Shown piece by piece: positions 1 through 64,000 of a stretch of DNA of 64,000 nucleotides. Both the position numbers and the translations under genes were made by a program. The stretch spans positions 62,001-126,000 of the forward strand of contig WRJX01000105.1 of NCBI GenBank assembly GCA_009778385.1, read 5' to 3'. This DNA is from Candidatus Bathycorpusculum sp. (GTDB lineage Archaea > Thermoproteota > Bathyarchaeia > Bathyarchaeales > Bathycorpusculaceae). The notes beneath the pieces were generated by a model. The model did no database searches, was not told the origin of the DNA, and worked only from the letters and a program-made list of their open reading frames with translations. Within the stretch, counting starts at the first letter, position 1; every line of letters begins with the position of its first letter.

Positions 1-566
1 GTTTTAGCTGTCTTTTCCGGAAATTTAGATTAATGAACAGGATTCTCAAAACTTAGAGCCTTCAACCCAATGCCAATCCTCAATTAAACTGCCACAAAAA
101 CAATCGTAGGCTGACGACCATTAGAGTCCACAAAAGAAAAAGAGGGCGTTTAAGGCGTGTTGGGCGTTACTTCCGGAAGCTTTTCTATATTCTCTTTTTT
201 CTTTTTCAGAAAAAGTTCCGCAAGACATGCCCCAAACGCCTGAAACGCCCAAACATAAAAAAGACGTACAACTGGAAAACTCTGTTAACATCCCCAAACA
301 TATGGAAATTAAACATAACCCACACTTTACCGTGACAAATGTAAAATCTTTTTATTTAAGACCGGAAAAAGGTGTAAAACACTTTCCAAATGATTTTACC
401 GCCTCTGAGACCATATTACATTTTGATTTATAGGTATGCGTAGGTTTTTATTTCTGTTTTTAGGGTGCTTAGCATTCTGGAGTTTCTTCCGGAAAAAGCA
501 TTTTTTGGTTTTAGCAATCACACTTAAATAAATGGTAAGAAAGAATGGGTATTGTGAAGAACAAGA
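1..566. other. Non-coding region with inverted repeats; no convincing gene
   Basis: I see no recognisable gene here. A 68-codon open frame at 227-433 (+) has no family resemblance and lies partly inside an inverted repeat, so I do not call it. The stretch holds three copies of the palindromic octamer TTCCGGAA (15-22, 171-178, 487-494) and a long imperfect inverted repeat, listed separately. The part nearest 566 should contain the promoter of the next gene. Confidence 0.6.
144..250. repeat. Imperfect 22-bp inverted repeat enclosing a T-rich, hairpin-prone spacer
   Basis: Arm 144-165 and arm 229-250 are reverse complements at 19 of 22 positions (core GGGCGTTT then AGGCGT). The 63-bp spacer contains a TTCCGGAA palindrome at 171-178 and a second small hairpin, CTTTTTC facing GAAAAAG, near 201-215. 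It could be a small mobile-element remnant, a regulatory structure or an unrecognised structured RNA. The sequence does not decide between these. Confidence 0.6.
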
Positions 567-1556
567 ATGGCCATTGACTCAAAAGAATACGCTCACCTTA
601 TCATAGAAACCAGAGACACAATTAACAAAGTCGTCAAAAATAATCTCGGAGACGGCATATTATTTTCTGCTGGAACAGACACTTCAATAATTGCCTACGA
701 AGCCATAAAATTCAATTCCGACCTATCAACGCTAACCATAGCATTTAAACAAGGCAACCCAAAAGATGCACAATACGTTAAAAAAATGGTTGAATTCTTA
801 AAACTTAAAGACCACCAAACTCGTGTTTTTGACGTAGAAGAATCTTTAGAAAATGTGCCCAAAGTTGTAAGGGCACTAAAAACTTTTGACCCTATGGACG
901 TAAGAAACAGTATATCCATCTACATCGGGTTAGCTCTTCTAAAAGAGAAAGGTTTATCCAAAATTTTGACTGGTGACGGATTAGATGAGCTTTTCGGTTA
1001 TCCATGGCAGTTTCACCTCTCAGAAGAGGAGCTTTACAAAAAACAGCTTGATATGTGGGCAGGAATGAGTTTCAGCAGCAAACCACTGTCAAAATCTTTG
1101 GGAATGGAAGTAAAACAGCCCTATCTTGACCCAATGTTTATGGATTGGGCAAAAAAGCTGCCGATGAAAGTTAAAATTAACATACATAATGATGAAAAAT
1201 ACAGTAAATGGTTACTGCGCAAAGCCTACGAAGAGGTTATACCCAAAGAAGTTATTTGGAGACCTAAAGCACCACTTGAGGCAGGAACAGGAACAGACGC
1301 ATTAAGCATAATTCTTCAGGAACAATACACTGATGTGGAATTTGCAGAAAAGAAAAAAGCCACTCTTGAAGCGGATAACGTACAAATTCGTGATAAAGAA
1401 CAACTGTTCTACTACGAAGCTTTCAGAAAAATCTTTGGCAAACCATCTGAAGTTTTCTCAAATCCAAACAACGATGCAAAGATGTGTCCGCAATGCAAGG
1501 GCTATGTCAAGACAAGAATTCAGTTCTGTAGAATCTGCGGAGCTTACCCCATCTAA
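567..1556 (+). CDS. Asparagine-synthase-like PP-loop protein with C-terminal zinc ribbon
   Basis: The 329-aa protein is the ATP-pyrophosphatase half of an asparagine synthetase without the N-terminal glutaminase domain. The PP-loop is SAGTDTS at residues 34-40, a variant of SGGxDS, and the family motif GDGLDELFG lies around residue 138. The C-terminus adds a zinc ribbon with cysteines at 307, 310, 321 and 324. AsnB relatives adenylate a carboxylate and transfer nitrogen. Without the glutaminase domain this one must use free ammonia, a partner amidotransferase or another nucleophile. The substrate is unknown, and tRNA- or protein-modifying PP-loop roles are possible given the ribbon. An in-frame stop just upstream fixes the ATG start. 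It stands alone on the plus strand. Confidence 0.8.
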   Translation: MAIDSKEYAHLIIETRDTINKVVKNNLGDGILFSAGTDTSIIAYEAIKFNSDLSTLTIAFKQGNPKDAQYVKKMVEFLKLKDHQTRVFDVEESLENVPKVVRALKTFDPMDVRNSISIYIGLALLKEKGLSKILTGDGLDELFGYPWQFHLSEEELYKKQLDMWAGMSFSSKPLSKSLGMEVKQPYLDPMFMDWAKKLPMKVKINIHNDEKYSKWLLRKAYEEVIPKEVIWRPKAPLEAGTGTDALSIILQEQYTDVEFAEKKKATLEADNVQIRDKEQLFYYEAFRKIFGKPSEVFSNPNNDAKMCPQCKGYVKTRIQFCRICGAYPI

Positions 1557-1744
1557 GCCTCATTTTTCTTCAAGACTGATAACTGTCGATTACATCAAGT
1601 AACCAATAGTATCTGACCATCTCAGGCAATTGTATAACGCCCGCAGTGTAAACAACATTAGAGGGTGTGTAAGGGTTTATTTTGGGAAAGATTTAATTCT
1701 TCAATTGATGGTTTGTGAACCAATACAACAGGAAGAAGTTACAC

Positions 1745-2791
1745 ATGGCGAATCTGTCACAGTTAAAGTTTGCAATGGCAATATCAATATTTCTTTCAAC
1801 CTTCATATTTGGACTGTTTATATTTGGAATAGTTTACTTACTAGAACTTGGCGTAATAACTGGTCTGTTCATCGCACTTGGTGGTTCAGCCCTATTTATC
1901 CTGCTACAGTATGCAATTGGCCCAGCAATAGTATCTATGACAACAAAGCTAAAGTACATTAAACTAGGAGAGTCACCATGGCTTGAAGAAACCGTTAAAG
2001 AACTCGCAGACAAAAGCGGCTTGCCCATGCCTAAACTCGCAATTGTACCCAATAATACACCTAACGCTTTTACTTTTGGCAGAACCACAAGCAACGCCAC
2101 TCTAGCAGTACATGAAGGCTTACTAAGACAGCTTAACCAAGACGAAATTCGCGGCGTAATAGCCCATGAACTTGGCCACATCAAACATAAAGACTATATC
2201 ATAATGACGGTACTTTCTGCTCTGCCATTGATTGCATACATGATTGCGCAAGTTACTTTACGTGCAGGCATCTTCTCAAGCGGAGGAAGAAAAGGTAAAA
2301 ACAACAATGGAGGGGCAGTTCTACTTATCATAGGAGCAATATCATTTCTTGTCTACATTATAACCTTCCTAATCGTCATGCGGCTCAGCAGACTACGAGA
2401 ACATTTCGCAGATGCTTTCGCGGCATATGCCACTGGGTCACCCCACGACTTAGAAAGTGCCTTAGCTAAAATCACCTATGGCTTATCAATTTCGCCAAAA
2501 CCACCTGAAGGTGCAAGAGCATTCTACATTGGAGACCCAGCAACGGCAAAACAAGAAGTTAAACGTATAATGGAAAACAAGAACAAATACGACTTAGACG
2601 AAGATGGAGTACTTGATGAACACGAACTTCAATTGGCAATGGAAAAAGAAGCACACAACACATGGACACAACTAAACAGTCTCTTTGCAACACACCCACC
2701 AACGTTCAAACGCATACTGTTGCTAAAAGAAATTGAAAACGAAATGGACACAGGTAAATACGCAAACGACAAAATGTACAGCCATGTCTAA
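1745..2791 (+). CDS. htpX: HtpX-like M48 membrane metalloprotease with EF-hand-type loop
   Basis: This is an M48 zinc endopeptidase of the HtpX family, involved in quality control of membrane proteins. Two hydrophobic helices occupy the first 60 residues. HELGH is at 141-145 counted from this ATG, a second hydrophobic pair lies near 175-225, and the third zinc ligand sits in the REHFADAFA segment. Between catalytic domain and C-terminus there is a perfect EF-hand-like loop, DLDEDGVLDEHE, encoded at 2591-2626, which is unusual for HtpX and suggests calcium binding. I chose ATG 1745 because GGAAGAAG precedes it by 6 bases; an in-frame GTG at 1715 would add ten residues. It converges on the histidine operon. 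Confidence 0.9.
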   Translation: MANLSQLKFAMAISIFLSTFIFGLFIFGIVYLLELGVITGLFIALGGSALFILLQYAIGPAIVSMTTKLKYIKLGESPWLEETVKELADKSGLPMPKLAIVPNNTPNAFTFGRTTSNATLAVHEGLLRQLNQDEIRGVIAHELGHIKHKDYIIMTVLSALPLIAYMIAQVTLRAGIFSSGGRKGKNNNGGAVLLIIGAISFLVYIITFLIVMRLSRLREHFADAFAAYATGSPHDLESALAKITYGLSISPKPPEGARAFYIGDPATAKQEVKRIMENKNKYDLDEDGVLDEHELQLAMEKEAHNTWTQLNSLFATHPPTFKRILLLKEIENEMDTGKYANDKMYSHV

Positions 2792-2901
2792 ACCAAATTT
2801 TTAACCATCTTTTAGAAACACAGTAGACACAGACTATCACTTTTTCAAATCATTAAGTTGAAAAATGGTAGACTTAAAATAAGAAAAAGCGGTGTATTGG
2901 T

Positions 2902-3234
2902 TTATTTTAGTTTGTTAAAGAAGCAACTATATGAGCCAGTGTGGCACGCGTTGTCTTTTTGTTCAACAATGTAAAGTAGCGTGTCGTAGTCGCAATCGGT
3001 TGAGACTTCAACGATTTTTTGTGTGTGGCCACTGGTTTCTCCTTTGACCCATATTTCGTTGCGGGAGCGACTCCAGTATGTTGCTTTGCCAGTTTTCAAA
3101 GTTAATTCTAAGGCTTCTTTGTTTGCGTATGCAAGCATAAGAACTGTTTTTGTGTTTATATCTTGAACTACAACAGGGATTAAACCGTTGCCCTTAGCGA
3201 AGTCAAGCTTTGTAAGTAGTTCTTGTGGTGTCAT
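2902..3234 (-). CDS. hisI: Phosphoribosyl-AMP cyclohydrolase
   Basis: HisI opens the purine ring of phosphoribosyl-AMP, the third step of histidine synthesis. The 110-aa protein is the cyclohydrolase domain alone. It shows the zinc- and metal-binding signatures [10 protein letters not shown] and [10 protein letters not shown] and the core [12 protein letters not shown]. There is no fused HisE pyrophosphohydrolase domain, and no separate hisE is seen in the window. It is the last gene of the operon and its start overlaps the hisF stop by one base (TAATG type), implying coupled translation. Confidence 0.96.
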
Positions 3235-4034
3235 TACCTTATTGTCACCCCTGCTTTACGTAAATAATCCTTTACCAGGGGTATAGGATATTTGTTATAG
3301 TGAAACACTGAAGCAGCCAATGCCGCATCTGCTTTGCCAGCAGTAAAAGCATCAAGAAAGTGTTGAGGCAACCCTGCACCACCACTTGCAATGACGGGAA
3401 CATGCACATATTCAGAGATGACACGTGTAAGTTCAATATCAAAGCCGCTTTCGGTGCCGTCCTTATCCATGGATGTGACAAGAAATTCACCTGAACCTAA
3501 CTTCTCTGCTTGTAGCGCCCATGTAACAGCGTCGATGCCCGTGAATTTTCTACCACCATAAGTGGTAACTTCAAACCATACAGGTCCCTCAGCTGTTTGA
3601 ACAGTGACTTTACCTTCGGTCGGATTTAGATTACGTTTAACATCAATAGCAATAACCACACATTGTCGTCCAAAAACGTCTGCCAACTCTGTAATCACTT
3701 CAGGGTTTTCTATGGCTGCGGTGTTAACTGAAACTTTATCAGCACCACTGTACAAGACATTTCTAGCGTCTGCTACGTTACGGATTCCACCACCTACAGT
3801 GAAGGGAATACTGATTGCTTTAGCTACACCTTCCACGTACTGTCGCATAATATCGCGTTTTTCGTGAGAAGCAGTGATGTCTAAAAAGACAAGCTCGTCG
3901 GCGCCTTCGTCGCTGTAGCGTTTTGCCAGTTCCACTGGATCACCCGCATGTTTGAGCTGTAGAAAATTGATACCTTTAACTACTTTTCCATGGTTAACAT
4001 CTAAACATGGAATGATACGTTTTGCAAGCGTCAT
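3234..4034 (-). CDS. hisF: Imidazole glycerol phosphate synthase, cyclase subunit
   Basis: HisF is the (beta-alpha)8 cyclase that works with HisH to make imidazole glycerol phosphate and AICAR. The 266-aa length fits the family. The start [16 protein letters not shown] carries the catalytic Asp, VTVGGGIR and VIASGGAG are the phosphate-binding loops, and the second catalytic Asp is in [13 protein letters not shown]. It sits 3 bp after hisA and overlaps hisI by one base, deep inside the his operon. Confidence 0.97.
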
Positions 4035-4037
4035 AAT

Positions 4038-4760
4038 TTAGACTCCTATTTTTTGAATTGCTTCTTTTAATGTAAATCGACCTTCATAAAGGGCTTTACC
4101 AATTACTGCACCTTCCACACCAATTTCTTTGAGGTTAAAAAGATCATCTATACTACCTATCCCACCTGCCGCCAAAATTTTGGCACCTGAATGTTTGACT
4201 GCTTTAGCAAGGGTTTCAATATCTGGACCATTAAGCAAACCATCATGGATAATGGATGTAATCAGAAAGCGTTTCACACCCAGTTCAGTGAATTTGTCAA
4301 CCGCATCCTGTAGGGTCATGTTGGTTGTTGTACGCCAGCCGTCAATCATTACCCAACCGTTCTTGTTATCAAGTGCGACAACAACAGATTCTTTGCCAAA
4401 TTTGTCTTGCAGACGTGTTATGACTGAGAAGTCTTTAAACGCTAATGAACCAAGCATTACTTGGGTGATACCTGTGTTGAAAAGTTTCTCAGCAATCTCA
4501 AAGCTACGTATACCTCCACCGACTTGGATTGGCAGATTGATGCTTTTGGCGATCTCGGTTATAACTGTGTGATTGTTACCTTGACCAAACGCGGCGTCGA
4601 GATCAATAATGTGAAGTTTACCTGCACCTTCAGCACACCAACGTTTTGCGGCTTCTATTGGGCCACCAAACTGTTCGTAAACTTTGGCGGTTTTAGCTTC
4701 TCCCTGGGCTAAACGTACAATTTTACTGTTCATTAAATCTATTGCTGGAATTAACTGCAT
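4038..4760 (-). CDS. hisA: ProFAR isomerase
   Basis: HisA isomerises ProFAR to PRFAR by an Amadori rearrangement. The 240-aa protein is a (beta-alpha)8 barrel starting MQLIPAIDLMNSKIVRLAQG with the catalytic Asp in AIDLMN. The phosphate loops are VGGGIRS and AAGGIGS, and the second acid lies in TSIIHDGLLNGPD. It lacks features of the bifunctional PriA type, but I cannot exclude double substrate use from sequence alone. It lies 3-5 bp from its neighbours hisF and hisH. Confidence 0.96.
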   Translation of the reverse strand: MQLIPAIDLMNSKIVRLAQGEAKTAKVYEQFGGPIEAAKRWCAEGAGKLHIIDLDAAFGQGNNHTVITEIAKSINLPIQVGGGIRSFEIAEKLFNTGITQVMLGSLAFKDFSVITRLQDKFGKESVVVALDNKNGWVMIDGWRTTTNMTLQDAVDKFTELGVKRFLITSIIHDGLLNGPDIETLAKAVKHSGAKILAAGGIGSIDDLFNLKEIGVEGAVIGKALYEGRFTLKEAIQKIGV

Positions 4761-4765
4761 TTTGG

Positions 4766-5371
4766 TTACCCCGTTACTATTCTGGCAAAGTTGCGTAAAA
4801 TCTGTAGTCCCGCATCACCTGATTTTTCTGGGTGAAACTGAATGCCATACATGCTCTTGTCAGCCACAGCGGATGCAAAAGTTGTTCCGTAGGTGGTTTT
4901 AGTACATACGACGCTCTCGTCAGTTGGGGCTGGATAAAAGGAGTGCACGAAATACACGTATGTGCTTTCTTTTATGTCGTCAAAAAGTTCGCAGGATTTG
5001 ACGAGGCTGATTGTGTTCCAACCCATATGAGGAATTTTCAAATCACCCTGCAAGCGTATGACTTTGCCTTTAAAGAAACCCAAGCCAGCACCAGGACCTT
5101 CTGCGCTTTCTTCAAAGAACAGTTGCAATCCAATGCAGATACCCAGTATCGGTGTGCCCTCTGCTACTTTGTTTTGGATAACTTTTTTAACGCATTCAAG
5201 TTTTTTCGCGGTAGGCGTAAAACTGCCTACTCCGGGAAGGACAATGGCGTCAGCTTCCGCTAAATCCTGTTCCGAAGTTCCAATAGATACATCAAGTCCA
5301 GTTTTTTCTAAGGCGCATTTGAGACTAAACAGGTTACCTACGCCGTAATCGAAAATGACGGCATTTGCCAT
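4766..5371 (-). CDS. hisH: Imidazole glycerol phosphate synthase, glutamine amidotransferase subunit
   Basis: HisH is the class I glutaminase that feeds ammonia to HisF. The nucleophile Cys is in GICIGLQLFFE, and the catalytic His-Glu pair is in QFHPEKSG. The N-terminal VGNLFSL and LPGVGSF match HisH. Its 201 aa match the family. It starts directly after the hisB stop and lies 5 bp before hisA, consistent with equal production of HisH and HisF. Confidence 0.96.
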   Translation of the reverse strand: MANAVIFDYGVGNLFSLKCALEKTGLDVSIGTSEQDLAEADAIVLPGVGSFTPTAKKLECVKKVIQNKVAEGTPILGICIGLQLFFEESAEGPGAGLGFFKGKVIRLQGDLKIPHMGWNTISLVKSCELFDDIKESTYVYFVHSFYPAPTDESVVCTKTTYGTTFASAVADKSMYGIQFHPEKSGDAGLQILRNFARIVTG

Positions 5372-5947
5372 TTAGATTACTCCCTTAGAGCTCGGTACTC
5401 CTTTACGGCGTGGATCAACCGCAATTGCTTGACGTAATGACAGCGCTAGGGCTTTGGTTACGGCTTCTGCTTTGTGGTGATCATTACTGCCATACATTAC
5501 AAACATGTGTACGTTAGCTTGCAGTGAGTTGGTTAGGGATTCGTAGAAGTGGTTGATGTCTTCTGTTTGCATTTCTTCTACTTTTCTGCCTCTAAATTTA
5601 AGGTCAATTTTGAAGTATGGACGCTTGACCAAGTCAATGGCGGCAAACGCTATTGAGCAATCCATTGGGGCGGCTGCGTTACCAAAACGTGTAATACCTT
5701 CGCGAGCGCCCAAAGCTTTGTTTAAGGCTTCACCTAATCCGATTGCTAAGTCCTCTATACAGTGGTGTACTAGATCGCCTTTGACGCTGGCTTCAATGTC
5801 GATTAAGCTGTGTGTGGCAAGGCTTGTCAGCATGTGATCAAGAAATGGCACACCAGAGTTTATGGCCGCTTTACCTTCGCCGTCAAGGTTAACTTTTATT
5901 TTTACTTCAGTTTCTTTAGTTTTACGATAGACTTCTTCAACTCGCAC
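5372..5947 (-). CDS. hisB: Imidazoleglycerol-phosphate dehydratase
   Basis: HisB removes water from imidazole glycerol phosphate to give imidazole acetol phosphate. The 191-aa monofunctional form is typical of archaea. Metal-binding motifs are FLDHML and HHCIEDLAIGLGEAL in the first half and FYESLTNS and DHHKAEAVTKALA in the second. There is no fused histidinol-phosphatase domain, and that enzyme is not found elsewhere in the window. It abuts hisH and lies 3 bp after hisC. Confidence 0.96.
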   Translation of the reverse strand: MRVEEVYRKTKETEVKIKVNLDGEGKAAINSGVPFLDHMLTSLATHSLIDIEASVKGDLVHHCIEDLAIGLGEALNKALGAREGITRFGNAAAPMDCSIAFAAIDLVKRPYFKIDLKFRGRKVEEMQTEDINHFYESLTNSLQANVHMFVMYGSNDHHKAEAVTKALALSLRQAIAVDPRRKGVPSSKGVI

Positions 5948-5950
5948 AGT

Positions 5951-7069
5951 TTATTCCTCACTTATTTGTTTTAATGACTCAATTAATTTGGCGTTAATTT
6001 CAGGTAGCCCAACGGTTACACGGAAACAGTTCTCATACTGTAGCAGCTTACCCCATTTTTTGAGCATAACACCGCGTTTAAGCAGTTTCTCATACATCAA
6101 GTCCGCAGGTAGTTTTGTGTTCAGGAGCACAAAATCGGATTGTGAATCAAACGCTTGCACACCTTCTATTTGGTTTAGTTCCTTTATGAGTTTTTCTCGC
6201 TCCGCCTTCAGGGCTGCAACGGCTGTTTGCATGATGTCTATGTTTTCCAACATTTTGATGCCCATTTGGATAGTAAACCCACTTACTGGGTATGGTAGAG
6301 GTGCCTTTTTGGTTAGGATATTGATGAGTTCAGGATTGGCAATTGCGTATCCAAGTCGTAACATGGCAAGTCCGAAGGCTTTGGAGAAAGTTCGCAGGAT
6401 AATCATGTTTGGAAACTCACAGATACGTTGCACAAAAGAATAATCGGCAAATTCGATGTACGCTTCATCAAGGATAACAATGCCAGGGAAAGCTTTGGCT
6501 AAGGTTTCTATATCTTCTGGTTTCATTTGGTTACTGGTTGGATTGTTAGGTGAGCACAAATAGAGCAGACGTGTTTTTTCTGAGAAAGTGGTAAGCATTG
6601 CTGGTACGTCAAGCTGGAAATCATTTTTCAATGGCAATGTGACATATTCGCCTTCTTGACGTTTCACACATAACTGTGGAATCACAAAAGATGGGGCAAA
6701 TGAGACAGCGACGTCCCCTTTTTCTACAAAGAGACGTATTATGCGATCAAGCAGTTCGTCGCCTGCGTTACCAATGACTATGCAATCCTGAGGAACTTTT
6801 AAGTATTCCACCAATTTCTTAACCAGTTTAGGTATTTCGTCCTCTGGGTACATACGTAAGTCAATTTCGTCGGCAATCTGTTTAATCAACGATGTTTGGC
6901 GGCTACGGTCGATAAAGAGGTTCTCGTTAAAGTTTAATTTCACAATTTTGGAAGTGTCAACACCTAACTGTTGCGCTAATCCTTCAGGTGTAACACCTAC
7001 AGAGTAGCAATCGATGGCTTGCAGTTTCAATTTTTTCTGTTCTATCCATTTACGGTATGATTCACTCAT
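5951..7069 (-). CDS. hisC: Histidinol-phosphate aminotransferase
   Basis: HisC is a fold-type I PLP aminotransferase converting imidazole acetol phosphate to histidinol phosphate. At 372 aa it has KLNFNEN near the N-terminus, the SPNNPTSN segment that contacts PLP, DEAYIEF with the Asp for the pyridine nitrogen, and RTFSKAFGLAMLRLGYA with the Schiff-base Lys. The C-terminus carries FRVTVGLPEIN with the substrate-carboxylate Arg. The start overlaps the hisD stop by one base. Confidence 0.96.
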   Translation of the reverse strand: MSESYRKWIEQKKLKLQAIDCYSVGVTPEGLAQQLGVDTSKIVKLNFNENLFIDRSRQTSLIKQIADEIDLRMYPEDEIPKLVKKLVEYLKVPQDCIVIGNAGDELLDRIIRLFVEKGDVAVSFAPSFVIPQLCVKRQEGEYVTLPLKNDFQLDVPAMLTTFSEKTRLLYLCSPNNPTSNQMKPEDIETLAKAFPGIVILDEAYIEFADYSFVQRICEFPNMIILRTFSKAFGLAMLRLGYAIANPELINILTKKAPLPYPVSGFTIQMGIKMLENIDIMQTAVAALKAEREKLIKELNQIEGVQAFDSQSDFVLLNTKLPADLMYEKLLKRGVMLKKWGKLLQYENCFRVTVGLPEINAKLIESLKQISEE

Positions 7070-8361
7070 TATTGGAACCTCGCATCTATTGCTTTATAGT
7101 GGTTGGGAAGGTTTTCTGTGTCTGTGAGTATTTTGATATTGCTTTTTGCTTTCTCTAAACTTTCTTTGGAGCACTCCACGATGCTTACACGCCGTGAAAA
7201 GTCAAACACGCCTAATGCTGAGAATGACTGAGCAAACGTTCCTGTTGGTAAAACGTGGTTAGTTCCACTTGCGTAATCGCTAAGCGGCACTGGACTGTAA
7301 GGACCAAGAAGAATTAAACCCGCAATCAGTTTTTCTGAGAGATCTCTAGCGTTTTTAGTTATAACTTCCAAGTGTTCAGGTGCAAACTGGTTAGATAACG
7401 CCACCATTTCCTCAACATTGCTACATGTGATTATAAACCCGTATTTTTTCAGTGATGTAGAAATTTTTTCGTTTCGCTCAGTTGAAGCAGTAATTTCCGC
7501 TAAATTTCTTTGAACATCCTCTGCCAACTGTTCAGAAGTTGTGATTAAACCTGCAACGCTGTCTGTTCCATGTTCAGCCTGTGAAACCATATCAAATGCC
7601 ACTAACCGCGGGTTTGCGGTTTCATCAGCTAAAACCAGCACTTCACTTGGACCAGCAGGCATATCAATAGCAACATCTGTGGAGACCAAGACTTTTGCTG
7701 TGGTCACGTATTTATTTCCGGGTCCAACGATTTTGCGGACGGCTTTTATGGTTTGTGTACCGTAGGCTAAAGCGGCAATAGCTTGAGCCCCGCCTACCTT
7801 GTAAATTTCAGCTGCACCACAGATATCTGAGGCGACAAGAACCAACGCATTCACTTTGCCCTCTGCATTTGAAGGTGAACATACAACTATGCGTTTTACA
7901 CCGGCAATTTTGGCTGGAACCGCAGTCATAATGACCGTACTTGGGTAAGCAGCCTGTCCCCCTGGAACATAACAACCTACACTTTCTAAAGGACAGAGAA
8001 CGGTTTTAATTGTTATACCATCAATGTCTGTTTGGTTTTCTTGTTGAATCTGTTGTTTCTGATAGGTTTCAACTCGTTGTTTCATGAACTGTAAAGCGTC
8101 TATTTGTTGCTGTGTGACTTTACCGTAGGCTTCCTTGATTTCCTCTGCAGATACCCTTAAAGTTTGTGGAGTAAGTTTTGCTTTGTCAAATTTGTCTACT
8201 AACTCAATAAGGGCATTATCACCACCTCTGCGCACTTGGTTGATTATGGCTTTAACGACCTCTTCCAGATGGACAGCGCCTGTTTGATCTACCTGTTGCG
8301 GTTTAAACCAGTCTGGAGGCAGCGTTTGTGCTGTCCACTGTTTAACTATTCTGGTTTGCAT
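7069..8361 (-). CDS. hisD: Histidinol dehydrogenase
   Basis: HisD oxidises histidinol to histidine in two NAD-dependent steps, the end of the pathway. About 430 aa, with VPGGQAAYPSTV, KVGGAQAIAALAYGT, the IVGPGNKYVT core and QAEHGTDS supplying the zinc/catalytic His, plus FAPEHLEV and DYASGTNHVLPT. I use ATG 8361; an in-frame GTG at 8367 would add two residues. It overlaps the end of hisG by 16 bases and hisC by one base. Confidence 0.96.
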   Translation of the reverse strand: MQTRIVKQWTAQTLPPDWFKPQQVDQTGAVHLEEVVKAIINQVRRGGDNALIELVDKFDKAKLTPQTLRVSAEEIKEAYGKVTQQQIDALQFMKQRVETYQKQQIQQENQTDIDGITIKTVLCPLESVGCYVPGGQAAYPSTVIMTAVPAKIAGVKRIVVCSPSNAEGKVNALVLVASDICGAAEIYKVGGAQAIAALAYGTQTIKAVRKIVGPGNKYVTTAKVLVSTDVAIDMPAGPSEVLVLADETANPRLVAFDMVSQAEHGTDSVAGLITTSEQLAEDVQRNLAEITASTERNEKISTSLKKYGFIITCSNVEEMVALSNQFAPEHLEVITKNARDLSEKLIAGLILLGPYSPVPLSDYASGTNHVLPTGTFAQSFSALGVFDFSRRVSIVECSKESLEKAKSNIKILTDTENLPNHYKAIDARFQ

Positions 8362-9338
8362 TTGCACTCTTTTCTCCGCGCGATCTCATCTAGCGCCAGC
8401 ACCTGTCTGGGTTCATACACGACTAAGCCCTGTGCGATTTTGCGGATTTTTGGCAAGAGTTCAATTAAGCAGTCTTTTTCGATAACTGTGTTTACGCTAA
8501 CCCAAGTGTCATCTGCAAGAGGTGAAATTGTCGGATTTTTCAGTGCAGGTAATTCTGTAAGTAAAGTCTGTAAGTTTTCTTTCTTTACATTAACAAATAT
8601 GTGTATGCGCTTCTGGCCATCCACGACACCTTTAAGCAATGCAACAATGTCATAGATTTTTTCGCGTTTCTCAGAGTCTTCGAGAGTTTTTTTATTGGCA
8701 ATTAGAACGGCTGTTGATCGTAGGACGGTGTCAATTATTTTAAGGTTGTTTGCTTCTATTGTTGTACCTGTCTCGGTTACGTCCATAATACAATCTGAGT
8801 TTTCTGGCGGTTTAGCCTCGGTTGCACCAAATGAGAGGAAGATTTTTGCTTTAGGATTGTCCCCTTTTTTCCACCAAGGTGTAACCAGCAATGGGTCTTG
8901 ATTACCGAAACGTTTCTTGTAGTTTGGTTGCGCTTTGAGGTATTCTGAGGCAATGTTTAGGTATTCAGTGCTTACACGGAAGCTTTTGCCTTGACTCCAA
9001 ATGAATTCCATGTATTCATTCATATCTTTCTGAACAACATCTTTAGGAATGGCTATGACAAGACGGATTTTTCCATATTCTAGGTTTTGGAGGATTTCGA
9101 CGTCTGCACGGTTTTCTTTCACCCAGTCTTCGCCAGTGATGCCTATGTCTTGTAGGCCTTCACTTACAAACACTGGAATTTCTTGGGGTCTTAGAACTTT
9201 AATTTCTATTTGAGGATCGTTGAATGTTGGACGGTATGTGCGTTCCATTGCGCCAAGTTTGTAGCCTGATTTTGCAAAGAAATCAGAGGTTGCGTTTTGT
9301 AGAGAACCTTTGGGGATGGCAAATTTTATTTTATCCAT
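8346..9338 (-). CDS. hisG: ATP phosphoribosyltransferase, long form with ACT-like C-domain
   Basis: HisG joins ATP and PRPP to start histidine synthesis and is the usual feedback target. The 330-aa protein is the long homo-hexameric type: a catalytic domain (AIPKGSL, DIGITGEDW, MDVTETGTT) followed by an ACT-like regulatory domain from about residue 245. No HisZ is needed. A roughly 20-residue insertion near residues 145-165 (around WWKKGDN) precedes the conserved FGATEAKPPE. The ribosome site AGGTGA sits 7 bases before ATG. It is the first gene of the operon. Confidence 0.95.
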   Translation of the reverse strand: MDKIKFAIPKGSLQNATSDFFAKSGYKLGAMERTYRPTFNDPQIEIKVLRPQEIPVFVSEGLQDIGITGEDWVKENRADVEILQNLEYGKIRLVIAIPKDVVQKDMNEYMEFIWSQGKSFRVSTEYLNIASEYLKAQPNYKKRFGNQDPLLVTPWWKKGDNPKAKIFLSFGATEAKPPENSDCIMDVTETGTTIEANNLKIIDTVLRSTAVLIANKKTLEDSEKREKIYDIVALLKGVVDGQKRIHIFVNVKKENLQTLLTELPALKNPTISPLADDTWVSVNTVIEKDCLIELLPKIRKIAQGLVVYEPRQVLALDEIARRKECKCKPE

Positions 9339-9598
9339 AAATTTTTCACCTAAATTTTAGAGAGTACCCTGAGGGTTTCTGGTTTAGTGACAAAATGTAT
9401 TTGAAGAGATTTGTGCCTAATTCCAAATAACAAGACATTAATGTGCTTACGCTGGGATTTGCAGGATTAAGCTGAATGAAGGCAATCGCCTTGTATGAAT
9501 ACAATCCCTCATCACATATCACTGAAGGACACCACACAGGTTTCTTACATATAAACCTGTTTCCAAAATATTTAACTATTCAAAAGACAGGAAAGCCA
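9339..9598. promoter_or_regulatory. Leader and probable promoter region of the his operon
   Basis: On the minus strand, an A/T-rich TATA-like stretch at about 9547-9553 lies inside a perfect inverted repeat, ACAGGTTT (9536-9543) and AAACCTGT (9553-9560) with 9 bases between. A second hairpin, AAGGC facing GCCTT, lies at 9479-9492. If transcription starts about 25 bases past the TATA-like element, hisG would have a leader of roughly 180 nt. A 63-codon minus frame at 9346-9537 has no His run and no family resemblance, so it is not a classical leader peptide. The palindrome could instead be the end of the upstream gene's transcript. Confidence 0.45.
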
Positions 9599-10168
9599 CT
9601 ACCCGTTTAAGAAGTTTTTTATTTCAAAAACAAGCGGCGGCATTGAATTTGTGGTTTCCAACTTTATACCAAATAAGCCTTCCAGTATGCCTTCCCAAAG
9701 TGGTGCATCATTAAGAAATGGAGTTTTAAGCAGTAGGTATTTGTCTTTTAGGTAAAAATAGCCGAACCCCTGTATAGATAACCTTGTAAATACTGCTTCC
9801 CAGTTTTCCTGTTTAGAAGCATCAATGCCAAGGGTTGCGTCCATAGAAACTTTGAGGGCATCACCTATTTTTTTTCCAACATCATGCCATTTGTCTTTTG
9901 GTATGTTTTGAATTAGGATGTTAATTAGTTCCACGTTCACGAAAGCGACCCTACTTATTCCGAAGTAGTACTCTCCTGGAAAATGCCAATCATAAATCAT
10001 CATGTTACGATAAATGTCAAGCATTTTAGAAATCAACGGTTTGATTCCTGGTTCTTTACCTTCTTGGATTAGGTGGTCAATAAAATCACGTTCACCCTTT
10101 TCCAAAATGAGTGTTGTTCTTTTTATTTCTTCAATTGGTTGTTCTAACCTTTTCTTGCTTGACTGCAT
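9599..10168 (-). CDS. Conserved-looking protein of unknown function
   Basis: I do not recognise this 189-aa soluble protein. The first 50 residues are basic and helical (KKRLEQPIEEIKRTT, then FIDHLIQEGKEPGIKPLISKMLDIY), reminiscent of a ribbon-helix-helix-like or linker region. A mixed alpha/beta part with many aromatic residues follows, from YDWHFPGEYYFG to the end. That layout could be a sensor joined to a DNA-binding arm, but this is inference only. It is a single gene upstream of the his operon on the same strand. ATG start. Confidence 0.7.
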   Translation of the reverse strand: MQSSKKRLEQPIEEIKRTTLILEKGERDFIDHLIQEGKEPGIKPLISKMLDIYRNMMIYDWHFPGEYYFGISRVAFVNVELINILIQNIPKDKWHDVGKKIGDALKVSMDATLGIDASKQENWEAVFTRLSIQGFGYFYLKDKYLLLKTPFLNDAPLWEGILEGLFGIKLETTNSMPPLVFEIKNFLNG

Positions 10169-10282
10169 AACAGTTATCGCCTAAGCCATATCCATATACT
10201 TTACGGTATTTTGTACTACAAAAATACTCCTACTTTCAATGCAACCCAAAGAATACTTAATAAAATACGTTGCTCCTTAACA

Positions 10283-10343
10283 GAACGCCGATGAAGAATC
10301 TAAAAAGCTGATTTGATGATGCACCCTAGGGTATCTGAGGCAA
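10283..10343 (+). ncRNA. Candidate C/D box sRNA (2'-O-methylation guide)
   Basis: In order: GATGA (box C, 10290-10294), 13 nt, CTGA (box D', 10308-10311), 2 nt, TGATGA (box C', 10314-10319), 15 nt, CTGA (box D, 10335-10338). GCC (10287-10289) can pair with GGC (10339-10341) to close a kink-turn. The order, spacing and about 55-nt length match archaeal C/D box sRNAs. A TATA-like stretch at about 10256-10268 is suitably placed upstream on the plus strand. The guide upstream of D is CACCCTAGGGTAT and upstream of D' is AATCTAAAAAG. Box C lacks the consensus first two bases. No rRNA is available here to test targets. Confidence 0.6.
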
Positions 10344-10353
10344 AAATTCTACT

Positions 10354-10566
10354 TTAAGTAATAACCCTCTTGTAGGCAAGAAACAACAAATCAAAAATAC
10401 CCACCAGAAAAACAACAAACCCCGTTACCATCGAAACTACAAAATCCACACGTAGCACTTCATTTAAAATCAAGGGCAAATAAGTCGGTCCAACAAAAAT
10501 AAAAACCGCTGCAATCATGACTAGAAAAACACGTAGAAATTTAGAATTGATTTGACCATAAGACAT
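10354..10566 (-). CDS. Small two-helix membrane protein
   Basis: A 70-aa protein with two hydrophobic helices (about residues 10-28 and 41-63) joined by a short loop, ending in basic KRVIT. I do not recognise a family. ATG 10566 is preceded by GGTG at 5 bases, so I prefer it over an in-frame GTG at 10578. It begins 18 bases after the stop of the PAC2 gene and is likely cotranscribed with it. Function unknown. Confidence 0.65.
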   Translation of the reverse strand: MSYGQINSKFLRVFLVMIAAVFIFVGPTYLPLILNEVLRVDFVVSMVTGFVVFLVGIFDLLFLAYKRVIT

Positions 10567-10584
10567 TTCGAACACCAAAAATAG

Positions 10585-11253
10585 TTATTGTTCTAATGTA
10601 ATGTCTTCTTTTAGCCCCTCTTTTATCTCTTTTCCTAAGGCCTTCATCAGAAACTTGAAAACCAAAAAACCCGCTTCACGATCAGCCTTAAACCCTAAAG
10701 TCGTACCCAACAGGCAAACCCCGTCAAGATTACGTTCTTTAGCAAGCGCCAAGGTTAAACCTGTGCCGCCAACTATTCTTCCTTTACTATAAATAACACC
10801 ACCCTTTTCCATAAAATCTGTTGCCAACCTGTTTGAAGTTGCTGCAACAAAAACTTCTGTTTTATCCTCAGTAATGGGAACTCCACCCATGGTTACGATA
10901 AATTTGCAGGCTAAAGACTCAGCAAAGTTTAAAACTTCTTCACAAATCGCATAATGAGCGACCACATCATCGAAAGATGGTTGAATTTCACCACTCATAA
11001 TGACGAGATTGTTTTTCTCCATTGGAGCATAATAGAAATCGTATTTCGGCAGATACGCAACACCCTTAGGGGTGATTGAAATATAATCGGGAAAAGATGG
11101 CGAGTAGAGTTCTGCAAATGGTTTAGCTTCAAAAAACTTTACAAGCAAATGCGCAGCTATTCTACCAACATTTCCAAAACCTGGAAGCCCCTGAACAAAG
11201 ATAGGATTCTCAAGTGGCGGGTTTGAAAGCACACGTAAATATGGTTTATCCAT
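10585..11253 (-). CDS. PAC2 family protein (proteasome assembly chaperone-like)
   Basis: The PAC2 fold is seen in PFVQGLPGFGNVG-like form near the N-terminus (here IFVQGLPGFGNVGRIAAHLL), in VMSGEIQPSF, and in TMGGVPI and KGRIVGGTGLTLALA. Archaeal PAC2/PbaB relatives are ATP-independent chaperones or proteasome-assembly factors. At 222 aa from ATG 11253 it matches the family length. A longer frame runs up to a TTG at 11340, but I see no ribosome site there and families of this type begin close to the first beta strand. A small membrane protein follows 18 bases downstream. Confidence 0.85.
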   Translation of the reverse strand: MDKPYLRVLSNPPLENPIFVQGLPGFGNVGRIAAHLLVKFFEAKPFAELYSPSFPDYISITPKGVAYLPKYDFYYAPMEKNNLVIMSGEIQPSFDDVVAHYAICEEVLNFAESLACKFIVTMGGVPITEDKTEVFVAATSNRLATDFMEKGGVIYSKGRIVGGTGLTLALAKERNLDGVCLLGTTLGFKADREAGFLVFKFLMKALGKEIKEGLKEDITLEQ

Positions 11254-11383
11254 TAAGACTGCCCTGCACAACTTAATATTCTTCACACTAAAATGCTTTT
11301 GCCGCATATGAGAAAAGAAACTATTAATATCTGACAACAAAGGTTAATAAACTGCGAAGCAAAAAAGTGTTTACATCATATGT

Positions 11384-11486
11384 AGCGGGGTGGGGTAGCC
11401 AGGATTAACCCGCTGGGCTCATAACAGCATATTGAATGCTGTGAGATACCCAGAGATCGATAGTTCAAATCTATTCCCCGCTACCA
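11384..11486 (+). tRNA. Initiator tRNA-Met (CAT), intron-containing, CCA encoded
   Basis: Acceptor AGCGGGG pairs with CCCCGCT. The A1-U72 pair and the GGG/CCC run in the anticodon stem (CTGGG and CCCAG) are initiator features. The anticodon CAT is at 11420-11422. The anticodon loop is interrupted after position 37 by a 24-nt intron (about 11424-11447) that folds as CAGCAT facing ATGCTG, a bulge-helix-bulge-like substrate for the archaeal splicing endonuclease. The T-loop is TTCAAAT and CCA is encoded at 11484-11486. Confidence 0.93.
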
Positions 11487-11722
11487 TCAGTATCTACGTT
11501 ATAAAGAGGAGTTACATACACAAGTTTTACTCTTAGAGGGCATTTGATAGCTTTTTGTACCTACAGTTGCTTCACACTTAAATCCAGTCTACCCATACAA
11601 ATCACACGGTGGCAAACCACAACAAAAATTTTGGCCAATAACGTATACACCAAGACATATGTGGTGTATTTAGCATTTATTTACTGGTGAGCATAATCTT
11701 GAGTTAACCACAGTGTCGTTTA

Positions 11723-12568
11723 ATGACAAAATACAAAGTCCTTCCAATCACTACAAAATTTTGGGTCCCTAAAGATGATTACCTATCCTGCATCATCAAG
11801 GCGGTGGCAGGCAAAATTACGGACGGGGATTTCATCGTAATTTCTGAAAAAGCAATTTCCACTGCAATAAGTAACATTATGGATGAAAACAAAATCACCG
11901 CTGGCACTAACGCCAAATTTCTTGCAGGATACTGGATGCGCATCGTTTGGGGTTATCCGTTAGGAGTACTGTGCCATTTTGGGCAGCGCCTACTTAAACG
12001 ATTACGACAATATCCTTCTGAACACGGAAGTAAACATAAACAAACAATATTAGAACAGGCAGGTTGGGGACAAGCGCTAATGTTTGGCTCTGAAGGCGCT
12101 ATTGACGGATCAAATCTACCATATTCACTGGTCAGTTTACCCCTAAAAAACGCTCAAGAGACAGCAGAACAAATTCAGAAAGAAACACAACAACGATTAG
12201 GTAAACTAATCTATGTTATAATTATTGACACCGACAAAACGTACAAATTTGGCAATTTTTATTTCACCCCTCGACCTCACCCATTTAAGGGTATACACTC
12301 CTTTAACCAGTTTGCACTACTATCGTATGTTACAGGCAAATTTTTAAAATTACGTGAGAATCCTACACCGCTTGCTGTTGCAGGTCTTCAACTTGACATA
12401 ATAGAAACATTAAAAATCGCAAACATCGCTGACAAGGCACGTGGTGCTGGATCAGGGGCAACGGTATGGGACATGGCTTCACACTTTCATGTACAAGTTA
12501 ACAGTGTCACATGGGATATGCTTTTTCAAATTGAACATAAACCCTTAGTTATTGTTAGAAAGGCATAA
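11723..12568 (+). CDS. CofE-like F420-0:L-glutamate ligase family protein
   Basis: The 281-aa protein resembles the F420-0:gamma-glutamyl ligase (CofE/FbiB) domain: an N-terminal PITTKFWVPKDD start, DFIVISEKAI, the central GAIDGSNLPYSLVSLPL corresponding to the family's DGSN block, and VIIIDTDKTYKFG matching the metal-binding region. CofE adds glutamates to coenzyme F420-0 using GTP. This protein is longer than many CofE and has a divergent middle with GYWMRIVWGYP and a GSGATVWDMASHF block. It may be a paralogue with a different acceptor. No other F420 genes are nearby. ATG start. Confidence 0.75.
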   Translation: MTKYKVLPITTKFWVPKDDYLSCIIKAVAGKITDGDFIVISEKAISTAISNIMDENKITAGTNAKFLAGYWMRIVWGYPLGVLCHFGQRLLKRLRQYPSEHGSKHKQTILEQAGWGQALMFGSEGAIDGSNLPYSLVSLPLKNAQETAEQIQKETQQRLGKLIYVIIIDTDKTYKFGNFYFTPRPHPFKGIHSFNQFALLSYVTGKFLKLRENPTPLAVAGLQLDIIETLKIANIADKARGAGSGATVWDMASHFHVQVNSVTWDMLFQIEHKPLVIVRKA

Positions 12569-12686
12569 CGATGCAATGATTCACTGGATAATATTTAGAA
12601 GATTCAATCTTGTTGGTGCTGATTTGTTTTTTTCATAGTAAAACATAAAAATAAGCCATAGACTTTTTAGAAAGACCGGGATTATC

Positions 12687-14183
12687 ATGGAAGAAGCAAT
12701 ACAAAAATTAGATGCGTTCTTTAACCCTCGCTCAGTAGCAGTCATCGGTGCAACAAAGGGGAAAGGAAAAGCAGGAGCAGTTATTTTCGAAAACTTTGCC
12801 ACTAATAAGCTACGAGGCGTCTTTAAAGGCGAACTTTACCCAATTAACCCAAAAGAAGAAGAAATTTCAGGATTTAAATGTTATAAAACTTTAAGTGAAG
12901 TCCCAGGTGATGTGGACTTAATTGTTGTTATTGTTCCGTCAGGTGCCGTTGCAAGTATTTTAGAGGAAGCCAGCGGCAAGAACACCAAAGCGGCAGTTAT
13001 CATCAGCGCAGGTTTCAAAGAAGTTGGAAATCATGAACTTGAAAACAATGTTGTCGCTGTAGCCAAAAAGCATGGTATACGTGTACTTGGCCCTAACTGC
13101 CTTGGCGTATTTTATGCCAAAACAGGTGTAGACAGCATCTTTTTACCAGAATTTAAAACTTTATCAACAGGCAAAGAAGTTATTGCCACTCCACGCCCAA
13201 TGTCAGGTAATATAGCGATGATCACTCAAAGTGGCGCCTTTGGTTCGGCAGCCCTTGACTACCTTGCAGGTCGCCAGATGGGTGTAAGTAAATTTGTTAG
13301 TTTCGGAAACAAATGTGACGCGTCAGAATCAGACATTTTAGAATATTTACTTGAAGATGAAGAAACACACGTTGTCCTAATTTATCTTGAGGACATCAAG
13401 TCAGGTAAAGATTTCCTAAGAGTAGCCAAAAAAGTTTCACTTAAAAAACCAATTGTTATTATTAAATCAGGTAGATCCGAAGCAGGTGCACGCGCAGCAG
13501 CTTCACATACAGGTGCAATTGCGGGCGCAGATAAGATTTATGATGCTGCCTTTGAGAAGACAGGTGTAATTCGTGCAAAGAACATGAATGAATTCTTTAA
13601 CATTGGCAAAGCTTTGGTATCTATGAAACCTTCAGTAGGTTCAAACATTGGCATACTCACTGATGCAGGTGGTCCAGGTGTCATGTGTGTTGACGAATGT
13701 GAAATTGTTGGTTTAACAGTTAACGAGTTCAGCGAACCAACATTGAAAAAGTTTGAGGAGCTCAAAGAAAAAGGCGTCATACTTAAAATCGCTGCAACCC
13801 ATAACCCAGTTGACTTAACAGGCAGTGTTGTTGATGATCAATTTGTAGTTGCAGCTGATCTCATGTTCCAAGAACCAACAATCAGCGGCATCATTTTTCT
13901 GGGACTTCACCACATGCCAGGATTACAAGAAAAATACATTACAGGCGTTGCAGAAATTGCAGCTAAATATAATAAGCCAATTGTTGCATGCGACATCGGC
14001 GAAACAGAAATGGCACTTTACACAAGAGAACACTTTGATCGCTTAGGACTTCCATCATATTCTTCACCAGAAGACGCAGCACACGCAATGAAAGCCTTAC
14101 TCCAATATGGCAGCTTCCTACAAAAGAACGGCGCTCTAGACGCATACCTTAAAGAATTCAACAAACGAAAAACAGTAACTTAA
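12687..14183 (+). CDS. Acyl/acetyl-CoA synthetase (ADP-forming), alpha subunit
   Basis: ADP-forming acetyl-CoA synthetase converts acyl-CoA, ADP and phosphate to the acid, CoA and ATP, the energy-yielding end of fermentation in many archaea. The 498-aa protein has the CoA-binding Rossmann domain (RSVAVIGATKGKGKAG near the N-terminus), the succinyl-CoA-ligase-like domain (MITQSGAFGSA) and AASHTGAIAG with the phosphorylated His. The ATP-grasp beta subunit is not adjacent and must be elsewhere. It reads plus-strand and ends in a hairpin terminator. Confidence 0.92.
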   Translation: MEEAIQKLDAFFNPRSVAVIGATKGKGKAGAVIFENFATNKLRGVFKGELYPINPKEEEISGFKCYKTLSEVPGDVDLIVVIVPSGAVASILEEASGKNTKAAVIISAGFKEVGNHELENNVVAVAKKHGIRVLGPNCLGVFYAKTGVDSIFLPEFKTLSTGKEVIATPRPMSGNIAMITQSGAFGSAALDYLAGRQMGVSKFVSFGNKCDASESDILEYLLEDEETHVVLIYLEDIKSGKDFLRVAKKVSLKKPIVIIKSGRSEAGARAAASHTGAIAGADKIYDAAFEKTGVIRAKNMNEFFNIGKALVSMKPSVGSNIGILTDAGGPGVMCVDECEIVGLTVNEFSEPTLKKFEELKEKGVILKIAATHNPVDLTGSVVDDQFVVAADLMFQEPTISGIIFLGLHHMPGLQEKYITGVAEIAAKYNKPIVACDIGETEMALYTREHFDRLGLPSYSSPEDAAHAMKALLQYGSFLQKNGALDAYLKEFNKRKTVT

Positions 14184-14220
14184 CAGTTACTGGTTTAACT
14201 TTTTTTATTTTTTGTTCTTT
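14173..14220 (+). terminator. Hairpin plus T-tract terminator of the acyl-CoA synthetase gene
   Basis: CAGTAACT (14173-14180) and AGTTACTG (14185-14192) form a perfect 8-bp stem with loop TAAC that contains the stop codon. A T-rich run follows (14200-14220). It looks like a bacterial intrinsic terminator, while archaea mainly use the T-tract. The convergent ribK gene ends just beyond. Confidence 0.7.
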
Positions 14221-14243
14221 TTTGAAAAACTTTTTGTTTTAGT

Positions 14244-14630
14244 TTAAAACATAACTATAACCGGTATTGTGTCTCCGTCTTTAATGTTAAATTTATTTCT
14301 TAGATTTTCGGTCGCAATGATTTCAAGTAGATCTTTTGGATAGCGTGGTACATCGGGCAATACTGCGTAGCATTCTGTATCAAAAATTCTTGCTTTATAC
14401 AAGTATCCAGGTAAGTAGCCTTTTTCCGGTTTAATCAACAACCCATTCTGTGGTGTTAGATGAGCTCGCTGCTCTGTACTTTCGATGGTCAAACGCAGGT
14501 TCAATGTACCAAGATACGGTGTAACCCCAGTGAGCTCTTTTAATTGCTGCATTACCCAAGGTATTTCAACAAAAAATTTGCCGCATCCCTGCCCAGTGTA
14601 GACTGTACCGATAAACTTGATGGTCTGCAA
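14244..14630 (-). CDS. ribK: CTP-dependent riboflavin kinase
   Basis: Archaeal RibK phosphorylates riboflavin to FMN using CTP. The 128-aa protein has the family start FIGTVYTGQGCGKFF and the diagnostic PYLGTLNLRL, then YLYKARI and ending in GDTIPVIVMF. No fused helix-turn-helix domain is present, unlike some archaeal RibK. The start codon is TTG at 14630 with GGTGAT 7 bases upstream. It follows a small unknown gene on the same strand. Confidence 0.9.
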   Translation of the reverse strand: MQTIKFIGTVYTGQGCGKFFVEIPWVMQQLKELTGVTPYLGTLNLRLTIESTEQRAHLTPQNGLLIKPEKGYLPGYLYKARIFDTECYAVLPDVPRYPKDLLEIIATENLRNKFNIKDGDTIPVIVMF

Positions 14631-14670
14631 GAAAAATCACCAGAAAAAAATGAATAACGATGTTTACTGT

Positions 14671-15039
14671 TTAAATTTGCTGTTTAATCCAGTCCGCGAC
14701 ATCTTTAAGAATTGGATCAGAAGAAATGTCCATTATAGGCACAATCAACTTTTCCTTAGTCTCAATTATCGGCGCAAACTTTGGCATAAGGGCATAACCC
14801 AAATAGGTCCAGTATACTTTGCGTTTCTCCAATAGCTCTTTAGCAGCTACAGCCGTAGAGGCTGGAAGCGGAAAATACAAGAAAACCACCCCATCAACCC
14901 AATACAAGCCAGCCAGTTTACCGCCCATAATAATAGAAGTAAAACGTGCAAGCTCCTCAGGACTGCCAAAATGGTTCTTCTCCATAACAACAATCTCTTG
15001 AAAAGGCTCATACGAAACGGTAACTTGAGGCTTACTCAT
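14671..15039 (-). CDS. Small unknown soluble protein upstream of ribK
   Basis: I do not recognise this 122-aa protein. It opens with VTVSYEPFQEIVVMEKNHFGSPEELARF, has a hydrophobic core strand GLYWVDGVVFLYFPLPAS, then a helix AAKELLEKRKVYWTYLG, and ends with a helical ILKDVADWIKQQI. It looks like an alpha/beta cytoplasmic protein without metal motifs. It lies 40 bases upstream of ribK on the same strand and may be cotranscribed. Confidence 0.75.
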   Translation of the reverse strand: MSKPQVTVSYEPFQEIVVMEKNHFGSPEELARFTSIIMGGKLAGLYWVDGVVFLYFPLPASTAVAAKELLEKRKVYWTYLGYALMPKFAPIIETKEKLIVPIMDISSDPILKDVADWIKQQI

Positions 15040-15561
15040 GAACTACACCAAACTTAATTGATAGACAAAAAGGCAAGCGTCCCCTTTTAATTTTGCCATG
15101 ACAATTACACCTCTGTGTTTAGACACACATTATCAAGGCAGAATGGAGCAGTAGATAATAAGATACACACTACTTAGAGTACATGACAAAGAAGCTACCG
15201 GTTGAAAAAATGCGAGGTTTAAGGTTTGGCAGAGTTGCTATGATTGTGTAGTTCTATGTAATTGATTTCAAAAGCTCTTTGCAAAGTTTGAGAGAAAAGA
15301 TGTTTAACTACTTTCACTATTGGCAGTTGTTTTCCCAAATATCGTATTCAGAAATTTATTCCCAGATCACATGTGAGCAGGTTATTGTTGGATAAGTTCT
15401 TAGATAGGGTGCTAATGGACCAAAAATGTTGCAGTATGCTGAAAATCAGCGTTTTATCATAGTTATTGTCTTTATTAGTAGAGTGTTTTTAGAAAAAGTT
15501 TTATTAGCGTAGCATACCATTAAGGCTTTTAATACTACTCAATCTTTGGAAGGTTAATTTG
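15040..15561. other. Intergenic region between divergent genes, no gene seen
   Basis: About 520 bases without a convincing coding region. A tiny frame near 15183 (22 codons) is not supported. A hairpin GCTGA-AAA-TCAGC followed by GTTTT lies at 15438-15454. The two divergent promoters (minus towards 15039, plus towards 15562) must lie here. A T/A-rich stretch near 15500-15540 is the likely promoter of the inositol phosphate synthase. Confidence 0.6.
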
Positions 15562-16647
15562 ATGCCTGAAATTCGTGTAGCACTTATCGGTGTGGGCAAC
15601 AGCGCCTGCGCTTTAATTCAGGGAACCCAGTATTACAAGAACGCTAAAGACGGGGAAACGGTTCCCGGACTTATGCATGTAAACTTTGGCGGATACCACA
15701 TAAACGATGTACAGTTTGTTGCAGCTTTTGAAGTAAACAAAGACAAAATCGGAAAAGACCTCTCAGAAGCTATCTGGCTTGCACCAAACTGCTGTGAAAA
15801 ATTCAGCGATGTTCCCAATCTTGGTGTAAAGGTTTCACCTGGCATCATACTTGACGGCGTCGCCCCACATATGCGTGAAACATTTAACGTTTATGATGAC
15901 CAGAACACCACCCGCGAAAGCATCATTCAAACACTTAAAGACACAAAAGCCGAGGTCCTTGTCAACTATCTTCCAGTAGGTAGTCATGACGCAACACGAT
16001 TCTATGCTCAATGTGCCATAGATGCAGGTTGTGCATTTGTCAACTGTATGCCAGAATTCATCAGTAGTGATGCTACAAAAGAATGGCCTAAAAAATTCGA
16101 AGAAGCTGGTTTACCCATCCTTGGTGACGATATCAAAAGCCAAGTCGGTGCAACCATTCTTCATCGCAACCTCGTTAGACTTTGTCTTGACCGTGGAGTT
16201 ATCGTAGACGAAACATACCAACTCAATCTTGGCGGTGACACAGACTTCCAGAACATGACAGTTGAAAGTCGCCTTAAATCAAAACGCATTAGTAAAACAG
16301 AAGCGGTAACAAGCCTTGTTCCATATGCTCTGCCTACACGTATAGGTCCTAGTGACTATGTCAGCTTTTTAGGTAACAAAAAAATCTGCTATATCAGCCT
16401 AAAAGGTCGCAAATTCGGGGATCGCCCAATCAATATTAGTGTTAAGCTTGAAGTGGAAGACTCTCCAAACAGCGGTGGAGTTGTCATTGACCTTATACGT
16501 GCAGCAAAAATCGCTCTTGACCGCAAAATTTCTGGGGCTCTACTTAGCATGTCTGCGTACGCGTTTAAGCACCCACCAATTCAGGTACCAGATAGCCAAG
16601 CGTTACAGTGGACCGAAGAATGGATAGCGGGCAAACGTGAACGCTAA
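15562..16647 (+). CDS. ino1: Inositol-1-phosphate synthase (INO1 family)
   Basis: Converts glucose 6-phosphate to myo-inositol 1-phosphate with NAD, supplying archaetidylinositol lipids or inositol solutes. The 361-aa protein starts IRVALIGVGNSACALIQG (Rossmann loop), has NYLPVGSHDATRFYA and GLPILGDDIKSQVGATILHR with the catalytic lysine region, and LNLGGDTDFQNM. ATG 15562 is preceded by GGAAGG at about 8 bases; a TTG directly before it is less likely. gcvH begins 88 bases downstream on the same strand. Confidence 0.94.
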   Translation: MPEIRVALIGVGNSACALIQGTQYYKNAKDGETVPGLMHVNFGGYHINDVQFVAAFEVNKDKIGKDLSEAIWLAPNCCEKFSDVPNLGVKVSPGIILDGVAPHMRETFNVYDDQNTTRESIIQTLKDTKAEVLVNYLPVGSHDATRFYAQCAIDAGCAFVNCMPEFISSDATKEWPKKFEEAGLPILGDDIKSQVGATILHRNLVRLCLDRGVIVDETYQLNLGGDTDFQNMTVESRLKSKRISKTEAVTSLVPYALPTRIGPSDYVSFLGNKKICYISLKGRKFGDRPINISVKLEVEDSPNSGGVVIDLIRAAKIALDRKISGALLSMSAYAFKHPPIQVPDSQALQWTEEWIAGKRER

Positions 16648-16735
16648 ATCTTTTCTTATTTTTTAATGGAAATTTTTAAGCAGTAAGCCTTAGATAGGCT
16701 CTTAACTTAATTGTACTATGTTAGAGGTTAGTTAC

Positions 16736-17152
16736 ATGGTAAAAGTTGAAGAATATGATGTTCCTGAAGGATTATACTATTCAAAGGATTTTACTTGGAT
16801 AAGAGTTGAAGACCAGAAAATTCGTGTTGGCATCACAGATTATGCTCAAAAAGCTCTACGTGAAATAGTATACACTGAACTTCCTGACATAGAAACAGAA
16901 GTAAAGCAAAATGAACCCTATGGAACACTTGAATCCGTAAAGGCTGTATCTGACCTCATTGCACCTGTAAGTGGTGAAATAGTAGAAGTAAACGAAGAAG
17001 TTCTTTCACATCCAGAAATTCTAAACGAAGACCCATATGGCAGGGCTTGGTTGCTCATCATAAAACCATCTAACTTGCAAACTGAGCTCGCCAATCTTAT
17101 GGATTTTGACAAAGCAGTTGAATGGCACAAAGCCCAAGTCCAAGGAAAATAA
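16736..17152 (+). CDS. gcvH: Glycine cleavage H-like lipoyl carrier protein
   Basis: A 138-aa lipoyl-domain protein. The lipoylated Lys lies in TLESVKAVSDLIAPVSGE, and the C-terminus has the ILNEDPYGRAWLLIIKP block of GcvH. H proteins shuttle the aminomethyl group in the glycine cleavage system, and related carriers serve sulfur-oxidising sHdr systems. No P- or T-protein or lipoate enzymes are nearby, so the role is open. GAGGT 7 bases before ATG 16736 favours this start over ATG 16718. A flavoprotein follows 21 bases downstream. Confidence 0.93.
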   Translation: MVKVEEYDVPEGLYYSKDFTWIRVEDQKIRVGITDYAQKALREIVYTELPDIETEVKQNEPYGTLESVKAVSDLIAPVSGEIVEVNEEVLSHPEILNEDPYGRAWLLIIKPSNLQTELANLMDFDKAVEWHKAQVQGK

Positions 17153-17173
17153 GTTAAGGGCTGAAAAAAAGTG

Positions 17174-18520
17174 ATGCTGCAAAAGATAGTTATAATCGGT
17201 GCAAATGCCGCCGGGGTAGAAGCTGCTTCGGCTGTGCGCAAAAAAGATCGTACTGCAGAAATCACTCTTGTTACCAGAGAAAAAACTGTTGGTTATTCCC
17301 GTTGTGGCTTGCCCTTTGTGATCAGCGGAGTGATTCCACAACTTAAAGAACTTATAGTTTATCCGCCCGCATATTTTCAAATGCTTAAACTTAATCTACG
17401 GACACAAACAACAGCATCAGTAATTAACACCAAAGAAAAAACAGTTACAATCCAAACCCCCAGAGGAGTAAACGAAACAATCGCTTACGACAAACTTATA
17501 ATTGCAACAGGTGCGGAACCATTTATGCCACCAATTAAAGGCAGAGAAAAACTTGGCATTTTAAGTCTACGCAGTATTGAAGATGGTGAAAAAATTGATG
17601 CTGCCGTTAAGGCTGGCGCTAAATCTGCCATAATTATGGGCGCAGGTTTAATAGGGTTAGAACTTGGGGCTGCCTTAATCAAGCGTGGTTTGCAGGTTAC
17701 AGTTGTTGAGATGCTGCCTCAAATTTTGCCACAACTACTTGACGTAGATATGGCAAAGCTTGTTCAAGATCATCTTAAGCAGAAGGATATGAAAATTCTG
17801 CTAAACAAGACCGTGGAAGAAATTCTTGGCGAGGACAAAGTTTCAGCGATTAAAGCAAGTGGAGAAATTCTCACAGCAGACATGTACATTAGCGCTTTTG
17901 GTGTTCGAGCCAACACAAAGCTTGCCGTTGACTCAGACATACCCCTCGGAGAAACACATGCAATTAAGACTAACGCTTATATGGAAACTGAGGTAAAAGA
18001 TGTTTATGCAGTTGGAGACTGCGCTGAAACCACCCACATTATCACTCATAGACCAATTTGCCCTCAACTTGGCACCGTTGCGGTGCGTCAAGGCAAAGTT
18101 GCAGGTATGAACGTTGGTGGAGCCAACTCTCAATTTACGGGCGTTTTGGTTTCTGCAATTACTAGGCTGTTTGATATTGAAATAGGCACAACAGGAATAA
18201 GTGAAGCAGTAGCAGTAAAAAACAACATCCAAACAGTTGTCGGCATAATCAGCAGTAAAACCAAAGCAGATTATTATCCCTCAGCAAAATCCATCAAGGT
18301 TAAATTGATTGTAGAGAAAGAATCAGAACGCATAATTGGTGCCCAAATCGTTGGTGGAGAAGAAGTTACTCAACGCATCAACGCATTATCTTTTGCAATC
18401 CAGAAACAGATGACTGTGCGTGAACTTGCCAAAGCAGATACTGCGTATGCACCACCAGTATGTGAAACTTGGGAGCCAATGGTTTTAGCTGCAGAAATGG
18501 TTCTAATGAAATTACGCTAA
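17174..18520 (+). CDS. CoA-disulfide reductase / NADH oxidase-type flavoprotein
   Basis: The 448-aa FAD- and NAD(P)H-dependent oxidoreductase has the FAD loop VIIGANAAGVEAAS, the single redox cysteine in GYSRCGLPF typical of CoA-disulfide reductases and NADH oxidases, a second Rossmann loop IMGAGLIGLELGAAL, the FAD-closing DVYAVGDCAE and a C-terminal dimerisation domain (residues about 335-445). It lacks the CxxxxC of dihydrolipoamide dehydrogenase. It lies 21 bases after gcvH, so they probably share a transcript; whether it reduces the lipoyl arm is inference. ATG 17174 is chosen over a GTG one codon before. Confidence 0.9.
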   Translation: MLQKIVIIGANAAGVEAASAVRKKDRTAEITLVTREKTVGYSRCGLPFVISGVIPQLKELIVYPPAYFQMLKLNLRTQTTASVINTKEKTVTIQTPRGVNETIAYDKLIIATGAEPFMPPIKGREKLGILSLRSIEDGEKIDAAVKAGAKSAIIMGAGLIGLELGAALIKRGLQVTVVEMLPQILPQLLDVDMAKLVQDHLKQKDMKILLNKTVEEILGEDKVSAIKASGEILTADMYISAFGVRANTKLAVDSDIPLGETHAIKTNAYMETEVKDVYAVGDCAETTHIITHRPICPQLGTVAVRQGKVAGMNVGGANSQFTGVLVSAITRLFDIEIGTTGISEAVAVKNNIQTVVGIISSKTKADYYPSAKSIKVKLIVEKESERIIGAQIVGGEEVTQRINALSFAIQKQMTVRELAKADTAYAPPVCETWEPMVLAAEMVLMKLR

Positions 18521-18888
18521 ACCCCTTTTCTACATTTTTAGGTAAAAATTAATCAATGGTATCTATACTTCTGATAAGACGGTTTTTCATAGATTCTTGC
18601 CACAAATAGATACATAAACAATTCAACACTTTTGCCTAAACTGCAAAATGTGAGTCATAATGTGTATACATTTAGGATTCAAACAGATGTCAAGAAAAAT
18701 AGGTGCACTTGAAGGTAAGTTAATTCGTTTGTTTGTCTTTTTAGAGTTAATGTTATTATTTATGGTATGTACAATCTTGGCTTGAAGTAAAGTCTCACGG
18801 GAACGCAATTTTTTTAGAGATAATGGTTACGGCAGGCAATGATGTGAGTAACGAGTGGAAGTTATTCTATTTTTGAAGTAATGTTCAA
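18521..18888. other. Intergenic region between convergent genes
   Basis: No supported gene. A 32-codon plus-strand frame at 18687-18785 encodes a short hydrophobic peptide (KLIRLFVFLELMLLF), but I see no ribosome site. T-rich tracts near 18570 and 18750 are likely terminators for the two converging genes. Confidence 0.5.
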
Positions 18889-20136
18889 TTAAGCGGGTAT
18901 GGCGTAGAATTTTTTTGTTTCTGTTGCTGTTTCTAACGCTATAACGCCTGGAAGTCTTTTGCCCATCAAAGCTTCCACCAGTGCTCCACCAGCAGTACTG
19001 ATATAGCTGATTTTGTCAGTTAACCTGTACTGATCTATTGCAGCAATTGTGTTTCCGCCACCTGCAAGACTAGAAGCGTTACTATTAGCAATTGTTTCAA
19101 AGATGGTTTTAGTGCCGTAACAGAAAGCACTGTCTTCATAAACACCAAGTGGACCACTTACAACAATTGATTGCGCATTTGAGATTATGTCTACATATTT
19201 TTCAACAGTTTTTGTACCTATGTCAAAAATTGGGTGTTCTGAAGGTAATTGACTTACGGGGATTTCGACGCGTTTGCCGTCAATATTTAATGCGACATCA
19301 ATAGGTAGCACGATTTTGTCAGGATAATTTACAAGCAATTCGTGTATTCCAGGAATGAGATTTAGAAGCTCTTTTTTTTCCAAATAATCCATGGTTCCTT
19401 TGCCTAATTGTATGCCTTTAGCAGCCATAAAAAGTTGTGAAATTATGCCACCTAACAGCAGGTTGTCAGCTACATTGTTGTTTAGGATGTACTTGCTGAT
19501 TTCTAGGCTATCATCAGCTTTTGCTCCACCCATAACATAAACACATGGATGACACGGGTTTTCTAAAACTTTGTTTAGTTGTTTAAGTTCACATTCCATG
19601 ATGCGTCCAGCAGCGCTTGGTAAAACTGCTGTAAAACCAATCATAGAAACATTATCACGATGTGCAACTGAAAAAGCATCACTGACAAAAAGATCCGCAA
19701 GTGGTGCAAGATTTTGAACAAGTTCGGTTTCTGATTGCTGCGCTGGAGTACCTTTTTTGGTTTCTCCAGACCAACTACGTACATTTTCTAAAACAAGAAT
19801 TTCTCCACCCTGAAGCTGTGCAATCGCATTTTTGGCTTTTTCACCAAAGAGATCATCAACATATTCTACAGGGCATTTGAGAATTTGTTGTAGAATTTCT
19901 GCATGCTGTTCAAGATTAGTGTAATCTGGCTCGCCTTTACGCCCCTGATGTGATAAGACAACAGTTTTTGCACCTTTTTCTGCCAATTCCTTAAGAGTGG
20001 ATAAGGCATGTGCACGTATGCGCATATCGTTTGTAACCTGTTTAGTTTGAGGATCAACCTCTGAATTGAAATCTACGCGCACAATTACGGTTTTATTTTT
20101 CACGTTGAAATCATCTAAAGTTTTAAAGTACACCAT
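18889..20136 (-). CDS. pgk: Phosphoglycerate kinase
   Basis: PGK interconverts 1,3-bisphosphoglycerate and 3-phosphoglycerate with ATP. The 415-aa protein has the N-terminal VIVRVDFNSEVDP substrate block, VLSHQGRKGEPD, LVSDAFSVAHRD, the PCVYVMGGAKADDS region and SGPLGVYED, and ends with STAGGALVEAL near the nucleotide site. It lies 72 bases downstream of gap on the same strand, so the two form a lower-glycolysis pair. Confidence 0.96.
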   Translation of the reverse strand: MVYFKTLDDFNVKNKTVIVRVDFNSEVDPQTKQVTNDMRIRAHALSTLKELAEKGAKTVVLSHQGRKGEPDYTNLEQHAEILQQILKCPVEYVDDLFGEKAKNAIAQLQGGEILVLENVRSWSGETKKGTPAQQSETELVQNLAPLADLFVSDAFSVAHRDNVSMIGFTAVLPSAAGRIMECELKQLNKVLENPCHPCVYVMGGAKADDSLEISKYILNNNVADNLLLGGIISQLFMAAKGIQLGKGTMDYLEKKELLNLIPGIHELLVNYPDKIVLPIDVALNIDGKRVEIPVSQLPSEHPIFDIGTKTVEKYVDIISNAQSIVVSGPLGVYEDSAFCYGTKTIFETIANSNASSLAGGGNTIAAIDQYRLTDKISYISTAGGALVEALMGKRLPGVIALETATETKKFYAIPA

Positions 20137-20208
20137 TCTTCACGCGCTCTTCAGGTAGTTTATGGGTAAAGAAAAAATTGTTTTATTTAAATTTGTTTAC
20201 TCACACAA

Positions 20209-21622
<1,414 letters not shown>

Positions 21623-23254
21623 TTGAATACGTTTAAATCGAAAAATAAGTTGTTGATTGTAGCAGTAACAATAACGCTATTATTTGTATCTATAGCTCTA
21701 TCAGTGGTACCAGTAACAAATGCTTTAAACACACCATCTTTGTCTTCTGATACGGGTCCTGTTGGTGATATAATTACAGTTTCTGGTGGTGGGATCTCAG
21801 CAGGTGGTAGTGTATCAGTCTACTGGAATAATGTCAGTAACGCAACCAAGTTGGCCTCAGCTACCGCATCCGAGACATCTGGAACGTACAGTGTGAACAT
21901 CACTATTCCAGAGTCTAACACAGGCATGCACAACATAATAGTATCTGACGATACAGATGGTGTAAACGCGGTTGCTGTGTTCACAGTTGCACCAAAAAGT
22001 ACCTCTACATCAGTGGATGCAATCGTTATTTTCAGTGTAGTTGCCGGGATTATTGTTGTGGGTTTTGCAGGGGAATTTTTAATAAAAAAAGCAGGTATTC
22101 CAATTTTTATTTTCCTTATACTTGCCGGTATTGTATTAGGACCGGGTCTAAACATTTTTCCACGTGAAAGCTTACTTTCTACACTGGCGATTTTTGCAAC
22201 TTTAACCTTGCTGATGGTATTATTCCATGCTGGGTTAGGTTTAAAAACTCAGTCAGTTCTTGCAATTGGCGGCCGAGTATTTATTCAAACAATAATCTAC
22301 ACTTTAGTTAGCACTGTATTACTTGGATTACTTGGCTTTTTTGTTTTAAAATGGGAGTTCTTACAATCGTTTATTTTTGCAGCAATAATAGGAGGGGAAA
22401 TTACAGCTGCAGTAATTGTACCCTTAAGTAGCTCAATGAAACTTAAAGAGAAAACAGTAGCTTTCCTAACAATGGAATCAGCAATAAGCTCAGTTTTTTC
22501 TGTTGTTATTTTCGCGACTTTAATTAATATTTACATAACAGGAGAAAGCAATTTCCTTAGTGCGATTTCAGGCATAGCCATGCAGTTTTCTGTAGGCATA
22601 GTTGTAGGTCTCATTTTAAGTATAGCATGGGTTTACATACTACACCGTTTCCAGAAACACAAATTCACTCATGTCCTAACAATAGGCTTCATTTTAGCAA
22701 CTTATAGTATAACCACAAATCTTGGAGGTAACGGAATTCTAGCCGTCTTGGTTTTTGGCATAATTTTTGGAAATTACCACTTAGTCAACAAGGTTCTAAA
22801 AACAAAAATAAACATAGACAAACTACAACAGCAACTTATAGTGTTTTATGAAGAGATAGCTTTCCTTCTAGAAACTCTATTCTTTGTCTCTTTAGGGTTA
22901 ATTTTTGTAATAGAACCATCTCTTCTATTGGCTGGCATAATGTTTACGGTGGTACTTCTTATGACTCGATTTGGAGCCGTAGGAGTTTCAACGTTCAAGA
23001 GCGATTTAGCAAAAGAGAAAAATATAATCACGTTTATGTGCGCACTAGGATTAACACCTGCTACACTGGCCATTCTCACAGTTTCATATGGAATACCCTT
23101 AGCAGACACCATCGTGAACGTTGTGACCTACGTGATTATTTTTACAAACATAGTTACAGCAGTTTGGTCAACCTATTATTTACGGAAAAAGAAACAAGCC
23201 AAAAAAGAACTTATTGAACAAAAAGAGATATTGGTAGAAAATAAATTTGGATAA
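21623..23254 (+). CDS. Cation:proton antiporter-fold membrane protein with Ig-like ectodomain
   Basis: The 543-aa protein has a signal/anchor helix (residues 9-34), an extracytoplasmic Ig/IPT-like domain (about 36-125, with NVSN and NIT sequons), then a CPA-type antiporter core of about 12 helices (135-520) and a basic tail. The antiporter part has GIPIFIFLILAGIVLGPGL and LVLFHAGLGLKT-like early helices. In the helix that normally carries the ion-binding ND/DD Asp, the sequence reads ESAISSVFSV, so the canonical Asp is absent. The protein may transport by a different residue or act as a sensor. The start is TTG. Confidence 0.85.
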   Translation: MNTFKSKNKLLIVAVTITLLFVSIALSVVPVTNALNTPSLSSDTGPVGDIITVSGGGISAGGSVSVYWNNVSNATKLASATASETSGTYSVNITIPESNTGMHNIIVSDDTDGVNAVAVFTVAPKSTSTSVDAIVIFSVVAGIIVVGFAGEFLIKKAGIPIFIFLILAGIVLGPGLNIFPRESLLSTLAIFATLTLLMVLFHAGLGLKTQSVLAIGGRVFIQTIIYTLVSTVLLGLLGFFVLKWEFLQSFIFAAIIGGEITAAVIVPLSSSMKLKEKTVAFLTMESAISSVFSVVIFATLINIYITGESNFLSAISGIAMQFSVGIVVGLILSIAWVYILHRFQKHKFTHVLTIGFILATYSITTNLGGNGILAVLVFGIIFGNYHLVNKVLKTKINIDKLQQQLIVFYEEIAFLLETLFFVSLGLIFVIEPSLLLAGIMFTVVLLMTRFGAVGVSTFKSDLAKEKNIITFMCALGLTPATLAILTVSYGIPLADTIVNVVTYVIIFTNIVTAVWSTYYLRKKKQAKKELIEQKEILVENKFG

Positions 23255-23263
23255 AAACTGTTA

Positions 23264-23342
23264 TGGCGGGCCCGCTGGGATTTGAACCCAGGACCTCCAG
23301 CTCCGCAGGCTGGTGTCATAATCCGTACTAGACGACAGGCCC
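23264..23342 (-). tRNA. tRNA-Arg (GCG), CCA encoded
   Basis: On the minus strand, acceptor GGGCCTG pairs with CGGGCCC (one G-U), anticodon stem CCAGC/GCTGG holds loop CTGCGGA with anticodon GCG, and T-arm CTGGG/CCCAG carries loop TTCAAAT. The discriminator is G and CCA is encoded at 23266-23264. It reads codons CGC/CGU. No intron. Confidence 0.95.
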
Positions 23343-23402
23343 CAAACTGACAGTAAACAACAACCCAGAGCTAAATAAACCTGACTCAAGCAAACAGTTA
23401 TT

Positions 23403-23510
23403 TTAAGTACCATGTTTTACCTTAAACCCTGGACTCTTAGCGGAATTGTAATATAACTTTACAACATTTGTGCCCCCACAAGAGGGACACTTAACAGACA
23501 CTAACGCCAT
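23403..23510 (-). pseudogene. IS1-family insA N-terminal remnant (35 aa zinc-knuckle frame)
   Basis: A 35-codon frame starts MALVSVKCPSCGGTNVVK, matching the start of IS1 InsA (MAxVSVxCPSC, then VV and a basic residue). The frame stops where the second CxxC of InsA should come. GAGGT lies 4 bases upstream of the ATG, so it could still be translated. No inverted terminal repeats or remaining transposase are seen. It sits just upstream of tRNA-Arg. It is probably a decayed insertion sequence; a real small zinc protein is the alternative. Confidence 0.6.
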
Positions 23511-23620
23511 TCATACCTCACGACCAACCCACACCTCAACACGCTATTTCAACATCCATAAACCAATATCGAACATTACCATACTGTGTTCGTTGTAGTG
23601 CTAAAAAGTGAAGAGATAAG

Positions 23621-25846
23621 TCAGGGGATTATTCTTGTGTTGTATATATTTATGTATGTTATGTGTGCTACGTCATAGGGGTAGGTTTCAGAGTTGGTGT
23701 AGGGAAAGCCCGTCATGTTAAGGAAGGGTAAGGGGTCAACAGTGAAAGTGAAGCCATAACCCCATTCTCCTGGTGAGTCTTTGAACCAGCATGCAACAAC
23801 AAAGAAATAATCACGTACCATACCTTCTGTAAGTTCCGGAAGATCCCCAGTGTAAAATTGAAGGTTTACTTGATCACCCTGACGACCTATGACAAACATA
23901 TCATCAGTTTCCTGCAATAGTACTGTTACATCACCATAACGAGTAAAGGCGCCTGAGGATTCTGACAAAGTTTCCCAGAGTTGACTGAATTCTGCAGATG
24001 TTGGCTTCAAGGTAGTTATGGTTATGTCTTGCTGGATAATCGTGTCAATGCCTATGTAATCATAGGTTACGTTCCAAAAGTAGGTGAAACGCACTACATA
24101 TTCAGTGACATCTTGTGGGAATAAACCTGTTAAGTCAACCGTAAAGGTTCGAGCGGTATAGTCGCTAGGTAGGGGAATTTGACGATCTTGTGGTGCCTCT
24201 ATCCACGTACCATCTGATGCTAAAACCTCAAGTGTAGGTGCCGGCATAATTTCAGTACCATCCACTATCAATCCTGCTGTTGCTGCCTCTTGGAATTTAG
24301 ATATCCACTCGTAATATGTTTCAGCTGGACCCCAATCTACCATACCAGTCATAACTAGCTTTATCTCAGCAGCCTTCGAAAGATCTCCCAAGTTGAGGGT
24401 TAGCTGATTTTGAACAATATTATCCCATGCAGGACTATCATTACCATTGATGCCCGGTGTAAAGTTGCCGTCCTGCCAAAGAATAAACTCTAAAACGTCT
24501 TGACCTTTCTCGTTAACGGCACTCACTGGAGCAAGAAGTGCCTCTGTAGCTGTAGTGTATATTTGTCCAGTGGGACCCTTGTTAAGATAATTAGTCATAG
24601 AAGTGTAAACATCCGTACCAACAGGATGATCAACTACTAATAGACTAGTAAAGTCAAGATAGAATAGTTCATCCCACTGTTGTGTGAGTGTAATGTCAAA
24701 ATAGCTATCTTTAGCAGTTAATACCTCCCTGTCAAGTTTAACGTAATCATAAGGATTACCACCGCTGAAAATGATTTCTCCATCAGCATTAATGCCTCCA
24801 ATGTAACCCAACCAACCAGAATTAGACACATCAGTAACATAACTATAGCCAGTACCGTTCCAAATGTAAAGCGAAGGACATGAAGCATATCCACTAATCA
24901 AATAATAATTAGCAGTAAGTATAGTCTGTTTGTCAAGCGTAACAGTTATTGTAGTGCCTGTCGTAGAGTCATCATTCCAATTTGAAAATCCCACAACTCC
25001 CGTCCCAACGTCAACAATTTCAGGAACGGTAACAGTGTATTGACCCACAGGTAAAAGTGCAGTGTATCTGGTTTTATATTTTTCTCCGTTAAGTGTAAAA
25101 GATAAAGCAAGACTACCACCCCCTGAACGCTCAACTATGAGAGTATGATAACCATTTTGTACGACCGTAAACATTATGCTTGCTAGAGTGTTTACCTTAA
25201 TGAAATGTCTTCCTTCCGTAGATGAAGAGGTATTAAAATCGACCTTTACAGTGGTGCCTGCTGGTACTTCAACTATTTTTGTCTCAACTACAATATTGTC
25301 AACTGTTAGCATCACTGCTATGCTGTCTGTCTCTGTGGAAATGTTTGTGGCATTAACAGATATTGTGGTCGGTTCATCTGGCCAAACTTCAATAGGATTA
25401 ATTTTAAGACCTGAGAGAATTATGGTATTAAACCCAGACGGAGCTTCATCTAACTGTAAGATTGTTGTTAAATCACCAATTTTTACAGTGTACTCTCCAA
25501 CTTTTGTTTCAAAAAACATGAACTCAACAATTTCCGTAGTCTTTAAACCCGCAATAGTTACATCTACAGAATCCCTTACTTCACCATTTATCTCAAGGTC
25601 AACAGTTATAGTACCCTCAATATCCCCCATATTTGTTATGTTCACTGAGATATGTATTGGTTGACCTACAAAAGGTTCAAGTGGATTTATAACTAAATTC
25701 GAGAAAACAAATGTTGCAGAGTTATTAGAATGTGGCATGACACCTTGGTTTTGAAGATAAAAGAAAACACCCGTTGCTGAACATACAATAATTAAATCAA
25801 TAATTAAAAACGCTTTCAGTTTAACTAAAGCTGAACTAGACAACAT
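23621..25846 (-). CDS. Large secreted surface protein with CARDB-like domains
   Basis: The 741-aa protein begins with a signal/anchor helix (about 11-31), then two CARDB-like beta-sandwich domains (about 48-135 and 145-235) each opening with LxINPxE and containing SVNxTN. A PEGA-like beta region (240-315) follows, and then a long domain from GYASCPSLYIWNGTGYSYV to the end, which I do not recognise. Many NxT/S sequons suggest glycosylation. There is no C-terminal membrane helix, so an uncleaved N-terminal helix may be the anchor. It is flanked by IS1-like fragments on both sides, which hints at past rearrangement. Surface adhesion or polymer binding is a guess. Confidence 0.8.
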   Translation of the reverse strand: MLSSSALVKLKAFLIIDLIIVCSATGVFFYLQNQGVMPHSNNSATFVFSNLVINPLEPFVGQPIHISVNITNMGDIEGTITVDLEINGEVRDSVDVTIAGLKTTEIVEFMFFETKVGEYTVKIGDLTTILQLDEAPSGFNTIILSGLKINPIEVWPDEPTTISVNATNISTETDSIAVMLTVDNIVVETKIVEVPAGTTVKVDFNTSSSTEGRHFIKVNTLASIMFTVVQNGYHTLIVERSGGGSLALSFTLNGEKYKTRYTALLPVGQYTVTVPEIVDVGTGVVGFSNWNDDSTTGTTITVTLDKQTILTANYYLISGYASCPSLYIWNGTGYSYVTDVSNSGWLGYIGGINADGEIIFSGGNPYDYVKLDREVLTAKDSYFDITLTQQWDELFYLDFTSLLVVDHPVGTDVYTSMTNYLNKGPTGQIYTTATEALLAPVSAVNEKGQDVLEFILWQDGNFTPGINGNDSPAWDNIVQNQLTLNLGDLSKAAEIKLVMTGMVDWGPAETYYEWISKFQEAATAGLIVDGTEIMPAPTLEVLASDGTWIEAPQDRQIPLPSDYTARTFTVDLTGLFPQDVTEYVVRFTYFWNVTYDYIGIDTIIQQDITITTLKPTSAEFSQLWETLSESSGAFTRYGDVTVLLQETDDMFVIGRQGDQVNLQFYTGDLPELTEGMVRDYFFVVACWFKDSPGEWGYGFTFTVDPLPFLNMTGFPYTNSETYPYDVAHITYINIYNTRIIP

Positions 25847-26024
25847 ACATACTCTATTTTAAAGTGGAAAACACTGCAAAAACTTAAACCTTTGTACTTG
25901 ATAGATTACGTTTTTACGTTATTTCGTGTTATCATTCGTAGTAAGCGCCTATTTGATAGATTTGATTCTTTGAACAGGCGGACAAATGAGCCGCCAGCCT
26001 ACCCCTATATCCACCAGGTTTTTG
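25847..26024. other. Upstream region of the CARDB surface protein gene
   Basis: This A/T-rich non-coding segment lies between the CARDB surface gene and an IS1 remnant and should carry the surface gene's promoter on the minus strand. A 60-codon plus frame here shows no family resemblance. It might be a more decayed part of the same insertion sequence. Confidence 0.4.
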
Positions 26025-26276
26025 ACTTTACTGTTAAAGTTAAATGTAGAGATAATACAGATATTTTCAGATGATAATTTTACCTATAATGATGTCATAC
26101 TGTGCGTTATTTTGCACACGGGAAGAGAAATACTGAGAATTGAGCGTAAGCAGCTTACTTTTCGTACAAGACTTAAGCGTCTGGTTCGTAAAACTATTTG
26201 TTACTCCAAATCTTGGAACATGCACACAACTGGATTAATCATAAACATACTGAATTTTGGTCGTAAAACATTTTGA
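26025..26276 (+). pseudogene. IS1-family transposase (InsB) C-terminal remnant
   Basis: The plus frame reads FSDDNFTYNDVI, then HTGREILRIERKQLTFRTR, KRLVRKTICYSKS and MH. This matches the C-terminal third of IS1 InsB, whose hallmark is TQRIER-x-NLxxRTRxKRLxRKTICFSKS followed by a histidine and an IG/IN block. The catalytic N-terminal part is missing, and no start or terminal repeat was found. The open frame extends back to an ATG at 25986, but residues before about 26025 do not match. This is a decayed insertion sequence. Confidence 0.75.
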
Positions 26277-26377
26277 TGCATAATATAATCTTGTATGTTT
26301 ACATTCAATACCTCAAGAACACAATGCAGTTGTTTAGAAGTTTCACATTATTTATGAATTGATTCTAATAGTGAAGA

Positions 26378-26393
26378 AAAAAAGAAAGGTTGG
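26378..26393 (-). terminator. T-tract downstream of the PQQ-propeller gene
   Basis: On the minus strand, about 20 bases after the stop codon, the RNA would contain a run of T with two C interruptions (TTTCTTTTTTTCTTC). Such T-tracts are the usual archaeal termination signal. Confidence 0.45.
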
Positions 26394-26410
26394 TTGAGAT
26401 TTTTGTATTT

Positions 26411-29038
26411 TTATTGTTTTTTCTTGAGCAACAAAATGCCGATCAATAATATTACTACAATTATAATTGCAGTTGAGCCGGCAATGTATAGCCCAAAGTT
26501 TGGCTGATCGTTTCCGTCTGATGAACCGTCTGTTCCTGTTGCTGCGACTACGCCTATTGCTGTTGTATCACTAGATGCACCATAAGCATTAGTGCCTCCA
26601 AATGTTGCTGTGACAGTGTACTTACCAACTTCTTCAGGTGTCCAGAGATAGCTAAATGTTCCACTTGAGTCAGTGTACGCTTCGCCGATGTATGTGTAGT
26701 CTCCGTTTTCATTTTCTGCTGTTAAGAAAACCATCACACCTTTCACAGTTTCGTTGCCATAGTAACCGTCAATTGGCATTTGTAAATAGCTGTAGTCCAT
26801 CCATAGTGCCATGCTTTCGTCAGCAACACAAGCTATACCGCCTGCTGTCTTTTCTAGTGAAGCTGGTGACTGATCAAGAACTTTGCCAGTTAAAACAATG
26901 CTGCCACCTTTGGAGACAGCAGTTTGTGGTCCGTTAATTGAAGTCTTGCTTTGGCCTTTACCCAGCACATACATTGTTCCGTCATAACTGCTTGCTGCTG
27001 TTAGATATCCCTCTGATGATGCGCCCGCCTGCATACGTGTACCCGAAATTTTCCATTGCAATTCGCCAGTTGTTGCATTGAGACATATCATACCCCAACC
27101 ACGTTGATATGGTTGATTTGGTGTGTGTTCATTGTTTGTGACATAAAGTAATCCACCGATAACTCTAATGTCCTGTACTGAATATACTGATGCATCGTCA
27201 CTTGTGTAAGGAGTTTCGAATGGGGGTGCTGGATCAACATACTGCCATGCTACAGTACCAGTGTTTTCATCAATCGCCCAAACGCCTGTGTATCCAGTTG
27301 CAAATATCAAATTTTCATATGCTGCTTCATCATACATCCAAAATATTCCCCAGGGCATATCAGTATCAGTGCGAACTTCCCACTTTTTAACGCCAGTATG
27401 TAGATCCCATGCTGTGATTTTACCAAGTTCCATTTCAGCCATGTATAGACCATCTCTTATCCACACGTTAGTTGGTCGATAAGCTGAATCCATATCATTA
27501 ACGTTCGAAGTGATATTCCATATAATGTTGCCAGTGTTCATATCGTACGCTACTAAGTTATAACCGTAGTAACCACCATAGATAAAACGATGCTGTGCTA
27601 CTTTGATCATAGAGTCATAATCAATTCCTCCAAGGATGTTACCGTATGTACTTGTTTGGTAAAGCGTTCTATAGTCCAATGGCAGAGTAACACTGGTATT
27701 GCTCGCGATTCGGCTGGTAAAGTTAGTTGATGTTCCTAAAGAATTCCATTTAATTAAGAAGCCATCATATGACTCTGTGACTGTAACATCTGGCGCGGGG
27801 TTTGCTGTGTTAGTTGAAGTACCTTGGAAGCTGTAGTAATAACCATCACGGAAGAACAATTCATAGCTACTGCCATTACCTGAGAATGTTGGAAGTGTAA
27901 TGTTTGAAGTTATTGCACCAGTAGTTGGATTTATCTTGTACAATCTGCCACCGCTGATAGTGCTAAGTTCTACTGTTACTGGATCGGCTGAACTTGAAGG
28001 GTAATTATATGCGAGATGCGTTGGAGTAATTCCGCCGTCACCAGTTGGACGGGCATAGTATAATTCGCCAGTACGTAAGTCATAGCATGATGCGCAACTT
28101 GTTGGTACACCGTTAATTAGTTCAGTTCTTGTTTGATATGCTCTTCCCATGTAGATTACGCTTGGAGTACCAGGACTTGATATTAATGATGTTTGTCCTG
28201 CTTCACCACCAATTATGCCTGCTAAGCTTTGTGTTCGTTTCCAGACGATGTGAGGAGTGTTAACTGCTGGAATGAATGGGCCGTAATAGTTGTCATGCCA
28301 CGCATTGCCTGTAACACCAACAATATTTGCATATGACCAAGGATAGCCACCTAGCATCATCCATGAATCACGCATGTTAGGTTGAACTGGTCGTTCCCAG
28401 TAGTCAGTGGCTGACAAAGTCAACTGCCATGGATAGACTGTGTCTTCTTGCACTGTTATTGTTACTACTAGTGATTCTGCTGGCGTACAATAGACTGATG
28501 GATTATAAATCGCATTTGCAAATACACCGTTACGTGATTCTGACCAAGCACCAGCGCTGTAGTATCCTTCAGGGAAATACGCGCCAGCAAAGGAGAACTG
28601 GAATTTATAATCTCCAACTTTGGTTGGGAAATAGTTGAACCAGCTTGTACCGTCATCTGGATATGAAATTAGTGGAACCGTTTGTGTCTGCTCGTCGGGA
28701 TCTGTAATAACAACTGTGAAAGTATTCATGTATTTACCTTCACCAGGTGCAAAAGTAGTCCAGACGTTAACCAACATGCATTGACCTACACCAACTGGAT
28801 CTGGTGAAACACTTAGAAAAGCTTGAGTTTTAATTGTATAGGCAACTGTTACACCTGCAGGTATATTAGCTGGTGCATCATAGCCTCCGCCTTGATATGA
28901 ACCGCTTTTATCCACTGTTCCGCCTGAACCTACTTGCGCGACTGTTGAAGACGTGAAAAACATTGACATCATTAGTACGCTTAAAAGTATCATTGAAACT
29001 ACTATCGACATTTTTTTTGATTTTTTAATATTTACCAT
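26411..29038 (-). CDS. Secreted PQQ-like beta-propeller protein with C-terminal anchor
   Basis: The 875-aa protein has a signal peptide (KKSKKMSIVVSMILLS up to TSSTVAQ) and an Ig-like region (30-195). It then has PQQ/BamB-type propeller blades (about 245-690) with repeated motifs such as YDLRTGEL, DMNTGNIIW, DLHTGVKKWEV, DENTGTVAW and NATTGELQWK. A final Ig-like domain (725-830) and a C-terminal helix ending LLLKKKQ follow. It is probably anchored outside the cell with the propeller facing out; binding partner unknown. ATG 29038 is preferred over the GTG at 29056 because GGT lies shortly before it. Confidence 0.85.
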   Translation of the reverse strand: MVNIKKSKKMSIVVSMILLSVLMMSMFFTSSTVAQVGSGGTVDKSGSYQGGGYDAPANIPAGVTVAYTIKTQAFLSVSPDPVGVGQCMLVNVWTTFAPGEGKYMNTFTVVITDPDEQTQTVPLISYPDDGTSWFNYFPTKVGDYKFQFSFAGAYFPEGYYSAGAWSESRNGVFANAIYNPSVYCTPAESLVVTITVQEDTVYPWQLTLSATDYWERPVQPNMRDSWMMLGGYPWSYANIVGVTGNAWHDNYYGPFIPAVNTPHIVWKRTQSLAGIIGGEAGQTSLISSPGTPSVIYMGRAYQTRTELINGVPTSCASCYDLRTGELYYARPTGDGGITPTHLAYNYPSSSADPVTVELSTISGGRLYKINPTTGAITSNITLPTFSGNGSSYELFFRDGYYYSFQGTSTNTANPAPDVTVTESYDGFLIKWNSLGTSTNFTSRIASNTSVTLPLDYRTLYQTSTYGNILGGIDYDSMIKVAQHRFIYGGYYGYNLVAYDMNTGNIIWNITSNVNDMDSAYRPTNVWIRDGLYMAEMELGKITAWDLHTGVKKWEVRTDTDMPWGIFWMYDEAAYENLIFATGYTGVWAIDENTGTVAWQYVDPAPPFETPYTSDDASVYSVQDIRVIGGLLYVTNNEHTPNQPYQRGWGMICLNATTGELQWKISGTRMQAGASSEGYLTAASSYDGTMYVLGKGQSKTSINGPQTAVSKGGSIVLTGKVLDQSPASLEKTAGGIACVADESMALWMDYSYLQMPIDGYYGNETVKGVMVFLTAENENGDYTYIGEAYTDSSGTFSYLWTPEEVGKYTVTATFGGTNAYGASSDTTAIGVVAATGTDGSSDGNDQPNFGLYIAGSTAIIIVVILLIGILLLKKKQ

Positions 29039-29056
29039 ATTTTTTACCTTTTTCAC

Positions 29057-29370
29057 TTCTTATGAGTGATAACCTATTGTTTTGATGGGGTTTGTTTATA
29101 AGGTTTACTTAAAAACAGGGAAAGAAAAGACAAAACAGCTAATTCTTCAGTTAAAACATCAGGGTGCAACTAAAAGCAAAAAGAAACAGAAATAAGTAAT
29201 GACCTATAAAAACAGAACTTACAGCACTTTTTACACGTGAATGTAACTTATAGCAACAGCTTAGGCAACAAGTCAAGAACAAATTTGCCATCCTTCATTG
29301 CCATAAAAAAAACAAGATAAAGCACAAACAAAATAAGCCATTTAAAATAGAAATAAAAAGTTTTAGCAGT
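29057..29370. other. Intergenic region, possible in-frame tail after lysK
   Basis: No independent gene is clear. On the minus strand the frame of lysK stays open after its TAA down to 29248, encoding a hydrophobic stretch and then MAMKDGKFVLDLLPKLLL. There is no ribosome site for a separate small gene. The segment nearest 29057 should hold the promoter of the PQQ-propeller gene. Confidence 0.35.
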
Positions 29371-31005
29371 TTACTGCTTGTTTAAAGCTCTTTCAAGAGC
29401 CTTAGAAACATTCTGTTTACCCATAGCTAAAACATATGGACCTAAACGTGGACCTTGAGATGCACCCATCAAAACTGTATAGAGAGTCTTAAAAAGTTCA
29501 CCGGGCTTTAACCCATTGTTTTTAGCGGCATTGAAAATAGCGTTTTGAATAGTGTCAGAATCATCTGCGGCAGGCAAGTTTTGGAGCAGTTCAGCAACAG
29601 CTTTTTTAGCTTCAGGACTTAACATAACAGCTGTTTCCTTGATTTCTTCAAAGTCACGTGACCAGTTTTGTGCGTATTCAATGCGTTTAGCTAAGCCTTC
29701 ATCGATTTTTTGGTTCTTTTGCAAATAACCGTAACTTTGCAGTTTCTCAGCAACATAATCGTTTAAGCATTCTTTGGGCGCCATTTTGACAAGAAACGCC
29801 AACAAATTGTAGGGCACATGAACACTTGGTTTTTCAGGCGGCTTCATTACCCAACAGTACTGATAGATACCTTTTAGGCGCACAACTTCCTTTTGGTTAA
29901 GCTGCTTTTTACCAAAGTAAACATCTTCAAGTTCATCAAATTCATTCATATATGAGGGAATATCTGAAACATTTATGCTACGGGTACCGACAAACCGTTT
30001 AAGCATCAACAATAGCAATGACTGCGGAGAACCATACTGGAACCAAACTTGCGGTGTAAACACATTTCCGGCTGATTTAGAGATTTTTTTACCCCCTTTA
30101 TCTAGGAACATTTCGTATTTTGCATGGCTTGGTGGTTCAAACTCTAGCACTTCGCAACTAATGCGATCATTGATACGTACAGAGTCGGCGATGTCTTTAC
30201 CGTAAGCTTCAAACCTAATGTCAAGGGCTCTCCATCTGGCTGCAAACTCGCTTTTCCAAGTTAGCTTACCATTACCACTTTTGATATCCATTTCACCCTC
30301 ATAGCCACAGCCAGGAATTAGTTTACCTTTAATCTCAAGTCCAACACATTTATAGAAGACTTTGTCAGTTTTAGGGTCAAATTTGTAGGCTCTTGTAGTG
30401 TATAGGTGCCCACATTTTTCACATATAGCAAAGTAAGGTAAAACTTCGGTGTAGGTCTCTTGCCCCACTTCTTCTTTAACTATTTGGCCAACTTTTTGTG
30501 CGTTAGTTAGCAGGACTCGGATTTCTTTAAGCAACAATCCTTTTTTGTAAACTTCGTTTGCAGAATAGTACTTGTATTGAATTCCACATTTATCTAGTGC
30601 CTCAAGTAACAGACTACTCATATGCTTGCCATAACTTTCATGACAACCAAATGGATCAGGAATATCGGAAACTGGGTAACCAAGGTATTTCTCTAAATCA
30701 GCGTCTGTAAGACCAGCTGGAACTTTTCTTAAACCATCTTTATCGTCGCAATAGGCAATAAGTTCAGAGCTGTAACCTAAGTCTTTTAAAGCTAAAGATA
30801 CAGCGTTAGATCGTGTAGCGTCTCCTAAGCTTCCAATGTGAGGAAAACCTGAAGCGCCTAAACCCATTTCGGTTCTTATTAAACTCATATTTCGGCCCAA
30901 TCGTTTTTCGCGGTCAATGACCTTCTGAGCCATCATGTCATACCATGTTCCATGACCAATAGTTGTACTGATTGTTTCTTCACTCAAGTGTACTGCCTTC
31001 TGCAT
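29371..31005 (-). CDS. lysK: Lysyl-tRNA synthetase, class I
   Basis: The 544-aa enzyme charges tRNA-Lys and belongs to the archaeal class I type. It has the HIGH-like motif in GASGFPHIGSLGD, zinc-binding cysteines CEKCGHLYTTRAY and CVGLEIKGKLIPGCGYEG, and the KMSKS-like KISKSAGN. The C-terminal helical anticodon-binding region runs from about 370 to the end. It stands alone on the minus strand with an ATG start. Confidence 0.96.
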   Translation of the reverse strand: MQKAVHLSEETISTTIGHGTWYDMMAQKVIDREKRLGRNMSLIRTEMGLGASGFPHIGSLGDATRSNAVSLALKDLGYSSELIAYCDDKDGLRKVPAGLTDADLEKYLGYPVSDIPDPFGCHESYGKHMSSLLLEALDKCGIQYKYYSANEVYKKGLLLKEIRVLLTNAQKVGQIVKEEVGQETYTEVLPYFAICEKCGHLYTTRAYKFDPKTDKVFYKCVGLEIKGKLIPGCGYEGEMDIKSGNGKLTWKSEFAARWRALDIRFEAYGKDIADSVRINDRISCEVLEFEPPSHAKYEMFLDKGGKKISKSAGNVFTPQVWFQYGSPQSLLLLMLKRFVGTRSINVSDIPSYMNEFDELEDVYFGKKQLNQKEVVRLKGIYQYCWVMKPPEKPSVHVPYNLLAFLVKMAPKECLNDYVAEKLQSYGYLQKNQKIDEGLAKRIEYAQNWSRDFEEIKETAVMLSPEAKKAVAELLQNLPAADDSDTIQNAIFNAAKNNGLKPGELFKTLYTVLMGASQGPRLGPYVLAMGKQNVSKALERALNKQ

Positions 31006-31236
31006 TATAGCTGTGTATTTGGTATAAAAAAATGTTTTATTTCATTTTTACAGTTAAACCCTTAAGTTAATTCCTAAAATATCTTTTGAGAAAATGGTTT
31101 GATGTGGATACTTAAATTTTCATGCTAACAAACAATTATAAAGCTTGAAGAGACAAATATTTGCAAAGAAAGACTATTTCATTTGATTTTTTTAGATTTT
31201 AAAGATGAGACATAATTAATTAGGCGTGTGATTATC

Positions 31237-32559
31237 ATGAGTCAAATTAGACGGTTTAAGCATGATCGTTCTTCAGTACGTTTTTCTGTTGGTGATTTTG
31301 GTGCAGTAGGTAATGGTGTTTCTGATGACACTAAAGCGCTTAATGATGCAATTTCAGCTACAGAAGCCGCCGGTGGCGGTACAGTTGATTTTCAAAGGGG
31401 CGTTTACAAGTGTATGGGTGTAAAGCCTAAAAGTTTAGTGACACTACAGGGACGCGGATGGGGCGAGACAATACTTAAAGGATTCAACAACCAAAGCGAC
31501 CAAGCAATTATCGATGGAACGGGTTACTATTCACAAACTTCACTGTTAACAGAGTTCAACATTTATGACCTTGAACTAGATGGCAAAGACATGAACCGTT
31601 TAGGTTATCATTATAACAGGAAAGGCATTGGAAATCAATGGATGAAAAATTGTGTTTTTCACAATGTTTTTGTCCATGATACTCCTGCAACAGGCATTGG
31701 CACTGACTTTATCATCAATGGATATTTTGAGAGTTGTCTTGTGACAAAATGTGGAACCGTAGGCAAAGTTGGTAACGGTATAGGTAGTAATGGTTTTGGA
31801 ATAGGCGTAAGTGATGCTACAGAAGTTGTCGTGTTTAGCGGTTGCCAAGCAATCGAGATTGCAAATAACGGATTCACTTTAGAAGCCCAAGTGACTCAGG
31901 GTGTTGGTTATGCATCTATTACTGATTGTTATACTGAAAAATGCGGAAATTCAGGTTACTCAAATTCAGGCTCCAAAGGAGTTAGAATAGATGGCTGCAC
32001 AGATAACGCAAGTAAATATGGAGTTTACATCAGTTCCAATGCAGATCAACCCGGAGATCAAACAATAATTTCAAGCTCTCAATTCTTAAATCAATCAAGC
32101 CATGGAATATACTCAGACCACGCAAAAAACAATTATCTACAAGTGAGAGGCTCCCTGTTTGAATCATGTGGCGGATGCGGAATCAATAGTGCAGGCAGTT
32201 ATTGTAGTTTTGTGAACAATTCCTTTAAGGACTGCAAAGACGCTACAATATTATGTAAGCCCACAGCAGGCGCTATAGGCAAGGGCTATCTCATAGCAGA
32301 CAATCTGATAACCGGCGGCAAATCTGTTGGCATAAAAATTGACTCTACAAATCAATCAATTATCGGTTTGCTTGTAAAAGACAATTTAATTCTGGATTGT
32401 AAAGGCGCTGCAATTCAGGCTATATGTAAACTAGACACTGAAACGGGTAATTACACCGCGGCAGTTATCGAAGGAAACGTCTGCAATGGAAACAGCAGCC
32501 CTCAAGTAGAGTTAGCAGGCTCAGCAAATAAGTTAATAATCAGAAATAATGTCGATTAA
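31237..32559 (+). CDS. Right-handed beta-helix protein with pectate-lyase-superfamily N-domain
   Basis: The 440-aa protein starts with a Pectate_lyase_3-type block, SVGDFGAVGNGVSDDTKALN, as in tailspikes, epimerases and glycanases. Parallel beta-helix rungs follow (NGIGSNGFGIGVSDAT, GFTLEAQV, GVYISSNADQ, GIYSDHAKNNY, GINSAGSYC). No signal peptide or membrane helix is visible, which is unusual for a polysaccharide-acting beta-helix. The catalytic residues are not recognisable. ATG 31237 is preferred over a GTG at 31228. It may act inside the cell, be exported by another route, or be a virus-derived tail protein. Confidence 0.8.
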   Translation: MSQIRRFKHDRSSVRFSVGDFGAVGNGVSDDTKALNDAISATEAAGGGTVDFQRGVYKCMGVKPKSLVTLQGRGWGETILKGFNNQSDQAIIDGTGYYSQTSLLTEFNIYDLELDGKDMNRLGYHYNRKGIGNQWMKNCVFHNVFVHDTPATGIGTDFIINGYFESCLVTKCGTVGKVGNGIGSNGFGIGVSDATEVVVFSGCQAIEIANNGFTLEAQVTQGVGYASITDCYTEKCGNSGYSNSGSKGVRIDGCTDNASKYGVYISSNADQPGDQTIISSSQFLNQSSHGIYSDHAKNNYLQVRGSLFESCGGCGINSAGSYCSFVNNSFKDCKDATILCKPTAGAIGKGYLIADNLITGGKSVGIKIDSTNQSIIGLLVKDNLILDCKGAAIQAICKLDTETGNYTAAVIEGNVCNGNSSPQVELAGSANKLIIRNNVD

Positions 32560-32659
32560 CTTCATTGCACGTTTGAAAAATTATTTACCAAGTTGTTGTA
32601 TAACCGCAATAACTCAATTTTTTATGCATAAGTTATTATAATAAAAAAGGTTGATTGCT

Positions 32660-32899
32660 TTGGAAATAGATAGCAATTACAGAACGGATAATTCTGTTTT
32701 TGGCATTTCCAATATTAAATTAGACGTGTGTAAGCTTACAATCGGGTACCTTTTAAGCAGTACTCAACTAACAGTTTTGCTACCAGAGTCCTGCCATTTT
32801 TGCCAAAAATCAGCTGTTTGCAGCAGAAAATTTAGTCAACAAGTTATTCACAAACTTAACAAAAAATACAAAGGCAAAGTAACATACTTATTAAAATAA
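32660..32899 (+). CDS. Small cysteine-containing protein, unknown
   Basis: A 79-codon frame with TTG start and AAGG 9 bases upstream. It contains CHFCQKSAVC, which might bind a metal or form disulfides, and a basic C-terminus NKKYKGKVTYLLK. It resembles no family known to me. It follows the beta-helix gene on the same strand. Codon use is unremarkable. It could be a chance frame. Confidence 0.4.
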   Translation: MEIDSNYRTDNSVFGISNIKLDVCKLTIGYLLSSTQLTVLLPESCHFCQKSAVCSRKFSQQVIHKLNKKYKGKVTYLLK

Positions 32900-33023
32900 A
32901 AAGTAACTTGCGTTGTAATAATGTTTCATTGTTTAACCATTTTTTTGAATCAGTCAAATGGCTTTAGCGGCACCAAAATTTTTGCTCTGAACAAGTTCCC
33001 AACAAAAATTTTGGAAAACAAAA

Positions 33024-33587
33024 TCATGTTTGGGGCTTCAATTGTTTTGTCCATATTACAAGAGTTTCGAGTAGTTGCCTAATCAGTTTAAGGGTTGTTT
33101 CGTTTGTCAAGTTGCCATTTTCATCAATGTTGTGTGGCGCATCAGAGAGCATAACTTCAGGCTGATTAATTGGGTGCATGTTTAGAAATACAAACGTTTG
33201 TCTAAGGTGATATTGCGCTCGGGCTCCGCCGAATCTGCCAATAGATGCACTCATGATAGCGACAGGTTTGCCTTCTAAGGGATTACCAACGTTGGGTCTT
33301 GAAGACCAATCAATAGCGTTCTTTAAAATGCCAGGAATGGAATAATTGTATTCAGGTGTGGCAATTAGCAAAGCATCAGCTGCCTTAATTTTGCTTTTGA
33401 ATTCAACAACTTTTTGCGTTGGCTGATTTTCTAAATCAGCGTTATACAATGGAATGCCTTCCAAGTCAAAAACTTCAATTGCAACATTATCTGGTTTAAT
33501 TCCAATAGCTGCACGAACAAGTGCCTTGTTATAGGAATTTTCTCGCAGACTACCTGCGAAAGCTAAAACTTTAATTGATGACTCCAT
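33024..33587 (-). CDS. NAD(P)H-dependent FMN reductase (flavodoxin fold)
   Basis: The 187-aa protein belongs to the NADPH-dependent FMN reductase/ChrR family: VLAFAGSLRENSYNKALVRAA forms the FMN phosphate loop, TPEYNYSIPGILKNAIDWSSRP is the family signature, and MSASIGRFGGARAQ follows. These enzymes reduce quinones, flavins, chromate or azo compounds. It lies 52 bases after the SAM hydrolase on the same strand and is probably cotranscribed. Confidence 0.92.
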   Translation of the reverse strand: MESSIKVLAFAGSLRENSYNKALVRAAIGIKPDNVAIEVFDLEGIPLYNADLENQPTQKVVEFKSKIKAADALLIATPEYNYSIPGILKNAIDWSSRPNVGNPLEGKPVAIMSASIGRFGGARAQYHLRQTFVFLNMHPINQPEVMLSDAPHNIDENGNLTNETTLKLIRQLLETLVIWTKQLKPQT

Positions 33588-33639
33588 AACATTTTCCTCT
33601 AAAAATCGGTTATATATCTAGAAGTAGTAGCAGTTTAAA

Positions 33640-34407
33640 CTATTTTCTAATGGTGATTTCATCACCCACTTTTACGCGGTACTTATTGGCAGCGTCTCCC
33701 TGATTAATAGCAATTTCAAGAAAACCGTGACTGCCAACAAGCGCCACTGTATCGTCAGGTTTAGTTTCGCCATAGGTTCTTTCAAGTTTAAGTCTAAGTG
33801 AAGTGTCTTGAATTTTTATGTTCAAGGTTCCACGGGGTATACTGCCTTTTCTAAGGTTAGTTATTATGTTACCAAAAGAGTCCACATGCAAAACACTGCA
33901 GGTAATGTAATCTTTTTCACGTTTAATCTGAACAAACTCTGGTCTTACTGGATTATCAATTCTAGAGCCAAACTTTGCAGCTTTTACACCCTTTTCAATG
34001 TACGCAGCTACAGGTGCAAAAACATCTCTACCATGAAACGTGCCAGAAATCTCAGGCAACATATAGTTTGGGTTAGTTAATTCGTATGTATGTATTATTC
34101 CTTGGTGCTCTGCAGCTAAAATCAACAGTCCATTGTCGGGCCCAATAAAGTAGCCTTGTTTGGTTGTTATTAAGAGCGCCCGCCTTTTTGTGCCAACACC
34201 AGGATCTACAACTGCAACATGTACAGTTCCTTTTGGAAAATATGGTATAGCTGAAGCCAACATGAATGCACCTGCTTGAATGTTAAACTTGCTTATTTTA
34301 TGAGTGATGTCAACAATAGTGGATGACGAGTTGATGCTCAAAATCACTCCTTTCATCTGTGAAACGTAAGAGTCTGCTAAACCAAAGTCACTTATCAAAG
34401 TAATCAT
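33640..34407 (-). CDS. SAM hydrolase (adenosine-forming), DUF62 family
   Basis: The 255-aa protein matches the SAM hydroxide adenosyltransferase family, which splits S-adenosylmethionine with water into adenosine and methionine and is related to fluorinase/chlorinase. It has LISDFGLADSYVSQMKG at the start, VDITHKISKFNI, HVAVVDPGVGTKRRALL, the FIGPDNGLL block and FHGRDVFAPVAA. It starts 5 bases after the MoaD/ThiS gene, so the two are cotranscribed. Confidence 0.93.
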   Translation of the reverse strand: MITLISDFGLADSYVSQMKGVILSINSSSTIVDITHKISKFNIQAGAFMLASAIPYFPKGTVHVAVVDPGVGTKRRALLITTKQGYFIGPDNGLLILAAEHQGIIHTYELTNPNYMLPEISGTFHGRDVFAPVAAYIEKGVKAAKFGSRIDNPVRPEFVQIKREKDYITCSVLHVDSFGNIITNLRKGSIPRGTLNIKIQDTSLRLKLERTYGETKPDDTVALVGSHGFLEIAINQGDAANKYRVKVGDEITIRK

Positions 34408-34412
34408 CCGGT

Positions 34413-34700
34413 TTATCCTCCATGCACAACTGGAATAAACACAACCTCATCACCACTAGCAAGCAAGGTATCTAGACCATTCAGAACACTGATTTCTCGG
34501 TCATTAACAAGAATCAAAGCATTAGTTTTTATGGTACCGTCTGCTTGCTGGTCAATAATACTTGCCTTTATCTCCGGTATATCTATAACTATTTTTTGGA
34601 TCAAATCTTTAACAGAAAAACATGTCATATAGGGTATTACCATTTTAGGTTTACCTGCTATATGACGTAAGGCGCCGACAAATTTTACATTTACATTCAT
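34413..34700 (-). CDS. MoaD/ThiS family ubiquitin-like protein (SAMP-type)
   Basis: The 95-aa beta-grasp protein ends in HGG, the di-glycine tail adenylated by an E1-like enzyme. It has VKFVGALRHIAGKP at the start, ALILVNDREISVLNGLDTLL in the middle and GDEVVFIPVV before the tail. Such proteins carry sulfur for molybdopterin or tRNA thiolation, or are conjugated to proteins as SAMPs in archaea. No E1 or Moa genes are nearby. ATG 34700 is chosen; the frame extends three codons to a TTG. Confidence 0.88.
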   Translation of the reverse strand: MNVNVKFVGALRHIAGKPKMVIPYMTCFSVKDLIQKIVIDIPEIKASIIDQQADGTIKTNALILVNDREISVLNGLDTLLASGDEVVFIPVVHGG

Positions 34701-34772
34701 CAGTATCAAATACTGCTCTCTTGTAAGAAAGAAATAAGTTGTTATTTAAAAAATGTTTGATTTCAAAAAGGT

Positions 34773-35147
34773 TTATTGTTGATACTTTTCTTGAGTTAAA
34801 GTTTCAACAAATTCGGTTGCCATATTGACTAAAGTGTCGGCTTGTTTCATCATTAGGTCACTGTTAACTTCCTCTACTTGTGAAAGCGCTTCTACTGTTC
34901 CTTCAAGTTCGATTAAAAATTTAAGAATAGAATCGTTGGTTTGAGAATTTTTTGCAACCTCTTCTCTTAGAAGGATTTCAATAAAGGCAGGTTCACCCAG
35001 ACTGTAATAGATTGCGTTTCGGGCTTTTCGTATGGCTTCCAAAACAAGGCTTGGCGCCATATAGGGCATTTTTTGTGCTGCTTCCAGTTCAGCTTTTGCT
35101 TCACGGAGATATCTAAATGCCCAACCTTTCCTATATTGATCCATCAT
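34773..35147 (-). CDS. Small helical protein, HEPN-like
   Basis: The 124-aa protein is almost entirely helical. FRYLREAKAELEAAQKMPYMAPSLVLEAIRKA resembles the first helices of HEPN-type four-helix bundles, but the Rx4-6H nuclease motif is not evident. It follows eS17 by 25 bases, so a translation-linked or housekeeping role is possible. Function unknown. Confidence 0.75.
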   Translation of the reverse strand: MMDQYRKGWAFRYLREAKAELEAAQKMPYMAPSLVLEAIRKARNAIYYSLGEPAFIEILLREEVAKNSQTNDSILKFLIELEGTVEALSQVEEVNSDLMMKQADTLVNMATEFVETLTQEKYQQ

Positions 35148-35172
35148 GAAATATTCTTTTCCAACAGGTGGT

Positions 35173-35406
35173 TTATTCGTCTTCTAAATCATCTTCGTCT
35201 ACTTCAATATCTGATCCGGTCTGTGACAACGCTATAGTTCTTGTAATGTAACCTGCAATTTTGTTTCTGACACGTGTAGTTGTGTCGGTAGTTAACATGT
35301 TAACTAGTTTTTTGTTTTCATCAAAGTTGCTTGAGAACTTGCTTGGAAAGCGCGTCATGAGTTCTTTGCCGGTTCTCTTTATCTGTTCAGTTTTTACTTT
35401 TCCCAG
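35173..35406 (-). CDS. rps17e: Ribosomal protein eS17, probable CTG start
   Basis: Small-subunit protein shared by archaea and eukaryotes. LGKVKTEQIKRTGKELMTRFP aligns with the usual MGKVRTxxIKRxAxELIxxYP start, and TRVRNKIAGYITRTI is the family's strongest signature. The codon at the family start is CTG (35406-35404), preceded by a GGAGGA at 6 bases; there is no ATG, GTG or TTG at that spot. A TTG seven codons upstream is in frame but would put the ribosome site inside the gene. The acidic tail VDEDDLEDE extends beyond many homologues. 77 aa. Confidence 0.9.
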   Translation of the reverse strand: MGKVKTEQIKRTGKELMTRFPSKFSSNFDENKKLVNMLTTDTTTRVRNKIAGYITRTIALSQTGSDIEVDEDDLEDE

Positions 35407-35418
35407 TGAAATTCCTCC
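35400..35418 (-). promoter_or_regulatory. GGAGGA ribosome binding site deciding the eS17 CTG start
   Basis: On the minus strand GGAGGA is followed by ATTTCA and then CTG, which gives ideal spacing. The site falls inside the longer frame that starts at TTG 35427, so it argues for initiation at CTG. Confidence 0.7.
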
Positions 35419-35549
35419 GATTATCAATGATTATTGTTTCTCCGACGCTTAAAAGCGTAGAAGCAACGTTTCAATAGAATAGAGGCTTAATTTAAGCTTA
35501 CGCCTTAATGTCAAGATTCGGAAAAGAAAAAAACAGTTTTAGTACTGTA

Positions 35550-36329
35550 TTATCTAAGTTTAACGTTGAAAAACACTTCAAAGTTTTTAGCGATCTGCTC
35601 AGCCGCATCATAAACGGGCATATTTTTGATTTCAGCAATTGCTTCCATCACAGCCCAAATATAAGAGGGCTTAGTTAGTTGCCCACTAAATGGTTTCTTC
35701 CGGTAAATTACCGGACCGTCAGTTTCAGGTAGCAAGTTAGTTATAGGGGTTTGTTTTACAACCTCACGGATACCATTAGAGTAGACAACTGGTGGGCCTT
35801 CAGTGATAAAGTAGCCTAAGTCTATTGCTTTGCTTAATGTTTCCATTGGATGACTAAACCAGTGAAGCAACACACGTTTCACATTGTAAGACTGCAACAT
35901 ATCCACGATTTTGTCTGTTGTACCTCGTGAATGAATAACTACTGGCAGACAGAGTTGCTCAGCAAGACGAAGCATTTTATCAAAAACAAACATCTGCTTT
36001 TCCCAAATAGTTTCGTATTTATAGTCTAAACCGATTTCACCGATAGCCACAATATGCCTTTTTTGACTTTGTTGCAGGATGAAATCTATTGTTTCTTGCA
36101 GTTCATCTTCTTTTAAAAAATTGACATTCCAAGGGTGTATCCCAAGGGCTGGATAAATTAAGTCAGGGTATTCTTCAGCCAGTTTAACGTCGTTTTGGCA
36201 TGATTTCAGATCTACCGAACTGGTAACTAATGCAGACATTCCAGCAGTTTTGGCGTCCGCTATTACTTCAGTTAAATGTCCAGTGTATTCTGCGTCGGAA
36301 AGATGGATATGTGCGTCTACTAGTTTCAT
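35550..36329 (-). CDS. tatD: TatD-family metal-dependent hydrolase
   Basis: The 259-aa TIM-barrel hydrolase has DAHIHLSD near the start, ALGIHPWNV, AIGEIGLDYKY, PVVIHSRGT, VLLHWFSH and LPETDGPV, the ordered metal-binding motifs of TatD DNases. TatD proteins are 3'-5' exonucleases or related phosphoesterases acting in DNA repair and quality control. An ATG start; single gene on the minus strand. Confidence 0.92.
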   Translation of the reverse strand: MKLVDAHIHLSDAEYTGHLTEVIADAKTAGMSALVTSSVDLKSCQNDVKLAEEYPDLIYPALGIHPWNVNFLKEDELQETIDFILQQSQKRHIVAIGEIGLDYKYETIWEKQMFVFDKMLRLAEQLCLPVVIHSRGTTDKIVDMLQSYNVKRVLLHWFSHPMETLSKAIDLGYFITEGPPVVYSNGIREVVKQTPITNLLPETDGPVIYRKKPFSGQLTKPSYIWAVMEAIAEIKNMPVYDAAEQIAKNFEVFFNVKLR

Positions 36330-36871
36330 CTTCGTCAGCGCCTAATATCATGCACCATTTTTATAACTTTTCTTATCACCAATTAACTCTTCTGGTATAA
36401 ACGCACTTTAAAGAAATAAACAACCATCATTTCCCGAAGCAAGTTGTCAGTTAGATATTTTGAAGTGTTTTCAAAACCGATATATGCATAGACATTGCTA
36501 TCATGGTTTGTATAGCCATTCTTAGATTAGTTTTGAGTATCCAAACAAGTACACCCCAGTTTTTTCTGATGTATCCATATAACCATAGTTATTAGCATTG
36601 TTAACATTCATCCCTCAGTTGATACTATCCAGATTTTGATTTTATGTTGTTTTTGGACAACCTGAACCTCAAAAAGCACCTACAGTATAAAGAGGTTTGT
36701 TCATGAGATATTCTAAAACTTGCTAACCTTTAACTCATTTTTAAGAAGCAAGACAAAAATTAGAAAAACTAAACAGTGAAATAAGCTGTTTCTGGAAATG
36801 ATAAAAGAAACAAACAACAATAAAGGTTAAATATTGCTTTAATTAGAAAAAGAAGCGTTAGAGATGTCGTT
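36330..36871. promoter_or_regulatory. Divergent intergenic region upstream of the histone gene
   Basis: 540 A/T-rich bases with no supported coding region. AGGTTAAATATTG at about 36824-36836 is a BRE/TATA-like element about 40 bases before the histone ATG, appropriate for a strong promoter. The TatD promoter should lie at the other end. Nothing else was recognised. Confidence 0.5.
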
Positions 36872-37093
36872 ATGACCGAATTAGAAATAGCTGTAGCCCC
36901 CATGCATAGATTATGCAAAAAAGCAGGAGCAGACCGTGTAAGTGAAGCAGCGGCCAAAGAACTCGCAAAAGCCCTCGAAGAAATAGGCGTAAAAATCGCT
37001 AAAGAATCCTTAGATTTTGCAATGCACGCAGGTAGAAAAACCATCAAATCCGAAGATATAGAAATTGCCGCCAAAAAAGTCATGGGCAAATAG
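36872..37093 (+). CDS. Archaeal histone
   Basis: The 73-aa protein is a single histone fold: an N-terminal helix [21 protein letters not shown], the long central helix [22 protein letters not shown], and the C-terminal [18 protein letters not shown] with the T/K and RxTxxxxD signature. It binds and wraps DNA as dimers and larger assemblies. No tails. The Arg-Thr loop pair AGADRVS and GRKTI is conserved. A TATA-like element stands about 40 bases before ATG. Confidence 0.97.
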
Positions 37094-37323
37094 ATAACGT
37101 TCATAAATTAACCACTTTCCCCTTCTTCTTTCTTTTTAACAATTTACCCATTAAAGTGTTTTTGACCATGTTTTAACTTGAAAAAGTGTTATTACGATCT
37201 ACTTCCTATTGGCTAACTACATACAATAAAAACAGGTTCATCCAATAACAAGCCGGAATCGGTTTGGTGGCGAATTGCAAATAAACCAGCAAACAAGTAT
37301 TTTACATTGAAAGGGTCTGTGTT

Positions 37324-38871
37324 ATGACTGACGTTGTGTTTACTTTTGAAGTTCATCAGCCGCATCGGCTTAAAAGGAGCATGTTTTGGGAAGGCAAAGT
37401 TTTCAAACGTCTAACCAAGAAAGAACTTTTTGATTACTACTTTGACAATGAAGGCGATAGAGAGATTTTCAAGCGGGCAGCACGCAAATGCTATTTTCCT
37501 TCAAATCAAATACTGCTCGATCTAATCGACAGATATCACCACGATCGTAAACCAGTCAAGGTTGCGTTTAGTCTTTCAGGAGTGTTTTTAGAACAATGCG
37601 AAATGTTCGACAAAGACTTGCTTGAAACATTCAAGCAACTTGCAAAAACAGGCAAAGTAGAATTTCTAAACCAAACATATTACCATTCAATAGCCAGTCT
37701 CTACCCAGATAAAGCAGAGTTCATTGAACAGATAAAAATGCACCGTCAACTCATCCAAGACCTACTCGGCTACACACCCAACGTTTTTGAAAACACAGAG
37801 TTACTCTACAACAACACTATCGCCAAAACGGTGGAAGACATGGGTTACAAGGGCATCTACACTGAAGGTATAGAAAAAATTCTTGGTGGAAAATCCCCAA
37901 ACTTTCTCTACACCCCAAAAGGCTGCAAAAAGATACGCATCCTTCTGCGCAATTACAAGTTAACAGATGACATAGGTTTTCGTTTCAGTGCACGTTGGTG
38001 GCCAGATTGGCCGTTAACAGCTGAAAAATATGCTCACTGGCTTGCGGGCACAAAAGGCGAAATAATCAACATTTTTCCCGATTATGAAACCTTTGGAGAA
38101 CATCATTGGCCGGAAACAGGTATTCATAATTTTTTGCGTCATATACCTGAGAAACTGCTTGAGTATGATAACTTGAAAATGATTATGCCATCAGAAGCGG
38201 TTGAGCGCCATATTTCAGCGGGAGATATTGATGTTCCTGAAACCGAATTTACGGTGTCTTGGGCTGATGTAGCACGAGATTCAACAGGTTGGCTGGGCAA
38301 TGTGATGCAGTGGGCATACTACACTGCCCTGCGTCGATTGGAACCCTTAGCTAAAGAGTCAGATGATCCTGAATGGCTAAGGCTTTGGAGAAATTTTCAA
38401 ACAAGCGATCACCTTTACTACATGTTCACTGCCGGGGGCGGACCAGGCGAAGTACATTCATATTTTAGCCCCTATGAATCACCTATGGATGCTTTTGCAG
38501 TAGCTCAAGCGTTACTTAACGATTTTGAGTCGCGCCTTCGATCGGCAGTTTTAACCGCTAACGAACCGTTTCTCTTCTACACTAGTGGAGGTAAAGAGTA
38601 TTACACGGGTGTTATAGCTTGGAGTCTATATGGGTTCATTAACGCTATTCAAACTATTGATATTAAAGCACTCGAGTTTCACATGGGGACTGGCGACTTC
38701 GAAAACTGGATAAAATACTCCCTCAAAGATGAAGAATTAGCTGCAGAAATTCACCAAATTGCCACTTTAAAGAAAAAGAAAGAGCCCTTACGACAAGCAA
38801 TTGTTACTGCTACAAAGAATCGCTATAAAATTTTGTCAGACAAAGTACAGCAAGCTACACGGCAATTCTAA
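37324..38871 (+). CDS. Glycoside hydrolase family 57 alpha-amylase
   Basis: GH57 retaining glycosidase of 515 aa acting on alpha-glucans. VVFTFEVHQPHRL is the N-terminal conserved region, GKVEFLNQTYYHSIASLYPD the second, FENTELLYNN carries the nucleophile Glu, and NIFPDYETFGEHH carries the acid/base Asp. AEKYAHWL and the helical domain after residue 300 match GH57 amylases. There is no signal peptide, so it acts in the cytoplasm, probably on glycogen. It heads a run of plus-strand genes with glycosyltransferases. AAGGGT precedes the ATG. Confidence 0.94.
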   Translation: MTDVVFTFEVHQPHRLKRSMFWEGKVFKRLTKKELFDYYFDNEGDREIFKRAARKCYFPSNQILLDLIDRYHHDRKPVKVAFSLSGVFLEQCEMFDKDLLETFKQLAKTGKVEFLNQTYYHSIASLYPDKAEFIEQIKMHRQLIQDLLGYTPNVFENTELLYNNTIAKTVEDMGYKGIYTEGIEKILGGKSPNFLYTPKGCKKIRILLRNYKLTDDIGFRFSARWWPDWPLTAEKYAHWLAGTKGEIINIFPDYETFGEHHWPETGIHNFLRHIPEKLLEYDNLKMIMPSEAVERHISAGDIDVPETEFTVSWADVARDSTGWLGNVMQWAYYTALRRLEPLAKESDDPEWLRLWRNFQTSDHLYYMFTAGGGPGEVHSYFSPYESPMDAFAVAQALLNDFESRLRSAVLTANEPFLFYTSGGKEYYTGVIAWSLYGFINAIQTIDIKALEFHMGTGDFENWIKYSLKDEELAAEIHQIATLKKKKEPLRQAIVTATKNRYKILSDKVQQATRQF

Positions 38872-38934
38872 GGTATGTACATGTATTTATAAGAACCCCT
38901 TTTCCTTTATTTCATGTAAACTTGAGGTCACGTT

Positions 38935-39186
38935 ATGAGAGAAGAACTTCCATTCCCAGACAAGGTTCTGCAAACACTTCACAACCTATGCGCTACTGCA
39001 GCCGACCTTTCAAGGCGTAGCGATGAAGTCGCAAGAATTCTACAAATAGACCCTAACGAAATTGAAAGCATCCTTGACAAGTACAAATCAGAAGGTTTCG
39101 CAGAAAGCTTTGTTGACAATGAGGGTAAAAAACGCTATTACCTTAACGGTAGAGGAATAATCAAAGTTTGTTCCTTATTTACTTAA
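38935..39186 (+). CDS. Small winged-helix-like protein in the glucan cluster
   Basis: An 83-aa protein whose KVLQTLHNLCATAADLSRRSDEVARIL and SILDKYKSEGFAESFVDNEGKKRYYLNG suggest a winged helix-turn-helix: recognition helix, then a beta wing ending in tyrosines. GAGGT lies 7 bases before ATG. It lies 63 bases after the amylase and 12 bases before a glycosyltransferase, so it may control the glucan genes. I do not recognise the exact family. Confidence 0.75.
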   Translation: MREELPFPDKVLQTLHNLCATAADLSRRSDEVARILQIDPNEIESILDKYKSEGFAESFVDNEGKKRYYLNGRGIIKVCSLFT

Positions 39187-39198
39187 AGTGACCCGTTT

Positions 39199-39828
39199 AT
39201 GCGCGTAATACTGTTCTCATGGGAGTATCCACCTAGAGTTGTGGGGAAACTTGCTGAATACGTTAGCGCGCTATCCAATAGTCTGGTAAAGAACAAGATT
39301 GATACTTACGTTGTCACGTATCATGATTACTTAACTGGCATGTCGGCTGAAGCGTCAGGAGTAGAAACTTTCCGTGTATCTAACCCTGTAAAAACTCACA
39401 TCGGTGTATTGACATGGGTTCTTACATTAAATCAAGAGATTGAACGGGCAGCAGCCAACATTTATTATGATGCAAAAAAGAAAATTGACTTAATTAACGT
39501 GTTTGATTGGCATTTTGTTCCAGCCGCTATAGCACTCAAAAAAGGGCTTAGAATACCCTTTGTTTACTCAGTGGAAAGCCTTGAAGACCACCGGTCACTT
39601 TCTTCAGACTCAGCCTATAACATGGCAATCAAAAGCATCGAATGGCTAGGGTTCTATGAGTCAAATTGTATTAGCGTTAAATCTGAATGGATGAAAGAAG
39701 AAATCATCCGCATCTACAATGTGCCAAAAGAAAAAATCGTTATCATTCCAACAAAACCTGAAAAATGGATGACAAGTGTCCTTAAAACATACAACTGTGC
39801 AGTTGGAGGCACCAAGATTGAAACATGA
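39199..39828 (+). CDS. Stand-alone GT-B N-terminal domain (glycosyltransferase-like)
   Basis: The 209-aa protein equals only the N-terminal Rossmann half of the neighbouring GT4 enzyme: FSWEYPPRVVGKLAEYVSAL, then DLINVFDWHFVPAAIALKKGLRIPFVYSVES. It ends right after the domain hinge (EKIVIIP). The nucleotide-sugar-binding C-domain with the EX7E motif is absent. The conserved GG of WEYPPRVIGG is changed to GK. The next gene's ribosome site and start lie inside its 3' end, so the truncation looks fixed. It may pair with the full-length enzyme or be decaying. Confidence 0.8.
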   Translation: MRVILFSWEYPPRVVGKLAEYVSALSNSLVKNKIDTYVVTYHDYLTGMSAEASGVETFRVSNPVKTHIGVLTWVLTLNQEIERAAANIYYDAKKKIDLINVFDWHFVPAAIALKKGLRIPFVYSVESLEDHRSLSSDSAYNMAIKSIEWLGFYESNCISVKSEWMKEEIIRIYNVPKEKIVIIPTKPEKWMTSVLKTYNCAVGGTKIET

Positions 39829-41026
39829 ATTAAGTGTTATGATGCTAACTTGGGAGTACCCACCAAGAGTAATCGGCGGCATTTCACCACACGTCTGTTA
39901 CCTCTCCAAAAGTTTAGCTCAGCAAGGCGTAAAAGTTTACGTTGCAACATGCGATTTCCCAGGAGCACCTGCCCATGAAACCACCTTTGACGGCGTTGAA
40001 GTTTACCGTATAGACAGCTACAAAACTCCAGCACCCGATTTTGCCACTTGGGTTTACCTTATGAACCTAAACATGCAAAAAGAAGCAGCTGCAATTGTAC
40101 ACAAACTGGACAACAAAATTGACGTTTTTCATGCACATGACTGGCTAGTGGCAAACGCGGGCATTGGGCTTAAGCACATTTTCAGAAAACCACTTGTGGT
40201 AACCATGCATTCCACTGAAATGGGACGCCGTGACGGCACACATACAACTACAGAAAAAATGATTCATGAAACTGAAGCATGGCTAAACTATGAAGCTTGG
40301 AAAGTAATTTGCTGTAGCGACTACATGATTCAACATGTGAAATGGGCTTTCGGCTTACCAAACGACAAACTAGTCATGGTTCCTAACGGCGTAAACACAA
40401 AAAACTATGATGAAAACAACAACGACATGAAAACGTTCCGAAATTGTTACGCTTTACCAGAAGAAAAAATCATCCTCTATGTTGGCAGACTCGTTTACGA
40501 GAAAGGCATCCATATTTTAATCAACGCAGTGCCTAAAATTTTAAGCAAAGTTAACGCTAAATTCATTATTGTCGGTAGCGGCTACATGAAAGAACAACTG
40601 CTAAACATCGTTCGCAGCATGGGTTTAGAACATAAAGTTCTTTTTGAAGGCTTTGTAGATGAAGAAAATCTAATAAAACTACAAAAAGTCGCTGACGTTT
40701 CTGTTGTACCCAGCCTCTTTGAACCTTTCGGCATTGTAGCACTAGAGGCAATGGCAGCAAAAAGCCCAGTTGTTGTTTCCGACATAGGCGGCTTAACCGA
40801 AATTGTTGAACATGATGTTACAGGTGTGAAGGCTTACCCTAACAATCCTGAATCGTTAGCATGGGGAATAAACAAATTACTGCTTGACCCCATTTATGCC
40901 GCCAAAATCCGCGAGAATGCTTACCACAAAGTTCTTGAAACGTATGACTGGACTAAAATCGCTCAGCAAACCAAAGGTATCTACGAGGAAATACTTGGCG
41001 AGTACTCAAAAAGTTTTTGGGCTTAA
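39818..41026 (+). CDS. GT4-type glycosyltransferase, glycogen-synthase-like
   Basis: The 402-aa GT-B enzyme has MLTWEYPPRVIGGISPHVCYLSK (donor glycine loop), DVFHAHDWLVANAGIGLK, MVPNGVNTKNY at the hinge, ILYVGRLVYEKG, and EPFGIVALEAMAAKSPVVVS with the EX7E motif. Short archaeal glycogen/starch synthases look like this, using ADP- or UDP-glucose. GGAGG 8 bases before TTG 39818 supports that start, giving an 11-base overlap with the upstream gene. Its neighbours (GH57 amylase) and the glgP gene suggest glycogen synthesis. Confidence 0.88.
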   Translation: MKHELSVMMLTWEYPPRVIGGISPHVCYLSKSLAQQGVKVYVATCDFPGAPAHETTFDGVEVYRIDSYKTPAPDFATWVYLMNLNMQKEAAAIVHKLDNKIDVFHAHDWLVANAGIGLKHIFRKPLVVTMHSTEMGRRDGTHTTTEKMIHETEAWLNYEAWKVICCSDYMIQHVKWAFGLPNDKLVMVPNGVNTKNYDENNNDMKTFRNCYALPEEKIILYVGRLVYEKGIHILINAVPKILSKVNAKFIIVGSGYMKEQLLNIVRSMGLEHKVLFEGFVDEENLIKLQKVADVSVVPSLFEPFGIVALEAMAAKSPVVVSDIGGLTEIVEHDVTGVKAYPNNPESLAWGINKLLLDPIYAAKIRENAYHKVLETYDWTKIAQQTKGIYEEILGEYSKSFWA

Positions 41027-41213
41027 TTTTCACTCAGGCAACAAAAGAGCCATCTTTCACAAAAAGAACGGCAAACTTTAGGTCACAATAATACTAACCA
41101 CAGAAGAGTCTATCAAAGTTAAGACCTTGGATAAACATAACCGTAATCATGAACCAAACAACAAAAAGAGTAAACATGAGTTTTATTTAAAACTCAACCT
41201 TATTTAATCCAAG

Positions 41214-42575
41214 TTATTTGCCGATTACTCGGACATCCTCCACCATAATCCATGGTGCAATTAAACCACCAACTTGTCGCTCATTGTTGCCTACAATTTG
41301 GACATTTTTTAGTACTTCAAAAATGTTGCCTGCAAGCATAACATCTCGTGAAGCAAAAACAATTTCACCATTTTTGATTTTCCATACTGGTGTTGCTACA
41401 ACTGAGAATTCGCCACTCACTGGATTACTACTATGTGCACCTTGCAGGTAATAAACAAGTAAACCATCGTCAACTTGCCGTATCATATCGTCCGCTGAAG
41501 AGGTTCCGGGCATTATGTGAAAGTTTGTTATGTCAATGTTTGGTGTAGATAAATACCCAGCGCGCGAAGCATTACCTGTGCTCTCTTTGCCTTCTTTTTT
41601 GGCAGCATAGTTGTCGTAAAGAAAGTTTTTAAGAACCCCTTTATCAATTATCAGGGTTTTTTGGTGTGGTACACCTTCACCATCAAACAGCCAAGTCCTC
41701 ATTCCACCTGAATATGAGCCATCATCATAAATAGTAAGGTTTTCTGAGACAACTTTTTCACCGATTTTTCCCTTAAACGGAGACTGCCCCCGCTGTACAC
41801 TATCGGCCTTTATCGCATTAAGCAACGTGTAACCCAACAAATCTTGCAAAGCAAACTGCGACAAAACCAACTTAGTGGTTTTGGTTTTGATTGGCTTTGT
41901 TTTTAAAGTTGAAACAGAGAGTCTTGCAGCTTCGCTTCCAACCCATGTGGGGTCAATTTTGTAGTTTCTTGCAGCGTTAAACTCAAAACAAACCGGCGTC
42001 ACCTTATCACCATATTTGGCTAAAGTTGCCAAGCTACATTCAATAACAGTACCCTTGTCAAAACCATAGACACCATTAGAGTTGACAACTGCATTGGAAA
42101 TGTAAGCATTTCCTATGCCACCTTCAGCCACAAGAACATTTTTATCAACTTGACTAGCAGAGTCAATCATGACCTGAGATATATTCACCAATTCATCAGA
42201 GCCAATCTCCAAAACTTTACTGTCAAATGTACCATCCAAAACAGAAACATATGGCTTCTTTTGAGCAAAGCCTTTCCAATCAGCATCAGGTTTACTTGCT
42301 TTAGCGGCACTTAACGCGCGAACCACTATATCTTCAATCGCGTTTAGATCGCTAACAATATTTGTATAAGCAAAACCCATGGCCTTGTTGACAACAACTC
42401 TAACTCCAACGCCCCGGTCAATAATCTGGTTAGTCTTATTTACTTGTCCAAGCTCAATACCAACATTGGAAGCTTGCCCCTCGTAAACGTAAGCTTCAGC
42501 TTCAGAGGCCCCCCTTGCAACTGCTACATGAACTGCTTTTTCTGCTATAGTTAACATTTCATCTTTTTCAAGCAC
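41214..42575 (-). CDS. pmbA: TldE/PmbA-type subunit of the TldD-TldE protease
   Basis: The roughly 450-aa protein is the TldE/PmbA-like partner of TldD. It has [39 protein letters not shown] and the C-terminal [33 protein letters not shown]. It has no HExxxH. TldD/E together form a metallopeptidase that digests unfolded or modified peptides. It overlaps the end of tldD, so the two are coupled. The start is uncertain: a GTG at 42575, an ATG 18 bases later, or a TTG at 42596. Confidence 0.9.
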
Positions 42576-43953
42576 TGCCACCAACAACCACCTCACTTAA
42601 CCTAATATGCGGTCCGCCATCACCAATAAAAGCGATTTGACCTTTACCACATCTACCCGAATTTATGGCGAAATCTTTGCCTACAGCATCCACTTTTAAC
42701 AGAGTTTCAAGTGTATTACCACTTATTGAAGCATCTCTTACTGAAGCGCCAATTTCACCGTTAACAATTTCATAACCCTCCTGTATGCCAACTTGGAATG
42801 TACCGTCAATATTCGCCTGACCACCTCTAAAACTCTTAAAGAAATAACCCGACTTAACACCTTCTAAAAGTTCTTCAAACTTGTGATCTCTAGGCGCCAT
42901 GTACGTGTTACGCATACGTATAATAGGCTCTACACGAAAATCTTCAGCTCTAGCATTACCTGTTGGTTGAATGTTAAATTTGTAGGCTGTTTCACGATTA
43001 TGCATAAGCCCCGCCACAACACCGTCTTTTATCAACAATGTTTTCTGCGTTGGAACGCCTTCATCATCATATTTAAATGAGCCAAAAGCTCCAGGAATAG
43101 TACCATCATCATAAAAAGTTACCAAGTCTGAACCAATCTTTTTACCCATCGCATTAAACAGAATACCACCTGACAAAGCCAAATCCGCCTCCGCCAAGTG
43201 CCCAAAAGCTTCATGGACAAACACACCCACTACATTTGGACCTAACACAACAGGAGCTTTACCGCCCTTAAGTGATTTAGCTGATAACTGCGCTACTGCA
43301 CGTTTTGCAACGGCTTCACCAATCTCTTGTGGAGGCTGGGCATCAAAAACTTCATAGCCCAATGTAGAGCCAACTTCTTCACGGCTGAAAGTGAAAACAC
43401 CATAACTTTCAACAGAAGCAGTAATTCTTGACCATACAAACATTTTATCCTGCTGAATATTTGTACCCTCACTGTTAACAAAAAAACTGGAACCTGTCAA
43501 ATCTAAGTAGTCCACTGTGCAGCTTTTAATTCGCTTATCATACTGTTGGATTGTCTTGTTTATTTGAAAAATATCTTTGATTTTGTCTTCCATCGCTATG
43601 TCTGCAGGATTCTTTTTTGATTTAACCTCAACATGATCAGTTACTGTTTTAGCCGCTACAAGTTTAATCGGGTTTTTAAGCCGTTGACTTGCAGTTTTAG
43701 CCATTATACACGCATTTGAAACTGCCGTTAACAAAATATCGTCTTCAAACGAACCAACTGAAGCAAAACCCCACGCACCGTTAACAAGTACACGTAGGGC
43801 AACACCATTTTCTATTCCCTGCTTAGCAGCTTCTACACGTTCCTCTTTAAGGGTAAACATGGTTTTATGGAGTTTTTGTGCTCTCGCCTCTGCATAGTAT
43901 GCACCATGTTTCTGCGTAGCAGCTTCTATGATTTTTAAGAGAACTTGTTGCAA
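42568..43953 (-). CDS. tldD: TldD-type zinc metalloprotease subunit
   Basis: TldD is the catalytic subunit, seen from [15 protein letters not shown] with the HExxxH zinc motif. [31 protein letters not shown] and [27 protein letters not shown] are conserved TldD blocks. I place the start at TTG 43953, preceded by AAAAGG at 10 bases; seven further codons upstream are open. First gene of the tldD-pmbA pair. Confidence 0.92.
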
Positions 43954-44130
43954 GAGTATCAAACCTTTTGACAAAGAAACAGTTACTAATGATTTTACGG
44001 AAATTAAATTGTTTTGTTTCTATAGAGAAAAGAGGCTGGAACTGCTTATGTGTTATGCATCTATATCGCTATTTCACATAGTCTATTCTTGTTTGCACTT
44101 AGAGTACTCTCTATGGAAACTGCACCACAT

Positions 44131-45426
44131 CTACCAGAAATCAGACATACTCATCTGTTGAGCATGTTTCATAGCAGGCTTAGCTTTAATATGAGATAAA
44201 CTTGACGCATCCAAAGCCAGCTGTCCATAAACTCCATCATAACCTGGAGTAACCTTAAGTGCACCCTCACGAACCTTAACAATAGTTTCTGCTAGCGACA
44301 AATCAACCACAGATGCCAACGCATCTCGCGACGCATCCATAAGCACAGTATATTCATCCCCAAACTTGCCAACTAATGCATAATACTTGCTCCAAACTGT
44401 TTGAGTAGACGGAGAATTAACCCCAAGCACAGCAGAAATAATCTCTGACAAAGGTAGCAAGTGCATAAACACTGGAACACCATCACGTTTAAAGTCTGCT
44501 GGTCTGTCAGCTAATTCTTCGACACGTTGCTCAACGCCTTTGGTTAGACGTCTTCGGCATACGGGACAAATGTTTGCAAATTTTATTGCCTCAGAGGGTG
44601 AATATGAAACTTTACAGTTGCGATGACCTGTCCAATGATATTTGCCGTAGGCGGGATCAGTTTCTATGGTGAATTTTAGCCGTGTGGAATCGTTGGTTTT
44701 TATGGCATCGATGATTTGGTTGTAGGTAAATTGTTTTAACTCAAACACGTTGGCTTCTCTGCCAATACGCCAAGGCCAAAAACTGTGACAATCACTATTT
44801 GATAGTAGCGTGAAACGGTCAAGTTTGCTTAAGCGCCAGTTCATCGCAGGGTCAGAAGAAAGCCCTGTTTCAAGTGCGTGAATGTGTTTTGTCATGTCTT
44901 GATAACAGTCATCTATGCTATCAAAACCGCTAAATGCCCCAAACAAGCTAAACCAAGGTGTCCACGCATGAGCGGGAAAGACCATGTTCCAATCTGAAAC
45001 TGCCATCACTTCCTCAACCAGCTGCGGTGCAGTCATGTTCAAAATTGGTCTGCCATCAGAAGCTAAATCACCAAAACGCGCTAACCGCTCATTAAGTTGT
45101 TCAACCGCTTCAAAATTTGGTGACAGGATAACGTGATGTATCTTTTTTAAATCCTCTTTATAATCAAAAATTGTACAGACTTCGGTTGTAAGCATAAACC
45201 GCGTTTGGGAATAAGGGTTACCTGCGAGTCTAAACAACCCTGTATCGGCATCAGGAGCGAGAGTTTGTTTTATCTCTTTTAGCCAGTCAGGTTGGGTAAA
45301 GTCACCTGTGCCTATGAGGTTTAAGCCTTTGATTTTTGAGTATCGCGCGATTTCAAGCAGGTTCATTTGACTGCTTGTGGCGCGACTGTAACGACCATGA
45401 ATGTGCAGATCAGCAATTACTCGCAT
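44131..45426 (-). CDS. endoQ: Endonuclease Q-like PHP-domain nuclease
   Basis: The 431-aa protein starts VIADLHIHGRYSRATSSQM, a PHP-domain metal motif, followed by GTGDFTQPDWL, VILSPNFEAVEQL, FPAHAWTPWFSLFG and SNSDCHSFWPWRIGREAN. A zinc ribbon (CPVCRRRLTKG with an upstream cysteine near NCKVSYSP) precedes the helical C-terminal part. This order matches EndoQ, which cuts DNA next to deaminated bases (uracil, hypoxanthine) and abasic sites. ATG start, single gene. Confidence 0.9.
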   Translation of the reverse strand: MRVIADLHIHGRYSRATSSQMNLLEIARYSKIKGLNLIGTGDFTQPDWLKEIKQTLAPDADTGLFRLAGNPYSQTRFMLTTEVCTIFDYKEDLKKIHHVILSPNFEAVEQLNERLARFGDLASDGRPILNMTAPQLVEEVMAVSDWNMVFPAHAWTPWFSLFGAFSGFDSIDDCYQDMTKHIHALETGLSSDPAMNWRLSKLDRFTLLSNSDCHSFWPWRIGREANVFELKQFTYNQIIDAIKTNDSTRLKFTIETDPAYGKYHWTGHRNCKVSYSPSEAIKFANICPVCRRRLTKGVEQRVEELADRPADFKRDGVPVFMHLLPLSEIISAVLGVNSPSTQTVWSKYYALVGKFGDEYTVLMDASRDALASVVDLSLAETIVKVREGALKVTPGYDGVYGQLALDASSLSHIKAKPAMKHAQQMSMSDFW

Positions 45427-45526
45427 TAGCTAAACAGTCCCTTATTTGAACATTGGAAGTGCTTTAGGGTTAATAAAGTAGTAGAAAAGTGTTTCTTAGG
45501 TTTAAGCGCTTCATTCTATCGGGGGT

Positions 45527-45892
45527 TTATTCTTGTTCATTTAGAAGATTTTGTTTTAGTTTGCCAAGTGACAGAGCGTTTTTGATTAGGCGTTCAAGGA
45601 TTTCATAGTCAGAATGCTGTACAGTTACTTCTTTAAATTTTACATAATTGTTATTTTTTGCGTCAGTTACCAATTTTTCAAATTCTTCATCAAAAAGTCC
45701 GTTAGTTAAAATCAATTTACCGTCAAGAAGTCTCAAATCACAATCGAAACAGTACTCAAAATCAAACTCCATTTTTCGTCCTTTAGAGTTGCCTTCGCCA
45801 AAATATGTTAAATCATCTAATTTATTGAATGAAACATCGTCAAATTCGATAAATGAAACTCGGGTTTTTTTGATAGCATGATTATGGCTCAA
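45527..45892 (-). CDS. Unknown soluble protein, last gene of the SPFH cluster
   Basis: The 121-aa acidic protein has TRVSFIEFDDVSF, FDFEYCFDCDLRLLDGKLILTNG and FEKLVTDAKNNNYVKFKEVTV blocks, probably an alpha/beta fold. I recognise no family. It starts with a 4-base ATGA overlap with the upstream membrane gene, so it is translated with the SPFH operon. Confidence 0.75.
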   Translation of the reverse strand: MSHNHAIKKTRVSFIEFDDVSFNKLDDLTYFGEGNSKGRKMEFDFEYCFDCDLRLLDGKLILTNGLFDEEFEKLVTDAKNNNYVKFKEVTVQHSDYEILERLIKNALSLGKLKQNLLNEQE

Positions 45893-46275
45893 ATTAACAC
45901 CTCTTTGGAGCCAAAAAAGGGATCCACAGAGTGTTTGTGACGTAATGCAGTGGCAATCCCCAATGCAGCAAGCACTAGCAAGACTAATGCTAACGCGTAC
46001 AGGACGCTGCCTGTGAGATCAAAGAGGAAAACTGCTCCACCAAATGCAATCAATGTTAACCCTAAAGCCATTGTTCCAAATGGACTTCGGGCGTACTTGA
46101 CTGGGTTGCTTGACTGCATGTATGCTAAGGCTAACATCCAACAACCGAACACTAACAGCGTTACCGGTAAAATAAGCATCCAGCTGATAAGTGATGCTGC
46201 ATACAGCAGCACACCCACTGTGACAGCAACTAAGAGCATGGAAGCAGTTAATAGTTGGCGGTTACCTTCATTCAT
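45889..46275 (-). CDS. Four-helix membrane protein in the SPFH cluster
   Basis: The 128-aa protein has four hydrophobic segments, about residues 10-29, 31-52, 68-86 and 88-109, with a short cytoplasmic tail RHKHSVDPFFGSK. It lies 17 bases after the SPFH gene and overlaps the next gene by four bases. Such small membrane proteins often anchor SPFH assemblies, but this is inference. Confidence 0.8.
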   Translation of the reverse strand: MNEGNRQLLTASMLLVAVTVGVLLYAASLISWMLILPVTLLVFGCWMLALAYMQSSNPVKYARSPFGTMALGLTLIAFGGAVFLFDLTGSVLYALALVLLVLAALGIATALRHKHSVDPFFGSKEVLI

Positions 46276-46292
46276 ACTTATCTTTTACTCCG

Positions 46293-47270
46293 CTAGGCGA
46301 TTTTGTTTCCGCATTCGGGACAGAATTTGCTGTTTGCTGGGATGGATTTGCCGCATTTAGAGCAGGATATTGTTCCTTCGGATGGCGGGGTAAGGTTTGT
46401 TCCACAGGCGGGGCAGAATTTGCTTGTTGCAGGTACTTTCTCACCACATTTAGGACAGATAACAAGGGCTGCTGCAGGTGCTGCTTGGGGTTGTCCTTGT
46501 TGGTTCATGATTTGTGGAATGAGCACCATTCCTGCACCTAATGCACCAGAGCCGCCGCCTTTGCCAAGAGATTCTGCAGTCTGTTTCATTGTTTCCATGC
46601 GTAATACTTCACTGGACGCAGTTTGACCAGTTTTGAGCCAGAACAGGCGTTCACGGTATTCAGGTGTTGTGTCTATGCCTTCGAATCTTAGATCAGTTAG
46701 TTCTATGCCTACGCGTTTGAAATAGTCAATGAGAGTGTTTTTGACAATGACACTTGTTTCACCTAAGCGCGTGAAGACCGTAATTAAGTCATAGTGACTG
46801 AGTTCACTTATGATTTTTTCGTTTAAGTAACCGCGTAAGAAACTGTTAACTTGATCAGTTGTGTAAGCGTTTTGTCCACCCATTACTTCATTAACAAACA
46901 AGGTAGCATTTTCAATTTTAAACCAGAATTGTCCATAAGTCTGTAGAGGCGCTAATTCTGTAGTTTGTGCTTTTGTTCCCCATTTGCCAGCAAATATTTT
47001 AGTGCTGACGAAAATGACTGCAGCTTTGAAAGGCTTGTTTCCACCAAAACCAGCAAGTCTTGTCAACAATCCAGTGAGCAGAGGCAGGTTTAGAGTAGTT
47101 AAAGTGTGCCTTCCCGGACCAAAAACATCATAGGCTTTACCATCACGGAAAAATACTGCCAGCTGGAATTCTTGAACGACCAGTTGTGAGCCCCAAGTGA
47201 TTTCCTCATTAGGGTACCTCCAAACGATTGCGTCTGGACCAGCATTTGTCCATTCTATTACTTGTGGCAT
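46293..47270 (-). CDS. SPFH (band 7) protein with two C-terminal zinc ribbons
   Basis: The 325-aa protein is of the virion-core/YdjI-like SPFH type: an N-terminal VIEWTNAGPDAIVWRYPNEEITWGSQL, QEFQLAVFFRDGKAYDVFGPGRHTLTT, a helical oligomerisation region (RLGETSVIVKNTLIDYFKRVG), a glycine-rich linker, then two CxxC zinc ribbons CPKCGEKVP...CPAC and CSKCGKSIP...CPEC. In Bacillus the similar YdjI works with YdjG and PspA at the membrane under stress. It overlaps the upstream coiled-coil gene by one base. Confidence 0.88.
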   Translation of the reverse strand: MPQVIEWTNAGPDAIVWRYPNEEITWGSQLVVQEFQLAVFFRDGKAYDVFGPGRHTLTTLNLPLLTGLLTRLAGFGGNKPFKAAVIFVSTKIFAGKWGTKAQTTELAPLQTYGQFWFKIENATLFVNEVMGGQNAYTTDQVNSFLRGYLNEKIISELSHYDLITVFTRLGETSVIVKNTLIDYFKRVGIELTDLRFEGIDTTPEYRERLFWLKTGQTASSEVLRMETMKQTAESLGKGGGSGALGAGMVLIPQIMNQQGQPQAAPAAALVICPKCGEKVPATSKFCPACGTNLTPPSEGTISCSKCGKSIPANSKFCPECGNKIA

Positions 47271-47806
47271 TATTGTGTCACTCCCATTATTACTTCTTTA
47301 CGTTTATCAAATGCATCCTCAAGTGCTTCAAGCTTGTCTGCTACAACTTGAGCTTGATCTTTGAGGTTACTATAGTCACCTGCTACTAGTTGAGCTTTAA
47401 AGGCGTCAACAACGGCAGTTAAAGCGTTCACGTAGTCGATTAGTTGATTATCAAAGGCTATCATACGATCAAGATTTTCTTCTTTAACTTTCACTATGTC
47501 AAAAAATCCGCTATAACCATATGAGGCGTGATTTATTTTTTCTGTCACACGATCAATTTTTGCTGTTAACCTATCCATGTCAGGTAAAACGTCTAAGTAA
47601 CGGCGGTCTGTAATTTTTTGAAATATGCTACGAATACCGTCTTTTGCACCAGATAATTTCGTGTATAAGTGATTGCGTACCAGTTTATCTGATTCTCGGC
47701 GTAGTTCTTTTTCTTTGTATCCTCTAAAGCCGGGCAGGGCTGTTGCAATGCGTTCAGAAAGCCGCATTTGGCCTTTTGCTTGCGCATACACATCTTTTTC
47801 GCTCAT
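47270..47806 (-). CDS. Helical/coiled-coil protein in the SPFH cluster
   Basis: The 178-aa protein has a N-terminal helix QAKGQMRLSERIATALPGFRGYKEKELRRE and long helices with heptad-like spacing (DRLTAKIDRVTEKI; NLKDQAQVVADKLEALEDAF). It has no membrane segment. Not PspA by sequence, though the length and helical nature would allow a PspA-like partner role for the adjacent SPFH protein. The two genes share one base. Confidence 0.78.
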   Translation of the reverse strand: MSEKDVYAQAKGQMRLSERIATALPGFRGYKEKELRRESDKLVRNHLYTKLSGAKDGIRSIFQKITDRRYLDVLPDMDRLTAKIDRVTEKINHASYGYSGFFDIVKVKEENLDRMIAFDNQLIDYVNALTAVVDAFKAQLVAGDYSNLKDQAQVVADKLEALEDAFDKRKEVIMGVTQ

Positions 47807-47873
47807 TTTTAAATTCCGACCTATATGTTTTCGATATAGAAAAAAGGCTACTTAAAAATGTTGTTAAAACAAA

Positions 47874-48620
47874 TTAGAACCTGATTGAGGGTATATCTCC
47901 CTTCAACGCATTACCAGTTGAACCATCAATAATTAACTGATACAGATTCCCCTTATATTGGTATTTAATGAACCAGGCAGGCGCATGCAAATACAACATC
48001 TGTTTAAGCTCCAACGTGGTAGAGATTTCTATAACGCGGTCGACATCTTGTTGGAGTAGAAAACGGTGCTGATTTTCAATCTGCTGTTTAGCCAGTTCCA
48101 AAGCTTCATCTTTACCTATTTCACTGTTTAACACTTTGGCGAACCCTTCAATTTTTCGAAAATCATACGGGATCTTACCAGCTAAAGGCACTTTATATTC
48201 ACGCGTAGGAAAAACAGCAGCTTCCCTTGCCAAGACAAGCCAGTTGTACTCTTTTTCAATCTGCCCATCTTTCACAATTGACGGAGAAATACGCTCGAAA
48301 ATACCCTTATATTTGGTTATAGCAACGGCAGATACAACCCAAAACGGCAAATAAACAAGATCTTCCTCGATGATTTTCGATTTTTTGGCTAAATCACCAG
48401 GTTTCATGAAACCGCTACTCATCCAGTCTTGAATGCGCTTTTCCATCTGAGCTAGGTCATAATTGTTCAAAATTAAAGAGTGCTCAAAATTGAAGGCTTG
48501 TCCTGTTTGAATAACAGTTGTAAAACCGCAGTATTTACAGGTGGCTATTATTTCTCCGGGTTTGAATTCAACTGGAGCACCGCAATGTGAACAGCGAATT
48601 TCTTTAGCCACAACAGTCAT
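47874..48620 (-). CDS. Zinc-ribbon protein in the SPFH cluster
   Basis: The 248-aa protein has an N-terminal zinc ribbon, CSHCGAPVEFKPGEIIATCKYCG, related to the ribbon of YdjG-like proteins. A soluble alpha/beta domain follows with VYLPFWVVSAVAITKYKG, FAKVLNSEIGKDEALELAKQQ and LHAPAWFIKYQYKGNLYQLIIDGSTG (a repeat-like strand-turn-strand end). There is no strong membrane helix. It lies 67 bases upstream of the coiled-coil gene and 6 bases after the FAD dehydrogenase gene. Confidence 0.78.
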   Translation of the reverse strand: MTVVAKEIRCSHCGAPVEFKPGEIIATCKYCGFTTVIQTGQAFNFEHSLILNNYDLAQMEKRIQDWMSSGFMKPGDLAKKSKIIEEDLVYLPFWVVSAVAITKYKGIFERISPSIVKDGQIEKEYNWLVLAREAAVFPTREYKVPLAGKIPYDFRKIEGFAKVLNSEIGKDEALELAKQQIENQHRFLLQQDVDRVIEISTTLELKQMLYLHAPAWFIKYQYKGNLYQLIIDGSTGNALKGDIPSIRF

Positions 48621-48626
48621 ACTGGT

Positions 48627-50012
48627 TTAGACCTTCAACAATTTTTCACGTTTTAAAATCTCTCTTGCAACTATAACACCTGAGGCAGATGCTTGAATTA
48701 AACCACGGGTTACACCTGCGCCATCGCCGATGGTGAACATGTTGTGAATCTTGGTTTCCAATGAATTGGTTAATTGCAGGTGACTGCTATAGAATTTGAC
48801 TTCGACACCGTAGAGCAGTGTGTCTCTTGAGTGAACTCCGGGAGCAATCACGTCAAGTGCTTGAAGGATTTCACGAATGTCTGCTAGGTAACGGTAGGGT
48901 AAAACGAAACTTAAGTCGCCGGGAGTGGCGTTTTTGAGTGTTGGCTGAACTACACTACGGGCTAAACGTTCAGGGGTACTACGCCTACCGGCAGTCAAGT
49001 CACCTAAACGTTGTACCATAACTCCGCCACTAAGCAAGTTTGAGAGGCGAGCGATGTATTTGCCGTAGGCAATTGGTTCCTTGAATGGTTCAGTAAATTG
49101 GGTACTAACTAGTATAGCAAAGTTAGTGTTATTAGTTTTACTTTCGGCTTGACTACCACCATTTACTGTTAGGACACCATCATAAGATTCTGTTGTCACT
49201 TCACCATAAGGTGAGACACAGAAGGTGCGAACTTGGTCGTCGAATTGTTTTGAGTAGTAAATTAGTTTGGGTTCATAGAGAACTTTGGTTAGTTTCTCCA
49301 TAGCTGAAGCCAAAACTTCAACACGTACACCTATGTCGACTGGATTATTTACGGTCTTTAAGCCACGAATTTGGGCTTCAGTTTGTAACCATTCGGCCCC
49401 GCCTCTTCCAGGAGCAATAATTACATATTTTGCGCAGTATTTTTCTCCAGCTGTTGTTTCTACTCCTTGAACAACGTTATTTTCGATGATTAAGCCTTTA
49501 ACGTCAGTTTTTGGTTTAAAAGTAATTTTACTTTCTAAGGCTTTAAACATGCGCTTTAAAACTTCGAGGCATTTATCGGTACCCATGTGGCGAACTTCTT
49601 GTTTTATAAGCTTTAACCCTGCAAGAGAAGCGCCTTTTTCTATCTTGTTCACTTCCTCATTTTCTGTACCGTAAACAGTTTCGCTTGCACCAAATTTGAG
49701 GTAAATCTCATCACAGTATTTTACAAGGTCGGCTAATTCTTTGTTTGAAAGATACTGGTTTAACCAGCCTCCAACCTCTGTGGATAATGTGAGTTTACCA
49801 TCACTGTAGGCACCTGCTCCACCCCATCCTGAAAGGATAGCACATGGTTCACAGTGTACACATTCAAAACCTCTTTTCGAGGGACATCTACGCATATCAA
49901 TTTCTTGTCCTCTATCCAAGACGAGGACGTTAAGGTTTGTTGTCTCTGTTAATTCTAAAGCTGAAAATATGCCTGCGGGGCCTGCGCCGACGATTATTAC
50001 ATCATATTTCAA
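48627..50012 (-). CDS. FAD-dependent dehydrogenase (COG2509 type)
   Basis: The 461-aa flavoprotein starts YDVIIVGAGPAGIFSALEL, carries CPSKRGFECVHCEPCAILSGWGGAGAYSDGKL (four cysteines, probable redox or metal site), VIIAPGRGGAEWL and MFTIGDGAGVTRGLIQAS near the FAD end. Members of this family are poorly characterised oxidoreductases. It lies 6 bases before the zinc-ribbon gene and may lead that operon. ATG start. Confidence 0.88.
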   Translation of the reverse strand: MKYDVIIVGAGPAGIFSALELTETTNLNVLVLDRGQEIDMRRCPSKRGFECVHCEPCAILSGWGGAGAYSDGKLTLSTEVGGWLNQYLSNKELADLVKYCDEIYLKFGASETVYGTENEEVNKIEKGASLAGLKLIKQEVRHMGTDKCLEVLKRMFKALESKITFKPKTDVKGLIIENNVVQGVETTAGEKYCAKYVIIAPGRGGAEWLQTEAQIRGLKTVNNPVDIGVRVEVLASAMEKLTKVLYEPKLIYYSKQFDDQVRTFCVSPYGEVTTESYDGVLTVNGGSQAESKTNNTNFAILVSTQFTEPFKEPIAYGKYIARLSNLLSGGVMVQRLGDLTAGRRSTPERLARSVVQPTLKNATPGDLSFVLPYRYLADIREILQALDVIAPGVHSRDTLLYGVEVKFYSSHLQLTNSLETKIHNMFTIGDGAGVTRGLIQASASGVIVAREILKREKLLKV

Positions 50013-50317
50013 AGAGTACAGCTCCGTGGAAATCCAAAAGTAAATACAAGCAGTTGAATATATTTGTTAGCAAAAAGTAACTACAAAATCGCGGTTAAAC
50101 TTCACACAAGAAACCTTTAACCTCAAAGATACTCCGTCTATCCCCCCACTACACCAAAAAGATGACACAAAACTACTATGTCTACAAGCACCATATCAAA
50201 ATGCAAGGCGGTAACAGAAAAAATTTTCATATATTGTTATTTAGTGTTAGTTAGCTCTTTCTTTATAGAAATTTTGAAAAACAAAAAAGAAAGGAAAAAT
50301 AGTCTCTTAGAGGAAAA
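50013..50317. other. Intergenic region, no supported gene
   Basis: About 300 A/T-rich bases between two minus-strand genes. A 30-codon plus frame at 50162-50254 is unsupported. The promoter of the FAD dehydrogenase/SPFH operon should lie near 50030-50060; TTGAATATATTTG at about 50054-50066 is TATA-like in both directions. Confidence 0.4.
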
Positions 50318-50596
50318 TTAATCTTTTATTGCTTCTATGAAACTCATAACGTTCCAGAGTTTCACACGTGTATACGGAGGCATATTTGGATCCTGTAGAA
50401 TTTCATCAAGCAGTGACACCGCATTTGAAGCTCTAACTGCTGGAGTAAACTCGGGACTTTGCAACGCATCCATTGCGTCCTTGGCAGCACGTCGAATGTT
50501 TCGTGGCGTAGTACTGTCCTCTGAAACCTCGCCAAGCACACCTAAGGCTTGTTGAATTTTAGCTTCATATTCTTCAGCTTTTTTCTTCCGCACCAT
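50318..50596 (-). CDS. UPF0147 family protein
   Basis: A 92-aa archaeal protein of helical repeats: ALGVLGEVSEDSTTPRNIRRAAKDAM, ALQSPEFTPAVRASNAVSLLDEI and DPNMPPYTRVKLWNVMSFIEAI match the UPF0147 family, whose function is not known. ATG start. It diverges from the SSSCA1-like gene with 80 bases between. Confidence 0.9.
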   Translation of the reverse strand: MVRKKKAEEYEAKIQQALGVLGEVSEDSTTPRNIRRAAKDAMDALQSPEFTPAVRASNAVSLLDEILQDPNMPPYTRVKLWNVMSFIEAIKD

Positions 50597-50676
50597 ATGA
50601 ATCGCCTTTTAATGGCAGAATCGCAGTAACTAAGTTATATAAGCTTTTGATATGTATTTAACTTTGAGGTTCTTAA

Positions 50677-51051
50677 TTGCAACCAAAAAAAGATGACACA
50701 CCAATAAAACGTATGGCAGATTTGCTGCGGCAAGGCGCAACGTTAACGGATCTTTCATGCCCAGCTTGCTCGTCACCACTATTCAGATTCAAAGATAACA
50801 CGCTTTGGTGTGAGCAGGATCAGAAAAAAGTGGTAATTGTAAAAGAGGGCAAACAAACACCAGTTCAAATGGCACCTCAAACAGACATAGCCTACGATAA
50901 ACTTGAAACTACCTTGTTAAACAAGATTCAAGTGCTTGAAGATAAAATCGAGAAAACAGAAGACGTTGAAGAAATACAGAAATTAAGTGCTGCCCTTTCG
51001 GAATTATTAAACAGTTTGGAAAAAATCAGAAAAATAAAAATTAAAACATAA
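50677..51051 (+). CDS. SSSCA1/autoantigen p27-like zinc-ribbon protein
   Basis: The 124-aa protein has a zinc ribbon LSCPACSSPLFRFKDNTLWCEQDQKK followed by a coiled coil KLETTLLNKIQVLEDKIEKTEDV. The N-terminal KRMADLLRQGATLTDLSCPAC is the hallmark of the Sjogren/scleroderma autoantigen 1 family in archaea. The start is TTG 50677, with GAGGT 7 bases before. Its stop overlaps the next start by one base. Confidence 0.88.
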   Translation: MQPKKDDTPIKRMADLLRQGATLTDLSCPACSSPLFRFKDNTLWCEQDQKKVVIVKEGKQTPVQMAPQTDIAYDKLETTLLNKIQVLEDKIEKTEDVEEIQKLSAALSELLNSLEKIRKIKIKT

Positions 51052-51584
51052 TGGAACCATTAATGCTTGGTAAATATGAAAATTTTCCGGTAAACATTCA
51101 CTTTTTGGAAACTTTTTCTTCAACACTTAATAGTAAACAGCTTCAACAAAAAGTCATCCAAACCTTAAAAGAGTTAAACAGAAAACCGTTCCATTTTGAA
51201 GAAATCACTATCCCCACTATCCCAAACAGTGAAGTTATTTTTGAGTTTGGTATAGCTGAAGATGAATGTTTTAATTTTCTTGATGATCAAGAAACCAACC
51301 GAGCACTCAACATACTTAGAAGCGAGCAAATTTTGTCACTTGACTTTTTTTGTGTAATACGCTATTACAAAAATGAACCACAAAAAAGGGTAGCTTTAAA
51401 ATTTGATTATTACATATTTAAAATCAGTTTTATAGCTAAAATGGTAGAGTTTCAGATTTTTCACAAGCAGGGGCCACGATATATTGCCCCAGAAGAACTT
51501 GTAACAATGATCACGGATAGAATAAACAAAGCTGCAAACAAACGAGTTTTAGATAAAAACGTACAGGAAAACGCCGAGTTTTAA
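51051..51584 (+). CDS. Unknown alpha/beta protein coupled to the SSSCA1-like gene
   Basis: A 177-aa protein with FPVNIHFLETFSSTLNSKQLQQKVIQ, IPNSEVIFEFGIAEDECFNFLD, and LKFDYYIFKISFIAKMVEFQIFHKQGPRYIAPEELVTMITDRI segments. It shows no clear signature. The one-base overlap with the upstream zinc-ribbon gene (TAATG) suggests coupled translation and a shared role. Confidence 0.75.
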   Translation: MEPLMLGKYENFPVNIHFLETFSSTLNSKQLQQKVIQTLKELNRKPFHFEEITIPTIPNSEVIFEFGIAEDECFNFLDDQETNRALNILRSEQILSLDFFCVIRYYKNEPQKRVALKFDYYIFKISFIAKMVEFQIFHKQGPRYIAPEELVTMITDRINKAANKRVLDKNVQENAEF

Positions 51585-51705
51585 ATATGCCCGATAATGC
51601 ATTCTATATTCTATAATCGAAAGTTATATACTTGAGTAAATTAATCTCAGCTTTTCCAAAATATGAAATTAACAGACATTACGCGCTAAAAAGAGGAGCA
51701 AAAGA

Positions 51706-52665
51706 ATGTTCTCAATAGAAGTAACAAATCTAAAGAAAAGCTATGGTAGCCTTAAAGCAGTTGACGGTATCTCCTTCACTGTTAAGCAGGGAGAAGTCTT
51801 TGGGCTACTGGGTCCAAATGGTGCAGGTAAAACCACCACCATAGAAATCATGGAGGGGCTTCGCGAGCGTGACAGTGGAGACGTTAAAATCCTTGGCTTA
51901 GACCCTTGGAAAGACGGCTATGAACTTCACAAGAAAATCGGAGTGATTCCTCAAGAATTTACCTTTTTTGAAAAAACCACTCCAAAAGAAGCAATCAAGT
52001 ACTATGCAAGTCTTTTTAATATTAAAGTTGACTCCAACGCTATCTTACGAGAAGTGTTGCTTGATGAAATGGAGATGCATGTTTTCGAAAGTCTTTCAGG
52101 AGGTCAAAAACAAAAAACTGGACTTGCCCTCTCGCTTGTAAATTCACCTGAATTACTCTTCCTTGATGAACCTACCACCGGCTTAGATCCTAACGCTAGG
52201 CGTGCCATATGGGAAGTCATTCGCAGGTTGAAAGCTAAAGGAAAAACCATCATTTTAACCACTCACTATCTTGATGAGGCACAACAACTCTCAGACAGAG
52301 TAGCTATCATGGATCATGGACATATTGTAGCCATGGGAACTACCGAAGAAATCATTCAACAACATGGTTCAGGCGAACGTTTAGAAATTCACGGAACTCA
52401 ACAGCTTGCTGACTACATCAACGCGAACACTGAACTTCAAGGGAAATACGATAAAACTAAAGAAGTAATCTCCATACCACTAAAAAAGAAAATAGACATG
52501 TTAGCAGCATTAGCAGCTGCTGAACAGTCAGGAATGGGCTGGGGTGAAATTCAGACACGCCAAGACAGTCTTGACGACGTATTCATCAAGCTTATTAACG
52601 AGCCACTTGACGAACAAGGAGAAGTAGAAATAGAACAGAAACCAAACAAAAAAGGACGACGTTAA
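51706..52665 (+). CDS. ABC-2 transporter ATP-binding protein
   Basis: The 319-aa ATPase shows Walker A GPNGAGKTTT, Q-loop EFTFFEKTTP (here with the QE), signature LSGGQKQK, Walker B ELLFLDEPTTGL and switch TTHYLDEA. The C-terminal extension (residues 235-319) is typical of DrrA/CcmA-like exporters. It partners the permease 2 bases downstream. The substrate, a drug, lipid or polysaccharide, cannot be told. Confidence 0.93.
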   Translation: MFSIEVTNLKKSYGSLKAVDGISFTVKQGEVFGLLGPNGAGKTTTIEIMEGLRERDSGDVKILGLDPWKDGYELHKKIGVIPQEFTFFEKTTPKEAIKYYASLFNIKVDSNAILREVLLDEMEMHVFESLSGGQKQKTGLALSLVNSPELLFLDEPTTGLDPNARRAIWEVIRRLKAKGKTIILTTHYLDEAQQLSDRVAIMDHGHIVAMGTTEEIIQQHGSGERLEIHGTQQLADYINANTELQGKYDKTKEVISIPLKKKIDMLAALAAAEQSGMGWGEIQTRQDSLDDVFIKLINEPLDEQGEVEIEQKPNKKGRR

Positions 52666-52667
52666 AC

Positions 52668-53771
52668 ATGGTTAGTCTTAAACGCATTTATGTAGACTTT
52701 AAAGTATTCAGTGTAGGCTACTTAAGAAATAAATTCGGATTATTCTTTGGTTTAATTTTCCCAGTTATTTTAATCCTGATTTTCGGCGCCATTTTCAGCG
52801 GAGAAACAGGAACAATAGACGTCTATGCCCAAAACCAAGACACAGGCGCTCTTGGCCGAAACATCGGCAACGATTTTCTTACAGCGTTAAACGAATCCTC
52901 GACAATTAGAGTCATAACAGTAAACGCCTCAGAGAATTTCCCAGACTTCTTGGCTGCACATTCAGCGTCAGACGGCATACTTATTCCCTCAAATTTCACA
53001 GGGAATTACATGACGGAGCAACAGGTTAATGTTACAGTCTATGGTAGTCCAGCATCCAGTACAAGTGGCATTGTCAGTGGAACAGTCAGTGGATATGTTA
53101 ACTACTTCAATTTACAGCGTTTCAACGGCAGCATGGTAATAGGTTTGACTTCAGCCACTGTAAACACTGAGCAAACTACATACATTGATTTCCTAATCCC
53201 AGGCTTAATCGGCTTTTCCATTCTAACAAGTCCAATGTTTTCATTAGTCAACATTTCTTCAGAATACAAGAAAAATAAACTCTTCAAACAACTATCATTA
53301 ACGCCTCTGACAAAAATGGAGTGGCTAATAGCTAAAGTCTTGTTCTACATTGCTTTAACAGTCGCAGGCTTTCTGTTGATGGTGGGAGTAGGAGTCTTTG
53401 CTTTCGGTGCACACGTCACACTATCGCCATGGCTAATACCTTTCCTAATCTTAGGACCACTACTATTCGCTTCACTAGGCATGTTAGTTGGCACGGTAAC
53501 TAAGAATCCTGAAACCGCAGGTGTCATAGGCAACATAGTGACCTTCCCAATGATGTTCTTAGCAGGCACCTTCTTCCCAATCAACATCATGCCAGGATAC
53601 CTACAAACCATCGCTCATGTTCTGCCACTGTTCTATGTTACTGAAGGCTTAAACAACGTCATGGTCTACAACAACATACCAAACGCACTCGTAGACATTG
53701 CAGTGTTAGGCATAATAACTTTAGTCATCTTCGTCTTGGCAGTTAAACTGTTCAAATGGAGAGAAGACTAA
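52668..53771 (+). CDS. ABC-2 type transporter permease
   Basis: The 367-aa permease has an N-terminal helix (about 25-42), a large extracytoplasmic domain (45-165, with several sequons NES, NAS), then five helices (about 170-365) around FAGTFFPI-like LAGTFFPINIMPG. This is the Yhfe/DrrB type. It starts 2 bases after the ATPase stop, so both are cotranscribed. Confidence 0.92.
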   Translation: MVSLKRIYVDFKVFSVGYLRNKFGLFFGLIFPVILILIFGAIFSGETGTIDVYAQNQDTGALGRNIGNDFLTALNESSTIRVITVNASENFPDFLAAHSASDGILIPSNFTGNYMTEQQVNVTVYGSPASSTSGIVSGTVSGYVNYFNLQRFNGSMVIGLTSATVNTEQTTYIDFLIPGLIGFSILTSPMFSLVNISSEYKKNKLFKQLSLTPLTKMEWLIAKVLFYIALTVAGFLLMVGVGVFAFGAHVTLSPWLIPFLILGPLLFASLGMLVGTVTKNPETAGVIGNIVTFPMMFLAGTFFPINIMPGYLQTIAHVLPLFYVTEGLNNVMVYNNIPNALVDIAVLGIITLVIFVLAVKLFKWRED

Positions 53772-53792
53772 CACTCTTTTTCAACCAATTTT

Positions 53793-54389
53793 TTAGGCTT
53801 CAAATTTACTTAAAAAACAAATAACCTCATTATATAATACGTCTAAAACTTCATTTTTGCTTTTAGCACCGTCAATCCGTTTAAGCTCGCCCTTCTCAAC
53901 ATATTTTTGATATATTTTCTGAACATACTGCTGGGTTTGCAGATTTTCCATTACAGATTTTTTCCGTTTAAGCCGTTCCAAAACAATTTCTGGAGCAACG
54001 TCAATAAAAATTGACAAATCAGGTTTTTGGGCATAAGCGTTTATAGTCTCTATCCAACCCAAGTTTAAACCTACGCTACCTTGGTAAGCAAGTGATGAGT
54101 AAACATAACGGTCAGAGATTACAATTTTACCCGCCTCCAAAGCAGGAACAACAATGTTTTGCACATGCTCAATTCGGTCAGCCGCAAAGAGCAGGGCTTC
54201 AACAGTCGTAGGCATGCGTTCTTGTTCAAAAAGACGGCTACGTATGAATTTACCAATTTTTCCCTGACTGGGCTCTGCTGTAAAGACGGCAGCATAACCT
54301 GCTTGACAGAGCTTCTTTGTTAAGAGTCTAGCTTGAGTTGATTTCCCACTTCCGTCTAAACCTTCAATGCAGATAAATACACCTTTCAT
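53793..54389 (-). CDS. tmk: Thymidylate kinase
   Basis: The 198-aa enzyme phosphorylates dTMP to dTDP. P-loop CIEGLDGSGKSTQARLL, DRYVYSSLAYQGS with the DRY motif, and FIDVAPEIVLERLKRKK with the LID-type end are present. The start is ATG; it diverges from the HD-domain gene. Confidence 0.94.
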   Translation of the reverse strand: MKGVFICIEGLDGSGKSTQARLLTKKLCQAGYAAVFTAEPSQGKIGKFIRSRLFEQERMPTTVEALLFAADRIEHVQNIVVPALEAGKIVISDRYVYSSLAYQGSVGLNLGWIETINAYAQKPDLSIFIDVAPEIVLERLKRKKSVMENLQTQQYVQKIYQKYVEKGELKRIDGAKSKNEVLDVLYNEVICFLSKFEA

Positions 54390-54475
54390 AGTTCATGCCC
54401 TTGATTATTCAGATTAGCGCTAACCATTATAGGGAGCCACATAAATATAATTTAAACAAAAAAGAGTGCAAAAGT

Positions 54476-55756
54476 ATGCCAAAGGCTTACTGGGGAGAAA
54501 TTAAAGATCCAGTACATGGTTATGTGTACATTACACAGGCAGAAAAAGACATAATTGACACGTACCCAATGCAGCGATTACGCAGAGTTAGGCAGCTTGC
54601 AGGATCTGAATACGTGTATCCCGGCGCTAATCATACCCGTTTTGAGCACTGTCTTGGTGTAATGTTTTTGGCAGGTAACTTACTTGAGAATCCACATATC
54701 TCTCAAGAAGTTACTGAAGAGGAGACAGACATGACCCGAATCAGCGCCTTACTACACGATTGTGGACATGGACCATTCTCACACGTTTTTGAACAAGTGC
54801 TACTTAAAAATTTGCAAAAAACCCATGAAGACATAACTTCATGGATTGTTGAAAAAAGTGAAGTAGCTGACAAACTCTCCAAAATAGGCTATACCCCCGT
54901 CGAAGTTGGTAAACTTGCAGTTGGAAAAGCTCACAAGCCAGGCAAAGCATTCCTTGATCAAATCATTAGTAGCGCCGTCGATGTTGACAAAATGGATTTC
55001 ATTTTAAGAGACACGTACCATACGGGTGCTGAGTATGGTTTTATAGATGTTTATCGACTAATTCATGCTCTTGATGTTTTAGGCGAAAACTTGGCTGTTG
55101 AACTTGGCGCGCTTTCCGCTTTGGAAGCGTTTATGATTGCCCGCATTGAATCCTTCAAAAGCATCTATTTCCACCGTATGGGACGAGCCGCACAGATTAT
55201 GCTTGCATCTGCCATGGATAAAGCCAACAAAGAATTAGGATTAACCTCATTTAAAACCCCTGAAGAGTTTCTCCAACTTGACGACTACACTGTTTGGTCT
55301 GCACTAAAAAAATGCAAAGCCTCCCAAGGCATCATCGAAAATTTAGAACAACGCAGAATGCTAAAATGCGCTTACGAACGTACCTTCTATAAAGAGGATG
55401 ATATGGTTTCTAACTTATTTGGCAGGGAATCTTACCGTACACAAATTAGAAGCGAAATCGCAAAAGAAGCAGATGTAGATATTGAAAAAGTAACTATTGA
55501 TGTACCAACCATACCATCGGTTCCGTATCATCAAGCTGTTCTAATTAAATCTTCAGAAATTCCAGTGTTCACTAGAAGCACAAAAGGCAAACGTGACCTA
55601 CAAAAACTCAGTGATAGCTCAAAAATTTTTGAAACCCTAAAGGGCTTTATGAACATTATACGCGTCTACACTGACGAGCAAACCCGAGAGGCAGTTGAGA
55701 CAGCAACAGTTAAAATTTTAGGTAACGCCCCCTATAATGTAAAAAGCTCTTTTTAA
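54476..55756 (+). CDS. HD-domain phosphohydrolase (SAMHD1/dNTPase-like)
   Basis: The 426-aa protein belongs to the HD superfamily: EIKDPVHGYVYIT, PMQRLRRVRQLAGSEYVYPGANHTRFEHCLGV (first His), LLHDCGHGPFSH (HD), DQIISSAVDVDKMDFILRD and TYHTGAEYGF. Relatives hydrolyse dNTPs or other nucleotides. ATG 54476 with GAGTG upstream is chosen because the family begins there; an upstream extension of 27 codons reaches a TTG or similar. Confidence 0.9.
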   Translation: MPKAYWGEIKDPVHGYVYITQAEKDIIDTYPMQRLRRVRQLAGSEYVYPGANHTRFEHCLGVMFLAGNLLENPHISQEVTEEETDMTRISALLHDCGHGPFSHVFEQVLLKNLQKTHEDITSWIVEKSEVADKLSKIGYTPVEVGKLAVGKAHKPGKAFLDQIISSAVDVDKMDFILRDTYHTGAEYGFIDVYRLIHALDVLGENLAVELGALSALEAFMIARIESFKSIYFHRMGRAAQIMLASAMDKANKELGLTSFKTPEEFLQLDDYTVWSALKKCKASQGIIENLEQRRMLKCAYERTFYKEDDMVSNLFGRESYRTQIRSEIAKEADVDIEKVTIDVPTIPSVPYHQAVLIKSSEIPVFTRSTKGKRDLQKLSDSSKIFETLKGFMNIIRVYTDEQTREAVETATVKILGNAPYNVKSSF

Positions 55757-55835
55757 TTTTCTTTGTATGCTTTTCTTATATACTAGTCATGCTTAAGATG
55801 AATCAAACAGTATATTTCACAGGGAAGGAGCAATA

Positions 55836-56354
55836 TTGGCGCAAAATAACACAACACAACCCGAAGAGAACAAAATAATTCGCGTTCAGATAAAAAAGAA
55901 ACCTGAGCCGTCAGCTGCACTCTACAGTGAAAAAGACGTCCGCGAAATCGTTAACGAATTTATCACCTCATGGATAAGAGGAGATATCATAATCCGTTTC
56001 CCAACCGCTAGCGAACTAGGCAAACAAACCCCCCTAAGCATCGCATTTCCCAAAGACCCATCCGTTAGCGCAGAACTAAAAATCAAAGAACACTACATTG
56101 ACCTGATTCTTGTTTGCGCAGGCGTAAAACCTGCTTCCAGCGAAGAACAACAAAAAGCTATTTCAGAAGTCTTCAAAATGATGCTCATGTTCCGTAGCGC
56201 AAACCGCATCGAAAACAAAAATATTTCAAAAGACACCGAAAAACGCATTGCCGAACTGGAGAAAACACAACAGAACCAAATGAAACTAGTTGAACAAATA
56301 ACAGCATTTCTCTTTAAACCCAAGAAACCCAAACAGCAACAATCTAAGAGCTGA
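55836..56354 (+). CDS. Unknown protein with C-terminal coiled coil
   Basis: The 172-aa protein has a lysine-rich start (IIRVQIKKKPEPSAALYSEKDVREIVNEFITSW), a middle alpha/beta part, and a C-terminal coiled coil with basic tail KPKKPKQQQ. The TTG start has GGAG 6 bases upstream. It precedes tRNA-Glu on the same strand. I do not recognise a family. Confidence 0.7.
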   Translation: MAQNNTTQPEENKIIRVQIKKKPEPSAALYSEKDVREIVNEFITSWIRGDIIIRFPTASELGKQTPLSIAFPKDPSVSAELKIKEHYIDLILVCAGVKPASSEEQQKAISEVFKMMLMFRSANRIENKNISKDTEKRIAELEKTQQNQMKLVEQITAFLFKPKKPKQQQSKS

Positions 56355-56425
56355 AAGCTTGATTTTAGAAGGGTAAAGTTTATTCATATGAAGTTATATT
56401 CTGCTTGATGCTTCATCCTAAAAGC

Positions 56426-56503
56426 GCTCCGGTAGTATAGTCCGGTCAAGTATTCCGGCCTTTCGAGCCGAAGACCCGGGTCCGAATCCCGGCCGGAGCA
56501 CCA
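56426..56503 (+). tRNA. tRNA-Glu (TTC), CCA encoded
   Basis: Acceptor GCTCCGG pairs perfectly with CCGGAGC. The anticodon loop CTTTCGA carries TTC. The T-stem is CCGGG/CCCGG, but the T-loop reads TCCGAAT, with C at position 55 where the near-universal T (pseudouridine) is expected, and C27 faces A43. CCA is encoded at 56501-56503. No intron. Confidence 0.93.
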
Positions 56504-56575
56504 AAAAGCTCTACTCTTTTCATATTTAAAGCTTGATTTGAGCTCAGATTCGCGTTATAGAAAGTTGTAACGGTA

Positions 56576-56734
56576 TTAGTTTTCCGTAACGTTCAGCCCG
56601 ACGCCCTGTAACAACATCGCGTGTTCACGCATCTGCGTGCTTTTAACTTTAATACGATGACGCAACACACGACGATAAATACCATCAAACTTTTCAGGAG
56701 ACTTCAAAAACTCCATTTCCACTTTACTTAACAC
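56576..56734 (-). CDS. 52-aa basic protein, hidden small gene
   Basis: A minus-strand frame of 52 codons starts GTG (56734) and reads MLSKVEMEFLKSPEKFDG, IYRRVLRHRIKVKSTQMRE, then HAMLLQGVGLNVTEN. GGTG lies 7 bases before the GTG. The basic, helical pattern with YRRVLRHRI is protein-like. It lies downstream of tRNA-Glu on the other strand. I believe it is real but do not know its function. Confidence 0.6.
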   Translation of the reverse strand: MLSKVEMEFLKSPEKFDGIYRRVLRHRIKVKSTQMREHAMLLQGVGLNVTEN

Positions 56735-56752
56735 GACATTTCACCAAAAATA

Positions 56753-57094
56753 AGACGTACACACATACTTAGTCTCGCCTACTACTTAACAACGCTACGA
56801 AGGCCTATCAAAAAGCGGGAGATAGAGACAAGAAGTAGCAGTATTAAGCTAAGTTTTTAATTCATCTAAAAATATACACAGAATACTTTTAATCCTCTAT
56901 CGCTATATCATCCGTTTTTATAATAAGCCTTTATTGTTACTAGATGATCAAATCCGTTTTTAATTGTCGCTTGGTTGGCCCGCTTAATTGTCCTGACAAA
57001 TTTTTGGCACCTTAAACAGAATTCAAAAAGTTATTTATGTACAAAAAAAGGGGGTTACTGTTCACACTCGTACACACGATTGCAACATCACAAC
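56753..57094. other. Intergenic region with no supported gene
   Basis: An A/T-rich stretch in front of the 657-aa surface gene's end. The segment ATCCGTTTTTA occurs twice (near 56915 and 56951). AGATGATC (56940-56947) and CCTGAC further on could suggest a C/D box RNA, but no D'/C' pair or closing stem is seen, so I do not call it. Confidence 0.4.
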
Positions 57095-59068
57095 CTAAAC
57101 CTTTGAACCCTTCCACAACAACAGCACAACAACCCCAACAACTACCAATACAACAATCACCAACGCAACCACTAACTGCACCCGAGTAGTAGGCCACGGG
57201 TTAGGATCAGCAATAATTTCGTTTGATGGCTCTGGGCTGCTTGGTGTAGGTTCACTTGGCACAGAAGGGCTTGGAGAAGGCTTAGGTGAAGAATCACCAC
57301 CACCTGAGCCACCATTACCGCCACCATCTGAACCACCCGAATCAACAACACACCAATTAGCCGTCAACTCTATATTACCAGTTGTACCAGCGGGAATACG
57401 ATAAGAACTCTGAGAAGACACCTGCGAACCATTAGCATACAACACATTCCAACCTAAAAACTCATAGCCCGACATAGAAGGATTAGTTATAGTAATTGGT
57501 AAAGTACTTCCAACGTTATATGATGAAGGATTACCAGCCGCATTAGTGCCACTATTCAACACGTAACTAATAGTGTATGAAATAGGTGACCAATTCGCTG
57601 TGAGCACAACATCTCGTGCAGGCATTGTAAAGGTTGCAGTTGCACTATTGGACAATGATATGCCGCCTTCATTAACTGTCCAACCAGAGAAAGTGTAACC
57701 ATCACGAGAGCCAGCGTTTATAGTAACAGATATTCCTGTTGAATAGTTATCTGCTCCTGTGATTGATGCATAACTGTCATGCACTGTTACAGAATACTGT
57801 GTAAGAGATGTTCCATAAACATAGCTAATGTCATAATTATTATAACCTTGAGTGAAAGGAGATGTCCAAGTAACTTTACTACCTATCTGCAGGTTATAAA
57901 TGTCATCAAATACAGGTGCTCTATTATACGCTGCATAGGCTAAGTTATTTTGAAATATAACATCATTAGAGACAAAGAGTCTCTCTAAATATGAACAGTC
58001 ATCGGTAACCCAAACTCCGCCGCCATTACCTGTTGCCTTATTATTGGAAATTATGCCGCCTGATAAGTGGCAAACACTAGAACGTATGACATCGTTGCCT
58101 ATGTATATGCCCCCACCGGAAGGAGCATTGTTTCCAGAGATTGTACCGCCGAACATGTTAAACTCACCCGTACTATACGCGCCGCCACCTCCATTAGTTG
58201 CACGGTTATCAGAAATTTTGCCGTCAAACAGGCTAAAAATGGCGCCGTTATTATATACGCCACCACCTGCCCAAGCAGTGTTATTGGTAATTTCGCCACC
58301 ATTCATACTAGCACTGCCAGGCCAAACGCTGTATATGCCACTACCAAAGTTATTAGTAATCTTGCCTCCATACATACTAACAGAGCCGCCATTAGCCACA
58401 CCACCCGCACGGTCACCAGTGTTATTAGTAATAACCCCACCATACATCTTAAAGGTGCCAGCATTACTCACCCCTCCACCTGAGAGAGCAAAAATGTCAC
58501 AAGTATTATTAGCAATAAGACCAGCATACATCTCAAAAGTACCCTCATTACGCACGCCTGAGCCTAAAAGGCCAGAAATTTCGCCGCTTAACATGACAAG
58601 TGTGCCACCACTAGAAACAAACACACCACAACCAACAGATTTAGCCACATGTGTTACAGTAATGCCGTCAAGTGTCAATGCTCCATTAACAATAATAGTG
58701 TGAGCATTATCAGACATACCAATAAGTCTACAAATATCCCCGTCAACATTTTTTAACGTAATATTTTTATCTGCAGGAATGCCAAGCGACCCCGTAATGG
58801 AAATATTTGCATAAAGAACAATAACAGAAGATACGCCTAACCCCGTAGGAGCACCAATAACAGCGGCCCTAAGCGTATCCTGATCTACAACTGATACATC
58901 AGCACCAGATACAAAAAAAGAAACACCGCTGAACACAGAGGCCAAACAAGAAGAAAGCAAAACAAGTACAAACAACAAAGAAACAACCGAGTAAAACACG
59001 TTTTTACTATGAAGGTTACGTGCACTATTTTTGGCGGTAGCTTTTAGATTTAGTGCAAGATCGTTCAT
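57095..59068 (-). CDS. Adhesin-like beta-helix surface protein with Flg_new-type repeats
   Basis: The 657-aa protein has a signal/anchor helix (about 25-46) and a right-handed beta-helix of repeated rungs such as GGVSNAGTFKMYGGVITNN and GGGVYNNGAIF (about 150-350). It then has a double Listeria-Bacteroides type repeat (GYTFSGWTVNEGG and GYEFLGWNVLYANG, each ending LTANW), a Ser/Pro/Gly linker (580-630) and a C-terminal helix with KGSKV. It is anchored at both ends or at the C-terminus and projects the helix outwards. Similar adhesins occur in gut methanogens. The rungs are tandem at DNA level, a likely site of slippage. Confidence 0.86.
   Translation of the reverse strand: MNDLALNLKATAKNSARNLHSKNVFYSVVSLLFVLVLLSSCLASVFSGVSFFVSGADVSVVDQDTLRAAVIGAPTGLGVSSVIVLYANISITGSLGIPADKNITLKNVDGDICRLIGMSDNAHTIIVNGALTLDGITVTHVAKSVGCGVFVSSGGTLVMLSGEISGLLGSGVRNEGTFEMYAGLIANNTCDIFALSGGGVSNAGTFKMYGGVITNNTGDRAGGVANGGSVSMYGGKITNNFGSGIYSVWPGSASMNGGEITNNTAWAGGGVYNNGAIFSLFDGKISDNRATNGGGGAYSTGEFNMFGGTISGNNAPSGGGIYIGNDVIRSSVCHLSGGIISNNKATGNGGGVWVTDDCSYLERLFVSNDVIFQNNLAYAAYNRAPVFDDIYNLQIGSKVTWTSPFTQGYNNYDISYVYGTSLTQYSVTVHDSYASITGADNYSTGISVTINAGSRDGYTFSGWTVNEGGISLSNSATATFTMPARDVVLTANWSPISYTISYVLNSGTNAAGNPSSYNVGSTLPITITNPSMSGYEFLGWNVLYANGSQVSSQSSYRIPAGTTGNIELTANWCVVDSGGSDGGGNGGSGGGDSSPKPSPSPSVPSEPTPSSPEPSNEIIADPNPWPTTRVQLVVALVIVVLVVVGVVVLLLWKGSKV
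58060..58560. repeat. Tandem beta-helix rung repeats inside the surface gene
   Basis: Within the surface-protein gene the DNA for the beta-helix shows similar units of about 60-80 bp, each encoding a glycine-rich rung with a MYGG or MFGG plus ITNN/ISDN/ISGN motif. The units are diverged, not identical. The array could change length by recombination. Confidence 0.6.
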
Positions 59069-59332
59069 ATTGTCAACTCGTTAACATTTTAGGATAATAT
59101 AAGGGGTAACAGACATATAAATTCTGGCAGATTACACCCTTACATTTAACAGTTGAAAAGGTTAGGCATAAGCGTTTTTGTAAATTAGACGATAAAATGT
59201 GTTACTTTAAGTTACCTTTAGAAGCGGAAAAACTTGACAGCTCTAATAAAAATGCTTATCGTTAACAAACAGACAAAAGGTAGCAAACAAGTATAGTTAA
59301 CTAAAATTTAAACAATCATAAAACAAAGGGTG

Positions 59333-59352
59333 ACTGAGCAAAAAAGCTCAGT
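59333..59352 (-). terminator. Perfect hairpin downstream of glgP
   Basis: ACTGAGC (59333-59339) and GCTCAGT (59346-59352) form a perfect 7-bp stem around six A (six T on the minus strand) directly after the glgP stop codon. It could end the glgP transcript or stabilise its 3' end. Confidence 0.6.
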
Positions 59353-59359
59353 GGCTATT

Positions 59360-61048
59360 TTATAGATATGCCTCTGTCACGTATCTGCGCATCATGCGAT
59401 GGCTGTTAAAGTAGTATGCGATTTTGCTAATTGAGTTTTTCATCATTCTTGTCCATTCATCAAGCCGTTCATAGTACGTAGGAAGAATTACATATTCCAG
59501 TTTATTGTAGATGTCAGCAATTTCTTTTGTGATACAGTCAGGGTTTTCTATGCAGTCATCTGGGTGAGAACCGATACTCCAGCCTGTAATGCATTCGATC
59601 CAGCCTTCAAGCCACCAGCCATCTAGCACGCTAAAGTTCAATACACCGTTGTGGGCTGCTTTCATACCACTGGTTCCTGAAGCTTCAAGAGGCTTAAGAG
59701 GTGTATTAAGCCAAACATCGACACCACCCAACAGTTTTTTAGCCATATCAACATCATAATTAGGCAGGTAAACCATTTTTATGTCAGGTTTTAGCTGGTT
59801 TGCATAGTTAAAAAGTTGCTCAATTAATCGTTTGCCTTGAGTATCTCTTGGATGGGCTTTTCCAGCAAATATGAGTTGAATTTTGTGTTTTTTACCTATG
59901 TTTCTTAGGCGTTCAAGGTCAGAAAACAACAGGTAAGCTCGTTTATATTCCGTCGCTCTGCGGGCAAACCCCATTGTGAAAACATCATAGTCCAAGTTAG
60001 CTTTGGTTAAGCTATTGGCATAATCAATCATGAGTTCCTTTTGTTTCTGGTGTGCACTCCAGATTTCTTGATTAGGTATTCCGTCAACTACACGGGCAAG
60101 CAGCTCAGGCTCATTTGCCCAACCAGGCAAATATTGGTCATATAATTTTTGGAAGCTCTCACCTGTCCAAGTATAGGAATGTACGCCGTTGGTTATGGCG
60201 TGAATTTCATAGCCGATGAACATTCTTTTTGACACCCATTGATGTTGTTTGGCTACACCGTTAACATACTTACTTAGATTCAACGCCAGCAGAGTCATGT
60301 TTAACACGTCGACTCCACCGTAGGTTTTTAGTACATTCATGTCTGTTGTACCATCAAGAACGTCTTTTACTAGGTCATAGCTGAATTTATCGTGTCCTGA
60401 CTCAACAGGTGTGTGAGTGGTAAAAACGCATAAATCACGAACTTTTTCTGGGATCATACCATGTTTTTGTAGTAGTTCAAGCGCCAAAAAACTTGCATGC
60501 CCTTCATTAATGTGGTATTTACGAACATTAAAGCCTAAAGCATCTAACATTCGTACGCCGCCAATGCCGAGCACAATTTCCTGCTTTATCCGATATTTTT
60601 GGTCGCCACCATAAAGGTAAGAGGTAATTTCTCGGTCTTCAGGCGTATTTTCTTCAACGTCAGTGTCAAGGAAGAATACTGGAACAACTCCACCGGTTAA
60701 ACTTTTTACTTGGTAGAGCCATGCTTGAATTTTTACTATTCTATCTTGGATTAAAACAGTCACTTCTTGAGACAACACTTTCATAAAGTTAGATACTACC
60801 CAATCCTGGTTGTACTCAATTTGTTTTCCTTCAGAAGTTAATTCTTGACGAAAAAACCCCTTTTTACAAAGCAGAGTTACTGCGACAACTGGAAGTTTTA
60901 GGTCAGCACTTGAACGCAATGTGTCACCTGCAAGAACCCCGAGACCACCAGAATATGTTGGAATTTCACTTGCTACACCAATTTCCATTGAAAAGTAAGC
61001 AATCTTTTGCCCGTTTAACAATCCATCTAAATCATCCAAAGCTACCAA
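59360..61048 (-). CDS. glgP: Alpha-glucan (glycogen) phosphorylase, short archaeal type
   Basis: The GT35 enzyme releases glucose 1-phosphate from glycogen or maltodextrin. 562 aa, the short type lacking the N-terminal extension. IAYFSMEIGVASEIPTYSGGLGVLAGD is the N-terminal block, HINEGHASFLALE the central block, and SGTSGMKAAHNGVLNFSVLDGWWLEG carries the PLP lysine. It pairs in function with the GH57 and GT4 genes at 37-41 kb, though about 20 kb apart. Palindromic motifs stand before its start. Confidence 0.94.
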   Translation of the reverse strand: MVALDDLDGLLNGQKIAYFSMEIGVASEIPTYSGGLGVLAGDTLRSSADLKLPVVAVTLLCKKGFFRQELTSEGKQIEYNQDWVVSNFMKVLSQEVTVLIQDRIVKIQAWLYQVKSLTGGVVPVFFLDTDVEENTPEDREITSYLYGGDQKYRIKQEIVLGIGGVRMLDALGFNVRKYHINEGHASFLALELLQKHGMIPEKVRDLCVFTTHTPVESGHDKFSYDLVKDVLDGTTDMNVLKTYGGVDVLNMTLLALNLSKYVNGVAKQHQWVSKRMFIGYEIHAITNGVHSYTWTGESFQKLYDQYLPGWANEPELLARVVDGIPNQEIWSAHQKQKELMIDYANSLTKANLDYDVFTMGFARRATEYKRAYLLFSDLERLRNIGKKHKIQLIFAGKAHPRDTQGKRLIEQLFNYANQLKPDIKMVYLPNYDVDMAKKLLGGVDVWLNTPLKPLEASGTSGMKAAHNGVLNFSVLDGWWLEGWIECITGWSIGSHPDDCIENPDCITKEIADIYNKLEYVILPTYYERLDEWTRMMKNSISKIAYYFNSHRMMRRYVTEAYL

Positions 61049-61273
61049 GCCTAGCCCTTATAATTTAGGCATGTTGTTGCGGTAACTTTAATCTGTTACG
61101 GATTAAATCGACATTAAAATCAACCAGTTATAAAGTGCAGTTACCTTTAATCGTACGTAGTTACTTTAATAGTAACCTAAACATTTACAATTCTCTTGCC
61201 CGACTCCAGTGTTATTGGTTATGTTAAACGACGTGTTACCCCTGTATCTTATGGACTAAACGGTAGAAGAGCT
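61049..61273. promoter_or_regulatory. glgP upstream region with repeated palindromic motif
   Basis: Three related sites lie just upstream of the glgP start: GTAAC-N8-GTTAC (61082-61099), GTTACCTTTAAT (61140-61151) and the perfect palindrome GTTACTTTAATAGTAAC (61160-61176). A further tandem pair GTTACTTTAA/GTTACCTTTA is at 59201-59220 downstream of the gene. They look like operators for a regulator of glucan use, perhaps TrmB-like; that is inference. No matching copy was recognised before the GH57 gene. Confidence 0.5.
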
Positions 61274-61480
61274 TTAAATGGGACGTTCTGGTGTTCCATG
61301 CATACTTTCCCGGTGACGCTTAAGCCCACTTGTTGTTTTGAAAGTTTTTCCGCATATGGTACAAACAAGTTTTCCAGGTTCAATTCCGCGTAACGGTTCT
61401 TCAGGCTGCGTTGGAACTTGAGGCAAATTCATGTTTCGGATGTTCACTTGTGTGCCGTATGGTGGTTTATATTCACTCAT
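61274..61480 (-). CDS. Small C2H2 zinc-finger protein
   Basis: The 68-aa protein carries one classical C2H2 finger, CTICGKTFKTTSGLKRHRESMH (C-x2-C-x12-H-x4-H), with a proline-rich N-terminal arm. Single C2H2 fingers of this eukaryote-like type occur in some archaea and their viruses and bind DNA. ATG start, AAGG 8 bases upstream. It lies upstream of glgP on the same strand, so it may regulate it; this is inference. Confidence 0.85.
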   Translation of the reverse strand: MSEYKPPYGTQVNIRNMNLPQVPTQPEEPLRGIEPGKLVCTICGKTFKTTSGLKRHRESMHGTPERPI

Positions 61481-61785
61481 AAAACCAACCTTATGTAAAA
61501 TGCCTCTGATGATTCTTAAATGTATGTTGTTTTAATGTGACAACAAAAACGGCTGTTTTTAAGAAGAAAAATTGAAAACGAAAAACGCTTTACAGACAAA
61601 TTAGCAACCCAAACAATAATCAGGCATGTGATAACTTGAAAAAGTGTCAATAATACATCCCTTAAATTTTTTCATAGAACCACTAATAGCAAACTAATGA
61701 GACCAACATAACTAGTGAACCAGTTAAGAGCGGCAACAAAAACAGTAAATACGTTCGCCTATACAAACCAATAGAGGAAATATCT
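61481..61785. promoter_or_regulatory. Divergent intergenic region
   Basis: An A/T-rich region between the zinc-finger gene and the M32 carboxypeptidase. No coding region seen; it holds the two divergent promoters. Confidence 0.4.
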
Positions 61786-63315
61786 TTGGAAAACAGCACC
61801 AAGTACAGTTACATGGAACTTTTAGAAAAAACCAAAGACAGCATAGTTTTGGGGACAGCTCAAGGGTTAATTCATTGGGATATGGAGACGATGATGCCGC
61901 CAAATGCGGTGGAACAACGAAGTCTGCAACTGGAACTACTTAGTAAAATTGGACATCAAATGAGCACACCCCCAGAAATTGGAAAACTCTTACAACAAAT
62001 CCAAACAAGTCCAGGTTATTCTGAACTGGGGGAAGTTGAAAAACGCAACGTCTACCTAATTAACAAAAGTTACATAGAACAAGTCAGCTTACCAGAGAAA
62101 CTTGTCTCGGAGATGGCTAAACAAGAAACAATTACCGTGAACACTTGGAAAAAGGCTAAAGCAAAAAAAGATTACAACCTTCTTAAACCTGAACTGAAAA
62201 AACTGTTTGATTTAAGTATGCAAGCTGCAGAAATTCTTATGGAGATTAAACAGACAAAGACACCGTATGAAGCGTTAATTGATCAGTTTGAACCCAAAAT
62301 GACCACGCAAAAAATCACTGACACCTTTGACAAACTACAGGCAGGATTACGCCCACTTTTGGACAGAATTCAAGAAGCCAACAAACAGCCAGACACTAAG
62401 GCTCTGCATCAACCAGTGCCAATAGAGATTCAACGGCAGATTTCTCAACTTATAACTCGAACGCTTGGTTATGACACTGCCTCACCCACTGCTAACGGCA
62501 GGATTGATGAAACTGAGCACCCCTTTACATCTGGAAGCTATCAAGACGTACGCATAACAACCCATTACTATGTTAACGATTACACAAACTCAATATTCTC
62601 TGTTCTTCACGAGTCTGGACATGCTCTTTATGAGTTGAATGTGAACCCAAAATGGAGATACCAACCTATCGGCGGCACATGCTCCTATGGCATTCATGAG
62701 TCACAGTCGCGTTTTTACGAAAACATTGTTGGACGCTCCAAAGAATTTTGGATGGGATTTCTGCCTAAACTACAAGAAATCGCACCTGTTATTGCAAAAG
62801 TAAGTTTGGATGAGTTTATTCATGCAGTTAACCGTGTTGAGCGTTCCAAAATTCGTATTGCCTCAGATGAAGTTACTTATAACCTCCACATTATCATCCG
62901 CTATGAATTAGAACGTGACTTATTTGGGGGCAAAATCAATGTCGACGAATTGCCACAGGCGTGGAATGAAAAATACGCCAAATACATGGGTGTAAAAATT
63001 GACAATGACTCTGAAGGTGTAATGCAAGATACTCATTGGTATAGCGGATTATACGGGTACTTCCCCAGTTACGCGTTGGGCAACATTTACAGTGGACAAA
63101 TAAATAACGCCTTAACAGAAGTTTTGCCAAATTGGCGTAACCAACTTACACAAGGCAATTTAAGAGAACTTAATAGTTGGCTAAAAGAAAATATACACCA
63201 TCCAAGTGATCTTTATGACCCAGAAGACTTAATCAAGAAAGCAACAGGCAAAAACTTGGATCCACAGCCATTCGTACAGTATCTACAAAACAAATACAAC
63301 GAACTTGGATTCTAA
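61786..63315 (+). CDS. M32 family carboxypeptidase
   Basis: The 509-aa zinc carboxypeptidase of the Taq/Pfu type has LHESGHALYE with HExxH and IHESQSRFYENIVGRS with the third ligand. N-terminal helices and PTANGRIDETEHPFTSG match M32. It removes C-terminal residues from peptides in the cytoplasm. The TTG start at 61786 follows GAGG by about 8 bases. Its end overlaps a converging membrane gene by four bases. Confidence 0.94.
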   Translation: MENSTKYSYMELLEKTKDSIVLGTAQGLIHWDMETMMPPNAVEQRSLQLELLSKIGHQMSTPPEIGKLLQQIQTSPGYSELGEVEKRNVYLINKSYIEQVSLPEKLVSEMAKQETITVNTWKKAKAKKDYNLLKPELKKLFDLSMQAAEILMEIKQTKTPYEALIDQFEPKMTTQKITDTFDKLQAGLRPLLDRIQEANKQPDTKALHQPVPIEIQRQISQLITRTLGYDTASPTANGRIDETEHPFTSGSYQDVRITTHYYVNDYTNSIFSVLHESGHALYELNVNPKWRYQPIGGTCSYGIHESQSRFYENIVGRSKEFWMGFLPKLQEIAPVIAKVSLDEFIHAVNRVERSKIRIASDEVTYNLHIIIRYELERDLFGGKINVDELPQAWNEKYAKYMGVKIDNDSEGVMQDTHWYSGLYGYFPSYALGNIYSGQINNALTEVLPNWRNQLTQGNLRELNSWLKENIHHPSDLYDPEDLIKKATGKNLDPQPFVQYLQNKYNELGF

Positions 63316-63506
63316 ACCGGAGCCTGCTTAGGCTCTTTTTTTCTTAACTGAGCATACAGATAGGTTACCACATAAAGCAATATACCCGCTATACCAAGAG
63401 AGAACCCTGTCCATCCGACTACTGCATTGTAAACATTTGCACCATACAGAAACAAACCTAAACCCGCAATAACAAGGATAACACTTACCCAGCTTAACCA
63501 CGACAT
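63312..63506 (-). CDS. Small two-helix membrane protein
   Basis: A 64-aa protein with two hydrophobic helices (about 4-22 and 28-49) and a basic C-terminus RKKEPKQAPV. ATG 63506 has GAGGT 7 bases before it; a GTG one codon earlier is possible. It converges with the M32 gene and overlaps it by four bases. Function unknown. Confidence 0.7.
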   Translation of the reverse strand: MSWLSWVSVILVIAGLGLFLYGANVYNAVVGWTGFSLGIAGILLYVVTYLYAQLRKKEPKQAPV

Positions 63507-63714
63507 CACGATAACCTCTTTTGCATGTAACTATCAAGTCAATAGTACATGAGATATAAAGATTTACGGTTAAAGACTTTAACGTCAGCCATAACTCCAA
63601 AACAGTCAACCGACAAAGCTACACATAAAATGAGCACAAATAGATAACAAAGAGCAGGGTAGTCCGACATTCTTAAATATTTGGATAAATACAAGTGTCA
63701 AAGAAGGCAGAATA

Positions 63715-64000
63715 ATGTCGGGAATAGATGTTAAAAAGCCATTGACTAAGGAAGAATTTATTAAAATAATTCTTCAAGCAGCCCAAAGAGAAACAGGAGC
63801 TAAAAATAAACCGACAAAACCGACAATCATTGGAACAGCCAAAGAAATGGACATCCACAGAGATACCCTTTATTCTTGGCTAAAAGAGTTTAATGTCGAT
63901 TTTAAGGAGATTATAAACTGTATGCCGACCCAAAATAATGAAAACGAAAAAATTTCAGGCCCAACCTATTTAATCGGTGAATCACTATTAGGAGAAGGAA
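63715..64000 (+). CDS. Helix-turn-helix protein, cut by window end
   Basis: At least 95 codons are open to the window edge. TPTIIGTAKEMDIHRDTLYSWLKEFNVD-like content (here PTIIGTAKEM, then DIHRDTLYSWLKEF) is a helix-turn-helix resembling Fis- or resolvase-type recognition helices. The later GPTYLIGESLLGEG may begin a second domain. The 5' part is complete from ATG 63715. Confidence 0.6.
   Translation, partial: MSGIDVKKPLTKEEFIKIILQAAQRETGAKNKPTKPTIIGTAKEMDIHRDTLYSWLKEFNVDFKEIINCMPTQNNENEKISGPTYLIGESLLGEG

Follow-up and report, generated by a model that had tools for sequence, protein, structure and literature searches.

A YdjI-type SPFH gene paired with the gene of a helical protein in Bathyarchaeia without PspA

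What does a gene cluster that resembles the Ydj genes of Bacillus consist of, and what might it do, in an archaeon that lacks PspA? The locus that raises this question lies in a stretch of 64,000 nucleotides from Candidatus Bathycorpusculum sp. (GCA_009778385.1, contig WRJX01000105.1, positions 62,001-126,000 of the forward strand), which we call the window and whose coordinates are used throughout. In Bacillus subtilis, YdjI is a soluble protein that binds PspA, and both of them require YdjG and YdjH for recruitment to the membrane (PMC8581546). Surveys of archaeal Psp systems have taken components of the Psp response, among them PspA and PspC, as their starting point, and found no Psp domain at all in more than half of archaeal genomes (PMC9239133).

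Gene content and transcription units

Positions 45527-50012 are filled exactly by six open reading frames on the minus strand, A to F (Table 1), and all six have strongly conserved homologues in relatives. A first-pass annotation of the window had described this group as one operon, possibly a new stress or membrane-quality system, with a redox member that hinted at sensing of electron flow or membrane damage. Its inventory was accurate: the six genes do run together, the SPFH protein ends in two zinc ribbons, E has four hydrophobic segments in a hydrophobicity scan, and F is acidic (pI 5.1), with changes mostly at third codon positions, as expected of a gene that evolves as coding sequence. 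The start-stop overlaps by which several of the genes were thought to be linked exist at two junctions, C/D (1 base, TAATG) and E/F (4 bases), while A/B, B/C and D/E are separated by gaps of 6, 67 and 17 bases.

The gap between B and C contains a TATA-like box that is found in 22 of 23 sequences, compared with a mean of 2.2 and a maximum of 8 of 23 after shuffling. It is mostly positioned 46-56 bases ahead of the start of C, with one case at 64. Upstream of A, an AT-rich AAATATAT core at a distance of roughly 50-60 bases was judged by eye to be conserved in the relatives compared. With these boxes, the cluster is probably divided into an A-B and a C-D-E-F transcription unit in tandem, with read-through possible. 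We rejected a single six-gene operon on account of the conserved box between B and C and of the uneven conservation of the genes.

Two overlapping genes for TldD/PmbA-family metallopeptidases are located downstream of the cluster on the same strand (41214-43974). On the other side, upstream of A, a gene at 50318-50596 matches UPF0147 and the NCBIfam SRE_fam 'stationary phase-response protein' above curated cut-offs; this gene and the divergent genes at 50677-51584 keep their position upstream of A in many relatives.

Table 1. Features of the cluster, in window coordinates.
Feature	Position	Strand	Evidence	Remark
TATA-like box AAATATATT upstream of A	50057..50065	-	kept in relatives	putative promoter
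A, FAD-dependent dehydrogenase-like protein, 461 aa	48627..50012	-	PF07992 5e-11; FAD-depend_C PF21688 3.5e-10	accessory; opens the A-B unit
B, N-terminal zinc ribbon and YdjG-type domain, 248 aa	47874..48620	-	hhalign to YdjG profile; alignment with Firmicutes homologues	
TATA-like box CATTTTTAAG in the B-C gap	47851..47860	-	motif conservation	putative own promoter of C-D-E-F
C, helical protein, 178 aa	47270..47806	-	adjacency to D; phylum co-occurrence; AlphaFold	
D, YdjI-type SPFH (Band_7_1) protein with two C-terminal zinc ribbons, 325 aa	46293..47270	-	PF13421 1.9e-31	
Zinc ribbon 1 of D, residues ~270-293	46392..46463	-	Zn_Ribbon_1/Zn_ribbon_3 matches	
Zinc ribbon 2 of D, residues ~302-323	46302..46367	-	DZR 272-321 and second Zn_Ribbon_1 match	
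E, four-helix membrane protein, 128 aa	45889..46275	-	four hydrophobic windows	accessory candidate anchor
F, acidic protein, 121 aa, no family assigned	45527..45892	-	homologues in five close relatives	

Conservation of the C-D pair and its neighbours

Comparison across archaeal genomes, the check proposed with the first-pass annotation, revealed a nearly invariant C-D arrangement and did not find A, E and F conserved together with it. A sample of 101 Bathyarchaeia genomes yielded 83 genes for C and 82 strong matches to the SPFH protein D. D lies downstream of C on the same strand for 81 of the 83 C genes (80 directly, one with a B-like gene in between), and C lies upstream of D for 81 of the 82 D genes; all three exceptions, two C and one D, are found at contig ends. 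Spacing between the two genes is -1 to +4 bases in the 28 loci that were read closely, and each of the four copies in one genome (G096) is a C-D pair. In one locus of Bathycorpusculum hydrogenotrophicum (L055:4785-5809), D is split over two overlapping frames, the result of a frameshift or an assembly error.

The association extends well beyond the Bathyarchaeia. Among 398 Thermoproteota genomes, 189 contain both C and D, 16 only C, 2 only D and 191 neither (Fisher p 4e-91, a descriptive value only, as shared ancestry is ignored), and 91 of the 98 pairs with coordinates are adjacent, the remaining 7 lying within ~1.5 kb on the same strand. Detection of D was limited at 1e-10, and since several of the C-only genomes come from a clade with D scores that hover near this limit, some of them probably represent missed D genes. 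Roughly half of the Thermoproteota sampled carry the pair, complete genomes included. It was also seen in Coatesbacteria, in Hyd24-12 and in Cloacimonadota, where 13 of 120 genomes have C, and Sulfolobus acidocaldarius has a match to the SPFH (D) family. In several Cloacimonadota the pair is followed by YdjG-like genes; Clostridia and Bacilli lack C at such loci, and there YdjG-like genes come directly after YdjI-like ones. In the neighbourhoods examined, C-D is not repeatedly accompanied by any other enzyme gene. The conserved core of the cluster is the C-D pair, not the set of six genes.

The remaining genes vary with lineage. In 25 of the 28 close Bathyarchaeia loci A adjoins B, with tight spacing that is conserved within one family, and among the loci examined this adjacency is confined to the window's own family; other Bathyarchaeia, other Thermoproteota and bacteria carry C-D without A. 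As a neighbour, the FAD protein is specific to one clade; the mechanism proposed below does not need it, and nothing beyond this adjacency in one family speaks for the suggested sensing of electron flow. Many Bathyarchaeia keep E downstream of D, and it is frequent in one type of them. It is absent from five close termite-gut relatives (L033, L037, L039, L041 and L042), in which F directly follows D, and these five are the only relatives in which homologues of F were found. Both the A-B and the D-E adjacency are clade-limited. A, E and F are additions restricted to certain lineages, and the view of the whole cluster as one system is not supported. Since close relatives lack E, and B is sometimes kilobases away from C-D, the scaffold proposed below would have no fixed membrane anchor.

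Searches of E against Pfam gave no clear family. Two candidate identities were rejected, LiaI-LiaF-TM (2 of 20 members match the LiaF-TM profile, best E 0.4) and YdjH with its TPM domain (no match by hhalign).

Other neighbours were seen elsewhere. In a second Bathyarchaeia type (L124, L125, L126, L141, L145, L146), an arrestin/Spo0M-like protein and/or a ribbon protein of ~410-510 aa is encoded upstream of C-D, and a small double-ribbon protein frequently accompanies it; the arrestin/Spo0M-like assignment was tested with Pfam in L124 and L141. Three further Thermoproteota loci (L272, L274, L278) have a gene of ~320-340 aa between D and a B-like gene, with weak TPR-like matches in L272.

Relation to the Psp and Ydj proteins

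The likeness to the Bacillus YdjFGHI theme pointed out by the first-pass annotation reflects true homology for two of the proteins, as judged with hhalign against YdjG and YdjI profiles built from actual pspA-ydjG-ydjH-ydjI operons. D matches YdjI with a probability of 99.5 (E 1e-22), and on this profile evidence is a homologue of it. Its best Pfam match is to Band_7_1 and not to Band_7, accompanied by two Zn_Ribbon_1 matches. While D shares the SPFH domain with flotillins and other classical SPFH proteins, it differs from them in this domain type, in its zinc-ribbon end and in having no hydrophobic membrane segment in a hydrophobicity scan, and only a short stretch lies between its SPFH domain and the ribbons. 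A sequence search of D against solved structures returned only weak matches to the ribbons. B aligns with YdjG over 232 columns (probability 97.6, E 3e-12) and by this alignment is a short YdjG homologue, without the first ribbon of YdjG and without the C-terminal membrane helix of its Firmicutes relatives; a Foldseek search of the PDB with the B model gave nothing at E<0.001.

PspA is a different matter. As the first-pass annotation had noted for the locus, it is absent there, and no PspA_IM30 match over the cut-off was found in any of the 101 Bathyarchaeia, the window's genome included. Across the 398 Thermoproteota, 8 genomes have such a match and only one of these (G588) also carries C. 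Compared with the pspA-ydjGHI operon of B. subtilis, a Firmicutes-type Psp system, the archaeal locus likewise clusters a YdjG-type ribbon protein with an SPFH protein of the YdjI type that ends in zinc ribbon, and both include a helical partner as well as a membrane protein of small size. It differs in having neither PspA nor YdjH (the TPM-domain protein), in the shorter B, in gene order, in the extra FAD gene and in the apparently unrelated helical protein C that stands beside D.

C carries the conserved motifs GY..KE..RE.DK..R and GY.G, and its AlphaFold model (pLDDT 79.7, from 31 sequences) is all-helical. Foldseek of this model against the PDB gave no match at E<0.001. A family profile that recognises C broadly is NCBIfam NF047596, the LIMLP_15305 family of Leptospira, which aligns with residues 37-173 of the window's protein at 58.9 bits and thus falls short of the curated cut-off of 210. 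Because this profile matches 32 of 33 C proteins from archaea and bacteria, a wider superfamily relation between C and LIMLP_15305 is likely. No function is recorded for NF047596 in NCBIfam, and in the literature LIMLP_15305 has one mention in a table, with no function given. A Cloacimonadota C protein searched in plasmid records had no match there. We found no description of a C-YdjI pair in the literature searched; to judge by the comparisons above, what is new at this locus is an archaeal YdjI-type module without PspA and with the helical C beside D, whereas B and D belong to known Ydj types.

Possible roles of C and D at the membrane

The fixed position of C makes it the likely partner of D. 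We favour a Ydj-type membrane scaffold with C-D as its core and C in the place of PspA, a reading to which we give about an even chance; the binding, the membrane targeting and the role in stress or repair are parts of it that we infer. By homology, D should perform YdjI-like scaffold work with membrane-linked partners of the B and E types. Having no membrane helix of its own, D would oligomerise through its SPFH domain and be held at the membrane by small membrane proteins such as E and by zinc-ribbon proteins related to YdjG, of which B is an example. At the place occupied by PspA in Bacillus, C would be a dedicated helical subunit or cargo of D, and by gathering C at the membrane D may allow damaged or fluid regions to be stabilised or remodelled. 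The role of PspA is assigned to C on the grounds of its position and the absence of PspA, not of any likeness to PspA.

That C is itself a very divergent member of the PspA/ESCRT-III family appears quite improbable. It is true that C is small, helical and adjacent to a YdjI-type gene in a PspA-less genome. However, its hhalign probability is ~1% against PspA and 0.4% against Snf7, in a test that also fails to join PspA with archaeal Snf7 and could therefore miss a relation of C to either. Fold comparison points the same way, as PspA and ESCRT-III entries are absent from the 50 best matches listed for C, and its predicted helices of 43, 22, 33 and 20 residues are unlike the long hairpin of PspA. 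Even less probable, and the least probable of the readings considered, is that the whole A-F cluster forms one redox-responsive system for membrane damage with the FAD protein as its sensor. The tight A-B spacing conserved within one family would fit such a system, but A does not accompany C-D in other families, classes or bacteria, and the conserved TATA-like box parts A-B from C-D.

A more serious contender, though still unlikely, is that C serves the SPFH cage itself, as a structural subunit or a chaperone, and supplies the coiled-coil part that D lacks; the pair would then form a flotillin-like microdomain or scaffold, or hold membrane proteases, with no PspA-like activity. This would suit an all-helical C that stays with D whatever the other neighbours are, and the short stretch between the SPFH domain and the ribbons of D. 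The YdjG-type partners indicate a Ydj system instead, and no recurrent enzyme gene accompanies the pair. We consider it improbable that C and D act as an adaptor that recruits ESCRT-III (CdvB/Snf7) encoded elsewhere, as YdjI recruits PspA, with C as a linker and not a remodeller. Snf7-family genes are present in 59 of 61 relatives, this genome included, mostly as weak matches, but no ESCRT-III match of this genome is located on the contig that carries the locus. Some archaea have ESCRT loci to which SPFH-zinc-ribbon proteins are linked (PMC10936438). Those Meth_adaptin loci share with ours an archaeal SPFH-zinc-ribbon protein in a predicted membrane-remodelling cluster, whereas no adaptin or Vps4 gene was recognised here.

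Returning to the scaffold in which C stands in for PspA, it is possible, and we suggest this only tentatively, that C founds a family of SPFH-dedicated helical membrane remodellers, unrelated to PspA and ESCRT-III, which does the job of PspA in some bacteria and in roughly one of every two Thermoproteota. For membrane protection in archaea that lack PspA, the C-D pair is a concrete candidate that can be tested, and Sulfolobus acidocaldarius is a genetically workable species. It also offers a test of whether SPFH scaffolds need an effector of the ESCRT-III type. If C does prove to be a remodeller outside the PspA family, the YdjI-type SPFH protein would be the older, constant part of these systems, and PspA one interchangeable effector.
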